From Dicyema japonicum (taxonomy: Eukaryota > Dicyemida > Rhombozoa > Dicyemidae), in the NCBI GenBank assembly GCA_011109175.1, contig RDEW01000018.1, positions 887,345 through 951,344 of the forward strand: 64,000 nt of DNA, written 5' to 3'. A program made the position numbers and the translations under genes. The notes under the pieces were generated by a model that searched no databases, was not told the DNA's origin, and worked only from the letters and a program-made list of their open reading frames with translations. Positions 1-64,000 of the stretch are shown piece after piece. Position 1 is the first letter of the stretch, and each line of letters begins with the position of its first letter.

Positions 1-117
1 ATCAGAAAGTTTGAGATTTCAATGGACTGCTATATATAATAAACAAACATGATGTATCTAGCATTTCAATAATTCTGAGAGTAGTATATCAATATCTGAG
101 ATCGATTGTGAAGACGA

Positions 118-449
118 ATCTATTATTTAAGCACTTCACGAGAGCCATATTAATTATAGCCCCCCGCATGTGCAGCAAAAGAAACAAGGTTAGATGTCAT
201 CCTTTTCCATGCTCCCTTGTTCCTAGCCAATTTTTAATGTTGTCCAGGTCGTCGGCATTTTTTAGATTTTTTTTAATATTGACCAGGTCTTTTTGTAAAA
301 CTATTTTGGCAGTGTTGTTCTAGGTCTTCCACAATTGCGGCCTTCTTGACTAACATAGTATGTTTCCATAGATATGTTCGGTGGTGATGTTAATTCCATC
401 CTCAGCACGTGTTGAAGAGCTTCCATCAGGATCCCAGTACTTCTAAGCT
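118..449 (-). pseudogene. RTE-like LINE (family C), 5'-truncated 3' end
   Basis: The minus strand encodes a C-terminal stretch (HVLRMELTSPPNISMETYYV, then GRPRTTLPK) that is almost the same as the 3' end of the longer LINE at 58097-61138. Nucleotide similarity to that copy runs from about 118 to 440 and then stops, so this is a short 5'-truncated insertion. It is not functional. Confidence 0.8.
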
Positions 450-589
450 TTAAGGTGATATGTCTTCTAAGATGATAGTCTATCATTTATTTCTTTATTG
501 TTAAAATTTTAGAAGTAATTTATTTTTTTATTTAATTTTAAGTAATAGCCGATTTTATTAGATACAGTACCCCTCATTAATTCGAATAA

Positions 590-800
590 ACCTGTGTGGA
601 TACCTTCTCCACTTCACTCCATCTGAGATCTGCTCAGAACCCTGGATCTGCAGTCAACGCAGCAGAATTGGCAAAGATCCAGAAGTACTCGGCCGTTGGA
701 GACCGACTCATACCAGTGCCCATAGAACGTCGGAAACGAAGGATCCCTCACTGCGGAATTTCTGAAAGAAATAAGAGGGAAGCTAGCTAGCCAATTTCCG
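590..800 (+). pseudogene. Family A non-LTR retrotransposon, C-terminal fragment
   Basis: The frame from about 596 reads DTFSTS, NPGSAVNAAELAKIQKYS and GDRLIPVPIE. These follow the same order as the segment after the endonuclease-like RPDG/WD motif in the longer copies at 17707-18214 and 18745-19714. Only about 65 residues survive. Confidence 0.7.
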
Positions 801-826
801 TTTGAATTGCTAGATGATATCCACCT

Positions 827-1095
827 CTAAGATATATAATCTCTCCAATTGTCCTTGTATCCAAAGTCTCTTGTACGTCCGAAAACTTTTTTCGAGCCAA
901 ATTCTATGCAAAGTTCTTCAAGTGTAGAATTTCGGAATTCTTTTCCATTATCAATATGTAATAAGACTGGTGGTCCAATTACACAGAATATTCCCGTTAA
1001 TATATTCGATATTTCAGATGCAGATTTTGCAGGTTCCACGACACCAATTTTTGGAAAAATAATCTATCAGTACAAGAATCCTTTGTAAAATGAAA
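827..1095 (-). pseudogene. Retroviral-type integrase core fragment (LTR element)
   Basis: The minus strand reads LVLIDYFSK (in a neighbouring frame near 1080), then EISNILTGIFCVIGPPVLLH, IDNGKEFRN and LEELCIEFG. The spacing between LIDYFSK and HIDNGKEF fits the first two catalytic aspartates of a DD35E integrase core; the catalytic glutamate is missing because the sequence stops. Such cores belong to gypsy-like elements or host genes derived from them. This copy is a frameshifted remnant. Confidence 0.6.
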
Positions 1096-1640
1096 TTATT
1101 AGACCAGAGTAATTCTCGTGAATATCTCCTTAAGTTAACAAGATATCAGTCACGTGTGGGATATGCTATTATTGTCGTTATTGAGGGTTTAGTAGTTATC
1201 AAACGGAGAGACTACACTAATTAAAACAGTTAAACCTGACAGAAAGTACATTTGAATACGACACTATATACCTCATTTCTGGTGATCACGTAAATTTTGT
1301 TTTTTTAGCAAACTATAGACCACTCGGGACATTCGGCTGTTTTTTGAAGAATTAGATATATTTATAACTACAAAATAACCAAACAATATACTTCATATCC
1401 ACCTCTATATTATCCTATAAAATGCAGGATATTTCGTTCGTATCCAAAGTGAATTAACACTCAAGAATAATAGAAATTTTACTAAACTTTAAGTTTAAAT
1501 CGTACTAAGCCATTTTTTCAGATGCATCTCATATTTTTTGTTATAAAAATTACCGGCAGGCATAAATCAACGTGAAATAATAATTTATTTTTTAAATTAA
1601 TTATTTAAATATATAATTTATATATAAACAATAAAATATT
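1096..1640. other. AT-rich stretch, no feature seen
   Basis: No open frame with protein-like composition and no RNA gene or clear repeat was recognised here. The last 100 bases are almost pure A/T. Confidence 0.5.
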
Positions 1641-1645
1641 ATTTA

Positions 1646-2560
1646 TTAACTATGAGGGAGAGCGGCTGCTGACATTACGGAGTAAGCGTTTCCGCGAACA
1701 ACTGCGATCCAAATTCGTTGCCTCAGCCAGACCGCTTCCCGCACGTCTTTCTTGCGGTGGGCCAATTTCCTCACGATTTCCTTCAGGAAAGAGGCTGTAA
1801 TACTTCCGGCCGCACCAGACATCTCGATTGCCACCGGTACAAAACTGTAGCGGTCCGCAATTTCGCCATATTTTTTAATCTTGATTTTTTCGGTCTGATC
1901 GGCTGCCGATCCAGCAGACTTCGCCGAGCTGAGTATCATCGAGTTCGAGAAAATCCACAACAGTGCAGTCCCATATAGCGATTTTCCATCTGTGAACGGA
2001 AAGATAGTAAACCCATCCGGTCTTTTCTTGTCTCCGCGGTCCAATTCCACAAGTTCCACTACTGCCGGGAAGCCTCTAGCTTCAAGAGCACATGACAATG
2101 TGTTCATAGCAGCATGGCGGGTGCTCTGCCTGCACTCCTTTTGCACGAGAGCGGATGCAGCCGGTTGCCATCGACGATCCCTCCACAACTACATTGATAT
2201 TCGAAGCAAACATCAACTCCCAGGCGTTATGCGATCCAATTCGAATACAGTCATTGTCCAAAAGGGTCCCCAGGGAGGAACATGGGAGTGCATCCAGCCA
2301 CGCTTCGCTCCCATGATTGGCGGCGGACACGAGGCATGCAAGACGATGCTGGTTGGCCTCAGACTTTAGCACGTCGAAAATATTCTTGGAGTAAATCTCG
2401 TCCCAGTCACGTTGCCTCGAAGAATATCCAAACCAGTTTCACACAATTTGCGACGAGCTTCGTCGAAGACTTTTTCCAAGAAAGTCCGGTTGGAAAACGT
2501 AGGATATCTTGGACCAAAAGGCTTCCACTTGAGAACGATGACACATATGCTGGAAAGATT
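1646..2560 (-). pseudogene. Family A non-LTR retrotransposon, 3' coding part
   Basis: Three overlapping minus frames together encode FLEKVFDEARRKLCETGLDI, then EANQHRLACLVSAANHGS, WLDALPCSSLGTLLDNDCIR, a Cys/His-rich segment, RHAAMNTLSCALEARGFPA, KRPDGFTIFPF and finally WLRQRIWIAVVRGNAYSVMS. The order matches the plus-strand copy at 18745-19714. The known module has a CCHC-like zinc motif, an R-H pair and an RPD...WD core, as in restriction-like endonucleases of early-branching LINEs. In this copy the expected WD after RPDG is lost (YGTALLW) and frames shift, so it is dead. Confidence 0.85.
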
Positions 2561-2864
2561 TATATATTCGTTATAATTATTTAAGTATTTAATCGGACAT
2601 TTTTTCATTTTTACATCATACGGATTTACTGTGTTGAGGTGATGATGTGTCTCTTTCACAAATGTCGTTTTCACGTTTGATATCTAGCCTGTTCTCTCTT
2701 GGCAACCTAAAAGTTAGATGACTCAATCCTATTTATAAAAACTTCAGCTGGGAAGAGACCTGGAACGATATAAACAATCCATATGTTGCCTACAGAAGAC
2801 TAAAATAACAGACAACGGAACATAGCGAGTTAGAAATTAGTGTCTGATTACCCTCCCAACAACC

Positions 2865-3130
2865 TGTTGTCACTATGGACTTGGATATGCAATTCAACTT
2901 GCAATGTACGATCGTATTCTACAAATTAAATGGGGAACCAACCCCAATTCCGTGGTGACAATCATAGACATATACGTGCCGAATGGAATCCGAGCCTCTG
3001 CAAACCCGGAAGAACTCGATGAATTTTACTCTGCGCTCTCAGTCAGTTCATCATCTTATGCTTTACTGCCGGGGACTTGAACGCTAAAGCAGGATTGGCT
3101 AGACCGATAAAAACATGTATTGGATCTCCT
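2865..3130 (+). pseudogene. LINE endonuclease (EEP) fragment
   Basis: The plus strand reads YGLGYAIQLA, DRILQIKW, VVTIIDIYVPN and EELDEFYSALS, followed after a one-base shift by GDLNAKAG. This is the middle of an AP-like endonuclease/exonuclease/phosphatase domain; the Asp and Asn of GDLNAK are catalytic in the family. It resembles the endonuclease of the RTE-like LINE at 58-61 kb. Both ends are missing. Confidence 0.75.
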
Positions 3131-3289
3131 GGAACTACTCCGATTAAATTATTTGTTTTTGCAAGAAGGCCCATAGGATTCGATTTCTTCATATGATTAG
3201 AAACAAACATGTACAACACCACAACAATAATAAATTTCTAATTAAATTGAACACACTTGTCATAGATTAGAAAAATATTTTTCCAATAA

Positions 3290-5110
3290 CCTTCCCAACA
3301 ACTTATCAGTTTTAGACACTTTGATAATTTTATTAAACTTTATGGGAAAATTATAGAACACGTCGGAAAACCATGTTAATTTTGTGAATTTAATTAAATT
3401 AGTTTTAATTTTATTTACTAATAAAATTTATTATTATTTAAGACGACTGTAATTTCTTGTTTCATCTTGAACTTCTCATTCTACACTTTGACGACACAGA
3501 AAAATTGACAAGACGAAGTAATGGATCGTGGATCTCTGTATTAAATAATAATTATTAAGAACTGGAATGAATGTCAATTTTCTGGCGTATACTCTGATTC
3601 TCAAATATATGAATTAAGAGTTCATTACATTAAATTTCAACATGATGTCAATTTTTCAGTTATGGGAATGAATTTACACAATGTGCATTAAATATTAATT
3701 ATTCATAGTTACTGTCAGAATCATGAGTTTAAAATCTGTAAACAAACAAACATTCCCATCTAGCATTTACGACTTGCTGTATATATTTTTATAGTATAGA
3801 CTTTTGCAAGAATGTAATTCCCTCACATTCATAACAATCGATTTTGCAAAAAAATTTATCATTTCTCGAATCTGTGTATATTTTTTTGTAATTTATGTAG
3901 TATTTTCCTCAAAGAATAAAGTTATTCAAATTTTTAGAATTGGTTCTAATTTTGTTGAATTGCATAAGTATTGTTAATAATGTAGTGTTATCGTGTGCAG
4001 GAATCCATTTGATAATCCAGAGGCGTATGACATCATATTTAGTATAGACATATGGCACAACCTCGTCATTCAATACATATTGAAAACAATGACTTGCAGA
4101 TGTTCGAAAGTAATACATTTACGGTAGGCAACACGCGATAGAAGAAACACGTAATTAGTAGTGAATTTCAGACTGCAGAGCCATTAGGGACAGGAACAAT
4201 GTACTTGGCATTTGCGTAGTTTAATACAACATTTAAACAACTTGATTGGTTATTTTTCAGGGATATAATTTGGTGTTAATTAATTGATTTCATTATTTAA
4301 ATAATATCCTGATTGGCCAACTGAATCACACAGCTACTCTCTTGCCTCGGAAAGCATAATTTCATTTCAAAAATCGATGAAGGAATTAATCGAATGATGG
4401 GTGATAAAAAACGGACAGTTTTCCTCAGATTTAAGGAGAATGATGTGAGCATTATCACAATTCATATAGGGACTTTAATCCCAAGCTTTGCTCACACATG
4501 CTTACTGTCAAAAGGAAGATTAATATATTCAAACAGTTGAAAACGATGATGGGACTATTGAGTCTATAGGAACATCTTCATTTCACCGCGATTACTACAA
4601 TATAATCCAAAATGGAACCATCTTAAACACAAAAGTTCATACAACTCCTTGTGGAAGATTCAGATAGGATCAAAAGATCAAAACACACACAAGGAAGTTT
4701 ATCTTCCCTACCCATAAAGATCACAGTAAAACGAAACACTTGGGACTCCAGGCGTTATTGGTTTTAACGAGGATATTAACGATTTATTACTTCGTCTTGG
4801 CAATTTTTCTGTGTTGTCAGAACGTAAAATGAGAAGTTCAAAATGATAAAAGTGAACAGCTATAAGATTAAACATCAAAATAATGAATTTACATGTAACC
4901 ACAAAAAATTAGCAGTCGTCTTAAATAATATTAATTTTATTAAAAAATAAAATTAAAAAATAATTTAATTAAATTCACACAATTAACATGGTTTTCCGAC
5001 GAGTTCAATAATTTATCATAAAGTTAAATAAATTTGTCAAAGTGTCTAATAACTTTGCCATAATGTCTAATAACTTTGTCAAAATGTTTAAAAATTTTGT
5101 CAACAAAATC
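3290..5110. mobile_element. Foldback / long-TIR element, non-coding
   Basis: The segment at about 3296-3531 reappears inverted at about 4785-5075, with shared blocks around cggaaaaccatgttaatt, tttaagacgactg and aaattg.caagacgaagtaat. The arms differ by small indels. The spacer (about 3532-4784) shows no protein-like frame. The right end carries short tandem copies of a unit containing tctaataactttg near 5035-5105. This looks like a non-autonomous DNA element with long inverted repeats; I could not define a target-site duplication. Confidence 0.6.
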
Positions 5111-5589
5111 AATATTTCTCGAATAATGAATTAAAAATCAATTTGCGCAAAAATCAATTTTTACATGAATTCTGAAGATAGGCTATAACTTTGCTAGTCG
5201 AGGACAGTTTAAGTATGATACGGGTTCTACTTTCAATAACAGAATTGAAAGTTTGGGTTGACTCTGAGCGCTTTCGCAAAATTAATATGTACATTGCACT
5301 TTAGAAGGTAACTCACTCAGTTGAACAATACTCAAACATGTGTCGATAACGTAATTGCTTTCGACAGAAAACAACTAATGACTCACTAGGAACACACTTC
5401 CAAATGGTTACAAAAAACCAAACTTATACAAAGCTTGCAAATAGGGATAAAATGCTTACTAAGCTCCGAATGGGATTATTTCGGCATTTAAAAAGAACCT
5501 TTTAGAGGGAAGTCACGAACAACTTTGACATCAATAATGAACATCTATCTAAAATATTCTAATAGACGCAGAGGTCTAAACAACCTCCG

Positions 5590-6290
5590 AAAAATCGCAA
5601 TATCGATAAGAATGTGGTTGTGTCCAACAGTCTCATAGGTAATATGGCCCGCTATTTTATCGAACTCCGGATAGAAAACTTCGGATCTATCTACGCTGAT
5701 GTCAAATACCTCAACGAGATTATACTCCAAGCTTGCATAAGATTCATTCTGATGTGTCGTCCTCAACGTCATTCACACACGAGCTCTAATAAAACAAAAA
5801 ATAATCTGAAGAACTTCTAATGACAATCTGTGGAAGTAACTGAAAGGATGTCAAAACCGAATAAAGAAATCACGCGGAACATAACAAAACACAACAAAGA
5901 ACGTTGGGAATCCGTGCTCAGAAAAGCTAGGAATAATACTTCCTCCTCTGTATTATGGAAATCGATCAGGAGGCTCAAGAAATGCTCTCCACATTTAAAT
6001 GGACATGGAGAGGCATGTCTAAATCAATAACATTGTGAAGTCTATGTTCCATGAAAGCCAAAAAGGGATTCAAAAATTACTAAACAGTTGACCTCTGGAA
6101 TGTCTTAATCTTCAATAGCTCTGGAGTCTTTAAGAATCGAGGAACGTGTCGTTGCGACTACGAGGATTCAGTTATACTTCCGATACGCACTTACATGGTT
6201 CGAAGAAAAAACATCCTGTCGAGCTGAAGTCTCTCTTGGAGCGTGTCGGGATCACGTGACTAGTTAATTTGGTGTTACCATGGTCTTTTA
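5590..6290 (+). pseudogene. LINE remnant ending in a family D 3' end
   Basis: The plus strand first reads IENFGSIYADVKYLNEI, which resembles the C-terminal SDH region of a LINE endonuclease. NKERWESVLRKARNN and LWKSIRRLKK follow, typical of the linker before the RT. After a large deletion, 6208-6290 encodes ELKSLLERVGIT* and then the conserved 3' tail (gtggtctt-like followed by A/T). The same C-terminal GIT* tail ends the other family D copies in this window. Confidence 0.55.
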
Positions 6291-6619
6291 AATTTTTTTT
6301 CATTATTTTATGACAGTCTGTCTCCCACATGTTAGTGATGTTGGGAAACTAACAAGAAGGCAACTAAAAGGTTATGACTGCTGTTAGAAAATATCGTAGT
6401 GAATTTTCCCAACATATGTGTGACACTTTTGTAACTACAAAAAATGTAGAATCTTTTGTCTATGTGTCACTGTAAAAATATCTGATTTTCTTATTCCACC
6501 TACTAACTCTTGAATCAATAAGGTCACTAAAGCTTTGTCGAATCTGATTTTCCCTAATAAAAATTTTTCATTCATTCATTTTCTGGGTATTTTCCTTCAC
6601 TACGACTACCAAAAAAATA

Positions 6620-7555
6620 TAGAAAAAATTTACTTTTTTTTTAAATTTGTAAAGCCAGTCCAATTTGCATTTTTGTAATCATAGAAATGAATAGGATTCG
6701 GTACAAAACGTAGCTCGCAGTTCAGCCTCATTATCATTGAATGGTCGTCACTCCGTAGGTAATAACGGACCGTCCAATTAATGATCGGGGAAGACGAGGC
6801 GAGCAGATTGATAAGTCCGGAGATGTCACCATGTCCATCGTGTTGCATGGTGTCCTAGTGTTCTTTTTCGGATTGTTGATGACTTTTAAGTTTTGCATTT
6901 TGGATAATATCAGGATTCCTCTGTTATCAGCGGCCTGAGAGCGGAGCACAGAGGTCTCCACATAGTTCTCCATTTTGTCCAAGGTCGATAGGTAAAAACA
7001 GAAATTTTTCTTGAAGGAACTCGGAGGAGGAACATAAATATTTGCAATTTCAATTTTTCCAAGGAAGTTACAACAGAAATTATAATTAGCTCCGTGTTCG
7101 AGCCTTCTATTAGGATCTTGTAAGGAGAAGGGTTCTCAAGGTTTTTTATTCCTTTTCTTAAAAGAATCAGTAGACCCCCTCTTTGGCCAGATGGACGTCG
7201 GATCTTATTGTGTTGTGTCCATTAAAAAGAGGAGTAGGAATGTATTTTGAAAATCTTCGTTTCCTGGAGAAGGCAGATATCTACTCTGTTCCTCTCCAAG
7301 GTATTGAAAGTTCGCCAATCTTTCCTCTGATCCCGTTTATGTCTACGCTCTGGATTGTTAACTTCTTTGGGCATGGGTTTTGTTCCACGTCTCCTGAGGT
7401 CAACAGTCTCAATCTATAAAATATTCCAAAATTGAAAGAACACCCTTCAGTGTGAAGTCCTCTGGTTGGTAAGGAGCAAAAGGTTCTTTTTATATATAGT
7501 TTATGATTAAATCCGAAGCCACCTGATATAGTGAACCTCATGACGCACACTAATA
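6620..7555 (-). pseudogene. CR1/jockey-type LINE endonuclease with 2A-like leader motif
   Basis: Reading the minus strand from about 7550: a leader, then SGDVEQNPCP (7368-7394), KKLTIQSVDINGIRGKIGEL, a frameshifted VDICLLQET region (catalytic Glu motif), a GDLCAPL segment in the place of GDxNAHH, then TSPDLSICSPRLP and finally SDDH, the remnant of the catalytic SDH. The order is that of an EEP-type LINE endonuclease of about 230 residues. At least four frameshifts are present. The D-V-E-x-N-P-x-P element resembles the 2A motifs found at the start of some LINE proteins, with Cys replacing the key Gly. Confidence 0.75.
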
Positions 7556-7689
7556 ATGAATATTATGGTGTTTTTAATTAAAATAAAATTTTATTTTATT
7601 CCACATTCAAATAATTGATTTCCTAAACGTCTTAATAAAATACTAGGGGAAAATCTCTCATAAAAACCATATTCAAAAGATCCAGTCAA

Positions 7690-8275
7690 GAGCAACAAAA
7701 TTACTGGAAAAATATACAGATAAAGAAATTGCCCCCAGAGCACTCGAGTCTATCATAGAGGCAACTTGAAGTAATTTCAGAAGAGGAGGGGAAAAAGATC
7801 CCGTCCGTATAGAAATTATGTGGGATCACGGTCGGAAGGGACCAATTAACTTATTTCACTGAAAAGGAGGTAATTCATCTCTAAGCCAAACAAAAGTAAC
7901 ACATTCACATGGTCCAGACGGAATTTCCATCCTACTGAAAACCTAGGCAATGAGGGAATCGGTACCCTAACCAAAATATATAAATGGTCGATTAACTATA
8001 GCTTAATCCAACGAAGTGGAAACTTGAAGTCATCCGCCCAGGATTGAAGCCCGGAAAAACGAAAGAAGACTTAGCTTCTTTCAGTCATATTTCCCCCTTT
8101 TGCTCTATGTCAAAAATTCTGGAAAAGCTCAAAAATCACTGGTTTCAATAAAGATCGGTCAACAACAGGCTTCCTCAGCTCGCTTACTAACTTTATTCGC
8201 TCTGGATTTCTGTGCAAGCCAAGACACCAGAAAACCGTGCTATGTTCGTCATCTTTTGACTTATCTAAATTAGTT
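7690..8275 (+). pseudogene. LINE reverse transcriptase N-terminal fragment
   Basis: Shifted plus frames read SHGPDGISILLLK, then IYKWSINYSLIPTKWK, VIRPGLKPGKTKEDL, SMSKILEKL and finally RSTTGFLSSLTNFIRSGF and VLCSSSFDLSK. These correspond to the fingers and motif A region of a jockey/CR1-type RT (PDG...P..WK...I.P..K and GRST...LDLSKAFD). The sequence stops right after motif A, so the YADD catalytic motif is missing. Confidence 0.7.
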
Positions 8276-8636
8276 AAATGTTTATTCGATGAGATGACGA
8301 CTACTTGGAAATTTATAGAAAACAAATTTTCGTTAGGAATCATCTATGACTACAATTTAAATAAATCTAATTTCACTTTATATTATGGTGAATCAGATGA
8401 TCTTTCTCTTGTATATTAATTTTTAATGGTGCTTAACATTTTTACTTGATTATATTTTTGAGATATTCATAAATCTTGATAATTGGCTATTTTCCTTATC
8501 GTACTATTGTTTTCAAGGTAATATAGTCCGACCTCTATTTGGGACGCACCTCCGGGGTGGGGCACCTCTATTATTGGGGAAAACTCCGTTTTGGGGCGCT
8601 CTATACATTTTCTACCAAAAGTATGACAAATTGAAA

Positions 8637-8885
8637 TTTATTTCCAAAGACCACAGTTAAAGATAAAAACAAGAAATAATGTGATCCCGGCGAATTTCAA
8701 TAGAGCTCTTAGCTTGGCCCGGTGGTCTTGCTCTTCTGGTATCGTTAAGTTTAGCCTCCTTTTCTTCTTATAAGGTCTTCCAAGGGTGTAGGTGTAGAAT
8801 TTAGATCGCCTTTGATCCAGTTTTCTATCACGGAAAAGGCTGTTTTTTGGGTTGCCACAATTCTCTGGGCATTCGTCCGAGAAAT
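8637..8885 (-). pseudogene. Family D LINE 3' end inserted in the pogo relic
   Basis: The minus strand encodes TPLEDLIRRKRRLNLTIP, then EEQDHRAKLRALLKFAGIT, the same C-terminal end seen in other family D copies. It is followed by the usual short 3' region with gtggtctt and an AAATAAAT tail. The insertion interrupts the left part of the pogo-like element. Confidence 0.7.
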
Positions 8886-9078
8886 TGAGGTATATTAATT
8901 GAACACTTTATTATGGAGCATTAATTTTTTATTATAAAAAATTAATTGTATGATTTTATTAAACCGATTTAAAAAAATAAATATTTTAAAAGTCACGTTT
9001 CATTTCAAATTTTTTGCATTGATTTTTCATCCCGGCTTTAAAAAATTAATGAAAAATGATTTTCAAAAAAATCTTAAT

Positions 9079-9520
9079 GTTATTGGATAACGCTGCCTGC
9101 CACAAAACATCAACGTTTAGTAATATTAACTTGTATTTTTGCCAAAAAATACTACATTTCCTCAACCATTGGATGCTCGATTCATTATAAATTTCAAAGA
9201 TAGTTATTTAAACTGTCTAATCGATTTCTTTTGTTTTCAATACGATCAGAATTTGTTTATCGAATCTCTATCCAAATTAAATTTTCGGCAACTGGTAACT
9301 ATAATCTCATATGCATGGACTATCTGCTGAAATTATTTCTAACTGCTGGCAAAAAAATTTTTCTACAATCTCTCTTACTTAAATTGCATAAATGAATCAT
9401 CCGAAAAATATTTAATAATGTTATTGATGAATTTGAAATTGAAGAAGATCTCGATGAGAATATAGACTGTGAACCATCAATGTCAAAAACTTTAATTTTG
9501 ATGAAAAACCTAGAGGCAAA
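9079..9520 (+). pseudogene. DDE_1 (pogo/Tigger) transposase C-terminal fragment
   Basis: The plus strand reads LDNAACHKTSTFSNINLYF, then after a one-base shift LPKNTTFPQPLDARFI, NFKDSYLNCLIDFF and SIESLSKLNF-like sequence, and later EFEIEEDLDENIDCEPSMS. In pogo/Tigger transposases the Asp of LDNA.CH is the second catalytic residue and the Asp of QPLDxG the third; both are still present. Frameshifts and the absent N-terminus make it non-functional. Confidence 0.85.
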
Positions 9521-9735
9521 CATTATTGACTCCAGACTATCTTCATAATTTTTATGAATTCAGAAAAAAAGTGAGATAGGAATAAAAAATGAATATGGAG
9601 AGAAAATTACTGATTACATAAAAAATAATGTCCTTTTTGTTTATTTATCGAGCTATATGGCAAACCTCTATTTTGGGGAATCCTCTAATTGGGGCATTAC
9701 GTGGCCCATTTTAAATATATTTTTTTTAAATTCCC

Positions 9736-10450
9736 AAATTATTCAAAAATAGTTCAGGAACAATTTTGGGCCAATTTAAGAGACTTTATGGACTATTTGC
9801 TGAAAAATGGTAATTGCTTTTAATTATGGTAACAATAAGGATAAGTACTGCTTACTTGAATATTATGAATTAACACAATTTTATATTTCGAAAATTACTT
9901 AGATATGTCAAATCTTCCATATTTGTTGATAATAAAGATTTCACTCCAAGACTACCAAAATTCTACAGAATTTTTCCGGGTCAGTGACGGGACTAACTAT
10001 CTTACGTAATTAAGAGACTGCGCTTGATCCTACAAGCATACAGAGTGCAAATGATTCATAACTGCTAAATTTTTTCATAAAAATCTTATATGATACAAAT
10101 TTAAAACTTCTACTAATGTGTGTGGTTCAGTTAGAGTTCTGAGGAGATACAAATTATATAAGAACTTATGTATGTTGAAAATGTCAAAGTCTCATGTTTG
10201 AATGAAACTAATTATTCAATAATATAAAAATTACAAAAATAGGTCTAATTTGCAAAATAGATCTGAATTGAAAAAAATTTATTGCAAGCATTAAATGAGC
10301 AATCAGTTTCTCTTCCAACTAAATACGCTGAGCTTATGAAATTAGAAGCAATGAGTACGCGGTTTTGTCAAATTTTTTAGAATTATGTTCATTGGAGATC
10401 AGGGAATATAAACTGGTTGTATATCTAAATAACTAATCGTAGAACCAAGG
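9736..10450. other. AT-rich intergenic DNA
   Basis: No protein-like frame, RNA gene or recognisable repeat was found. Confidence 0.5.
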
Positions 10451-10454
10451 AATG

Positions 10455-10668
10455 ATCTTCACTTCTTTTTTTTCTTTTTCTTGTGTGAGTGTCCTTTCTA
10501 GACAATCCAGTTCCGCAGTGAGTATTCACTAATGACGGCGTCACTCGTCAAACCATTTCTGCATCGTAGATGCGTGGAACCTTCCACCAGGTGAACAGCA
10601 GCGAGATTCGAACACGTAGCCTAAGCCACTTAAGCCCGACACCTAACCACTAAGCCACCTGGTTGTAT
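10455..10668 (-). mobile_element. tRNA-derived SINE
   Basis: On the minus strand the head (from 10664) has an A-box-like TGGCTTAGTGGTTAGG and a B-box GTTCGAATCTC, as in a pol III tRNA promoter. A tRNA-unrelated body follows with gtgacgccgtcat, then CACTCACACAAG and an A-rich tail. The body is shared with copies at about 16470-16645 and 34270-34430. Confidence 0.75.
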
Positions 10669-10669
10669 A

Positions 10670-10785
10670 TCTCAGCTCAAAAATAGGGTTCACGGTTAAT
10701 TCTTCTAAACAATTCGTCTAATTAACAATTCATCTAATATCAATTCGTCTAATTAACAAATCGTATAAATCGTCATGTTTGTCTA
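10670..10785. repeat. Short degenerate tandem repeat (aattcgtctaattaacaa-like)
   Basis: Several imperfect copies of a unit like attcgtctaattaacaa follow each other between the SINE and the MULE fragment. Confidence 0.55.
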
Positions 10786-10789
10786 ATAC

Positions 10790-11090
10790 TTTGAAGACAC
10801 TTGGATAGGTTTAAATTTTATATATTTAAAACATAGGCCAGTTATCAATAATATTCGTCGTCCACCTCATTTTTCACTAAAAATGTGGAATGTGTATAAC
10901 TATATTCTTGCAGAAGACAAATAATTCCGTAGAAGGTAGGAATGATTCTATATTAATATTTTTAAAGGTTGGCATAGATCCTTTCAAACACAAGTTAGAT
11001 CGCACCACCCTAATATATGGAAATTTATCGAGTGTCTGAAAAAAGAACAAAATTTGAATGAATCATTATTCGAATGAATCATTTTAGATG
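10790..11090 (+). pseudogene. MULE-type transposase C-terminal fragment
   Basis: The plus strand reads FEDTWIG, RRPPHFSLKMWNVYNYIL, then NSVEG and, after a 32-nt GT...AG interval (10933-10964), WHRSFQTQVRSHHPNIWKF and IECLKKEQNLNESLFE*. The string FEDTWIG...NN.VEGWH..F...HP..W.F is typical of the C-terminal part of MULE/FLYWCH-associated transposases. A one-base shift sits before NSVEG. The catalytic core upstream is missing. Confidence 0.7.
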
Positions 11091-11152
11091 AATTTTCTGG
11101 TTACCCAAAAATTGGTAGTAAACTAAGTAACGTATTCATTCTGAGTGAGACT

Positions 11153-11362
11153 CTATTGCTGGGTATTCTGCTGAAGTTGGATCTGATCCAGAAATATCGG
11201 GTCCGACCTCAGGACATGTCCAAAGAGTCTCCAACGAGAGCTTGGATTTCTTTTAACTCCTTTGCTAGTTCTGTATGTATCGTCCGACCCATTCTGGCAA
11301 TCTCCCGCGTGACGAGTTACTGGCTTGCTGATTCGTTTATTATATTCTCTGTGTGATTCCAC
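11153..11362 (-). pseudogene. RTE-type LINE, C-terminal RT remnant
   Basis: The minus frame reads NKRISKPVTRHAGDCQNGSD, then SSRWRLFGHVLRSDPIFL. The RWRLFGHVLR phrase closely matches SRWRLFVHVLRM in the RTE-like LINE at 58.2-58.8 kb. About 60 residues remain. Confidence 0.6.
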
Positions 11363-11499
11363 GAAATTTCTACTGTTAGGTCCTTCAGATGAGAGCAGAT
11401 GTATTTTAAGTATAATTTTAGTATGGCATACATTATTTTAAAATTAGCTAACTAAATCACTGTTTATTTATTTTATTATTAATATAATTATTTCTTGTT

Positions 11500-11733
11500 G
11501 TGATGAACCTGTTTGTTTCAATTAATCAGAATGGGACATTACCCACAGACCCACATGCTATTGAGCCGGATGGACAAAACAATGATAACGCAGTCGAAGT
11601 GGCCCAAGAGGTGTTCGGGGTACAAGAAATTGGTGCCAGACTACCTTATCTAATTTCTCAACTGGAGAGTCGGTCAAATATAATATCTTTCCAGTCGATT
11701 ATCGACCAGATGGATAAAAAAGACAAAGTTTAG
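11500..11733 (+). CDS. Unrecognised open frame
   Basis: An open frame of about 77 codons with non-repetitive composition (IGARLPYLISQLESRSN is the most protein-like part), preceded by a T-rich stretch ending in attaatcag that could be a 3' splice site. No family was recognised. It lies just upstream of a LINE ORF1 remnant and could be part of it. Weakly supported. Confidence 0.2.
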   Translation: MMNLFVSINQNGTLPTDPHAIEPDGQNNDNAVEVAQEVFGVQEIGARLPYLISQLESRSNIISFQSIIDQMDKKDKV

Positions 11734-12029
11734 TGGGTTTCGGAAAATTGGAAATATGTTCAAAAACGAAATATCATATTAAAAAGATGCTATATATGAG
11801 TTTTGTTACCAAGTTCGTGATGTTAAACCCTCGCGATGGTCGTAAACATACACAGAAATTAAAGTATCAACTTCTTAGAAAGGAGGTTGTAATTGCTATT
11901 AACGCTGCAATCAATAATAATATAATCATTTCCACAAACAATATTGTTTTCTTTTCAGCCGCTATATAAAGAAAAAAACAAAGGCAAATACAAGAGCAGC
12001 AATGCATAGTAACTCTCCCACCTTCCGGG

Positions 12030-14335
12030 AACTTCAATGGTTAAATCCTTCACGAAAGAAGACAAGAGGCCGTGCATGACTGAAGAATCTAAATCCACAA
12101 ACGGAATGCCTATAAGGATATCCAACCCAGAACCAGATCCCATGACGAAGAAAGCTGAACCCACTAGTGAAATGAGAACGACCGACACCTTTATTACATA
12201 CTCTACTGTGCAGATCTTAGTCTACTCTGCTATGAGCGAGATTAAGATCGCTAACGTATTGCACCTGTACGACAAATCACGATATATGAGGATGAGCCAG
12301 AGAGGATCGGGAACCTTCCGGCTCGGATTCTACAGCAACTCTGACAAGATGGCCTTTATAGAAGCCGTGAACGATACTTGCCCCTTTGGACCGGACAGTC
12401 ATCGGTTCTGAATACTAACCACGAAGTCATCGGAGATTATAATAAAGAACCTGAAATGAGGACAGCGACCCTCTGAACTACCTCCAAGAGATGGCTCCAA
12501 CCACTAGTAAAGTTTCTCGAATATTAAGAAGAGGGCAGACGTTGCCAATGGCCAAGGCGTCAGTAGGGAACAAATCAGATGCCACATCGATAATCCGCTG
12601 CGTCTTTTCTATTTGAAAAAACGTGACCACTTGCGAATGGATGCGAAGAAGACCGTTGATCTGTTATCGCTGACGCAAATCGGGTAAGGAGAAATGTTTC
12701 CGATGTGCAGGGGAACTCGATATCTCCAAATGCAAAGTAGATCCAAGATCAAAAACAAATTGTGTCAACTATAGATCTCCTAAGCATGAGGCCAGATAGG
12801 GAGGGTCCACTGTGATATTAGAAACTAAAAGAACTGAGCAAAATCCTTAGTGTGGATTTAAGAAAGGTATGAAGATAGTTTCTGTGAATGCCCGATCCCT
12901 GAGGAAGAGGCATCATGATCTAACATTACTTTTGCCGGCCAGCAAGATTGACGCTCTGGTAGTCAACGAAACAAAAGAAAAATACCAACACTACTAAAAT
13001 GGGAGGATTCAACTCTATAGAAATACTCTGGGCGGAAGGCGCTGCAGCTGGTACGGGAACCACCCCTTTATACCGTGATGACTTTCAAGCACAGAACCCG
13101 AATATCATCTCGGCCACACAATGCGAATTCGTGTCCATTGAGATACGTTACTGTGGCTCGTGGATAAGTATCGGATTCTATATTCAAAAAGTATCACAAA
13201 CTGTTTTTCACAGATAATAGATTTTTTTGAAAAAAATGAAATGTCAATTTCAGTGGGCGACCTAAACGGCAAGAACGTAAGTTAGGAATATTATAAAAAT
13301 AATGGGGATGGACGAAGACTAAAAATTTTGGCTGATACTGCTGGGTTCAAGATCATGATATCGGATGAGCCCAACAATTTCTCTCACCATGGAGGAGAAA
13401 TGCTTGTTGTGTTTCTTATATCACCATCACTTTATACCCATGTGGAGAGACCAGGACTATGTGGGACATAGGCAGTGATCATATACCGCAGGAACTGGTC
13501 CTAGAACTATCTCCAGATGTCACTGAAGACGTGTTCATATAATACGACATTTCGCTAATTGACTGAAAACACTACCGGAATTACCTCACAAGGAACCTGC
13601 AACCAAAGGTGGACGCCAAAGATCCCTGGAGAATCTACAAAAGATTAACTGGCTAAAGGAACGAAGAAAGGAAGAAAGTCTTGAACAACCATGATTGGCT
13701 CACGCCCTACAGGAGAAGCCTCGATAATCTTCAAAAGACAATTAGACCAAATCCACGGAGTCAATTCAATTTTGTTGATCCCAGTGAAGTGAGGGAGGCA
13801 TCGCAAGAACTTTGTAACTATTCTCTGAACCACCTCAAGAATGACGAGATAAGAATCACCCTCGAGGATGTCATGGATGCAATCAGAATATGCACAGCAA
13901 ATGCTCCAGGCCATGACCACGTTTGCATGAGTATGTTCAAAGAAGGCCAAGAGGCCTTGCTGCTCGTCAGAAGATCTTCTGCACGCGCAAGTTGGCTGTC
14001 AATACGGAAATCTTCCTCTTCACGAGGATAATCCTACCGAAGCTATTGTATGGGTGGAAACATGGTATCTATCCACTAAGAAGGAAAGGAAATAATCACT
14101 GCTGGAGAAGTTTAGAAGATCTGCCATAAAGTTAGACCTGGGTAGGAGACTACGCGACGTCTTAAGCACCAAAAAAAAACAAGATACTTGTCCCAATGAA
14201 GGAAATAGTGGAAAACAGGATTTGTGGATTCATATGTAAGAACGCATACTAATGATGGAGATGGGGGACGTCAGAAGTGTCCAGGCTGCAAAGGCGTACT
14301 AGATAGAACACTGATACCTAACTTATAATCCGGAT
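12030..14335 (+). pseudogene. LINE with ORF1 zinc knuckles, EEP and internally deleted RT
   Basis: In order on the plus strand: an ORF1 frame at 12037-12411; a CCHC-like knuckle near 12690-12795 (CFRCAGELDISKCK... then C, H); an endonuclease start at 12860 (MKIVSVNARSLRKRHHDLTL, DALVVNET), GDLNGKN near 13258 and a degenerate SDH near 13480. The RT N-terminus is at 13850-13950 (ITLEDVMDAIRICTAN, APGHDHV). The frame then jumps straight to an RT C-terminal region (TRIILPKLLYGW, ...LGRRLRD) at 13985-14170, so the catalytic palm, including the YADD motif, has been deleted. Many frameshifts and stops. Confidence 0.75.
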
Positions 14336-15145
14336 TTGTAATAAAGTTTTTCAGTTTTTTAATATGAGGTTCTCTCACAACTTACCCGAAAGAAGAGCTA
14401 TTGTATCCACCATATGTATCTCAAACTTAAAAAACGAAGGTCCGGAGACTTCAGAAAATCGTTGAATATCCCGTACTGTGCACACGTGGTCCAGTCAAGC
14501 TTTGGGGCATCAGCTATTACCATCCAAAACTGTTATCAGGGAGATACCAGTCTAATCATGACCGCTACTTCACTACTTCCAAAAACTAAGCTGTGAAGTC
14601 CATAAAACTTAAGCTCAGAGAAAATCCGAAAAATCGTCGAGTCTTTTGCCACTATTATTGAACACACGTGGGGTAAAGTATACCAGTCATGCATTGAAGC
14701 TTTTTGCCATTTCATTCCAAAAGTAAGTGATCTCTGTTGCGATCGCTGAGGAAACTCAACGTCGATTATGTCGGCGAAATCATTTTTGATTGATTTTTTT
14801 GTGTTTATAAGATGTAAAGCAAAAGAAGTCTTGATTGATATATACAACTCTATCAACTCTTATGTATTCACAAACAACAAAATGCACTCAATAAATATTC
14901 TGAATGTGATGGACCTTTCTTGTTACTAAATAAGCGGATATCGCAATACCTCATTATGTCCCCACACATAGGCATATTGCTTTAACGCTCCACATTTTTT
15001 GATAATCCCATATATACCTGAAATAGGTTTTATCCAGTTCCCCAAGTTCAAAGTAGACGTATTATTTCTAAATATTATTCTTCTATCCGCCATTTTGGAA
15101 AACCCTCGAGTTGTATGACATATATGTATCGGAGTGGTAATCGAC
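14336..15145. other. Unassigned stretch
   Basis: Several overlapping frames of 60-150 codons on both strands exist here, but none has a motif I recognise and none is supported by a repeat elsewhere in the window. Possibly old transposon DNA. Confidence 0.3.
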
Positions 15146-15149
15146 CCCA

Positions 15150-15720
15150 CAGATAAATTTTTATTTAACACCCAAGACCACGGTAAAACCAAACTAACCA
15201 TCACGTGATCCCGATGCGTTCCACCAAAATCCTCATCCTTTCCCGGTGCTCCTCCTTCGTACCCACACAAGCTAGTACTGGGAGGCTGACTGTATTTGCA
15301 GAGCCACCTTCCCACATGCCGGAGTTTAGTTTTATGAAAGCCTCCAGAGTAGTCGGTCCGGTTCTGTGTCTCCCACAAGTCCACCGCTCCGTGACTCTGA
15401 AAGCCTTCTTTTGCACGTCCTCGATTTTCTTAGTATTAGTCCATGATAATGAAGGTCTTCACCAAGCACAAGCGTACGGGAAGCATGGTTCAATGTATTG
15501 TTTGTAAATATTCATCAAGACCGGGTGGGTACCGGTCTTCCATATTCCAGATAAACATTTCAATAGATTGATTTTCTTCTCGCACTTCAGAACAATGTTT
15601 GCCACGTGTGGTGACCAACATAAGTGCGTATCCAGTGTCACGCCCAGGATCTTCTGACATTTGCTGAAGGGGATTTCAACGTTGTCCAATTTTAAGGTGA
15701 CAGTCTTCGTCCCCAACCTT
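15150..15720 (-). pseudogene. Family D LINE, RT C-terminus and 3' end
   Basis: Minus frames encode KVTLKLDNVEIPFSKCQ-like sequence, ILGVTLDTHLCWSPHVANI, then LLKCLSGIWKTGTHPVLM, IYKQYIEPCFPYAC, and after a shift EEHRERMRILVERIGIT*. The LGVTLD...W..H segment follows the YADD palm in jockey/CR1-type RTs. The 3' tail with gtggtcttgggtgttaaataaa matches the other copies. The copy starts after the catalytic palm, so it is 5'-truncated. Confidence 0.8.
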
Positions 15721-15837
15721 TTGTCCGAAGATAAATGCGACTCTTTAATATAAACACAGAACCATGATGCGAGAGAACTGTAATATTTTATTTATTATTT
15801 AATAATATTAAAAAATACACTAATCACAAATTTTATT

Positions 15838-16310
15838 AATCCTTTCAAATTTATCAATCACATCATTAATACAAGCATTAAGCCTTTCACCATAATCCTT
15901 ACATCTCTAAACAACTGTTCCATTACACCTTTGTCTGTCCCCCTAAAATCAATAAAATACAAACTGGCTGTATAATTATCATCTCAATAATAATCCAAAT
16001 AACGGTTGAACCCTTCATTCCTCAATTTCTGCTAAGCCTAAATATGCCCACCATAACTCAACCTGACTAGCATAATCATTAGATGACTCTCCAACCGAGA
16101 TAACAATGCATTGGAAAGAGCCTATCATAGTTTTACCACCAAAATCAAGTTCCATTATAACTTTCACACAGAATGGCAAACTTCCTATCGAATGACCCAA
16201 GAATCGCACGATGAATGATGACTGGTCGCTCAAATTCTTGCTTATCACTAAATAATATCACATAAATCTCAATGACCACGATTATTTAATCTTACATTGT
16301 ATACACAAGT
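15838..16310 (-). CDS. Unrecognised conserved-looking coding fragment
   Basis: The minus strand has an open frame from 16248 to 16015 ([51 protein letters not shown]). A second frame below 16015 reads [11 protein letters not shown]-stop-DDNYT, then [20 protein letters not shown], and after a one-base shift [20 protein letters not shown] ending at a TAG near 15840. The composition is clearly protein-like, but the frames connect only through a stop, a shift, or GT..AG gaps of 34-48 nt, longer than the 20-26 nt of the sure genes. It may be a decayed gene or one with assembly indels. Function unknown. Confidence 0.4.
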
Positions 16311-16469
16311 TAGAATTGCTCAGGAAGTTAAAAGTCAAGTTTTATGGTACCACGCTAATGAGGTTTTCCTGGGGATTCGTGAATAAACATATCAATCTTT
16401 ACTGACACAGCAACATAACATTACATATCATCTTACTGACACAGCAACATTACTTACTAAGGGTGAGTA

Positions 16470-16645
16470 AAGAGTGTCAGGCAAAAGGCCTGATGGCTTC
16501 TAGTTCGAATCTCGCTGCTTTACATTCAGGCTGAGGTCTTACGTATCTACGTTGTTTGGTTTAAAGAGTGACGCCGTCATCAGTGAACATCTCACTTCGG
16601 AACCTGGTCGTCTAAAAAAGGACTCACACTCATCAAAAAGTTTAT
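16470..16645 (+). mobile_element. tRNA-derived SINE copy
   Basis: The plus strand contains the B-box GTTCGAATCTCGCTG and the shared body gtgacgccgtcatcagtgaa, ending in actcacactcatcaaaaag. The A-box half is diverged. The same family is found at 10455-10668 and 34270-34430. Confidence 0.7.
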
Positions 16646-17029
16646 CTTCTGTTCCTTTTGTAACCTCTCTGAGTTGACAGCAAATCACCCTTTTTGAATG
16701 TCCCGAGTTTGTAAAATGTTCTTCTACAATGCCAAGACTGTCCGATCTATGGCAGCCACCGGCATTGGCAGCGCCCTACTTAATAGCCAGCGATCTTCTA
16801 CATATTAATGAGACCGGGGTTACTTAACTGACTATTTATATTTTGTGTAACCTCATTTACTTTGATCAATTCACCGGACCATTAGACCAACTACTTTTAC
16901 TTTCCACAATTAAGAGAATGGGTAGTTCACTTTAGACATCCCAGTTTTCTCTTCCTATAATTTACTGTCGCATGCCATCGCGTCCGCCGGTGCCATAATG
17001 TCAAGCCAAAGTCATAAGCTTGTTTAATT
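16646..17029. other. Possible LINE 3' debris
   Basis: The plus strand has a short run ITLFECPEFVKCSSTMPRL. The phrase TLFECPEF resembles Cys/His segments near LINE C-termini. Nothing else is supported. Confidence 0.25.
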
Positions 17030-17198
17030 TATTTATTTAACACCCAAGACCACGGTAAAACCAAAACTAACTATCACGTGATCCAGATGCCCTCCGCCAA
17101 AATCCTCATTCTTTCCCGGTGCTCCTCCCTCGTACCTACACAAGCTCGTACTGGACGGCTGACTGTATTTGCAGGGCCACCTTCCCGCATGCCGGACT
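17030..17198 (-). pseudogene. Family D LINE 3' end
   Basis: The segment is near-identical to 15160-15320 (aacacccaagaccacggta, then cacgtgatc and the region encoding the EEHRERM...GIT* terminus on the minus strand). It abuts, in opposite orientation, the family B tail that starts at about 17199. Confidence 0.75.
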
Positions 17199-17692
17199 TA
17201 TCCGTACCTCGGTGCTAGTCAAGCACAATAAACCGGACATTGTGGTACACGATAAGGAGTCTGGCCAAGTCCTTATCATAGAGGTTGGCATCACGTCTCA
17301 AGACCGTTTGCAGACTGTGGAGGTGGAGAAAAAAAGGAAGTATGACTTTCTTGCAAACGAGATGGGGCAGAGATGCTTGGTTGCAAGGTCCTCGTATTCC
17401 TATAGTAATGACGTGGGAAGGAATTGCAACAAAGTACCACAAGGGTTATCTGAAGCAGTTGGGGGTAGATAGTTAGCTCCAGGCCTATCTACAGTCCACT
17501 GTGTTAAAGCGGACCCTAGAGAGCCTGACACTGGAGTATAGGAGGCAGAGCCCTGAGATGCCATATGGGCAGAGGGTTCAATTAGACAAAGCGCTCTCGG
17601 AGTTGTTTCAGCAACCAGAATCGAACCTGCCTGAGGAGGCTGGCGAACAGGCAGGCGAGGAAGGTTGTTGATTAATAAAATATATTAACTTT
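17199..17692 (+). pseudogene. Family B R2-like element, endonuclease-like C-terminus
   Basis: The plus strand reads HNKPDIVVHDKESGQVLIIE, then VGITSQDRLQTVEVEKKRKY and DFLANEMG, and after shifts a C-terminal tail with MPYGQ, LDKALSELFQQPESNLPEEA. PD...(x)IIEVGI followed by EKKRKY is the pattern of PD-(D/E)XK-like tails at the end of R2-like RT proteins. The same sequence occurs at 57660-58096. 5'-truncated and frameshifted. Confidence 0.75.
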
Positions 17693-17706
17693 TTAATTTT
17701 TTTTTT

Positions 17707-18214
17707 TAATATATTATTTTTGGACGACGACGATTATTTGAGGATTGGAATCGGACAAAGGCTGGGACTAGACGTTTGCCAGGAGCACCGATGCCGATGC
17801 GGAAAAACAGTCGATGCGAAGGAATTGCACCCGCTGTCCTGCAGAAGAAGCGCCGGAAGAGGACCACATCATGTTGCTCTGAACGATGTGATCGTTAGAG
17901 CTCTGAAGGCTACAGGCTTCCCAGCACAGCTTGAACCAGTGGGTCTTGATCGAGGAGATGGAAAGAGACCTGACGGGATGGCCCTTTTCCCCTTCACGTC
18001 TGGAAGATCTTTGGTCTGGGACGCAACTTGTGTAGACATGTTTTCAAGCACGAACATTTTCAAATCGGTTCAGACACCTGGAGCAGCTCCTTCGACTGCG
18101 GAGAACCTAAAACTTAAGAAATATTCTTGCCTCGGGGACCGCTACCGATTTACTCCTGTTGCGACCGAATCATTGGGAGCCGTTGGTCCGGTAACCGGTT
18201 ATTTCATCGCGAGG
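17707..18214 (+). pseudogene. Family A element, endonuclease-like domain (copy 1)
   Basis: An uninterrupted frame from 17720 reads DDDDYLRIGIGQRLGLDVC, then CRCGKTVDAKELHPLSC, RHN-like GRGPHHVALNDVIVRALK, LEPVGLDRGDGKRPDGMALF, LVWDATCVDMF and GDRYRFTPVATES. The ordered Cys/His cluster, the H-H/LN segment, RPDG and WD match the zinc-plus-restriction-like-endonuclease module of non-LTR elements. The second active-site Asp (WDAT) lies 15 residues after RPD. The frame is open up to the N at 18215. Confidence 0.85.
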
Positions 18215-18215
18215 N
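18215..18215. other. Single ambiguous base (N) at a duplication joint
   Basis: The only N in the window. Sequence just after it repeats, nearly word for word, sequence about 340 bases upstream. Confidence 0.95.
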
Positions 18216-18678
18216 CATGATGTGATTCGTCAGAGCTCTGAAGGCTTCAGGCTTCCCAGCACAGCTTGAACCAGTGGGTCTTGATCGAGGAGATGGGAAG
18301 AGACCTGACGGGATGACCCTTTTCCCCTTCACGTCTGGAAGATCTTTGGTCTGGGACGCAACTTGCATAGACACGTTCTCAAGCACGAACATTTTTAAAT
18401 CTGTTCAGACACCTGGAGCAGCTGCTTCGACGCGGAAAACCTAAAAATCAAGAAATATTCTTGCCTCGGGATCGCTACCGATTTACTCCTGTTGCGACCG
18501 AATCATCGGGAGCCGTTGGTCCAATGACGGCTGAATTCTTGCAAGAACTCGGAGGATTGCTTGCCAGAAAGAAAAGGGATCAACGAGAAGGGTTATGGCT
18601 AAGACAAAAGATTGGAATAGCCATACTCCGAGGGAACTCGTTCGCAATCCACGCAGCAGGCTTCCTCAACTGACATTT
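18216..18678 (+). pseudogene. Family A element, endonuclease-like domain (copy 2)
   Basis: From catgatgtgattcgtcagag the sequence repeats 17868-18200 with few changes, including the region coding for KRPDGMTLFPF and LVWDATC, then continues past the joint to the element's true C-terminus (EFLQELGGLLARKKRDQREG, LWLRQKIGIAILRGNSFAIH). A one-base loss near 18440 shifts the frame. Confidence 0.8.
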
Positions 18679-18744
18679 GTTTAATTGTTAAAAAAAATTT
18701 TGTTAATAAAAAAATTAAAAAAAATAAATATAAAATATTTTAGT

Positions 18745-19735
18745 TTTTTACGCCTCGGAGGAACGGGTCTCAGGTCGGCGCTGGAGATCGCCTATCCAGC
18801 ATATGTGTCATCGCTCTCAAGTGGAAGCCTTTTGGTCCAAGAAATCCTACGTATTACAACCGGACTCTCTTGGGAAAAAGTCTTCGACGAAGCTCGTTGC
18901 GAATGGTGTGAAACTGGTTTGGATATGCCGAACGATCCTTAGAGGCAACGTGACTGGGATGATATTTACTCCAAGAATATCTTCGACGTGATAAATCTGA
19001 AGCCAACCAGCATCGTCTTGCATGCCTCGTGTCCGCCGCCAACCATGGGAGCGGAGCGTGGCTGGATGCACTCCCGTCTTCCTCCCTGGGGACCCTATTG
19101 GACGATGACTGTATTCGGATTGGAATCGCACAACGCTTGGGAGCTGATGTTTGCGTCGAACACCAATGTCGCTGTGGAGGGATCGTCGATGCCAAAGGGC
19201 TGCACCCGCTCTCGTGCAAAAGGAGTGCGGGCAGAGCACCCCGTCATGCTGCTATGAACAACATTGTCTTGCGAGCTCTTGAAGCGGCAGGCTTCCCGGC
19301 AGTACTGGAACCTGTGGGATTGGACCGCGGAGATGGGAAAAGACCGGATGGGTTAACTATCTTTCCGTTCACTGAGGGAAAATCGCTCGTATGGGACTGC
19401 ACTGTTGTGGATTCTTTCTCGAACTCGATGATGCTCAGCTCGGCGCAGTCTGCTGGATCGGCAGCCGATCTGGCCGAAAAAATCAAGATTAAAAAATATG
19501 GCGAAATTGGAGACCGCTACCGTTTTGTACCGGTAGCAATCGAGACGTCTGGTGCGGCTGGAAGTATTACAGCCTCTTTCCTAAAGGAAATCGGGGGAAA
19601 ATTGGCCCACCGCAAGAAAGACGTGCGGGAAGCGGTCTGGCTGAGGCAAAGAATTGGTATCGCAGTTATTCGCGGAAACGCTTACTCCGTGATGTCAGCA
19701 GCCGCTCTCCCATAGTTAATAAATAATATTTTATT
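18745..19735 (+). pseudogene. Family A element, 3' coding part (copy 3)
   Basis: From 18745 the frames read RLGGTGLRSALEIAYPAYVS, WEKVFDEARCEWCETGLDM, and from about 19029 a continuous frame of 228 codons: VSAANHGSGAWLDALPSSSL, CRCGGIVDAKGLHPLSC, RAPRHAAMNNIVLRALEAAG, GDGKRPDGLTIFPF, LVWDCTVVDSF, GDRYRFVPVAIETS and WLRQRIGIAVIRGNAYSVMS. The endonuclease-like module is intact, but the upstream part is shifted and the RT is missing. Best preserved family A copy here. Confidence 0.85.
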
Positions 19736-19789
19736 GTTAATAAATTTTTGATATAAAAAAAAAGTTTATATTTTTAAATTATTTTTTAC

Positions 19790-20575
19790 GTGCATTCGAT
19801 ATTTTCTTTTTCAGAATTCCAATGTCTTCTGACTCTTGAATCTGACAATGATGTTCTACTTTCCTATGCGGATGATATTGTGTTGGCTTCGCGAGATCAG
19901 GACATCCAGAAGGCCACAGAGAAAATACAAAATAACCTGGACAGGCATAATGCCTGGATAATGGTAAACCGGCTCGTAGTAAATGCAGAAGTCGTCTACC
20001 TCACTATACCTCTGACAAAAAATTGGGAAGGAAGACAGTCACCTTGAAGTTAAACAAGGTCGGCATTCCTTTCAACAGATGTCAAAGGATCTTGGGTGTG
20101 ACAATTGATATGCATCTCTGTTTGACACGTAGAAAACATTCTATTGAAATGTGAGAAGAAACTGAACGTATTGAATAGTTTATCGGGAATATGGAAGAGT
20201 GGTACTCACTCAGTCTTGATGAACGTGTACAACCAGTACATCGAGCCATGTTTCTCATATGCATGCGCCTCGTGGGTAGCGTCCATATCATGGATAAATA
20301 TGAGGAAATGCAAAAAAGGCTTACAGAGTAACGGAGCGTTGGATTTGTGAAGATCACCGAAGCGGACCTACGCCTCTTGAGGCCCTTATGAGACTGGACT
20401 CCAGATCACGGGATTGTGGCCCTGAAAATTCAGGCAGCTGTCCTATACGTTCATGCGCCGGCACGAAGGAAGAACACCGGGCAAAGATGAGGTCTCTGTT
20501 AGAATGTATCAGGATCACGTGATAATTAGCTTGTTTTACCGTGGTCTTGGGTTAATAAATAAAATGTCTTCCTTG
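19790..20575 (+). pseudogene. Family D LINE, RT palm to 3' end
   Basis: The plus strand reads SYADDIVLASRDQDIQKA (catalytic YADD at about 19864-19875), NNLDRHNAWIMVNRLVVN, then after shifts ILGVTIDMHLC, LNVLNSLSGIWKSGTHSVLM, VYNQYIEPCFSYACASW, and finally the EHRAKM...RIT terminus. The 3' tail gtggtcttgggttaataaataaa ends at about 20572. It starts shortly before the YADD motif, so it is 5'-truncated; it has at least four shifts. Confidence 0.85.
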
Positions 20576-20639
20576 ATAGTTCCACAGTCAGACTAATTTA
20601 TACACTCCTAACTGATAATTACTTGAATGTGAGGATCAG

Positions 20640-20815
20640 GGAAACCTGTTCAAGATGATTCAAGACATCAATGGGCACTCCAAGGAGATCCACTATTCCC
20701 TATTTTGGTTGTCACCTAGAGGCAGATCTTCGGGATCTTGAGCCGCTCCTTGTAGGGGAAACGAGCACAATAGCATATGCAGACTACGTGTCTTCATTTC
20801 AAATGATAAAGAAGC
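20640..20815 (+). pseudogene. RT fragment of another LINE
   Basis: The plus strand reads SMGTPRRSTIPYFG, LEADLRDLEPLLVGETST and IAYADYVSSFQM. It matches RT motif B (GTPxGD) followed by motif C, with YADD altered to YADY. About 55 residues; the family D sequence directly upstream does not continue into it. Confidence 0.55.
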
Positions 20816-21046
20816 ATTACTCTTTTATTGAAAGAAATACCATTTTTTAAGACACTTGCAGGAAAAAATCCATCCAAGAGCCCTATTTTTGCATCCCTCA
20901 ATATCAAAAACTATCTCCTCCATAGAAATCGTTACAGAGAAAGGCCCCTCCACAAGCAAGGATGACTCTCCTTCAAGAAAATCACTTTGGGAATAATCAA
21001 CAGATGATCCAATTCTTTTACCTCTGCAAGTTGTTATCTTAAGGCA

Positions 21047-21229
21047 TCAGGCACTTATTTCGGATTCGAGAACCGTCTCGAGATTTCTCATCCAAGAATT
21101 CATGTTCATCATCTCTTTTCCTTCCTTGGTTTTTGCACACCAAAGGTACTGAGAAGGGTAAGGCTTTATAAGTCCAGAAACTTTCTTTCCCGTACTTTCT
21201 TTCACAAGCCTGTTGTTGAGATCCTCCAT
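21047..21229 (-). CDS. Unrecognised open frame
   Basis: An ATG-initiated minus frame of 60 codons (MEDLNNRLVKESTGKKVSGL is its start) with reasonable amino-acid composition. No family recognised and no repeat support. Confidence 0.2.
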   Translation of the reverse strand: MEDLNNRLVKESTGKKVSGLIKPYPSQYLWCAKTKEGKEMMNMNSWMRNLETVLESEISA

Positions 21230-21495
21230 GTTAGGTCATATGTCCGTTGCCCACCATAAATTATGTCCGTTATCTCGTTAAGGTCAGCAAGGAGATGCAA
21301 GGAAATTTAATTGGCTATCAATCCATTAAGCACGTCAACTCTAACCAATTTGAACGGGATCTTCAGAGTAGGAACCCTAGCATCCTGTTGTATAGAGTTT
21401 ACCTCCTTGATTTGAAAATTCAAATTTCAAAATATTTCCATAAACAGTAAAGCTCCTCCTAACCGTCAGTTTTTACCGAGAATCCCGAAATCATG

Positions 21496-21786
21496 AGGCA
21501 AACTCATTTATTTATTAACCCCGGATACACCGAGAAAGAAGTTAAAGTAAAAAACTAGTTAAGTGTATCCAGTTTCCACTTCTACAGAAACAGAGTCCAT
21601 CCGAAATCAACATAAAAGGTAAGACGTCCATTACATGCAGCTGTGGAAACCCCTCCAGTGGAGTGGGGAAGAGAAATGATCCTTTTTCGTGCCGGCCTGG
21701 CACTGGGCGTCACCTAGACAGGTGGATCACATGACGCCACTCTAATAGGAAGAGAGAGGAGGAACAGACAAGCAAGGCAAACTCAT
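21496..21786 (-). mobile_element. Short retroposon with 12-bp target-site duplication
   Basis: The 12-mer aggcaaactcat occurs at 21496-21507 and 21775-21786. The 267 bases between them end, on the minus strand, in tccggggttaataaataaa, the same kind of tail as family D 3' ends. The body shows no frame. It may be a SINE that borrows a LINE 3' end or a very short LINE truncation. Confidence 0.65.
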
Positions 21787-21789
21787 GCT

Positions 21790-22396
21790 ACCAGTTTTCT
21801 TAACCGCCAACTTTTTTAAAGATCAATCAAAATTTATTTTTAATATTTTATTTATTATATTTGAGTTTTTGCAACAAAGAAAATGGACTTACTAATGATG
21901 AACAATGTTGAAAATTATAATGATTTTGTTTTAAGCTCCAATTTACTGGATCCAATGGAAGAAGAGGATTTTTAAATATCTAATTTAGAGAAGACATTAT
22001 TTTATAAAAAATTGAAACAGAAACGGTTGAATTGACAAATAAACGTAATGAATTTAATATGCGCCCAGAAATACTTGATAATTCTTTAAATCTTGAGGGG
22101 AGGTTGAAGAGAAAATGTTGTCGGGCTCTTTAGGTGTTAAAAAAATATTTTAAACATCCTGAATGATTTAAATTGATAGAGGGTTTAAATCAAATTTTTT
22201 AGCGTTGAAAAAAGGCCTTAGTTTATGATAAAATAAATATTACTTTATCACTCCTTGTTTTTACTTTTGTAAACGATAAACAATATTATAATATTTTTAA
22301 ACAAAAACCGTCAAAATTATTTCACGTTACAAATTTACTAAAACAAAAAATAACTAATTCCACAAAATAACCCCCAAATAATAAGCAATAAATTTA
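21790..22396. other. AT-rich DNA 3' of the HRD1-like gene
   Basis: No protein-like frame recognised; presumably intergenic and 3' untranslated sequence. Confidence 0.5.
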
Positions 22397-23747
22397 TTAA
22401 ATCTCAATATTTCTCCTAATAGCATCAATTCTCTTCTGTCTGATCTCATCCAAAGTGAGCTCCCTCTTAGAACACGACGAACTGGCATAACCTCACCCTA
22501 ACCTGTACTCACTCATCCTCACCGCAGCAGTATTCAACAGCACATTCACATCACACAGACTGTTTATTCGACTCACTGTAGCCTTCCTCATATCAGTCTC
22601 CAATATCTTCAGCTCCTCATCACTCAGCAAGGACAACACATCATCAAACACAGGACGATAAGTGAACTGTTGCAGCGGGGACAATCTTACAACACCAATT
22701 TGAGCTCGACACGTGGGACAAGTCTGCTGTTGCCGAAACCACAGTTTAATACATTCAACATGGAACACGTGTCCACACTCCATCTTTCTAGAATTCCCCA
22801 AAACCATCGACTCCCGACAAATAAGGCACATGTCCTGATGGGACAAATCATCGGTCTTCACGTCAAACCGTCTGAAATGATCCGCCAATCAACCTGTCAG
22901 TGAGAATCCTCTCGAACACTGCCGAAATGTACAGACTGCGGAACATGCGAATAACCACCCTGGAATAAGTCTGGGAAAAACTGGGAATAATCGAAGGCTC
23001 GCCTCAGCATGTGGAGGAACAGGAAGGGCTGCTGATAGAGGGACAATACATACGGCATTATTACCACCAGTTTTGCGAGATCTGTGTTAATCTATCACTT
23101 ACTGGTAACAAAGTCAGTGATGACGGTCGCAAAATCAAAGATAAATGAAAATGCCCTTATTGCCAGTCGGAATAGGTCTATCGTCAATAACAAAGTCTCC
23201 AACGTCAGAATAAATGTCTCCGACTTCAGAAAGAGCACAACGTAGAGGTCCACCACCAACAAAATGAGAAACAGGACTGCTGAGTCCACACATTACCAAA
23301 TAATCGTAGTTTGAAAACCCACGGGACTCTCCCCATTCGCTGAAGACTTTCCACTTTGATCTCCAACAGCCAATGTAGCACGTGCAAGGAAATCAGTCCC
23401 CCATAAAGAGCAAATGACCCCTGACTCAGGACTGAGAGGAGAATCCCCAACTCCAAACACAACATGACTGTTTTGTCCCTCAGTGTCTGCAATAAGTAAA
23501 ATACTGACTTGAATCTCATCAGATAAGAGTCTCCCAACGAGGAGGTTGGAGAAGATCTTCATACATTCATACATTAAGATAAGTCCCTGTGCGCTAAGTA
23601 TCTGTGGATTAGTTAAGAGACAACCAGTAGTATAATTTTGGATTTGAATAAGTAGTTCACTGAAGTAAAGAAGTCTCTGTGGACGAAAAAACTGTATAAT
23701 ACGCAGAAAGTGGTTATTATTAAGGATGACACAAGTACCGACGACAT
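22397..23747 (-). CDS. HRD1: HRD1/synoviolin-type ER E3 ubiquitin ligase
   Basis: A multipass ER protein that ubiquitinates misfolded proteins during ER-associated degradation. Nine exons start at ATG 23745-23747 and stop with TAA 22397-22399. Introns are 23602-23624, 23487-23508, 23277-23296, 23082-23102, 22998-23020, 22936-22958, 22872-22893 and 22482-22502, all 20-23 nt and GT...AG. The joined frame is 391 codons with no indel needed. Hydrophobic helices fill about residues 1-190, including HVLHWLLEIKVESLQR, which matches the HRD1 FHWLxEDRVxxxER segment. The RING-H2 lies at about 256-295: C-L-I-C, C-G-H-V-F-H-V-E-C, then WFRQQQTCPTC, an HRD1 signature. The protein is shorter than animal HRD1 (about 600 residues), as the proline-rich tail is absent. 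The last exon encodes TLDEIRQKRIDAIRRNIEI. Assignment by motif and gapless alignment from memory. Confidence 0.92.
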
Positions 23748-23900
23748 ACGTAATACACTTTTATTTTTGAGTTTAAATTAATTTTATTAAAAAACAAGAA
23801 AATTTATTAATTTATAATTATTTATCCCCGTCGACATAATTTACGAGACATAATTCAACCAAGAATGATGTTGTGGGTCACCTCGCTATGTCAGTTGGAT
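23748..23900. other. AT-rich region upstream of the HRD1-like gene
   Basis: Presumed 5' flank; no promoter element can be assigned with confidence. Confidence 0.3.
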
Positions 23901-24235
23901 GTGTTTAGAAAAAAACCACCTATTTTCCCTGTTGGTTCTAGGAGATCCCGATGGCGTCCTTCGAGCGGGTTTCAATTAGATCCTCCTAGTGTCGGGAGAT
24001 ATTGAGTCTATCAGGATTTACAGACTACTCAGTCCTCCGTTCGGAGCTGGGAAAATCGACCCACTCAGTCTTCAGACATCAGAGGAGGACATGTCGAATA
24101 CATCGTCATAATGAACAACCGCCATCAACACACAAGATATAGGACTCGTCCCGGGGATTCAAACTCGAATCCTGATCTCTCACTATGTTTATCTCTCACA
24201 TCACTGATTAGCTGGAATGTTATATATGACCTACA
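23900..24235 (-). mobile_element. Possible second SINE family
   Basis: On the minus strand there is a B-box-like GATTCGAGTTTGAATCC stretch near 24140-24160 followed by a GC-richer body than its surroundings, ending near gatctcctagaaccaacagg. No second copy was found in this window, so the call is tentative. Confidence 0.3.
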
Positions 24236-24244
24236 TTCTGCCTA

Positions 24245-25440
24245 AAACCCGAGCATCATCGACATTGTTCTATCTTCCCTGTATAACGATCAGGTGAACA
24301 AGGAAAAAGCAAAATGGGATGATTTTAAGGCAGAAATGGAAAAATCTTCGAAAGACATATTTATGGATAACTTTACCTCCTCGGATAAGCCGTGGCTTTA
24401 TTCAACTCCGTCATATAGTCAGCTGATAAGGAATTAGTCCTCAAAGAATACATACAAGTTCCTTCGCCTCATTTGCGAAAGGAGACGCTTAAACGACCAA
24501 AACCAGTCATCAACCCCAAACCAACTATTCTCATTGAATAAGAAAATATACACGTTGATTTCACAAGTCAATAATGAGTTTGTCTCTCATCTCAATCCGA
24601 AATTAAACCTCAAAAATTCTGGCGATTCATCAAAGGTGTTCAGGTAGTCAAACTAAGTCTGGGTCCTCTCGTGGTGGGTATTTGATAAAAATACCCGAAC
24701 TAAAGATTTTTATGTCAGGAAAACGTCCTGATGTATGAGATCAGTCACATTCCAATTTCCAAAAATACTAACGGAGTCAATCACTACAGCTAAGAGGGGT
24801 CATATCCAAGTTTCCGTAACTCTAAAGTCATTGATGGCCAATTTATCTTCCACTAGAAACACCTCGGACCTACGGAGGCATTTATAAATTCTCAGACTAC
24901 ATTCTCTTACCTTGATGGTATCGAAATTCCTAAAAAGAATAGCTTTGAATGAGATTTCATTCCACCTCAACCGGTCTTCATCATCTCCCGCCTCTCCACA
25001 TTAACGCAGTTTATAGCCGACGGTTTCAATAATTATATGCCCCCTGAAATAATTATTCTGGCTTCAATCGATATGATGAAAGCTTTTGACACATTCCTCC
25101 TCTCAAGCAAGATCAGGTAATCAAATGTCCTTCTGCGGTAGTCTTGGGTCACAAATTTCCTTCCGGAAGACTTTGTCAAAACAGTTTATACTTCCATGTC
25201 TTGGTTTCATCACCTCCCCAAGTGTGTTGCTCTATCATTTTCTGCTTTGTATTGACTTACGAAAGTGAGTCGTGGTCCATTGCCATTTCCCGCTCTTCTC
25301 CCGAAACTGTTCACAATCCAAGAAGCTGCCAAAAGAGTCATTGGCCGCAATTTTATGTCCTCCCCTCTGGAAGCAGTTTTGATTGGACGACAACCGAAGA
25401 GGGTGAGGACAGCTACTCAGTTTAACAACCCTGGTGGATG
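24245..25440 (+). pseudogene. LINE remnant (linker and RT pieces)
   Basis: The plus strand reads DIVLSSLYNDQVNKEKAKWD and DFKAEMEKSS, as found between endonuclease and RT. Much later comes ASIDMMKAFDTFLLSSKI (25056-25112), which fits RT motif A (xxDMxKAFDxx), then a C-terminal-like KLFTIQEAAKRVIGRNFMSS (about 25295-25355). The catalytic YADD region is not recognisable. Heavily shifted. Confidence 0.55.
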
Positions 25441-26340
25441 AAGCAAATGTAAACTTTTCTCGTAGCTCTACGTAGGCATCTTGATAGTTTTGATTATTTT
25501 GATGGTTGAGAAGTATCCTCCGATCTTGCAGGATCTTTCAACAAGCAACTTACTAGGGTTTGGTTCGTGTCTGCTAATAGATGAGAGTATAGCTACAGTT
25601 CCTAAAGCAATTTGATTTTGGTGATCACAAGACGGCACTTTTTGGTCGTTTTTCAATTTCTCGACACACAAGATGCATCTGACAGATTTTTGGAAGCGTC
25701 CGGTTACCTTCAATTGAAGGAAAAATTAGACCACAGAAATTAATGACTAAAATAATAAAGATTTATTTCACCACCCATGTGACTGTTTATAAATCACGTT
25801 TTCCATCAACCCACATGATAATTTAAAGTTTGTAAAATTATTTTTGTATGACGGCAATTTTTGAAAGAAGACTCGATGAAAAAGTAGAAATAAGGACAGC
25901 AATGATATCATAATTAGATATCAGCGGTGGAAGCACATGAACTGTTTTGAGCTCAAGACGTCGTATGGTGTGTTTTATTAAGATGAGAGTCATTGAGTAA
26001 GTAAAATCTTCAGTATATCTAACAATTTACAATTGTTAGACCAGATCTCGCATTATAAGACAATATAACGTTTTTTAAAATTAATGAAAGTTTTTGTTTT
26101 GGTGTTCAAGTAGAGAATATAGAAATCATCAAAATCTATGTCTCCGTAAATAATTGCCTGGTAAATAAATAAGCCACTATATAGAAAAATTAGTTTCAAA
26201 CTAAATTATAGATCGTGGTTCGGACTCTCTCGGAGATCAGTTAGATGTATCTTATTTAAAAAAAGCATTGAACTAACTTAATTTTTAACAAAGTTTAAGT
26301 GCATAAAATTATAAGAAAATTTAACTAAAAATTATAATGT
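25441..26340. other. Intergenic, one unassigned minus frame
   Basis: A minus frame at 25468-25713 contains SVRCILCVEKLKN and VPSCDHQNQIALGTVAILSS, which looks protein-like but matches nothing I know. From 25740 to 26340 the DNA is AT-rich and featureless. Confidence 0.3.
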
Positions 26341-27534
26341 TCAATGGTGGTGAGATTTCTTGAGATTTTGATCTTTATGTCCCAAATTTGAATCTTTGTT
26401 GACGGATTCTTTCAAAGGCTTGGTCTCGCACGTGTGGGTAATTGCCTTGACAGGTTTTGAATATCGCTATGATTAAATATAATATTCAAACATAGGCCGA
26501 GTAATCAATTTTTTGAGATTTGATAAACTGAACCAATATATCTTCCCTCTCCAACCTTTCATCTTCCTTGATTACCCGCGTTGTGTAATTGTCTAACGGT
26601 TGAAATCCAACATTATCTTGTTGGCCCTACCAATCTCAACAGGATGGTACCGATATTTCATTGTTAAAAACATTTGAGGTAATCGATCAAATTATGTGGT
26701 AGTTCGCACAGTTTGTCTCCGTTTTGGATCATAAAGTCAACGATATCTATGCAGTCTTTCATATTATTCATTAAATCAAATTCAATCTGAAATTAGGATT
26801 AAATATACAGGAAATAATGTCGGAGTAAAAACTATGGCCAAATTCTTACTATTCATATTGGGGGACCGATGACCGATTTCATGGAGGAAACAAAATAAGT
26901 TGAATATTCCACACTGAATATATCTCGGCATTAAACGAATTAAGATTGAGTAAGCAGTCAGTTTGTTGGCTTCTGTACATTCTAAACATTATTCCTAATA
27001 TCCCACGTGGTGAAATCAGTCGGACGGCTTCAATAAATTCAAGTGGAATTACTGAAGGCTCAAATGTACGAAGGAGTCGTTTTAGTGCACATGCCAACTC
27101 ATGAATGGTAAAGTAGTTCTGCACTTTAAGGAACTCATCTTTTTTCAGCAGCTCAATGATCTTTGTGACTTTATCATTGTTTCCACTCAATCTGAAGATT
27201 CCCTCCATTAAGTAGTCTATGGTACATTACTCATATGACTACCCTTAAATGATTTAATTTTGTCCATTATCTGTTGGACTCTACTAATCAACCTCAATTT
27301 ATCAGAATCTTCTATGCTTATCTTATATCTCTTACCTTTAACCAGCGTTTTTTTCTTGCTAAAATTATGCATCTTTTTCTTTACTGGTACTTTAATTTCC
27401 ATGAATTCGTGAACACACTCAACTTCTATGTACTGAAAGGCATGCATCATCATAACAGTCCTATAGCTTTCAGGGAAATTAATCATCATTGAAATAATGA
27501 ACTCTTCAAGCATCAAACTGTTCACAAATAACAT
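26341..27534 (-). CDS. RhoGAP-domain protein
   Basis: Predicted GTPase-activating protein for Rho-family GTPases. It starts at ATG 27532-27534; introns are 27217-27242 (26 nt), 26982-27006 (25), 26787-26808 (22), 26627-26650 (24) and 26467-26491 (25), all GT...AG and all in phase. The RhoGAP core begins at about residue 98: DYLMEGIFRLSGNNDKV carries the arginine finger (R106), then ELACALKRLLRTFEPSVIPL, LTAYSILIRLMPRYIQ and NSKNLAIVFTPTLFP with the conserved Asn. A run of five A (plus strand 26666-26670) breaks the frame by one base after DYLKCF. Beyond it coding continues (QQDNVGFQPLDNYTTRVIKE) to a stop at 26341-26343, giving about 356 residues. If the run is real, the protein ends at 265 residues. 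No membrane or lipid-binding domain seen. Confidence 0.88.
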
Positions 27535-27999
27535 TTAATGTAAGCGAACGGAATACTCAATTTAAATATAACCGGTTCCTTTACGAATATTACTTCCTTA
27601 GACTAATTGATTTAATTATTATCATACTAAAATATTATTAATTCAAACAGCTATTAATAGTAGTATTTAACAATAATAGTCATCTCTCATTTACAACACG
27701 TGTGGAAGTTATTCATGTTACACGTCGATAGAACCTCCCCATGTCGATCTGGGGTCATTTACTTAGTTGGGAACTATCTCTTTTTCTTTGTAACCTTGTT
27801 ATCCTGGGGTAATAATAGTGCTCTTTAACCGGATGTCTACATCGGAATCTTCAATAAGACCCTGTCGTTGGGAGGCCACCTAGAAATAAGAAGCTGAGAA
27901 TATCTTCAACAATCACTTGACCACTACCACAAAGTTTCCCATTACTTGAATCCACTAACCAGAGACACACCTGGAGAACACTCAGGAAAATCTAATCTC
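27535..27999. other. Intergenic AT-rich DNA
   Basis: No feature recognised between the RhoGAP gene and the RT remnant downstream. Confidence 0.4.
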
Positions 28000-29340
28000 C
28001 AGCAAAAGAACAAACCTGGACCAAGAGTAAAAAAACTTCGTATCTACGCATGTCATACGGACCCTCGAAGTGAACAAGATAATGGATCAGAGACTTCATG
28101 AGATAACACTTTAGAAATGCTTCCCCGTGGGCCTTCAGACTGGAACGTGCACACCTCCGATGTGGGCATCATCTATATCTTGTTGGAAGAGTTGTTCAGG
28201 ATCTCTTTACTTGCCCTGGAACATAAACGTGGATTGTATAACGTCAAGATGGGTCCCAATACTTCGGGAGTGCATTGATTCTTTACCGCTCCCGTGGATC
28301 TCTAAGAAACTAGACAGGCGCGTAGGGGGTTGCTATTCAGCAGTTTCTCAAACATACCTTCACACATGCTTTTACAAAGGTTTTTCTGGGATGGGAAACT
28401 TCCGACTACTCCGCATTGTTGGTCTCTGATGATTCTGTGAGAGGTGAGGATCACATTGACCAACACCTGAATGGAGTTTAGGGAAAAATGGGGGTGTTCT
28501 AAATCTATGGGAGTGTGGATTTCCAGATCGCCGAAGCAGACAAATAGGATGCTTGGTCCATTCTTGATCGTCAAATTTCAGTTTCGTACAACGTTCAATA
28601 GTGGAAGGAAGAGGGAGTGATTAGATTGAACTGTTTTATTCTTAGAACCAAGGTACCTTGTGGTTGTGGTGGACATGTTTCAGTTTTGTGCTAATAGGGA
28701 GTTCCTCAATAGAACATGATGTATACCCGTCCAGCGTCTCAAGATGTGCGAATGTCATTTTATTTGTCCTCCTTTGAGAGTATCTCTAATTTCACGTCTT
28801 AAAGGGTATCCAAGTACCTCCAGTTGGTGTGATGGTCTCCGAGGGCTTTGGAATGATCTATCAAAACGAGAAAAAATCAGATTAAATTCAAAGTGGGGGA
28901 ATCCAAAATTGGTGACCTCACATTTTGAAGTATTAAGACTAAAGTCGAGGCTCTCCTGTTGAAGCATTAGTCTTCTTAGATTCTCTAACACATTGTTTGT
29001 TGGTCACCATAGTTCGTCATCAAAGTATATAGATTAACACCCCGTCACTAAATTGAACAAGAGCTGGTTGCAGTGGATCCCCTTTTGGAGACCCGAGGAC
29101 GAGATAATGAAGTATTTGCTGTGACCCAGGCTTGACGTTTTTGTGTAAGGGCCACGCCCATATTTGTATTTTGAGGGAGAGTCCTCCAAAATTACATCAC
29201 GACGTATGCTGTCGAAGGTGTTTTAACATCAATTTGGGAATCATGGGGAATATTCATGTCTTTGAGCGTAACTGTCAAAACAGAGTGTACTTTTACTTCT
29301 CAACCTTCGAGACTGTCGACCCCTACTTCATTGGCTTAAG
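28000..29340 (-). pseudogene. Family A element, reverse transcriptase region
   Basis: The minus strand reads KNVKPGSQQILHYLVLGSPK then GDPLQPALVQF (motif B, 29041-29110), a YFDDE motif C at about 29005-29030, VLENLRRLMLQQESLDFSLN, TSKCEVTNFGFP, and lower down SLNSIQVLVNVILTSHRIIR. RTs with GDPLxPALF, YxDDG and LNxSKCE belong to the same non-LTR lineage whose C-terminus carries the RPDG/WD module, so this is probably the RT half of family A. Frames are broken in many places. Confidence 0.7.
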
Positions 29341-29425
29341 AGATCACACAAAAAACCAGACAACTTAAACACCAAAACTTGCTCTCAATAAATTTTAAGG
29401 TTTAAGACATACAATTTGTTAAAAA

Positions 29426-30421
29426 TCAAATAATCTCAAAATCTCCATTGGCAAATACCCTAATGGATCGCTCAGGAATACACGACAGCTCCCCCAGTGC
29501 TAATTCCTTCTTATAATCAACGACAGTCTCCTCTGCCGAACATTCACTCAAATCAATATAAAAAGGGAGTAACGGGGACTTATGCAACTTCACCCCCACT
29601 GTCTTTATATTATTCCACTCCTGGAATTTTAACGACGATTCTACTAAAGGCTTCAATTATGTTATCAGTCAAGAACTGCTCCCCCAACGAGCTGGTCCCA
29701 ACCATGAAAGAACTAAAAGATGAGGACCAATCTTACCTAGTAGAAGCTCCCCCTCGAATAATACAGCCAATAGTGCACAAAGCTCGACGGACTTCTCTTG
29801 GAAGACTGAACTCTGAGCAATTCAAGGGAATCGGGATCCTGAGTTAACCCACATTTACTTTGCACAAGTCATAAACTTTGACCCCAGAAAATTACGCACG
29901 TGATGCTTTATAGACTTGTCTACCCAAAATACATCAAATGAGGCGCCCAGGTTTCTTTTAGCCTCAAAGGGTATGAACTCTTGTTTGAGCTTCATCATTG
30001 GGAAGATCTGGGGTCAACAATAAAAGAACCTCAATGGATTCTAGGCATTTCATGTTATTGAGTCTTTGTTTGACTGTCTCGACTGTGTGATGTACACCCA
30101 CGCCTTCGTTGAGTCTGAGAGCTATTAATTCGTGTTGTAGCACCTCCTGCTGGTCAACGGAAGGTAACTTGAGGTCTTTGTGGAATAAACAGATTTGCGG
30201 ATTTTCTGGCACAGTTCTGTGAGGAAGTCTGCAATAAATTATGGTTTTGGATGATTTTAGGGATTTCTTGAGTGAAAATTGAACGTATATTTTGGATTCT
30301 GCAGAGGAATTAAAAATGTCCTTATTTTCCTTAGACAATTTTGTATTATATTGTAACAATGCATGAACTGCTTCTTTAACCTACATAAGAGAAATTTTGT
30401 CACCTTATTTGAATTTAACAT
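29426..30421 (-). CDS. RSL1D1: Ribosomal L1-domain protein, UTP30/RSL1D1-like
   Basis: A nucleolar protein of the ribosomal L1 superfamily, linked in other eukaryotes to pre-ribosome assembly. It starts at ATG 30419-30421; introns are 30381-30403 (23 nt), 30008-30029 (22), 29839-29858 (20) and 29713-29736 (24). Ordered matches: VKEAVHALLQYN; IYVQFSLKKSLKSS; CRLPHRTVPENPQICLFHKD; after the second intron LKQEFIPFEAKRNLGASFDV and FWVDKSI, equal to the family's LKxxYxxFEaKRxLxxsyDxFlaD; NFLGSKF; and at the end WNNIKTVGVKLHKSPLLPFY. One extra shift at 29618-29636 can be a 19-nt (or 16-nt) intron or a one-base indel after KIPG. About 296-302 residues, close to yeast Utp30. Confidence 0.88.
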
Positions 30422-30424
30422 AAA

Positions 30425-31500
30425 ACTGAATCAAAAGCACGTGCAATGTAATCTTTATAAATATAATTTTAAATAATTTAAAAAATATAATATAAATATT
30501 TTAAATAAGCTATTATATAAAATGTCCTTTAATAATAATAATAAAAATGGAAAGTGCCCGTAAGGCCAGTTAGGTAAGTGGCCAATTGGTTGGAAAGTTG
30601 AGGTGGTCCTTGTCATCCTTCTCATGAGATTGGACGAAATGATTCACTCGGAAGACATCGAAAACTTGAATTTTTGAACAAAGTAAGTGTCTGATGCTCA
30701 TAGGATCTGTATTCGAATCTTGTCCAGTTTGAAATTAAAGGAACATTGAGGATCATCTGTCACGAACTTCGTGTATAGGAAATTAGTTGGTATGCTTATA
30801 CTTGTTATGCCAATATCTAGCCACATTCCTGAACTTACCACCATTTGGAGTCTTTCCTATCCGTAAAGACAAGGATCATTTGGATCCCGATTAGACTAAG
30901 TCGGAATATAGAATAATACAACTTCAACAATTTTTTACTAACCAGGAAATGAAGAGGAATACTACCTTGGATTCTTACTTATCCTCCTTTTCATAGTTGG
31001 GGGATAAAATTGGACGAAGCACTTGGAAGAGTTGAGAAGAATAGAAAGTGAAATCAGGGGAGCTATTGGAATCTTCTTGAATTGTGGAAGAGGGTGCATT
31101 TAGGCGGTGGTCGTTCAGGCATACTAAATGGTCCTGTTCAGATAGGATATGAAGTTAAGGGAAGTTCACCAAGCAGGACTCTTGGCCTTAAAATTCCAAC
31201 AAATTAAAAAGTTTTCAATGGTGGAAAGGCTGAATAGTCGGTGAAGGTAGTCCCCTGAGCAACTTTTTGTGGTGGAATGTAGAGATTAAAGATCGTGTGA
31301 GGTTTAAAAAACTACCGGTATCCCACAAGCACAATAATACATATCATCTAGTGTCTTGGAGTACCAATGGTCAAGTCATAAAGGGTCAACATAGTGCAAG
31401 TCCACGTTATAGACAGTAAAAAACAAAATAATCCGTAATTGGCGAAACAAAAAAAATTCAAAAAATCAAAATAAATAGAATTTAAAAATATAAATAAAAA
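30425..31500. other. Intergenic between RSL1D1-like and GPR89-like genes
   Basis: No convincing frame. A B-box-like TATTCGAATCTTG at about 30711-30723 hints at an old tRNA-derived SINE, but no A-box is convincing. Confidence 0.35.
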
Positions 31501-31503
31501 CTA

Positions 31504-33111
31504 TCAATGTCTGGAAGAGTTGGTGTACCTCATAGCATCGTGCTTATTAAAAATGCAGAGGAATGTAATCAAAGCGGAAATCAGGAAAATAATGTTGAAC
31601 CACCTTTGGTAAAAATCAAATCTAAGGCCTTCCAAAATGGAAGTAATTATGGTCCTATACTCCGGAGGCACAGTGGACCTCATCAGTAACACGGAGGAGA
31701 CACAGTACATCCCCTAACCAATGAGACCATAATCTACCATGATCTCCGCCATCACCAAAAACAATAATGTCAGAAAAGGTCCCTTCGTTTGCCGCCCCTG
31801 TGAACAACCTCTCAAGATTCAACAGAAGACCCCTCACACTGGTCACTGCCAGGATCCCCACTGCCATAAACGACGCCTGTTGAGACCACAGTTTCACCTA
31901 TGCCATAAAATAGCTCACTACGTCAATGTCGATCGAAAGAAAGCCTACCAAGATCGCTATTCCATTAGTAACGGGGTCCGCCCCGCCCACACGATTAAGT
32001 AGAATGCTGACGATCGTCTAAAGGTCACTCAAAATGCCACAATAAAAATCTTCCAGCAGCAGTAACCGAAGAACAACCAACCGACGATGTTGAAATAGAT
32101 CCCCTTGTAGGTTAGTGACTCTAGTATGAGTTTCTAATGGGTGAGAGTGGTGGGTACCCGCTGTCTGGCCAACTCTCGATATTCAAGGTAGTACCAGGTG
32201 AACGAATCCTCTAGCAGTTCAATCTCACGTGCTAGTTTTCCTAGGCTTCAATACAAGATAAACCGATCTCATCGTCCTCTGAGCTGAAATACTTGGAAAA
32301 AACGTGGAAACTCCGACTTTTGAGAAGGTTTTCCTCGTTCCTTAAAAGTATGAGTCTACGCTTAGAGCCACGTGGACCTCCTTTTCTTTCCAATAATCAT
32401 ATTCAGTGTGACCATGACCTGGTTCTTGGCAAACTCAACGTCCCGATCCTCGACTCGGCTAAAATCAAAAGAAGAGGTACCAGAGGAAGTAGAACATGGT
32501 ATTGTAAGGGTAGGTGATGACTCCGACCCCTGACAGAAGGGCAATAACGGCGACTCCAATGATTCCAACTCGACGACCGCCTGCTCGAGAGAGAGGTACC
32601 CTGGGTTGGGGAAAGAAAAATACCTGCCTTGTGGGAAATGAATGGGAACGGATTTCCGATCTTCCAGAAGAGGCAGAATAGGAAGGCCCAAAGAAGGGTG
32701 ATGAGGAACCGACGAAGACTACGATTAGCTGGAATATAAGAGAAGGATACTGAATGGGAGAGACTGCACAAGGGTGTAAGCCATGTGGAGGGGAATAACG
32801 AAAATTATGAAGAAAATCATCATCACGAGGCTGAACTTCCAATGAAAATGGCGGGAACTAGGCTTGGGAATAAGTAATACTCTTGGGAGAGGATATCGAG
32901 GATCTCGAAAATTATTAGTTCAAATAAGGTGCACGAGAAGGCGAAGGTGAGGGAGAAAAGGAGAATCACGCTGAAGTTACGGATTTGGTAGTCACGGAAA
33001 AGTTTTTCGAGGAAGAATATCCACGATCCAAGGAAGAAGATGATCTGTTTTGGTTAAAGAATAGAATACCTGGCTTGCTAAGACAACTATAGAATCTATA
33101 ACGATCGGCAT
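31504..33111 (-). CDS. GPR89: GPR89 / Golgi pH regulator homologue
   Basis: A multipass protein of Golgi/ER membranes; animal GPHR is an anion channel for Golgi acidification. Twelve exons from ATG 33109-33111 to TGA 31504-31506. Introns: 33045-33069, 32858-32880, 32729-32750, 32601-32623, 32459-32480, 32356-32377, 32241-32263, 32134-32157, 32018-32040, 31898-31921 (or three nt shorter), 31714-31737; all 21-25 nt. Coding length is 451 codons, like the animal protein (455). Matches in order: LTFAFSCTLFELIIFEIL, SRHFHWKFSLVMMIF, FWKIGNPFPFIS, RVGIIGVAVIALLSGVGVIT, YKGIYFNIVGWLFFGYCCWK, VKLWSQQASFMAVGILAVTS, VRGLL and MYCVSSVLLMRSTVPPEYRT. A one-base loss before RVGIIG and an extra T in a T-run near 31759-31770 (before MAEIM) disturb the frame and cancel in length. 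Probably a working gene with assembly errors. Confidence 0.92.
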
Positions 33112-33194
33112 CAGCACATGAACGTAGAATTCTTTTGGATTATTTATATTTTATTATATAAATTAAAAAATTAATATCACTATATTTTATTTCA

Positions 33195-33940
33195 AATATT
33201 ATTATTTCAAATTGATCCATAGATGGAATGCTCTGGCATCCAACCTAGTCAGCCGGCTCTCTGGACATCGCCTGGATTGTTTCCAAAATTCGAGGGAGGC
33301 GGTTGATGGATCTTGGCTTGGGGTTTACCCATGTCAAGAAGTTGGTGGATTGTTGGATGATGACTCACTTCGTACAGCTGTATGTCTACACCTCGGATTG
33401 CCTGTTTGCACCAAATCGAAGTGCAAATGTGGCTGTCTATCGGACGAACTGGGTCTCCACCTCCTCTCATGCCGGAGCGGAATTGGCAGATCTTCTCGAC
33501 ATTCGGCAATGAACGGCATCATTAAGAAAGCATTAGAATCGGCTGGATTCCGTTGCCGGATCGAACCGACTGGTCTATTTGACAACGGAAGACGCCCTGA
33601 CGGCATGACCTCCTTTCCTTTTGAGCGAGGGCGAAACCTTGTATGGGATGTGACCTGTGTCTGCTCTTTCGCCCCAAGCAAAAAAATTATTCACCGGGCA
33701 GACCTTCTTCTCAAGCAGAGGAAGTAAAAAATGCTAAATACTCTGATATCAGCGACAGGTACATTTTCGCACCTGTCGCGATTGAAACTTCGGGGAACTT
33801 TGGCCCTTCCTGAACCATTTGGGAAAACTACTAACTGACAAAACTGGTGATCTTCGTGAGACGAGATGGCTCAAGGAGAGGCTCTCGTTGGCTGTTGTCC
33901 GTGGGAATAGCTTGTGCATCTCCCAACAGCTGAATTAAAA
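33195..33940 (+). pseudogene. Family A element, 3' coding part (divergent copy)
   Basis: The frame from 33212 reads WLGVYPCQEVGGLLDDDSLR, CKCGCLSDELGLHLLSC, RSSRHSAMNGIIKKALES, GRRPDGMTSFPF and LVWDVTCVCSFAPSK, then shifts near 33725 and continues to LSVGIA. All endonuclease-like motifs are present. The sequence differs clearly from the copies at 17-19 kb, so it is a separate subfamily. Confidence 0.8.
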
Positions 33941-34004
33941 TTAACTATTCTTTTTCCATTTAAAATTTTGTAAAAAAAAAAAAATCGTTTAAGTGTTTTT
34001 ATTT

Positions 34005-34245
34005 TTAATAAAACCGGGGAGGAGCATCGGGCCAAGATGAGGTCCCTGCTAGAGCGTGCTGGGATCACGTGATTAGTTAGTTTGTGTGACCGTGGTCTGG
34101 TGTTATTATTATTATTATTAACTGGAAATTTTACTGTGTCGGCTCTCGGGAGGAGCACCGAAAAGGATGAGGCGGCTGCTTAAAGAGGCAACCCACAATC
34201 TCATTTATTTAGTCGGTGATTCTTGGTTTTAAATAAATAACTGGA
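34005..34245 (+). pseudogene. Two consecutive family D LINE 3' ends
   Basis: The first (34010-34105) encodes GEEHRAKMRSLLERAGIT* and ends in a (tta)n run; the second (34128-34240) encodes REEHRKRMRRLLKEA and ends in ttggttttaaataaataa. Each is only the last tens of codons plus the 3' tail. Confidence 0.7.
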
Positions 34246-34269
34246 AATAAGTGTCGGAAAATATCCAGA

Positions 34270-34430
34270 TTGTTCCGGGTTTGCTTCTAGCTGCTGTCCA
34301 TTCCGACTGAAGGTTTCCTGCATATACGACGTTTCTTGGCTTTACAAATGACCCCCGTCTTCAGTGATACCCACTAGTGACAGGATTGTCTTCAGGGACT
34401 CACACGCAACAATAAGAAAAAAATAAATTG
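34270..34430 (+). mobile_element. tRNA-derived SINE copy (5' part lost)
   Basis: Shares the body of the SINEs at 10455-10668 and 16470-16645: a cgtcttcagtgatacccact segment, gattgtct, then gactcacacgcaacaa and an A-rich tail. The tRNA-like head is degraded. Confidence 0.55.
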
Positions 34431-34619
34431 AGAAAAATCTATATTTTGGCTTCAGGTATTTCATATCTCGTTTGGCCATAAATAAATAAGCTTTATCGAT
34501 TTACTGTAATTAACAGAGGAATTAACATTTTTAATCAATGTGTGCTTGCACTGCATTTTCAATGTTATCTTTATTTAAAATGGTTCGCCAACAACAAAAT
34601 TTAATTAATTTTTAATTTT

Positions 34620-34765
34620 AAAAACCTTAAGACCACTAAGAAAGAAATGATAACTCACTAATTAGGTGATCCCATCCTCCAAAATCTCCCGAATTTTCCT
34701 TGAATGTTCCTTCAGCGACCAAACTGACCTCAGGAAGTTCCTTCTTTGTGTCTGCAGAGGAACTC
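34620..34765 (-). pseudogene. Divergent family D-like LINE 3' end
   Basis: The minus strand encodes EHSRKIREILEDGIT* followed by a short 3' region with agtggtctta and an A/T tail, the same layout as the other family D ends. Confidence 0.55.
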
Positions 34766-34869
34766 TATCGGAGTACACTTCTTTATGGTCGATCTGAATT
34801 CCTCTTCATGTGCCGCCTTTCTAACCCTGGTCATTTCTCAACGAGGTCGCTTCTGAAAAGAAACTGGGG

Positions 34870-36867
34870 ATGGATCTACTATGATCCAGCTAAACCTCCA
34901 CCTAACCCTAAGCTAAGGAGAAGGAAATAATGCTCGATAATCTGTTTTATCTTATATTATAGGTTCGATAACACTGCCTACCTTAATTTGGACCCTGCTG
35001 TTCTCAGCTACAGATTCCATCTTATGAGTCCGCAACTGTCTGGTGTGGCGAACACCATACTAGTGCATAGTAGAAGATGAAGACTCATGACTACCACGTT
35101 ATGCCTCCATACTTAGCATGCAAAAAAGATCTGATAGTGGCTAGGTGGGTTGCCCGTGTTTTCTCGGTCGTTATTATGGCGTGCTTCCTAGCACAAACAC
35201 TTCTCCCAGCTATCAGTGTGTCGTGCAATCGCATAAGGATCTGCTCACTTAGTTGGACTAATCCACAAGGCTAAATTTATCACGGGGTAAATATAGTCTT
35301 TCCTTGGATGCCAGCACATGGAAATTCAGTAATTTGTTTCTTCGTCTCAGGCATTATAAGGGACTTTGGAGTTTCGGTAACACCAAGATACTTATCCTTC
35401 GTGTTCCTCTAGGACTCTTACTAACTCGCTACATACTTGCGTGTTAGACGCAGACTTTGAATAATTCAAATCTAGTCCTATACTCTCAAAGAATTCACTG
35501 GCACAGACCACCATGGAGTAGAGCTCCTCGGCTGTTCTAGTATACATCTTCAGGTCATCGATAAAAAAGAAGGTGATTTGTACTGAAACAAACACCCTCA
35601 CAATCAACTGATATTTGCCAAACTGGGTCATTGGGGCGGTGACTCATTAGAAGAGAATTGGATTGGCCTCGACAAAGCTCATGACCTCATCAACCATCAA
35701 TTTGGTCATCAGCTTATACTGGGTTGGCATGAGGATATCGATCGATAATCTGCAGCAGACTGAGGGTTGTCCAGCTTTAGGATCAAATTGTTTCGGTGCA
35801 GGCCCAATCAGGAATTGTTTCTTGGTTAGTGATGTTTTCTGTAATACGCGACACATAGACTCGTGCAATGAAATGCATCTTCTGATAAATTATACACTTT
35901 ATCTACCCCGGTCGTTTCCCAATCGGAAAGACGTCTCACTATCGCCTCAAATTTCTTGCAAAATCGAAAATTCTGCAAGATTCCGCCAAGAAAGGAGCGG
36001 TGCTGTACGGGAAATTCCACGCATTACCGAGTCCTGTTGGAAACATGCACTATGGCCATTTTCGTGTAGGTGACGGTATAACAATCTGAGATTAAACTCA
36101 AGCAGATTATTTTTCCTCTTCTTCACTTACACCGACTTTCATGAGCATAGAGTTTCCTCTTATACACCATTATTGTCCTCCCCAATTTTTTAAGGTCGCA
36201 TTTGGGAATACGGAGTTTACTAAGTAACCCTTATACTATAGGCGGTGCTCTTCCTTTAACCCCTCTCGCCACACTTGTACTTGTACGTCGACTCCTAGTA
36301 GGTGATCTGTGCTGAATACATTACTAGGGAGATGTTACCCAGTGACTTTATTGGATTAGCTTCCATCGCATAAGCCACAGCCTTTTTAATACAGGTTAAC
36401 ACTACTCAGATAACTATACTACGAGGGATCTTGCGAGTAAATCTTTGGTCCCTAGGGAAAATCTGCCGTTGCAGCGAGATTCAGCGCAAAGCTTGAGCTG
36501 CAACGTATCACAGCTCTGATACTATTGCTTTCTTTGACAGTTGTGATCATCTGGTCCCCGCCCCCTTTAGAGCAGAACTGCTCGTCTGACCCTCTTTGTC
36601 TACAGCAATGTTCTTGAGTTCACTCAGATATAGCAGTACTGAATCTGCCACTGCAGAGCTCCGCCAAATATGGCCAGCCATTCAAGAGCATCCAGGATAG
36701 CATGCTACTTGGTATAGTTATATATTATACTAAAGATAGCTCTTGCCCATAGCGAGATCGATGTTCTGGAAGTGCTACCAGTATAAACGAATAAGATGTT
36801 CGAGAAAGCGAAGACTATAAGTAGAAAGTTTTTTCAATTTTTTGAAAAAAATAAACATCATAAAAAT
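34870..36867 (-). pseudogene. Family B R2-like retrotransposon remnant
   Basis: Reading the minus strand from the tRNA-like sequence at 36868-36941: an N-terminal region, FNLRLLYRHLHENGHSA, FCKKFEAIVRRLSDWETTGV, DKVYNLSED, then LMTKLMVDEVMSF, a FFIDDLKMYTRTAEELYSMV motif C region (about 35500-35575) and IGLDLNYSKSA. The FIDDLKxY form and GVDKVxN belong to R2-like non-LTR RT proteins. Downstream DNA (34870-35290) recurs inverted at 56940-57660, next to the family B tail. Much of the RT palm between DEVMSF and FFIDD is deleted; many shifts. Confidence 0.75.
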
Positions 36868-36941
36868 GGTCCCCGACCGGATTCGAACCGGCAACATAGT
36901 GACTTTGAAACCACTGCTCTAAAAATTGGAGCTACGAGGAC
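36868..36941 (-). tRNA. tRNA-like sequence, copy 1 (left edge of array)
   Basis: On the minus strand: 7-bp acceptor stem GTCCTCG/CGGGGAC, TA at 8-9, D-stem GCTC/GAGC, T-arm GCCGG-TTCGAAT-CCGGT, and a C in the discriminator place. The B-box GGTTCGAATCC is perfect. The D-loop lacks the usual GG pair, and the anticodon arm pairs as AGTGG/TCACT around an 8-base loop TTTCAAAG, so the anticodon could be TCA or CAA. It may be a decayed or non-standard tRNA, or a tRNA-derived promoter. The D-loop differs from the other copies by one base. Confidence 0.6.
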
Positions 36942-37051
36942 CATTTCTATTGTTCTATATTCCTATTAGCCTCTGCATCTCAATATCCTTGGTATGATCT
37001 CCCTTTTTCCAATCCTGGATCCTCAATTAACGAAACAGTAGTACAATAATC

Positions 37052-37640
37052 ATGCAACGAAATGTACAATCAATAAAACTTTATTCGAGTTGCATGCATC
37101 GTTGTGATTGTAGTGGTCGAAATACAAGACTCACTATCGAACAAAAAATGCAAATATTGCGTTATAATGACGACAACAACATATTATAATGCAAAGAATT
37201 GCTGATAAAATTCCTTTTTTAAAACTGAAAAATTGCAGAAAGACTGTTAACTTATCTAAATATGTCGCGAGTCAAATTTGAAACAATTCAAAACTAAAAA
37301 CTCTTCAACAAAAACAGTCAAAAATTTAAAAGTTTCCGCAACTGATGAAAAGCTCGTTAAGTGAATGGATTTGATAGATTCAAAAGGTTTACTTAATGTT
37401 TTTAAATTTTAAAGTGCATTATTGCCATGTAAAACAGAATTCTTTGTTAAGCTCTTTCTCTAGACTATTTCAAAAAATCATGGATTATAATCCATATTTA
37501 AGAAAATGGATTAATTTTAGATTAGGAAATTACACGGACAAATGTGTACACACAATAATGTCGACATTGAAAGGTTTTTCAAAGAATTTAAAGAGGTTTC
37601 AAAATCATATACCTGCATCAGATTTATTACCTGGATAAAA
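37052..37640 (+). pseudogene. CENP-B/pogo-type helix-turn-helix ORF relic (A1)
   Basis: From ATG 37052: SIKLYSSCMHRCDCSGRNTR, then LTIEQKMQILRYNDDNN, a stop and shift, and in the other sub-units CQRIADKFSFSKVNICRKTV. This is the layout of a CENP-B N-terminal or pogo/Tigger HTH (LTxEqKlxIL...IAxkFxvsxxTIxR). KLVKWMDLIDSKGLLNVF follows in the position of the second (Tc5-type) HTH. A later frame (37396-37638) encodes LFQKIMDYNPYLRKWINF. Stops and shifts occur in every copy. It lies head to head with the tRNA-like sequence. Confidence 0.6.
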
Positions 37641-38986
37641 CTGGTCTTTTTACAAGCTTTTTCCATCAAGAAGTAGTATTCGCAAGACTCCATTTGGAGG
37701 ATAAAAGAAATTAAAAGATAGAGTATCTGTGAAGTCATTCACAAATATTTTTGGAAATCATAAAATAATGGCGTTTATTCATTGGAAAATCAAAATGTAA
37801 AATGTTTCAGAAAATATGATCATCGGTATTCTGTTTCATCTTATAATGCCAAAGATCGTCTACTTTATTTTACGACGTATTATTCTTTAGTCTAGTCTCA
37901 TACCAGGCACAGAGACATCGATTCTGAGTTTCAAAAGTCAATAGGTTTGTTAGATGAAAAGGCCTAATAATATTAACACCAGAGACTACGGTTAATCAAA
38001 CTAACTATTCACGTTATATCAGCACGCACTAGCATAGATCTCATCTTGGCCCGATGCTCTTTCCTCGACCCTAAACAACCACGTGTTGGTCGATTGACAT
38101 AAGGCAGCTTATATCAGATGCAGCAAGGGATGGTATTCTATCAAATTAGAGCAAAAGTAAAAGTCTTTAATTATCATTTAATAATCATGAAAATTAGCAG
38201 TCAATATTAAATTAATAATATTCCCAAATTTTAAGCCACATCACCCTTTAATATCAGGTCGATCACCTTTAGGCTTTTTATGCGTTTTTTACGATTTGAA
38301 TTTATTTTGGGTTCTGCTGAATTCTTATCAAAGTCAAGGAAGGAAACTAGTTTAAAACATTCGGTTAATTTTCCGTTGTAGATCTCCTACCATAGTAAGT
38401 AGGAAAACCTCAGGAACTTCCAAACATTTCGATACCTGTTCTAGCTCACTAGTTACACGGTATTGAGTTTCACTTTTTTTAGGAATCTTTAATATCTCAA
38501 TATTCAGAGTGTTAAAATTATCTACGTAATTCTCTACCCTATCAGTCATACTACTATTACTCACATCCGCCATACTACTTATTTGTTATTCAAGTGCTTC
38601 CAGCTCTGTCTGTCTCCATGCATTCATGGCTAAGATCTGCTCCCTCCATTTACGTGGAGGTCTGTTCTAGTACGTCAACTCAACGTAGGTGATCTGTTTT
38701 GGATACATCACATTGGAGATGTGACCAGATGATTTTACTGGCTAGTTTTGCCGGACTGACTATGCCACTGCCTAGCTTCGCCAAGTATAGCCAGCTATTC
38801 AAGAGCATCCAGGATAGCATGCTACTTGGGTATAGTTATATATTGTGCTAAAGATAGCTCTTGCCCAAATCGAGATCGATTTAATGGGAGTGGTACCAGT
38901 ATAAACGAATAAGATGTTCGAGTAAGCGAAGACTATAAGTAGAAAGTTTTTTCTATTTTTTGAAAAAATTTAAACATCAAAAAAAT
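37640..38986 (-). pseudogene. A1: family D 3' end plus family B 5' coding region
   Basis: At 37972-38125 the minus strand encodes the family D terminus and 3' tail. From about 38860 down to 38240 the minus strand encodes QITYVELTY, NRPPRKWREQILAMNAW, RQTELEALE, then MADVSNSSMTDRVENYVDNF, LKIPKKSETQYRVTSELEQV and SKCLEVPEVF. PPRKWREQI...TELxxLE resembles the region ahead of the RT in R2-like proteins. No RT follows: the sequence passes directly into the family D tail. Confidence 0.55.
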
Positions 38987-39060
38987 GGTCCCCGACCGGA
39001 TTCGAACCGGCAACATAGTGACTTTGAAACCACTGCTCTAAACATTGGAGCTACGAGGAC
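38987..39060 (-). tRNA. tRNA-like sequence, copy 2
   Basis: Same 74-nt sequence as copy 1 apart from one D-loop base; separates sub-units A1 and B1. Confidence 0.6.
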
Positions 39061-39170
39061 CATTTCTATTGTTCTATATTCCTATTAGCCTCTGCATCTC
39101 AATATCCTTGGTATGATCTCCCTTTTTCCAATCCTGGATCCCCAATTAACGAAACAGTAGTACAATAATC

Positions 39171-39860
39171 ATGCAACGAAATGTACAATCAATAAAACTT
39201 TATTCGAGTTGCATGCATCGTTGTGATTGTAGTGGTCGAAATACAAGACTTACTATTGAACAAAAAATGCAAATATTGCGTTATAATGACGGCAACAACA
39301 TATTATAATGCCAAAGAATTGCTGATAAATTTTCCTTTTTCTAAAGTGAACATTTGCCGGAAAACAGTTATCCTTATCTTAATATATCGAGAGTCAATTT
39401 TAAAACAATTCAAATCTAAAAACTTTTCAACAAAAACAGTCAAAAAGTAAAAGTTTCCCCAACTTGATGAAAAGCTTGTTGAGTGGATGGATTTGATGGA
39501 ATCAAAAAGCTTTCTTAAAGTTTTTTTAATTTTAAAGTGCATTAGTGCTATGTAAGGCAGAATATCCATTAAGATAAAATTCTTCGCTAAGAAACGATCT
39601 CTTGACTATTTCAAAAACTCTTATGGAGTTGTATAAAAATTTAAAATAAGAAATTAAATTCGGATTAGGGAATTACATGGACAAATGTGCACACACAAAA
39701 GCGTCGACATTGAAGGGTTTTTCAGATTTTCAAGAGGTTTCAAAATCATATACCTGCGATCAGATTTATAACTGGAAGAAAATGGGATTTTTAAAAGCTT
39801 ATTCCATCCAGAAGTATCTGCAAGAATCCATTCGGAGGATAAAAGAAATTCAAAGATAGA
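39171..39860 (+). pseudogene. Helix-turn-helix ORF relic (B1)
   Basis: Diverged copy of the A1 relic. A frame at 39223-39450 runs into SKVNICRKTVILILIYRESI; the neighbouring frame at about 39466 encodes DEKLVEWMDLMESKS, the second HTH-like segment. Shifts and stops as in the other copies. Confidence 0.6.
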
Positions 39861-42219
39861 GTATCTGTGATGTTATGCACAAATATGTTAGGAAATCATA
39901 AATTAAAGCTCACTATTCATTGGAAAATCAAAAAAGTGCAAAGTGTTTCAAAAAATATTATTATCGGTGTTCTGTTTCGTATTACAGTGCCAAAGAGCGT
40001 CTACTTAATTTTACAGAGACATATTCTAAAGTCTACTGTCATAAGTGTCTCAGAGATATCGGTTCAGTGTTCTCCACAAATCAAAAGCTCCGTTACACTG
40101 AAAGCCTAATAATTTTAACACCAGAGACCATGGTTACACAAACTAACTTATCACGTGATTCCAGCACGCACAAGCATGGACCTCAATTTGTCACGATGCT
40201 CCTCCCTCGACCCCACACAAGCACGTATCGGTCGATTCACCTATGGTAGTTTACATCAAATGCAGCAAGGGAGGGTTTTCTAGCAATTTAAATCAATAGT
40301 AAAAGTCTTTAATTATCATTTAATTATCATGAAAATTAGCAGTCAATATTAAATTAATAAAAACATTCAAATCCTAAGCCACATCACCCTTTAATAATCA
40401 GGTCGATGCACTTTAGGCATACTTATGCGTTTTTACGTGTTGACTTTATTTTAGGTTCTGCTGAAATCCTATCCAAGACAAGGAAATCAAGCTCGTTTAA
40501 AACATTCGGTTGATTTTCCGTTTAGATCCTAACCATAGTAGACTCGAAAACCTCAGGAACTTCCACAACTTTCGATGCCTGTACTGGCTCATTTGTACAA
40601 CGGTATTGATTTTCACATTTTTCTTAGGAATCTTTAATTTATCCAAATTCAGACCATCAAAATTATCCACGTCATCCTCAGGTTTGCCAATTTCACTAAA
40701 TGGGTAAATAATCAAATAAATAGTTTATTCGGCTGAGTTAGTAGAATTTTGTCATCTTCAATCGGAATAGAAACTTGGGAGCAATTTTTCTCAATTCCAA
40801 CGTTCAGTCTTTTACCCCATTTGTTTACTAATCCACTTGTCTAAAACGTGTCTAAATAGCAGGAATCAGCTACCCATAGGAATCGGTATTTTCGTTTGAA
40901 CTTGATTAATCAGTGAATTCAACTCAGATCAGATATAGGTTCATAACATGCAGTTACTTCCTCCTATTTGAACAAATCACGTCAAAAACAATTTCCAAAC
41001 GGCTTCCAAGAAACAGCTCAATGGAAACATAATCGAAGGGAAGTAGATACTTCCTCCTCTTACTTCTAGTAACATAGAGGACAGGAAAGCGTCCATACTT
41101 CTTATCACTTCAACCACCAGACGGTCATAGTAAATACCTGCTTCAATAATGTGGTAATCCACTGTATGAACAGTGTGCACAAACCTAGTCACTATTTAAT
41201 GTCAGAGAAATTCACGAATCACATAAAGAAGTAGAAATAAATGGCACGCAGGAGAAAAAAACTGGGAGACTACAAGAGTTGGCGTTCTTCTAAATGACCA
41301 CCTGTAGGTTTTAATAGTTCTTATGAATGGGATCTGTCTCCTATGAAAATAACTTAGATTGAAAAATTAGTACAGGATTTCACGCAGTGAGAAATTTAGA
41401 GTAAGAACCAAGAAACTCCTGATCAATACGAAAAAATTAATAATTGACAGATTCACTTATCAAAAAAGTCTAATCAATCATCTTGATTTATTACATTCTA
41501 TAGTAAATTTTATTATAAAAGAATTTTTCCAATTTTTTATTAAGCTTTTTAAGAAAATCCTCATTTTTGGGGAAAACCTCAAAATTAGGGAATTTTACTT
41601 TATTTCGGGGTCGGACTTGAACATTTATGTTAAACCGTAGATGAGAAATTATTGACTCGACTATGAATAATGAGATTACTCGAAGACATATGAAATATCA
41701 ACAACCTATCGAATGTCAAGTCCATTTTACAAACAAAAAGTAGCGTGTTAAAATTATATACGTAATTCTCTACCCTATCAGTCATACTACTTCTACCCCA
41801 TCCGCCATACTACTTATTTGTTATTACAGTGCTTCATGCTCTGTCTGTCTCCATGCAATCATGGCAAAGAGCTGCTCCCTCCAATTACGTGGTGGTCTGT
41901 TCTAGTACGTCAACTCAACGTAGGTGATCTGTTCTGGATACATCACATTATAGATGTGACCAGATAATTTTACTGGCAGTTTTGCTGGACAGATTATGCC
42001 ACTGCAGAGCTCCTCCAATTATGGCCAGCCATTCAAGAGCATCCAGGATAGCATGCTACTTGGGTATAGTTATATATTGTGCTAAAAATAGCTCTTGCCC
42101 AAAGCGAGATCGATTTAATGGGAGTGGTACCAGTATAAACGAATAAGATGTTCGAGTAAGCGAGAACTATAAGTAGAAAGTTTTTTCTATTTTTTGAAAA
42201 ATTTAAACATCAAAAAAAT
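39861..42219 (-). pseudogene. B1: family D 3' end, family B 5' region and 1.06-kb insert
   Basis: The family D terminus lies at 40112-40270, and the family B stretch (DNFDGLNLDKLKIPKKN) at about 40500-40680. Compared with A1, about 1.06 kb (40680-41740) is extra. Its minus strand holds a frame RFVHTVHTVDYHIIEAGIYY, DRLVVEVI at 41050-41192 that I cannot identify. Family B sequence resumes at about 41745 and runs to the tRNA-like copy at 42220. Confidence 0.55.
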
Positions 42220-42293
42220 GGTCCCCGACCGGATTCGAACCGGCAACATAGTGACTTTGAAACCACTGCTCTAAACATTGGAGCTACGAGGAC
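42220..42293 (-). tRNA. tRNA-like sequence, copy 3 (start of second period)
   Basis: Identical to copy 2 over its 74 nt. Confidence 0.6.
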
Positions 42294-42403
42294 CATTTCT
42301 ATTGTTCTATTTTCCTATTAGCCTCTGCATCTCAATATCCTTGGTATGATCTCCCTTTTTCCAATCCTGGATCCCCAATTAACGAAACAGTAGTACAATA
42401 ATC

Positions 42404-42991
42404 ATGCAACGAAATGTACAATCAATAAAACTTTATTCAAGTTGCATGCATCGTTGTGATTATAGTGGTCGAAATACAAGACTCACTATCGAACAAAAAA
42501 TGCAAATATTGCGTTATAATGACGACAACAACATATTATAATGCAAAGAATTGCTGATAAATTTTCTTTTTTCAAAACCGAAAATTTGCAGAAAGACTGT
42601 TAACTTATCTTAATATGTCGCGAGTCAAATTTGAAACAATTCAAAACTAAAAACTCTTCAACAAAAACGTCAAAAATTAAAAAGTTTCCGCAACATGATG
42701 AAAAGCTTGTCAAGTGAATGGATTTGATAGATTCAAAAGGTTTACTTAATGTTTTTAAATTTTAAAGTGCATTATTGCCATGTAAAACAGAATTCTTTGT
42801 TAAGCTCTTTCTCTAGACTATTTCAAAAAATCATGGATCATAATCCATATTTAAGAAAATGGATTAATTTTAGATTAGGAAATTACACGGACAAATGTGT
42901 AAACACAATAATGTCGACATTGAAAGGTTTTTCAAAAAATTTAAAGAGGTTTCAAAATCATATACCTGCATCAGATTTATTACCTGGATAA
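42404..42991 (+). pseudogene. Helix-turn-helix ORF relic (A2)
   Basis: Second-period copy of the A-type relic; shares the in-frame stop and shifts. Confidence 0.6.
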
Positions 42992-44323
42992 AACTGGGCT
43001 TTTTACAAGCTTTTTCCATCAAGAAGTAGTATTCGCAAGACTCCATTTGGAGGATAAAAGAAATTCAAAGATAGAGTATCTGTGAAGTCATTCACAAATA
43101 TTTGTGGAAATCATAAAATAATGGCGTTTATTCATTGGAAAATCAAAATGTAAATGTTTCAGAAAATATGATCATCGGTATTCTGTTTCGTCTTATAATG
43201 CCAAAGATCGTCTACTTTATTTTACGACGTATTATTCTTTAGTCTAGTCTCATACCAGGCACAGAGACATCGATTCTGAGTTTCAAAAGTCAATAGGTTT
43301 GTTAGATGAAAAGGCCTAATAATATTAACACCAGAGACTACGGTTAATCAAACTAACTATTCACGTTATATCAGCACGCACTAGCATAGATCTCATCTTG
43401 GCCCGATGCTCTTTCCTCAACCCTAAACAACCACGTGTTGGTCGATTGACATAAGGCAGCTTATATCAGATGCAGCAAGGGATGGTATTCTATCAAATTA
43501 GAGCAAAAGTAAAAGTCTTTAATTATCATTTAATAATCATGAAAATTAGCAGTCAATATTCCCAAATTTTAAGCCACATCACCCTTTAATATCAGTTCGA
43601 TCACCTTTAGGCTTTTTATGCGTTTTTTACCATTTGAATTTATTTTGGGTTCTGCTGAATTCTTATCAAAGTCAAGGAAGGAAACTAGTTTAAAACATTC
43701 GGTTAATTTTCCGTTGTAGATCTCCTACCATAGTAAGTAGGAAAACCTCAGGAACTTCCAAACATTTCGATACCTGTTCTAGCTCACTAGTTACACGGTA
43801 TTGAGTTTCACTTTTTTTAGGAATCTTTAATATCTCAATATTCAGAGTGTTAAAATTATCTACGTAATTCTCTACCCTATCAGTCATACTACTATTACCC
43901 CATCCGCCATACTACTTATTTGTTATTCCAGTGCTTCCAGCTCTGTCTGTCTCCATGCATTCATGGCTAAGATCTGCTCCCTCCATTTACGTGGAGGTCT
44001 GTTCTAGTACGTCAACTCAACGTAGGTGATCTGTTTTGGATACATCACATTGGAGATGTGACCAGATGATTTTACTGGCTAGTTTTGCCGGACTGACTAT
44101 GCCACTGCCTAGCTTCGCCAAGTATAGCCAGCTATTCAAGAGCATCCAGGATAGCATGCTACTTGGGTATAGTTATATATTGTGCTAAAGATAGCTCTTG
44201 CCCAAAGCGAGATCGATTTTCTGGGAGAGGTACCAGTATAAACGAATAAGATGTTCGAGTAAGCGAAGACTATAAGAAGAAAGTTTTTTCTATTTTTTGA
44301 AAAAATTTAAACATCAAAAAAAT
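42992..44323 (-). pseudogene. A2: family D 3' end plus family B 5' coding region
   Basis: Family D end at about 43315-43465; family B stretch (MTDRVENYVDNFNTLNIEIL) at 43690-43887. It lacks a short AATTAATA-type stretch present in A1 near 43555. Confidence 0.55.
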
Positions 44324-44397
44324 GGTCCCCGACCGGATTCGAACCGGCAACATAGTGACTTTGAAACCACTGCTCTAAACATTGGAGCTACGAGGAC
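44324..44397 (-). tRNA. tRNA-like sequence, copy 4
   Basis: Identical to copy 2; separates A2 from B2. Confidence 0.6.
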
Positions 44398-44507
44398 CAT
44401 TTCTATTGTTCTATATTCCTATTAGCCTCTGCATCTCAATATCCTTGGTATGATCTCCCTTTTTCCAATCCTGGATCCCCAATTAACGAAACAGTAGTAC
44501 AATAATC

Positions 44508-45196
44508 ATGCAACGAAATGTACAATCAATAAAACTTTATTCGAGTTGCATGCATCGTTGTGATTGTAGTGGTCGAAATACAAGACTCACTATCGAACAA
44601 AAAATGCAAATATTGCGTTATAATGACGACAACAACATATTATAATGCCAAAGAATTGCTGATAAATTTTCCTTTTTCTAAAGTGAACATTTGCCTGAAA
44701 ACAGTTAACCTTATCTTAATATATCGAGAGTCAATTTTAAAACAATTCAAATCTAAAAACTTTTCAACAAAAACAGTCAAAAAGTAAAAGTTTCCCCAAC
44801 TTGATGAAAAGCTTGTTGAGTGGATGGATTTGATGGAATCAAAAAGCTTTCTTAAAGTTTTTTTAATTTTAAAGTGCATTAGTGCTATGTAAGGCAGAAT
44901 ATCCATTAAGATAAAATTCTTCGCTAAGAAACGATCTCTTGACTATTTCAAAAACTCTTATGGAGTTGTATAAAAATTTAAAATAAGAAATTAAATTCGG
45001 ATTAGGAAATTACATGGACAAATGTGCACACACAAAAGCGTCGACATTGAAGGGTTTTTCAGATTTTCAAGAGGTTTCAAAATCATATACCTGCGATCAG
45101 ATTTATAACTGGAAGAAAATGGGATTTTTAAAAGCTTATTCCATCCAGAAGTATCTGCAAGAATCCATTCGGAGGATAAAAGAAATTCAAAGATAG
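44508..45196 (+). pseudogene. Helix-turn-helix ORF relic (B2)
   Basis: Near-identical to B1, with the DEKLVEWMDLMESKS segment at about 44800. Confidence 0.6.
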
Positions 45197-47563
45197 AGTA
45201 TCTGTGATGTTATGCACAAATATGTTAGGAAATCATAAATTAAAGCTCACTATTCATTGGAAAATCAAAAAAGTGCAAAGTGTTTCAAAAAATATTATTA
45301 TCGGTGTTCTGTTTCGTATTACAGTGCCAAAGAGCGTCTACTTAATTTTACAGAGACATATTCTAAAGTCTACTGTCATAAGTGTCTCAGAGATATCGGT
45401 TCAGTGTTCTCCACAAATCAAAAGCTCCGTTACACTGAAAGCCTAATAATTTTAACACCAGAGACCATGGTTACACAAACTAACTTATCACGTGATTCCA
45501 GCACGCACAAGCATGGACCTCAATTTGTCACGATGCTCCTCCCTCGACCCCACACAAGCACGTATCGGTCGATTCACCTATGGTAGTTTACATCAAATGC
45601 AGCAAGGGAGGGTTTTCTAGCAATTTAAATCAATAGTAAAAGTCTTTAATTATCATTTAATTATCATGAAAATTAGCAGTCAATATTAAATTAATAAAAA
45701 CATTCAAATCCTAAGCCACATCACCCTTTAATAATCAGGTCGATGCACTTTAGGCATACTTATGCGTTTTTACGTGTTGACTTTATTTTAGGTTCTGCTG
45801 AAATCCTATCCAAGACAAGGAAATCAAGCTCGTTTAAAACATTCGGTTGATTTTCCGGTTAGATCCTAACCATAGTAGACTCGAAAACCTCAGGAACTTC
45901 CACAACTTTCGATGCCTGTACTGGCTCATTTGTACAACGGTATTGATTTTCACATTTTTCTTAGGAATCTTTAATTTATCCAAATTCAGACCATCAAAAT
46001 TATCCACGTCATCCTCAGGTTTGCCAATTTCACTAAATGGGTAAATAATCAAATAAATAGTTTATTCGGCTGAGTTGGTAGAATTTTGTTATCTTCAATC
46101 GGAATAGAAACTTGGGAGCAAATTTGCTCAATTCCAACGTTCAGTCTTTTACCCCATTTGTTTACTAATCCACTTGTCTAAATCGAGTCTAAATAGCAGG
46201 AATCAGCTACCCATAGGAATCGGTATTTTCGTTTGAACTTGATTAATCAGTGAATTCAACTCAGATCAGATATAGGTTCATAACATGCAGTGACTTCCTC
46301 CTCTTTGAACAAATCACGTCAAAAACAATTTCCAAACGGCTTCCAAGAAACAGCTCAATGGAAACATAATCGAAAGGAGGAAGGGAAGTAGATGCTTCCT
46401 CCTTTACTTTTAGTAACATAGAGGACAGGAAAGCGTCCATACTTGCTTATCACTTCAACCACCAGACGGTCATAGTAAATACCTGCTTCAATAATGTGGT
46501 AATCCACTGTATGAACAGTGTGCACAAACTGAGTCACTATTTAATGTCAGAGAAATTCACGAATCACATAAAGAAGTAGAAATAAATGGCACGCAGGAGA
46601 AAAAAAATGGGAGACTACAGGAGTTGGCGTTCTTCTAAATGACCACCTGTAGGTTTTAATAGTTCTTATGAATGGGATCTGTCTCCTATGAAAATAACTT
46701 AGATTGAGAAATTAGTACAGGATTTCACGCAGTGTGAAATTTAGAGTAAGAACCAAGAAACTCCTGATCAATACGAAAAAATTAATAATTGACAGATTCA
46801 CTTATCAAAAAAGTCTAATCAATCATCTTGATTTATTACATTCTATAGTAACTTTTATTATAAAAGAATTTTTCCAATTTTTTATTAAGCTTTTTAAGAA
46901 AATTTGCATTTTTCGGGAAAACCTCAAAATTAGGGAATTTTCCTTTATATCGGGGTCGGACTTGAACATTTATGTTGAACCGTAGACGAGAAATTATTGA
47001 CTCGACTATGAATGATGAGGTTACTCGAAGACATATGAAATATCAACAACCTATCGAATGTCAAGTCCATTTTACAAACAAAAAGTAGCGTGTTAAAATT
47101 ATATACGTAATTCTCTACCCTATCAGTCATACTACTTTTACCCCATCCGCCATACTACTTATTTGTTATTACAGTGCTTCATGCTCTGTCTGTCTCCATG
47201 CAATCATGGCAAAGAGCTGCTCCCTCCATTACGTGGTGGTCTGTTCTAGTACGTCAACTCAACGTAGGTGATCTGTTCTGGATACATCACATTATAGATG
47301 TGACCAGATAATTTTACTGGCAGTTTTGCTGGACAGATTATGCCACTGCAGAGCTCCGCCAATTATGGCCAGCCATTCAAGAGCATCCAGGATAGCATGC
47401 TACTTGGGTATAGTTATATATTGTGCTAAAGATAGCTCTTGCCCAAAGCGAGATCGATTTAATGGGAGTGGTACCAGTATAAACGAATAAGATGTTCGAG
47501 TAAACGAGAACTATAAGTAGAAAGTTTTTTCTATTTTTTGAAAAATTTAAACATCAAAAAAAT
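45197..47563 (-). pseudogene. B2: family D 3' end, family B 5' region and insert
   Basis: Family D end at about 45449-45607; family B stretch at about 45834-46010; insert about 46015-47085 with the unidentified frame at 46355-46537. Confidence 0.55.
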
Positions 47564-47637
47564 GGTCCCCGACCGGATTCGAACCGGCAACATAGTGACT
47601 TTGAAACCACTGCTCTAAACATTGGAGCTACGAGGAC
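47564..47637 (-). tRNA. tRNA-like sequence, copy 5 (start of third period)
   Basis: Identical to copy 2. Confidence 0.6.
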
Positions 47638-47748
47638 CATTTCTATTGTTCTATTTTTCCTATTAGCCTCTGCATCTCAATATCCTTGGTATGATCTCCC
47701 TTTTTCCAATCCTGGATCCCCAATTAACGAAACAGTAGTACAATAATC

Positions 47749-48334
47749 ATGCAACGAAATGTACAATCAATAAAACTTTATTCAAGTTGCATGCATCGTT
47801 GTGATTATAGTGGTCGAAATACAAGACTCACTTTCGAACAAAAAATGCAAATATTGCGTTATAATGACGACAACAACATATTATAATGCAAAGAATTGCT
47901 GATAAATTTTCTTTTTTAAAACTGAAAAATTGCAGAAAGACTGTTAACTTATCTAAATATGTCGCGAGTCAAATTTGAAACAATTCAAAACTAAAAACTC
48001 TTCAACAAAAACAGTCAAAAATTAAAAGTTTCCGTAACTGATGAAAAGCTCGTTAAGTGAATGAATTTGATAGATTCAAAAGGTTTACTTAATGTTTTTA
48101 AATTTTAAAGTGCATTATTGCCATGTAAAACAGAATTCTTTGTTAAGCTCTTTCTCTAGACTATTTCAAAAAATCATGGATCATAATCCATATTTAAGAA
48201 AATGGATTAATTTTAGATTAGGAAATTACACGGACAAATGTGTACACACAATAATGTCGACATTGAAAGGTTTTTCAAAAAATTTAAAGAGGTTTCAAAA
48301 TCATATACCTGCATCAGATTTATTACCTGGATAA
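47749..48334 (+). pseudogene. Helix-turn-helix ORF relic (A3)
   Basis: Third-period copy of the A-type relic, same stops. Confidence 0.6.
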
Positions 48335-49671
48335 AACTGGGCTTTTTACAAGCTTTTTCCATCAAGAAGTAGTATTCGCAAGACTCCATTTGGAGGATAA
48401 AAGAAATTCAAAGATAGAGTATCTGTGAAGTCATTCACAAATATTTTGGAAATCATAAAATAATGGCGTTTATTCATTGGAAAATCAAAATATAAGATGT
48501 TTCAAAAAATATGATCATCGGTATTCTGTTTCGTCTTATAATGCCAAAGATCGTCTACTTTATTTTACGACGTATTATTCTTTAGTCTAGTCTCATACCA
48601 GGCACAGAGACATCGATTCTGAGTTTCAAAAGTCAATAGCTTTGTTAGATGAAAAGGCCTAATAATATTAACACCAGAGACTACGGTTAATCAAACTAAC
48701 TATTCACGTTATATCAGCACGCACTAGCATAGATCTCATCTTGGCCCGATGCTCTTTCCTCGACCCTAAACAACCACGTGTTGGTCGATTGACATAAGGC
48801 AGCTTATATCAGATGCAGCAAGGGATGGTATTCTATCAAATTAGAGCAAAAGTAAAAGTCTTTAATTATCATTTAATAATCATGAAAATTAGCAGTCAAT
48901 ATTAAATTCCCAAATTTTAAGCCACATCACCCTTTAATATCAGGTCGATCACCTTTAGGCTTTTTATGCGTTTTTTACGATTTGAATTTATTTTGGGTTC
49001 TGCTGAATTCTTATCAAAGTAAAGGAAGGAAACTAGTTTAAAACATTCGGTTAATTTTCCGTTGTAGATCTCCTACCATAGTAAGTAGGAAAACCTCAGG
49101 AACTTCCAAACATTTCGATACCTGTTCTAGCTCACTAGTTACACGGTATTGAGTTTCACTTTTTTTAGGAATCTTTAATATCTCAATATTCAGAGTGTTA
49201 AAATTATCTACGTAATTCTCTACCCTATCAGTCATACTACTATTACTCCATCCGCCATACTACTTATTTGTTATTCCAGTGCTTCCAGCTCTGTCTGTCT
49301 CCATGCATTCATGGCTAAGATCTGCTCCCTCCATTTACGTGGAGGTATGTTCTAGTACGTCAACTCAACGTAGGTGATCTGTTTTGGATACATCACATTG
49401 GAGATGTGACCAGATGATTTTACTGGCTAGTTTTGCCGGACTGACTATGCCACTGCCTAGCTTCGCCAAGTATAGCCAGCTATTCAAGAGCATCCAGGAT
49501 AGCATGCTACTTGGGTATAGTTATATATTGTACTAAAGATAGCTCTTGCCCAAATCGAGATCGATTTTCTGGGAGTGGTACCAGTATAAACGAATAAGAT
49601 GTTCGAGTAAGCGAAGACTATAAGTAGAAAGTTTTTTCTATTTTTTGAAAAAATTTAAACATCAAAAAAAT
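48335..49671 (-). pseudogene. A3: family D 3' end plus family B 5' coding region
   Basis: Family D end at about 48655-48810; family B stretch at 49038-49235. Confidence 0.55.
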
Positions 49672-49745
49672 GGTCCCCGACCGGATTCGAACCGGCAACA
49701 TAGTGACTTTGAAACCACTGCTCTAAACATTGGAGCTACGAGGAC
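49672..49745 (-). tRNA. tRNA-like sequence, copy 6
   Basis: Identical to copy 2; separates A3 from B3. Confidence 0.6.
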
Positions 49746-49855
49746 CATTTCTATTGTTCTATATTCCTATTAGCCTCTGCATCTCAATATCCTTGGTATG
49801 ATCTCCCTTTTTCCAATCCTGGATCCCCAATTAACGAAACAGTAGTACAATAATC

Positions 49856-50540
49856 ATGCAACGAAATGTACAATCAATAAAACTTTATTCGAGTTGCATG
49901 CATCGTTGTGATTGTAGTGGTCGAAATACAAGACTTACTATTGGACAAAAAATGAAAATATTGCGTTATAATGACGGCAACAACATATTATAATGCCAAA
50001 GAATTGCCGATAAATTTTTCTTTTTCTAAAGTGAACATTTGCCGAAAACAGTTAACCTTATCTTAATATATCGCGAGTCAATTTTAAAACAATTCAAATC
50101 TAAAAACTTTTCAACAAAAACAGTCAAAAAGTAAAAGTTTCCCCAACTTGATGAAAAGCTTGTTGAGTGGATGGATTTGATGGAATCAAAAAGCTTTCTT
50201 AAAGTTTTTTTAATTTTAAAGTGCATTAGTGCTATGTAAGGCAGAATATCCATTAAGATAAAATTCTTCGCTAAGAAACGATCTCTTGACTATTTCAAAA
50301 ACTCTTATGGAGTTGTATAAAAATTTAAAATAAGAAATTAAATTCGGATTAGGAATTACATGGACAAATGTGCACACACAAAAAGCGTCGACATTGAAGG
50401 GTTTTTCAGATTTTCAAGAGGTTTCAAAATCATATACCTGCGATCAGATTTATAACTGGAAAAAATGGGATTTTTAAAAGCTTATTCCATCCAGAAGTAT
50501 CTGCAAGAATCCATTCGGAGGATAAAAGAAATTCAAAGAT
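49856..50540 (+). pseudogene. Helix-turn-helix ORF relic (B3)
   Basis: Here CQRIADKFFFF is read where the other B copies have CQRIADKFSFF; otherwise as B1. Confidence 0.6.
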
Positions 50541-52903
50541 AGAGTATCTGTGATGTTATGCACAAATATGTTAGGAAATCATAAATTAAAGCTCACTATT
50601 CATTTGAAAATCAAAAAAGTGCAAAGTGTTTCAAAAAATATTATTATCGGTCTTCTGTTTCGTATTACAGTGCCAAAGAGCGTCTACTTAATTTTACAGA
50701 AACATATTCTAAAGTCTACTGTCATAAGTGTCTCAGAGATATCGGTTCAGTGTTCTCCACAAATCAAAAGCTCCGTTACACTGAAAGCCTAATAATTTTA
50801 ACACCAGAGACCATGGTTACACAAACTAACTTATCACGTGATTCCAGCACGCACAAGCATGGACCTCAATTTGTCACGATGCTCCTCCCTCGACCCCACA
50901 CAAGCACGTATCGGTCGATTCACCTATGGTAGTTTACATCAAATGCAGCAAGGGAGGGTTTTCTAGCAATTTAAATCAATAGTAAAAGTCTTTAATTATC
51001 ATTTAATTATCATGAAAATTAGCAGTCAATATTAAATTAATAAAAACATTCAAATCCTAAGCCACATCACCCTTTAATAATCAGGTCGATGCACTTTAGG
51101 CATACTTATGCGTTTTTACGTGTTGACTTTATTTTAGGTTCTGCTGAAATCCTATCCAAGACAAAAAAATCAAGCTCGTTTAAAACATTCGGTTGATTTT
51201 CCGGTTAGATCCTAACCATAGTAGACTCGAAAACCTCAGGAACTTTTACAACTTTCGATGCCTGTACTGGCTCATTTGTACAACGGTATTGATTTTCACA
51301 TTTTTCTTAGGAATCTTTAATTTATCCAAATTCAGACCATCAAAATTATCCACGTCATCCTCAGGTTTGCCAATTTCACTAAATGGGTAAATAATCAAAT
51401 AAATAGTTTATTCGGCTGAGTTGGTAGAATTTTGTTATCTTCAATCGGAATAGAAACTTGGGAGCAAATTTGCTCAATTCCAATGTTCAGTCTTTTACCC
51501 CATTTGTTTACTAATCCACTTGTCTAAAACGAGTCTAAATAGCAGGAATCAGCTACCCATAGGAATCGGTATTTTCGTTTGAACTTGATTAATCAGTGAA
51601 TTCAACTCAGATCAGATATAGGTTCATAACATGCAGTTACTTCCTCCTATTTGAACAAATCACGTCAAAAACAATTTCCAAACGGCTTCCAAGAAACAGC
51701 TCAATGGAAACATAATCGAAGGGAAGTAGATACTTCCTCCTCTTACTTCTAGTAACATAGAGGACAGGAAAGCGTCCATACTTGCTTATCATTTCAACCA
51801 CCAGACGGTCATAGTAAATACCTGCTTCAATAATGTGGTAATCCACTGTATGAACAGTGTGCACAAACCTAGTCACTATTTAATGTCAGAGAAATTCACG
51901 AATCACATAAAGAAGTAGAAATAAATGGCACGCAGGAGAAAAAAACTGGGAGACTACAGGAGTTGGCGTTCTTCTAAATGACCACCTGTAGGTTTTAATA
52001 GTTCTTATGAATGGGATCTGTCTCCTATGAAAATAACTTAGATTGAGAAATTAGTACAGGATTTCACGCAGTGAGAAATTTAGAGTAAGAACCAAGAAAC
52101 TCCTGATCACTAAGAAAAAATTAATAATTGAGAGATTCACTTATCAAAAAAGTCTAATCAATCATCTTGATTTATTACATTCTATAGTAACTTTTATTAT
52201 AAAAGAATTTTTCCAATTTTTTATTAAGCTTTTTAAGAAAATTTGCATTTTTCGGGAAAACCTCAAAATTAGGGAATTTTCCTTTATATCGGGGTCGGAC
52301 TTGAACATTTATGTTAAACCGTAGATGAGAAATTATTGACTCGACTATGAATGATGAGGTTACTCGAAGACATATGAAATATCAACAACCTATCGAATGT
52401 CAAGTCCATTTTACAAACAAAAAGTAGCGTGTTAAAATTATATACGTAATTCTCTACCCTATCAGTCATACTACTTTTACCCCATCCGCCATACTACTTA
52501 TTTGTTATTCCAGTGCGTCATGCTCTGTCTGTATCCATGCAATCATGGCAAAGAGCTGCTCCCTCCATTTACGTGGTGGTCTGTTCTAGTACGTCAACTC
52601 AACGTAGGTGATCTGTTCTGGATACATCACATTATAGATGTGACCAGATAATTTTACTGGCAGTTTTGCTGGACAGATTATGCCACTGCAGAGCTCCGCC
52701 AATTATGGCCAGCCATTCAAGAGCATCCAGGATAGCATGCTACTTGGGTATAGTTATATATTGTGCTAAAGATAGCTCTTGCCCAAAGCGAGATCGATTT
52801 TCTGGGAGTGGTACTAGTATAAACGAATAAGATGTTCGAGTAAGCGAGAACTATAAGTAGAAAGTTTTTTCTATTTTTTGAAAAATTTAAACATCAAAAA
52901 AAT
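50541..52903 (-). pseudogene. B3: family D 3' end, family B 5' region and insert
   Basis: Family D end at about 50792-50948; insert about 51360-52425 with the longest version of the unidentified frame (51637-51876: FDYVSIELFLGSRLEIVFDV). Confidence 0.55.
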
Positions 52904-52977
52904 GGTCCCCGACCGGATTCGAACCGGCAACATAGTGACTTTGAAACCACTGCTCTAAACATTGGAGCTACGAGGAC
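52904..52977 (-). tRNA. tRNA-like sequence, copy 7 (start of fourth period)
   Basis: Identical to copy 2. Confidence 0.6.
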
Positions 52978-53087
52978 CATTTCTATTGTTCTATTTTCCT
53001 ATTAGCCTCTGCATCTCAATATCCTTGGTATGATCTCCCTTTTTCCAATCCTGGATCCCCAATTAACGAAACAGTAGTACAATAATC

Positions 53088-53670
53088 ATGCAACGAAATG
53101 TACAATCAATAAAACTTTATTCGAGTTGCATGCATCGTTGTGATTATAGTGGTCGAAATACAAGACTCACTATCGAACAAAAAATGCAAATATTGCGTTA
53201 TAATGCCGACAACAACATATTATAATGCAAAGAATTGCTGATAAATTTTCTTTTTTAAAACTGAAAATTTGCAGAAAGACTGTTAACTTATCTTAATATG
53301 TCGCGAGTCAAATTTGAAACAATTCAAAACTAAAAACTCTTCAACAAAAACGTCAAAAATTAAAAAGTTTCCGCAACTGATGAAAAGCTTGTCAAGTGAA
53401 TGGATTTGATAGATTCAAAAGGTTTACTTAATGTTTTTAAATTTTAAAGTGCATTATTGCCATGTAAAACAGAATTCTTTGTTAAGCTCTTTCTCTAGAC
53501 TATTTCAAAAAATCATGGATCATAATCCATATTTAAGAAAATGGATTAATTTTAGATTAGGAAATTACACGGACAAATGTGTACACAATAATGTCGACAT
53601 TGAAAGGTTTTTCAAAAATTTAAAGAGGTTTCAAAATCATATACCTGCATCAGATTTATTACCTGGATAA
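53088..53670 (+). pseudogene. Helix-turn-helix ORF relic (A4)
   Basis: Fourth-period A-type relic, one base shorter in several runs. Confidence 0.6.
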
Positions 53671-55016
53671 AACTGGGCTTTTTACAAGCTTTTTCCATCA
53701 AGAAGTAGTATTCGCAAGACTCCATTTGGAGGATAAAAGAAATTCAAAGATAGAGTATCTGTGAAGTCATTCACAAATATTTGTGGAAATCATAAAATAA
53801 TGGCGTTTATTCATTGGAAAATCAAAATGTAAGATGTTTCAAAAATATGATCATCGGTATTCTGTTTCGTCTTATAATGCCAAAGATCGTCTACTTTATT
53901 TTACGACGTATTATTCTTTAGTCTAGTCTCATACCAGGCACAGAGACATCGATTCTGAGTTTCAAAAGTCAATAGCTTTGTTAGATGAAAAGGCCTAATA
54001 ATATTAACACCAGAGACTACGGTTAATCAAACTAACTATTCACGTTATATCAGCACGCACTAGCATAGATCTCATCTTGGCCCGATGCTCTTTCCTCGAC
54101 CCTAAACAACCACGTGTTGGTCGATTGACATAAGGCAGCTTATATCAGATGCAGCAAGGGATGGTATTCTATCAAATTAGAGCAAAAGTAAAAGTCTTTA
54201 ATTATCATTTAATAATCATGAAAATTAGCAGTCAATATTAAATTAATAATATTCCCAAATTTTAAGCCACATCACCCTTTAATATCAGGTCGATCACCTT
54301 TAGGCTTTTTATGCGTTTTTTACGATTTGAATTTATTTTGGGTTCTGCTGAATTCTTATCAAAGTAAAGGAAGGAAACTAGTTTAAAACATTCGGTTAAT
54401 TTTCCGTTGTAGATCTCCTACCATAGTAAGTAGGAAAACCTCAGGAACTTCCAAACATTTCGATACCTGTTCTAGCTCACTAGTTACACGGTATTGAGTT
54501 TCACTTTTTTTAGGAATCTTTAATATCTCAATATTCAGAGTGTTAAAATTATCTACGTAATTCTCTACCCTATCAGTCATACTACTATTACCCCATCCGC
54601 CATACTACTTATTTGTTATTCCAGTGCTTCCAGCTCTGTCTGTCTCCATGCATTCATGGCTAAGATCTGCTCCCTCCATTTACGTGGAGGTCTGTTCTAG
54701 TACGTCAACTCAACGTAGGTGATCTGTTTTGGATACATCACATTGGAGATGTGACCAGATGATTTTACTGGCTAGTTTTGCCGGACTGACTATGCCACTG
54801 CCTAGCTTCGCCAAGTATAGCCAGCTATTCAAGAGCATCCAGGATAGCATGCTACTTGGGTATAGTTATATATTGTGCTAAAGATAGCTCTTGCCCAAAT
54901 CGAGATCGATTTAATGGGAGTGGTACCAGTATAAACGAATAAGATGTTCGAGTAAGCGAAGACTATAAGTAGAAAGTTTTTTCTATTTTTTGAAAAAATT
55001 TAAACATCAAAAAAAT
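53671..55016 (-). pseudogene. A4: family D 3' end plus family B 5' coding region
   Basis: Family D end at about 53996-54150; family B stretch at 54383-54580. Confidence 0.55.
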
Positions 55017-55090
55017 GGTCCCCGACCGGATTCGAACCGGCAACATAGTGACTTTGAAACCACTGCTCTAAACATTGGAGCTACGAGGAC
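55017..55090 (-). tRNA. tRNA-like sequence, copy 8
   Basis: Identical to copy 2; last full copy before the array breaks. Confidence 0.6.
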
Positions 55091-55200
55091 CATTTCTATT
55101 GTTCTATATTCCTATTAGCCTCTGCATCTCAATATCCTTGGTATGATCTCCCTTTTTCCAATCCTGGATCCCCAATTAACGAAACAGTAGTACAATAATC

Positions 55201-55686
55201 ATGCAACGAAATGTACAATCAATAAAACTTTATTCGAGTTGCATGCATCGTTGTGATTGTAGTGGTCGAAATACAAGACTCACTATCGAAAAAAAATGCA
55301 AATATTGCGTTATAATGACGACAACAACATATTATAATGCCAAAGAATTGCTGATAAATTTTCATTTTTCTAAAGTGAACATTTGCCGAAAACAGTTAAC
55401 CTTATCTTAATATATCGCGAGTCAATTTTAAAACAATTCAAATCTAAAAACTTTTCAACAAAAACAGTCAAAAAGTAAAAGTTTCCCCAACTTGATAAAA
55501 AGCTTGTTGAGTGGATGGATTTGATGGAATCAAAAAGCTTTCTTAAAGTTTTTTTAATTTTAAAGTGCATTAGTGCTATGTAAGGCAGAATATCCATTAA
55601 GATAAAATTCTTCGCTAAGAAACGATCTCTTGACTATTTCAAAAACTCTTATGGAGTTGTATAAAAATTTAAAATAAGAAATTAAA
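55201..55686 (+). pseudogene. Helix-turn-helix ORF relic (B4), truncated at array end
   Basis: B-type sequence up to 55686, where it passes abruptly into a piece of another tRNA-like sequence (55687-55718). Confidence 0.6.
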
Positions 55687-55718
55687 CGGGCAACATAATA
55701 GTACGTCATACCACTGCT
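55687..55718 (-). other. Partial tRNA-like fragment at the array breakpoint
   Basis: The minus strand reads GCAGTGGTATGACGTACTAT then TATGTTGCCCG, half of a tRNA-like sequence. Its anticodon stem GTGGT/ACTAT would present GAC. The sequence is closest to copy 9 (61922-61996). Confidence 0.5.
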
Positions 55719-56580
55719 AACAAATAAAAAAACGAATATTAGCAAAAAATTTTTTTCAGAATCCGTGAATCATATTAATATATGAAAGATCGTGAGAATA
55801 AAAATATAGATCACAGTCACAACAAAACTTATAAACCACACAGATATACAAACCTGTGTAGGCACTCGACAAAGTAAGAAATATCAAATAATTAGAAGCC
55901 TTCTTCACATGCATCCACATAGACAAAAATGAGTTTTTGTGAGACAAAAAAATTTACATGTTGATCAAAGCCTATTCCTTTGCCTCCTGACAAATTCGCA
56001 CAGTTCCAAATCGATTCACGGTAAAAATCCCACTGCTTCTAGAAAGCCGTTGACCTCATTAGCCACCAATTTAGTCATTATTGCCACAACGCTCTCGGAT
56101 ATGCCAGGAATAGTAATATTAGATCTGGTAACGTAAGTGAACCTTCTATTTATCCATTCACATAAATAACAAAATTTAAAATATTTTATAAATAATAATT
56201 AGGAAATAATTATTATAAAAAAATTACTTGGAGCCTTTAAATTTAGATTTTTAAACGTCGACAAAAAAGTTTTAAACAATTCTTTGAAAAACACTTTAAA
56301 GTATATTTTAAATTTTATAATACTCCATAATGCATATTTGGATGATCTTGGAATGCTGATTATAATTTACTCAATTGAAATAATTTTATTTTACTTTTGA
56401 ATCAAATTCTATATTATTTTAATCTGATTTGTGTATTGAGGTTAATCAACGTGATATTTACATTGTGATTTTTTAAGATTTAAGTTAAGGTATATAAGAA
56501 ATTATACACTTTAAGACTGACTCAAAAAACATTAGTCTATTTTATATATTATAATATATATAGTTTTTGCCAGAAGGAAA
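55719..56580. other. AT-rich DNA with one family B RT scrap
   Basis: At about 55990-56110 the minus strand reads SESVVAIMTKLVANEVNGFL, matching LMTKLMVDEVMSF of the family B RT at 35.7 kb. The rest is AT-rich with no feature. Confidence 0.5.
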
Positions 56581-56581
56581 A

Positions 56582-56835
56582 TGGATGTTCTTGAAGTGCT
56601 ACCAGCATTTACAAATAAGATGCTCGAGAAAGCGAAGACTATAAATAGAAAGTTTTTTTTTATTTCTTTAAAAAACTTTATACATTAAAAATACAATTAA
56701 TAGTCCTCAATCTGATTTGAACCGGACAATTATAGCGTTAACCACTGCTCTAATCATTGTAGGTAGGAGGACCATTTCTTTTGTTCAATAAGTCTTTGAT
56801 TATCATTTAATATCACAAAATAGCAGTTAATAAAT
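56582..56835 (-). repeat. Diverged array unit fragment with decayed tRNA-like sequence
   Basis: Contains the upstream flank shared with array units (gtgctaccag...agatgctcgagaaagcgaag), a degraded tRNA-like sequence at about 56703-56772 (TTAGAGCAGTGGTTAACGC on the minus strand), and a piece with tctttgattatcatttaat. Confidence 0.65.
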
Positions 56836-56919
56836 TAATAATAATCACATATCTTAAGTGAAAATTTTAGAGAGAAAAAATGACGTACCTCTTAGTGGAT
56901 TTATTCGAAACAATTAGCT

Positions 56920-58096
56920 TGTTGCAGTTGAATCCTCGATGCTGGAAGCCAATAAGGAGAGATTATATTTACCCCGTGATAAATTTGGCCTTTGACTGTG
57001 TGGATTAGTCAAACTAAGTGAGCATATCCTTATGCGATTTTACTACACCCTGATAGCTGGGAGAAGTGTTTCTGCTAGGAAGCACGCCATAATAACGACG
57101 AGAAAACACGGGCAACCCACCTAGCCAATATCAGATTTTTTTTATGCTAATTATGGTGTTGATGGTGGTGGGCTAGTAAATTTGAAGGCGTTGGTCGAAT
57201 TACAATATAATAGTTTGATGGAAAAAATCAATTTAAAAAGCCTTCATAAGGTCATCTTCATACCATCGGACAACCCACATGATGACTTTAAGTCGTCGAC
57301 AACATGGTTAAAATACGTGACAGCTCACCTAGATCGGAGGTGTTGTACACGTATGTGCAATACATGCCCCCATGGTAAATTAAGGAGCATGTCGGTTGAT
57401 CATTTAGCCACTTGGTGTATTCTCTGCACGTCTATGTGTGGAGGAATAACTTGGTAGTAATGAGTCATCATCTTTTACTATGCATTAGGTATGGTATTCG
57501 CCATACCAGACAGTTGCGGACTCATAAGATGGAATCTGTAGCAGAGAACAGCAGGGTCCAAATTAAAGTGGCAGTATTATCGAACCTATAATATAAAATA
57601 AACCAGATCATCGAGCATTCTTTACTTCTCTTTAGCATAGGGTTAGGTGGAGGCTTAACTTGTATCATAGTAGATAAGGAGTCTGGCCAAGTCCTTATCA
57701 TAGAGGTAGGCATCACGTCTCAAGACCGTTTGCAGACTGTGGAGGTGGAGAAAAAAATAAGTATGACTTTCTTGTAAACGAGATCGGGCAGATGTTTGGT
57801 TGCAAAGGTCCTCGTTATTCCTATAGTAATGACATGGGAAGGAATGCAACAAAGTACCACAAGGGTTATCTGAAGCAGTTGGAGGTAGATAGGAAGCTCC
57901 AGGAGTATCCACAGTCTACTGTGGTAAAGGGACCCTAGAGAGCCTGACACTGGAGTATAAGAGGCAGAGCCCTGAGATGCCATATGGGCAGATGGTTCAA
58001 TTGGACAAGGCGCTCTCGGAGTTGTTTCAGTAACCAGAATCGAACCTGCCTGAAGAGGCTGGGGAACAGGCAGTCGAGGAAGGTTGTTGATTATTA
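56920..58096 (+). pseudogene. Family B R2-like element, C-terminal half
   Basis: The plus strand reads DYIYPVINLAF, then a 57182-57457 frame with CPHGKLRSMSVDHLATWC, shifted HHLLLCIRYGIRHTRQLRTH, then DKESGQVLIIEVGITSQDRL, QTVEVEKK, and a C-terminal tail with LDKALSELFQ. The Cys/His cluster followed by HLLLCxxYGI and the IIEVGITSQD...EKKRKY tail is the C-terminal arrangement of R2-like RT proteins. The RTE-like LINE at 58097 interrupts its 3' end; the rest continues at 61141. Confidence 0.8.
58041..58096 (+). repeat. Left target-site duplication (56 bp)
   Basis: Starts cgaacctgcctgaagaggct and ends ttgttgattatta. It matches 61141-61196 with a single G/A difference. Confidence 0.9.
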
Positions 58097-61000
58097 TTTA
58101 TTTAAGCACTTCACGAGAGCCTTATTAATTATAGCCCCGCATGTGCAGCAAAAGAAACAAGGTTAGATGTCATCCTTTTCCATGCTCTCCTGTTCATAGC
58201 CAAGGCTCTCATGCTGTCCAGGTCGTCGGCATTTTTAGATTTTTTTGATCTTGACCAGGTCTTTTTGTAAGACTATTGGCAGTGTTGTTCTTGGTCTTCC
58301 ACGATAGCGGCCTTCTTGACTAACATAGTATGTTTCCATAGATATGTTCGGTGGGGATGTTAATTCCATCCTCAGCACGTGTACGAAGAGCCTCCATCGG
58401 GATTCCAGTACTTCTAAGCTGATAGGTATAGTGCTGCATCTCTTATATAAAGCGTTCCTCGATATTCTCGTAGGCCAAGTAGTTCCTGTTATTTTTCTCA
58501 GCTGACCTCTGTGGAACGAGTCTAGTTTTTCCATATCCGCTGATGAGGTCGCCCAAGTTCCAGCGTTATATAAAAGTACGGGTTTTATGAATGAGTCGTA
58601 TAATAGGATTCTCATTTTCGTGTCGATGCCTTTTTGATTGAGCCATAAATTCTTCAGTTTATATAACGCAGCATTGGCTAGAGTTTTCCTACGTAAAATA
58701 TCTTCGCTATCTCCCAAAAGTGAACCGAGTTTCTTTACTTGTCGCCACTTCTCTTCTAGGACGTTACTCATCCTTCTTATCTCTGTGAGTTCTGTTTTCT
58801 CTGTTCACAGTAAGAAACCATTTCCCTAGTACATCTGGTGCTTTTTCTAATAGGTTTTCCAGGACCTCTTTGTCTTCAGAAATTAGGTCTACATCGTCCG
58901 CGTAGATTACTTCTTCCGTCTTTCCTTGGTATGACGGTCTAAGTTCCCTCATAGCGGCTTCCAAATAAATTGTGAATAGTAGAGGAGAAAGAGAGTCTCC
59001 TTGTGGAGTGCCCGTATTTGTTTCAAATTTTCTTGAATAGGTTTTTCCGACTCTCACAAGGAGCTCAGTGTTAGAAAGTAGAATTCGGATCATCCTTAGA
59101 CTCGATTCATCAAGAAATCCGCTCAGTACCCCCATTAATTTGTTCCTGTTAACCGTATCAAAAGCTCTTGATAGGTCAATTCCCAGAATATTGGTGGCGT
59201 TACGGTATCTTTGATATGTTGCACACCTCCATCTGTGACTCCAGACCGCATCAGCTGTGGATCTCCCTTCTCGAAAACCACTTTGACTATCTGGTAGGTA
59301 TTTGTAAGCAGATCCTTTTATTCGTTCAAGCACAATGTTTGCCAAGACTTTGCGTAATGAATTTAGTAGTATGATGGGTCGCAAATTTTCGAGCGGTCCT
59401 CTGTTTTTGTTGTTTTTTGTATGGGGATTAGTAGTCCCGTACCCAGAGGTAGAGTTGAGTTAGTTGAAAACATTTCATTTAGTAGTGTAGCGATTTTTTC
59501 AAAAAGGAGGTCAGGGCCGTATTTCAGTAGTTCTGGGTTTATCGCATCTGGTCCGGGGCTTCTGTTATTCTTGAGTTTTCGGCAGGCCGTTTTGATTTCC
59601 TCGGCCGTGATTGGTATCTTAAGGGGTCTTGGCCTTCCATCAAATGGGTGGATTTCTATGGTTTTGATGTTGAAAAGCTTCTCAAAGTGAGCCGCGATGG
59701 CTTCAGTTTGTTCTTTGGTGTTCAGTATCAGCTTACCGTTCTCGTCTTTTATGGTTAGTCGACTTCGGTTTGTTCGCCGCAGCAAACGGGCAGCGACGTA
59801 CACCTGTGCGTTGTCTTTCACTTTGTTTACTTCTTCTATACAGGAGCTATTTCTTCTATGAAAAGCTTCTTGTTCAGACCCTTTATTTTTCTTCTGACAC
59901 GTTGTCTTTCGCCTTGAAGGGCTTTTATCGCATTAGTGTCAGTGGCATTTGATTTTCTCATATTTATTTCTTTTAGACTTTTCGCAAGCTCAGGAACATC
60001 TGGATGAATAGCCTTCAGGTGCATTTTACTATTCTCCCTTTTGCCAAGACATGCTTCAGCAGCTTCGTTGATGGTGTCCTTTGTGCGTTTCCAGGCGTCT
60101 TCTAGCGTGGTATCCACCAATACGTCCTGCAAATTAGTCTGAATGTATTGTTGATATCTCTCAGTAGTCTCCGGTTGAGAAATCAGCCTTTCAGTCGCGT
60201 AGTCGCCTCTGATTTTCTCAAATTCGTGATTTTTTGCATTCTGTATTTAATGGCATGTTTTTTCAGGGTGAAGGTCGCAATAACCATCTTGTGGTCGCTG
60301 ACAGTCGTCGAGCCTTCATATGAACGTGCGTTTACTAGAAGGTGTTTGTCTTTAGCCCGGCATATGACATAATCGATTTGGTTGTATATTGGGACCAGCT
60401 TTCCTTCTGAGTTCCTTCGCTTCCCCATCCACGTAGTTTTGTGGCAGGCAGGATGCGTAAATGCAGTATTGCATAGGAAAAGGTTGTTTGCCATACAAAA
60501 GTGACCAAGTATTGTCCCGGGTAAATTTCTTATTCCACGTCCATGTTCTCCCAAGAAAACATCATCCGGGTTATTCTTCATCCCGACTTTTGCATTCAAA
60601 TCCCAGCAATGAGTATTAGTGATGACGACTCATATTCGTTGTACGTCCGTAACAGTGCTGAATAGAAGTCGTCTAGTTCTGTCGGATCTTTCGCTACTCT
60701 CCCGCAGTGTGGCGCATAAACATTTACAATTGTCAGAAAGCTCTTCGAAGGTGGTAAGTCGTTTAGCCGGATTTGTATAACACAGATCCTGTCATTCACA
60801 CTCCATATACGGTGGACTGCACTTGTCAACTTTGAGTGGATGGCAAATCCAAGTCCATAATGTTTTGAGTCGCTTGGCTGACATATAATTCGATATTCGC
60901 CAAAGTTTTCATCAAGGCTACAAGTAACTTTCGTCTCTTGTAGGCACCCAATAGATACGTCGTATCTCTCCAGGTCATCACAGAGAATCTTCCTCGACCA

Positions 61001-61140
61001 TGTCGTAGATAAGCCTCTAGCATTGAACGTAAGGACTTTTAGACGAGATGCATCGCTTTTGTATCCATTGCCTTTTAGACATTTTTCTCAATTGCGATCC
61101 AATCAAGAAACGAAGCACGTCACCACCTCACCAAAAAAAT
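58097..61140 (-). mobile_element. RTE-like LINE (family C), near full length, frameshifted
   Basis: A 3.04-kb insertion flanked by a 56-bp duplication. From the 5' end (about 61085, minus): VLTFNARGLSTTWSRK, DVSIGCLQETK (catalytic Glu), YGLGFAIHS, FLTIVNVYAPHCGRVA, GDLNAKVG, QIDYVICR and TTVSDHKMVIATF (catalytic SDH) form a complete EEP domain. Then come LKNNRSPGPDAINPELLKYG, QSGFREGRSTADAVW, ILGIDLSRAFDTVN (motif A), GTPQGDSLSPLLFTIYLE (motif B), VIYADDVDLISED (motif C), and the C-terminus with GTWATSSADMEKLDSFHRGQ. Length and single EEP+RT layout fit the RTE group. Five one-base shifts (about 60597, 60190, 59830, 59380, 58775) break the frame; no start ATG was found. Confidence 0.9.
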
Positions 61141-61196
61141 CGAACCTGCCTGAAGAGGCTGGGGAACAGGCAGTCGAGGAAAGTTGTTGATTATTA
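61141..61196 (+). repeat. Right target-site duplication (56 bp)
   Basis: Second copy of the duplication; the family B 3' end then continues as attaaatatattaactttttta to about 61215, as at 17670-17692. Confidence 0.9.
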
Positions 61197-61229
61197 AATA
61201 TATTAACTTTTTTATTGTTTGTTAAATAA

Positions 61230-61921
61230 AGTGGGATCTATATTTTTGGTTCTGCTGAAATCTTATCCAAGTCAAGGAAGGCAAACTCGTTTTAAAACAC
61301 TGTGTTGATTTTACGTAGTAGATCCCCTACCATAGTCAGCAGGAAAACCTCAGGAATTTCCACACCCTTCGATACCTGTACTGACTCACTTGGCACGATT
61401 GAGTTTCAGTTTTTCCTTAGGAATCTTAATTTCTCAACATTCAGATTATAAAATTATCCACATAATCCTCTACCCTATCTGCCATATTACTTTTACCCCA
61501 TCTGCCATAATAGTTATTTGTTCCTTCAGTGATTCCAGCTCCGTCTGTTTCCAATCAATCTTGGCAAAGATCTGCTCTTTCCATTTATGTGGTGGTCTGT
61601 GCTACTACGTTAACTCAACATAGGTGATCTGTTCTGAATACATCACATGGGAGATGTGACCCAGTGACCTTACTTGCTTGTATAGCAGGACTGAATCTGC
61701 CACTGCAGAGCTCCGCCAAGTATAGGCCAGCCATTCAAGAGCATCCAGGATAGAATGCTACTTTGGTATAGTTATATATTATACTAAAGATAGCTTTTGT
61801 TCAAAGCGAGATCGATGTTCTGGAAGTGGTACAAGTATAAACGAATAGATGTTCAAGAATACAAAAACTATAAGTAGAAAGTTTTTTCTATTTCTTTGAA
61901 AAATTTAAACATTAAAAAAAT
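61230..61921 (-). pseudogene. Diverged family B 5' coding region (isolated unit)
   Basis: The minus strand reads SLGHISHVMYSEQITYVEL, HKWKEQIFAKIDWKQTELES, LKEQITIMADG, VEDYVDNF and EIPEVFLLTMVGDLLRKI. This is the same stretch as in the array units but clearly diverged. It leads, as in the array, up to a tRNA-like sequence. Confidence 0.6.
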
Positions 61922-61996
61922 GGCCCTCGACCGGATTCGAACCGGCAACATAATAGTACCTCATACCACTGCTCTAAACATTGGAGCTACGAGGAC
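61922..61996 (-). tRNA. tRNA-like sequence, copy 9 (diverged, better paired)
   Basis: Acceptor GTCCTCG/CGAGGGC, D-stem GCTC/GAGC and T-arm as in the array, but the anticodon arm pairs normally: GTGGT-ATGAGGT-ACTAT, a 7-base loop with anticodon GAG (Leu). The D-loop still lacks GG. This copy may be closer to the ancestral sequence. Confidence 0.6.
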
Positions 61997-62106
61997 CATT
62001 TATATAATTCTATATTCCTATTAGCTTCTGCATATCAATATCCTTTGTATGATCTCCCTTTTTCCAATCCTGGATCCTCAATTAACGAAACAGTAGTACA
62101 ATAATC

Positions 62107-62770
62107 ATGCCACGAAATGTACATTCAATAAAACTTTATTCGAGTTGCATGCCTCGTTGTGATTGTAGTGGTCGATATACAAGACTCACTATCGAACAAA
62201 AAATTCAAATATTCCGTTATAAGGAAGATAACAACATATTATAATGCCAAAGAATTGCCATAAATTTTCCTTTTTTTAAACATAAAATTTGCAGAAAGAC
62301 AGTTAACTTATCTTACTGTTTCGCGAGTCAATTTTGAAACAATTCAAAACTAAAAACTCTTTTAACAAAAACAGTCAAAAAGTTAAAGTTTCTGCACCAT
62401 GATGAAAAGCTTGTTGAGTGAATGGATTTGATAGATTCAAAAGGTATTCTTAATGTTTTTAAATTTTAAAGTGTATTGTTGTACGATGTAAGGCAGAATC
62501 TCCAGTAAAAACAGAATTCTTCGCTAAGAAATTTTTCTCGACTATTCAAAAACTCTTGAGGATTTTTATCCAAATTTATGAAAAGGGATTAACATCGGAT
62601 GAGGAAATTACATGGAGAAATGTGCACACACAAAAAGTGTCGACATTGAAGGGTTTTTCAAAGAATTTCAAGAGGTTTTAAAATCATATACCTGGTGTCA
62701 GATTTATAACCTGGATTAAACTGAGAATTTTACAAGTTTATTCTATCCAGAATATCTCCCAACTCCATTC
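62107..62770 (+). pseudogene. Diverged helix-turn-helix ORF relic (isolated unit)
   Basis: From ATG 62107: SIKLYSSCMPRCDCSGRYTR and LTIEQKIQIFRYKEDNN, stop, then CQRIA. Even in this diverged unit the first HTH helix is recognisable and the same in-frame TAA is present. Confidence 0.6.
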
Positions 62771-63245
62771 AAAAGATAATAAAATTCAAAGATAGAGTAT
62801 CTGTGATGTTATTCTCAAATATGTTTGGAAATCATAAATTAAAGCCCTTTATTAATTGGAAAATCAAAAATGCCTAGTGTTTCAAATAATATTATAATCG
62901 GTAGTCTGCTTCTGGAAACTAGGGGACCTAGCGATCCTCTAAAATGACCACTGTAGATTTGAACATTGACATTACCAATCTCCAAAAGTTTTATGTTAAA
63001 AATACGAAAGGTAAGCTCTTTGGAAAAGGGGGAGCCCATTAAAATTAGGTGTTCCTCATCAGCAATTTTTATTCGAACAAAAGTGTTTTAAGAGAACCGT
63101 CCTTTGTGTGTATGATATTCAAATTAATCGGATTTTAAAAGCAATATAGTTAAAATTTTAATCTATATTTTAAACCAACTCAAAATATTAAGAAAAATCA
63201 AACTACTATTATTTCAAACGGGCAACGAGTAAATTAACATTACCC
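62771..63245. other. End of the diverged unit and AT-rich DNA
   Basis: A short plus frame from 62944 (MTTVDLNIDITNLQKFYVKN) followed by a possible GT site looks like a gene start, but no confident second exon of the expected intron size was found. Confidence 0.3.
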
Positions 63246-63248
63246 AAT

Positions 63249-63443
63249 TTAAACATTGGAATATTTTCCATCTGTTTTATTATATTTCTTTGACGTTTTT
63301 TTATAAAAAAACAAAGTAACTCCAATAATCGTAAGTACTACAGCAGTGATGGCAACTCCCATAATTTTATAATTTTGTGAAAGACTATTAGTAGTCTCTC
63401 TTGTAGCTTCTTCACTTACAAAACACCCATAATCTAAAATCAC
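63249..63443 (-). CDS. Possible last exon of a membrane protein
   Basis: The minus frame ends SLSQNYKIMGVAITAVVLT, IIGVTLFFYKKTSKKYNKTD, GKYSNV*. It has one clear hydrophobic span of about 20 residues followed by a short basic tail, the layout of a type I membrane protein's C-terminus. A 22-nt GT...AG interval just upstream (63434-63455) fits this genome's intron size, but I could not follow the gene further. Function unknown. Confidence 0.35.
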   Translation of the reverse strand: MILDYGCFVSEEATRETTNSLSQNYKIMGVAITAVVLTIIGVTLFFYKKTSKKYNKTDGKYSNV

Positions 63444-63539
63444 CGTAATTCAAACCTCTTCCAATTTAACAAAAAGTCAATCATTTCGAAAAATTTGATT
63501 GTAGATAAAACCAATTTCTGAAATATAATATTTATTTTG

Positions 63540-64000
63540 TGTCGAATTAAATTAAGTGATGGGGGAAGTAATATGAAAAGGTAGGGCATGCCAACCGACT
63601 TCTACCCCGACAGTCTCCACCAAAAATCACAGGGTCATCTCTGAAGATATGTGGCAGATTCTTTAGTTCGATTTATGAAACCTTGAATAAGATTTTCGAA
63701 AGTTCCGGCAGCTTTGCAATTTTTTATCAAATCATAAGGAAATAGGAACGAGGATTTTCGATAGTTCCAGTAGCCTTGCCATTTTTATCAAATCATGGAA
63801 GAGACCTTATTATTGTCAATTTATTACTTTGTATTACCTAATTTATGTTGAATTGTCTGTCTTGTTTTCTTTGTCTCATTAATGGTTTATGTAAATTAGA
63901 GAGTCTGTCTTCCATGCATTTAAGCTTAATTTCACATTCACTATTTGATGACGTTAGTTTGGCTGTCTTTTAGTAAATATTTATTAATTGCTCTCTCCTT
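63540..64000. other. Unassigned sequence with a 55-bp tandem duplication
   Basis: Two imperfect copies of a segment (gattttcgaaagttccggca ... tatcaaatcat and gattttcgatagttccagta ... tatcaaatcat) lie at about 63691-63737 and 63752-63797. No gene recognised. Confidence 0.4.

Follow-up and report, generated by a model that had tools for sequence, protein, structure and literature searches.

Very short, probably U2-type introns in conserved genes of the dicyemid Dicyema japonicum and the spacing that may limit them

The locus studied here raises the question of whether the very short GT...AG segments interrupting four of its conserved genes are spliceosomal introns and, if so, how a spliceosome could handle them. 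The window, by which we mean the whole stretch of 64,000 nucleotides that was analysed (contig RDEW01000018.1, positions 887,345 to 951,344 of the forward strand), comes from a genome assembly of 64,672,829 bases (64.7 Mb) in 191 contigs. Our analysis suggests, with a probability of about 0.88, that the segments are U2-type introns of a dicyemid genome that have shrunk to near the usable minimum, and that the machinery removing them has adapted by spacing. All four genes lie on the minus strand of the window:

22397..23747, minus strand: HRD1/synoviolin-like gene, 7 or 8 predicted introns (two gene-model runs) of 20-26 nt
26664..27534, minus strand: gene with a RhoGAP domain, 4 introns of 22-26 nt predicted
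29426..30421, minus strand: RSL1D1-like gene of the ribosomal L1 family, 6 introns of 16-24 nt predicted
31504..33111, minus strand: GPR89/Golgi pH regulator-like gene, from start to stop codon in the gene model

Searched against Pfam, the joined proteins match TPR_SYVN1_N (58.2 bits) and zf-RING_2 (46.0) for HRD1, the RhoGAP domain (80.4 bits) for the RhoGAP gene, and Ribosomal_L1 (65.0 bits) for RSL1D1. The GPR89 protein, with one junction joined by hand, matches ABA_GPCR (104.5 bits) and GPHR_N (50.4), the plain gene model without hand-joining giving 48.2 and 50.6 bits, respectively. The gene model places 33 introns in the four genes (8 in HRD1, 6 in RSL1D1, 4 in RhoGAP and 15 in GPR89), all of them 20-26 nt long except one of 16 nt. 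The introns of HRD1, RSL1D1 and RhoGAP are based on the gene model and Pfam, GPR89 being the one gene of the four covered by spliced alignment to relatives; HRD1 was kept out of this alignment because it has only 21 homologue matches, several of them algal (the best is a nematode, E 7.7e-26). GPR89 has 361 matches at E <= 0.001, from 7999 candidates scored, and the first five listed show 41-43% identity across 97-99% of the query. For this gene we trusted the homology alignment, with its 11 introns (19-25 nt) and single frame step, above the 15 introns of the gene model. The first-pass annotation, which had placed 28 GT...AG introns of 20-26 nt in the four genes, was thus about right. The GPR89 introns are as follows:

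33045..33069, minus strand: intron 1, 25 nt, gene model and homology alignment
32858..32880, minus strand: intron 2, 23 nt, homology alignment (gene-model alternative 32836-32858, 23 nt)
32729..32750, minus strand: intron 3, 22 nt, 5' end GTATCCTT, gene model and homology alignment
32581..32599, minus strand: intron 4, 19 nt, homology alignment (gene-model alternative for this region: three introns, 26 nt at 32649, 23 nt at 32623 and 24 nt at 32577)
32459..32480, minus strand: intron 5, 22 nt, gene model and homology alignment
32356..32377, minus strand: intron 6, 22 nt, gene model and homology alignment
32241..32263, minus strand: intron 7, 23 nt, gene model and homology alignment
32134..32157, minus strand: intron 8, 24 nt, gene model and homology alignment
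32018..32040, minus strand: intron 9, 23 nt, gene model and homology alignment
31898..31921, minus strand: intron 10, 24 nt, gene model and homology alignment
31714..31737, minus strand: intron 11, 24 nt, gene model and homology alignment
31739..31830, minus strand: frame-step stretch, the step falling near 31759 in the alignment (gene model: a 20-nt intron at 31830 and a 26-nt intron at 31808)

The same lengths recur elsewhere in the genome. The spliced aligner, which compares DNA with the proteins of relatives at equal cost for introns of 10-300 nt, recovered 15 introns of 20-25 nt in PKG, identical in length and order to those of the gene model, 7 in SF1, 4 in U2AF65 and 39 in five further kinases. 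With GPR89 the total comes to 76 introns from nine genes, each on its own contig; these genes (kinases, splicing factors and GPR89) were chosen rather than drawn at random. Of the introns, 73 are 19-30 nt and 69 are 20-26 nt, with a median of 23. The three others measure 15, 40 (SF1) and 68 nt (U2AF65), the latter two showing that intron lengths are not uniformly tiny. Homology in GPR89 and in eight genes elsewhere therefore agrees with the earlier proposal of short spliceosomal introns. A gene finder was seeded with kinase exons and given an intron-length prior that was flat over 12-250 nt, with first-pass site rules consisting of GT and AG only. Its first pass placed 45 of 118 introns at 18-30 nt, most often at 22-23 nt, and 50 above 60 nt; once trained, it placed 222 of 293 at 18-30 nt. 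The gene-model introns above 60 nt in this first training (50 of 293) were taken to be largely false calls. Retraining in which length was weighted heavily yielded 48 gene calls, some of them transposon-like and two of them overlapping (L054 and L055, one gene counted twice), with 314 of 355 introns at 20-26 nt; this set is no measure of long introns, because lengths were limited to 120 nt and given near-zero weight above 35 nt. When the trained codon table was used with no site model and with lengths of 14-40 nt treated equally, 199 introns were called in 31 genes, peaking at 22 and 23 nt (36 each). The overlap-corrected gaps between abutting public-profile matches imply 22-26 nt in 15 of 18 pairs and 13, 38 and 68 nt in the rest, for pairs chosen by eye with profile ranges abutting within 8 positions and with wider gaps and one overlapping duplicate excluded. 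Kinase profile scores rise on intron removal, for example from 147.6 to 242.1 bits.

Could these segments be something other than introns, with frames broken by pseudogene decay, assembly indels or translational bypassing and GT...AG boundaries that fit by chance? Such boundaries are common in exons: the predicted coding sequence (40,797 nt) contains 796 GT...AG pairs spanning 20-26 nt, where codon shuffling leads one to expect 822. One frame step does persist in GPR89. Since exons are not depleted of these decoys, length together with GT-AG cannot serve as a recognition signal, and recognition by length alone was ruled out. The abundance of decoys also counts against an argument of the first-pass annotation, that coding totals divisible by three support the introns; this carries little weight, as it has a one-in-three chance of arising anyway, and the introns themselves are supported by homology instead. 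Against a chance origin, GT-AG ranks first among the 256 possible boundary pairs in all four genes tried (GPR89, PKG, SF1 and U2AF65; lengths up to 120 nt), with a large margin over the runner-up in GPR89 (1128 vs 1013) and PKG (1904 vs 1682) and a smaller one in SF1 (702 vs 680) and U2AF65 (499 vs 478). Reinserting single introns lowers the family score in 26 of 26 cases: in all 11 of GPR89, with losses of 0.1 to 387.8 bits, and in all 15 of PKG, with losses of 2.3 to 644.7 bits. Most large losses accompany a frame shift, and the GPR89 model retains its frame step. The recurrence of the same lengths across nine genes on nine contigs, and between profile matches, also argues against broken frames, as does the composition of the intron bodies, which are U-rich compared with exonic decoys (42% vs 26% T in the first 35 homology introns; AUC 0.83, homology set, n=35). 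With the enrichment of a branch-like motif above shuffles, described below, these observations make it extremely improbable that the segments are not introns.

On the reading that we favour, the segments would be U2-type spliceosomal introns reduced to near the shortest length that the major spliceosome can process. Their anatomy was determined on 73 of the 76 homology introns, those of 19-30 nt, leaving out the introns of 15, 40 and 68 nt. The mean length is 23.3 nt and the median 23; 22 of the 73 lengths are divisible by three, and 15 of these 22 introns contain an in-frame stop. Phases 0, 1 and 2 are represented by 33, 21 and 22 introns (n=76). The donor retains AG|GUA, with A at +3 in 58% and G at +5 in 11 of 73 introns, and U or C precedes the final AG in 81% (n=73). 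A TNAY branch-like motif fits these introns with 40.6 nats, compared with at most 13.6 nats across 40 shuffles that were given fewer fitting rounds. A free motif search, which led to the identical fit from four starting motifs, captured the terminal AG and was discarded. Counted from the 5' end, the A of the motif falls mostly at +15 to +17; counted from the 3' end, it is base 7 to 9. Of the 73 introns, 63 have an A somewhere at +15 to +17 (about 42 expected at 25% A). Among the 52 introns 22-24 nt long, 32 have an A at +16; among exonic decoys (22-23 nt) the figure is 53 of 174.

From which end the branch site would be positioned is less clear-cut. The motif fits better when anchored at the 5' than at the 3' end in the first four genes (37.8 vs 22.1 nats), and less well in the next five (16.8 vs 20.2 nats), the pooled nine genes giving 40.6 vs 35.6 nats. 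The 3' end is favoured among gene-model introns (113.2 vs 85.6 nats), although an acceptor profile went into that model, and by a small margin in the intron set called without site models (56.0 vs 50.9 nats). A branch fixed from the 5' end only, strongly indicated in four genes, was therefore abandoned, since it was not borne out in five more or in the site-model-free set. In 22-nt introns both spacings coincide at position 16 (11 of 16). A typical intron has a weak donor (AG|GUA, with no G at +5), a body rich in U and a UNAY-like putative branch site, and it ends in UAG or CAG. The branch site would lie about 15-17 nt into the intron, its A being base 7 to 9 when counted back from the 3' end. 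The two spacings add up to 22, the shortest common length, which probably accounts for a floor near 22 nt, if there is one.

Several parts of the major spliceosome are present in the genome. The eleven U1 matches all fall below the family cut-off, the best by a narrow margin (69.0 vs 69.5), and seven of the eight copies that were read carry the canonical 5' end ACUUACCUG, the eighth being one change off. Above their cut-offs are 22 of 25 matches for U2, 15 of 15 for U5 and 9 of 10 for U6. The SF1-HH profile has one match in the genome, and residues 18-339 of the joined SF1 protein align with a PDB chain named Splicing factor 1; residues 110-303 and 325-425 of the joined U2AF65 align with PDB chains of the U2AF 65 kDa subunit. 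As U1, U2, U5, U6, SF1 and U2AF65 are thus usual in kind, the adaptation is probably one of spacing rather than of loss of parts.

RNAs of the minor spliceosome were also found, with one match each for U12 (85.4 bits, cut-off 53) and U6atac (37.0 bits, cut-off 33), and this minor spliceosome might itself remove some of the introns. GPR89 intron 3, which begins with GTATCCTT, is a candidate of this kind; no good U12-type branch sequence was seen in it by eye, and no literature was found linking GPR89 to minor introns. Genome-wide, a pattern search for the U12-type donor and branch (RTATCCTT, TTCCTTRAY) gave 16 matches vs 11 in the reversed control, no clear excess, and the 11 U12-type candidates in the analysed sequence lie within the range of 5-19 over 20 shuffles, again without clear excess. 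We consider it very unlikely that the minor spliceosome takes part in this way, and retain the major spliceosome as the probable agent. The presence of U12 and U6atac alongside introns this short is nevertheless an unexpected pairing, which poses a direct and checkable question. It is conceivable, though we regard the combination as doubtful, that a spliceosome limited by spacing (an A at about 16 plus 6 bases, giving a floor of 22 nt) accepts donors lacking the +5 G despite a canonical U1, and that a minor spliceosome has been kept whose introns are perhaps equally short and would then have escaped surveys that discard introns below 30 nt. One survey did leave out introns of <30 nt (PMC10639083).

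That the genome is animal is apparent from 67 homeobox matches in a profile search, and from the organism-named matches of GPR89 (best 120 of 361) and PKG (best 120 of 3495), all of which are animals; dicyemid names are absent among the best 120 of the 361 GPR89 matches. Judged from the sequence itself a dicyemid source is likely, the genome size (64.7 Mb, beside 67.5 Mb for D. japonicum) and the intron size counting in its favour, and another reduced animal parasite with such introns is improbable; the 21 HRD1 matches, which include algae besides the best-scoring nematode, and the difference in mean intron length from D. acuticephalum leave some doubt. The size class of the introns is already known in dicyemids and is no surprise to a specialist. 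Ogino et al. 2010 is cited within this literature. The present analysis adds a genome that allows the minimum spacing of an animal spliceosome to be measured, and locates its snRNAs and two of its branch-site proteins. Gene prediction that expects longer introns would presumably misread this genome. Branch spacing, donor strength and snRNAs of dicyemids receive no account in the portions available of PMC2222250, PMC6543705 and PMC6736024, and the terms "U12" and "splice site" are absent from the main text of PMC6543705. Among the matches listed in searches on dicyemid introns, on Dicyema branch points and on dicyemid genome assemblies since 2020, titles and abstract openings make no mention of dicyemid branch sites or minor-spliceosome RNAs; nor, to judge from the same kind of partial text, was anything on point among the matches listed for the shortest metazoan introns.

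The comparison with known systems, drawn from the available parts of the papers cited, finds those of dicyemids the closest. Common to both are an animal source, introns that are very short, uniform in length and present several times in a gene, and a small, repeat-rich genome (PMC2222250; PMC6543705; PMC6736024). Published values are a mean of 26.2 +/- 1.9 nt in D. acuticephalum (n=16; PMC2222250), a median of 27 nt with two thirds below 30 nt in Dicyema sp. (PMC6543705), and a mean intron of 38.2 nt in a D. japonicum genome of 67.5 Mb with 49% repeats (PMC6736024). The value of about 26 nt given in the first-pass annotation for dicyemids matches that of D. acuticephalum, whereas the introns described here, from nine chosen conserved genes, are 2.9 nt shorter (23.3, n=73 vs 26.2, n=16; t 5.6). 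The orthonectid Intoshia linei is likewise a reduced animal parasite with shortened introns, but their median is 57 nt (PMC6543705), and among the animals compared dicyemids alone reach this size range (PMC6543705; PMC2222250). The same size class is found outside animals, in Paramecium (20-35 nt) and in the Bigelowiella nucleomorph (18-21 nt; both as cited in PMC2222250). Human ultra-short introns (43-65 nt), like the short introns dependent on SPF45/RBM17, share with those of Dicyema the little room left for a polypyrimidine tract, although the human introns are about twice as long (PMC8363638).

Two minor-spliceosome RNAs have a sole match each in the source assembly (G000; C numbers are its contigs and L numbers are stretches cut from it, with their own coordinates), both above the cut-off:

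C68:163471-163599 (L064:1501-1629), minus strand: U12 RNA
C34:237761-237858: U6atac RNA

The two RNAs co-occur in one genome with introns of about 23 nt, and pattern searches of the genome and of extracted sequence for U12-type introns gave no clear excess over controls. Spliced homology alignment placed an intron of 68 nt in the U2AF65 gene (L055:1933-2000), an exception beside adjoining introns of 22-23 nt; by eye, it contains a small inverted repeat, and it may perhaps serve self-regulation. In the GPR89 gene, a single GT-AG intron did not suffice for the aligner to mend the frame conflict at window 31739-31830, which could represent two introns or an assembly error.

Window 34000-60000 is tandemly repetitive: its units measure about 5.34 kb and carry two tRNA-like genes apiece; seven tRNA matches here score equally and have an odd anticodon. 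By eye, open frames at three places in the window resemble LINE-type retrotransposon proteins:

17720-19715
33212-33727
58235-59821

Homeobox matches in the genome number 67, including a Hox-type homeodomain with a YPWM motif upstream (L062:1501-1668). The U1 genes (L009-L016) are scattered and variable, and their stem I loop seems to depart from AUCACGA, the sequence expected there.
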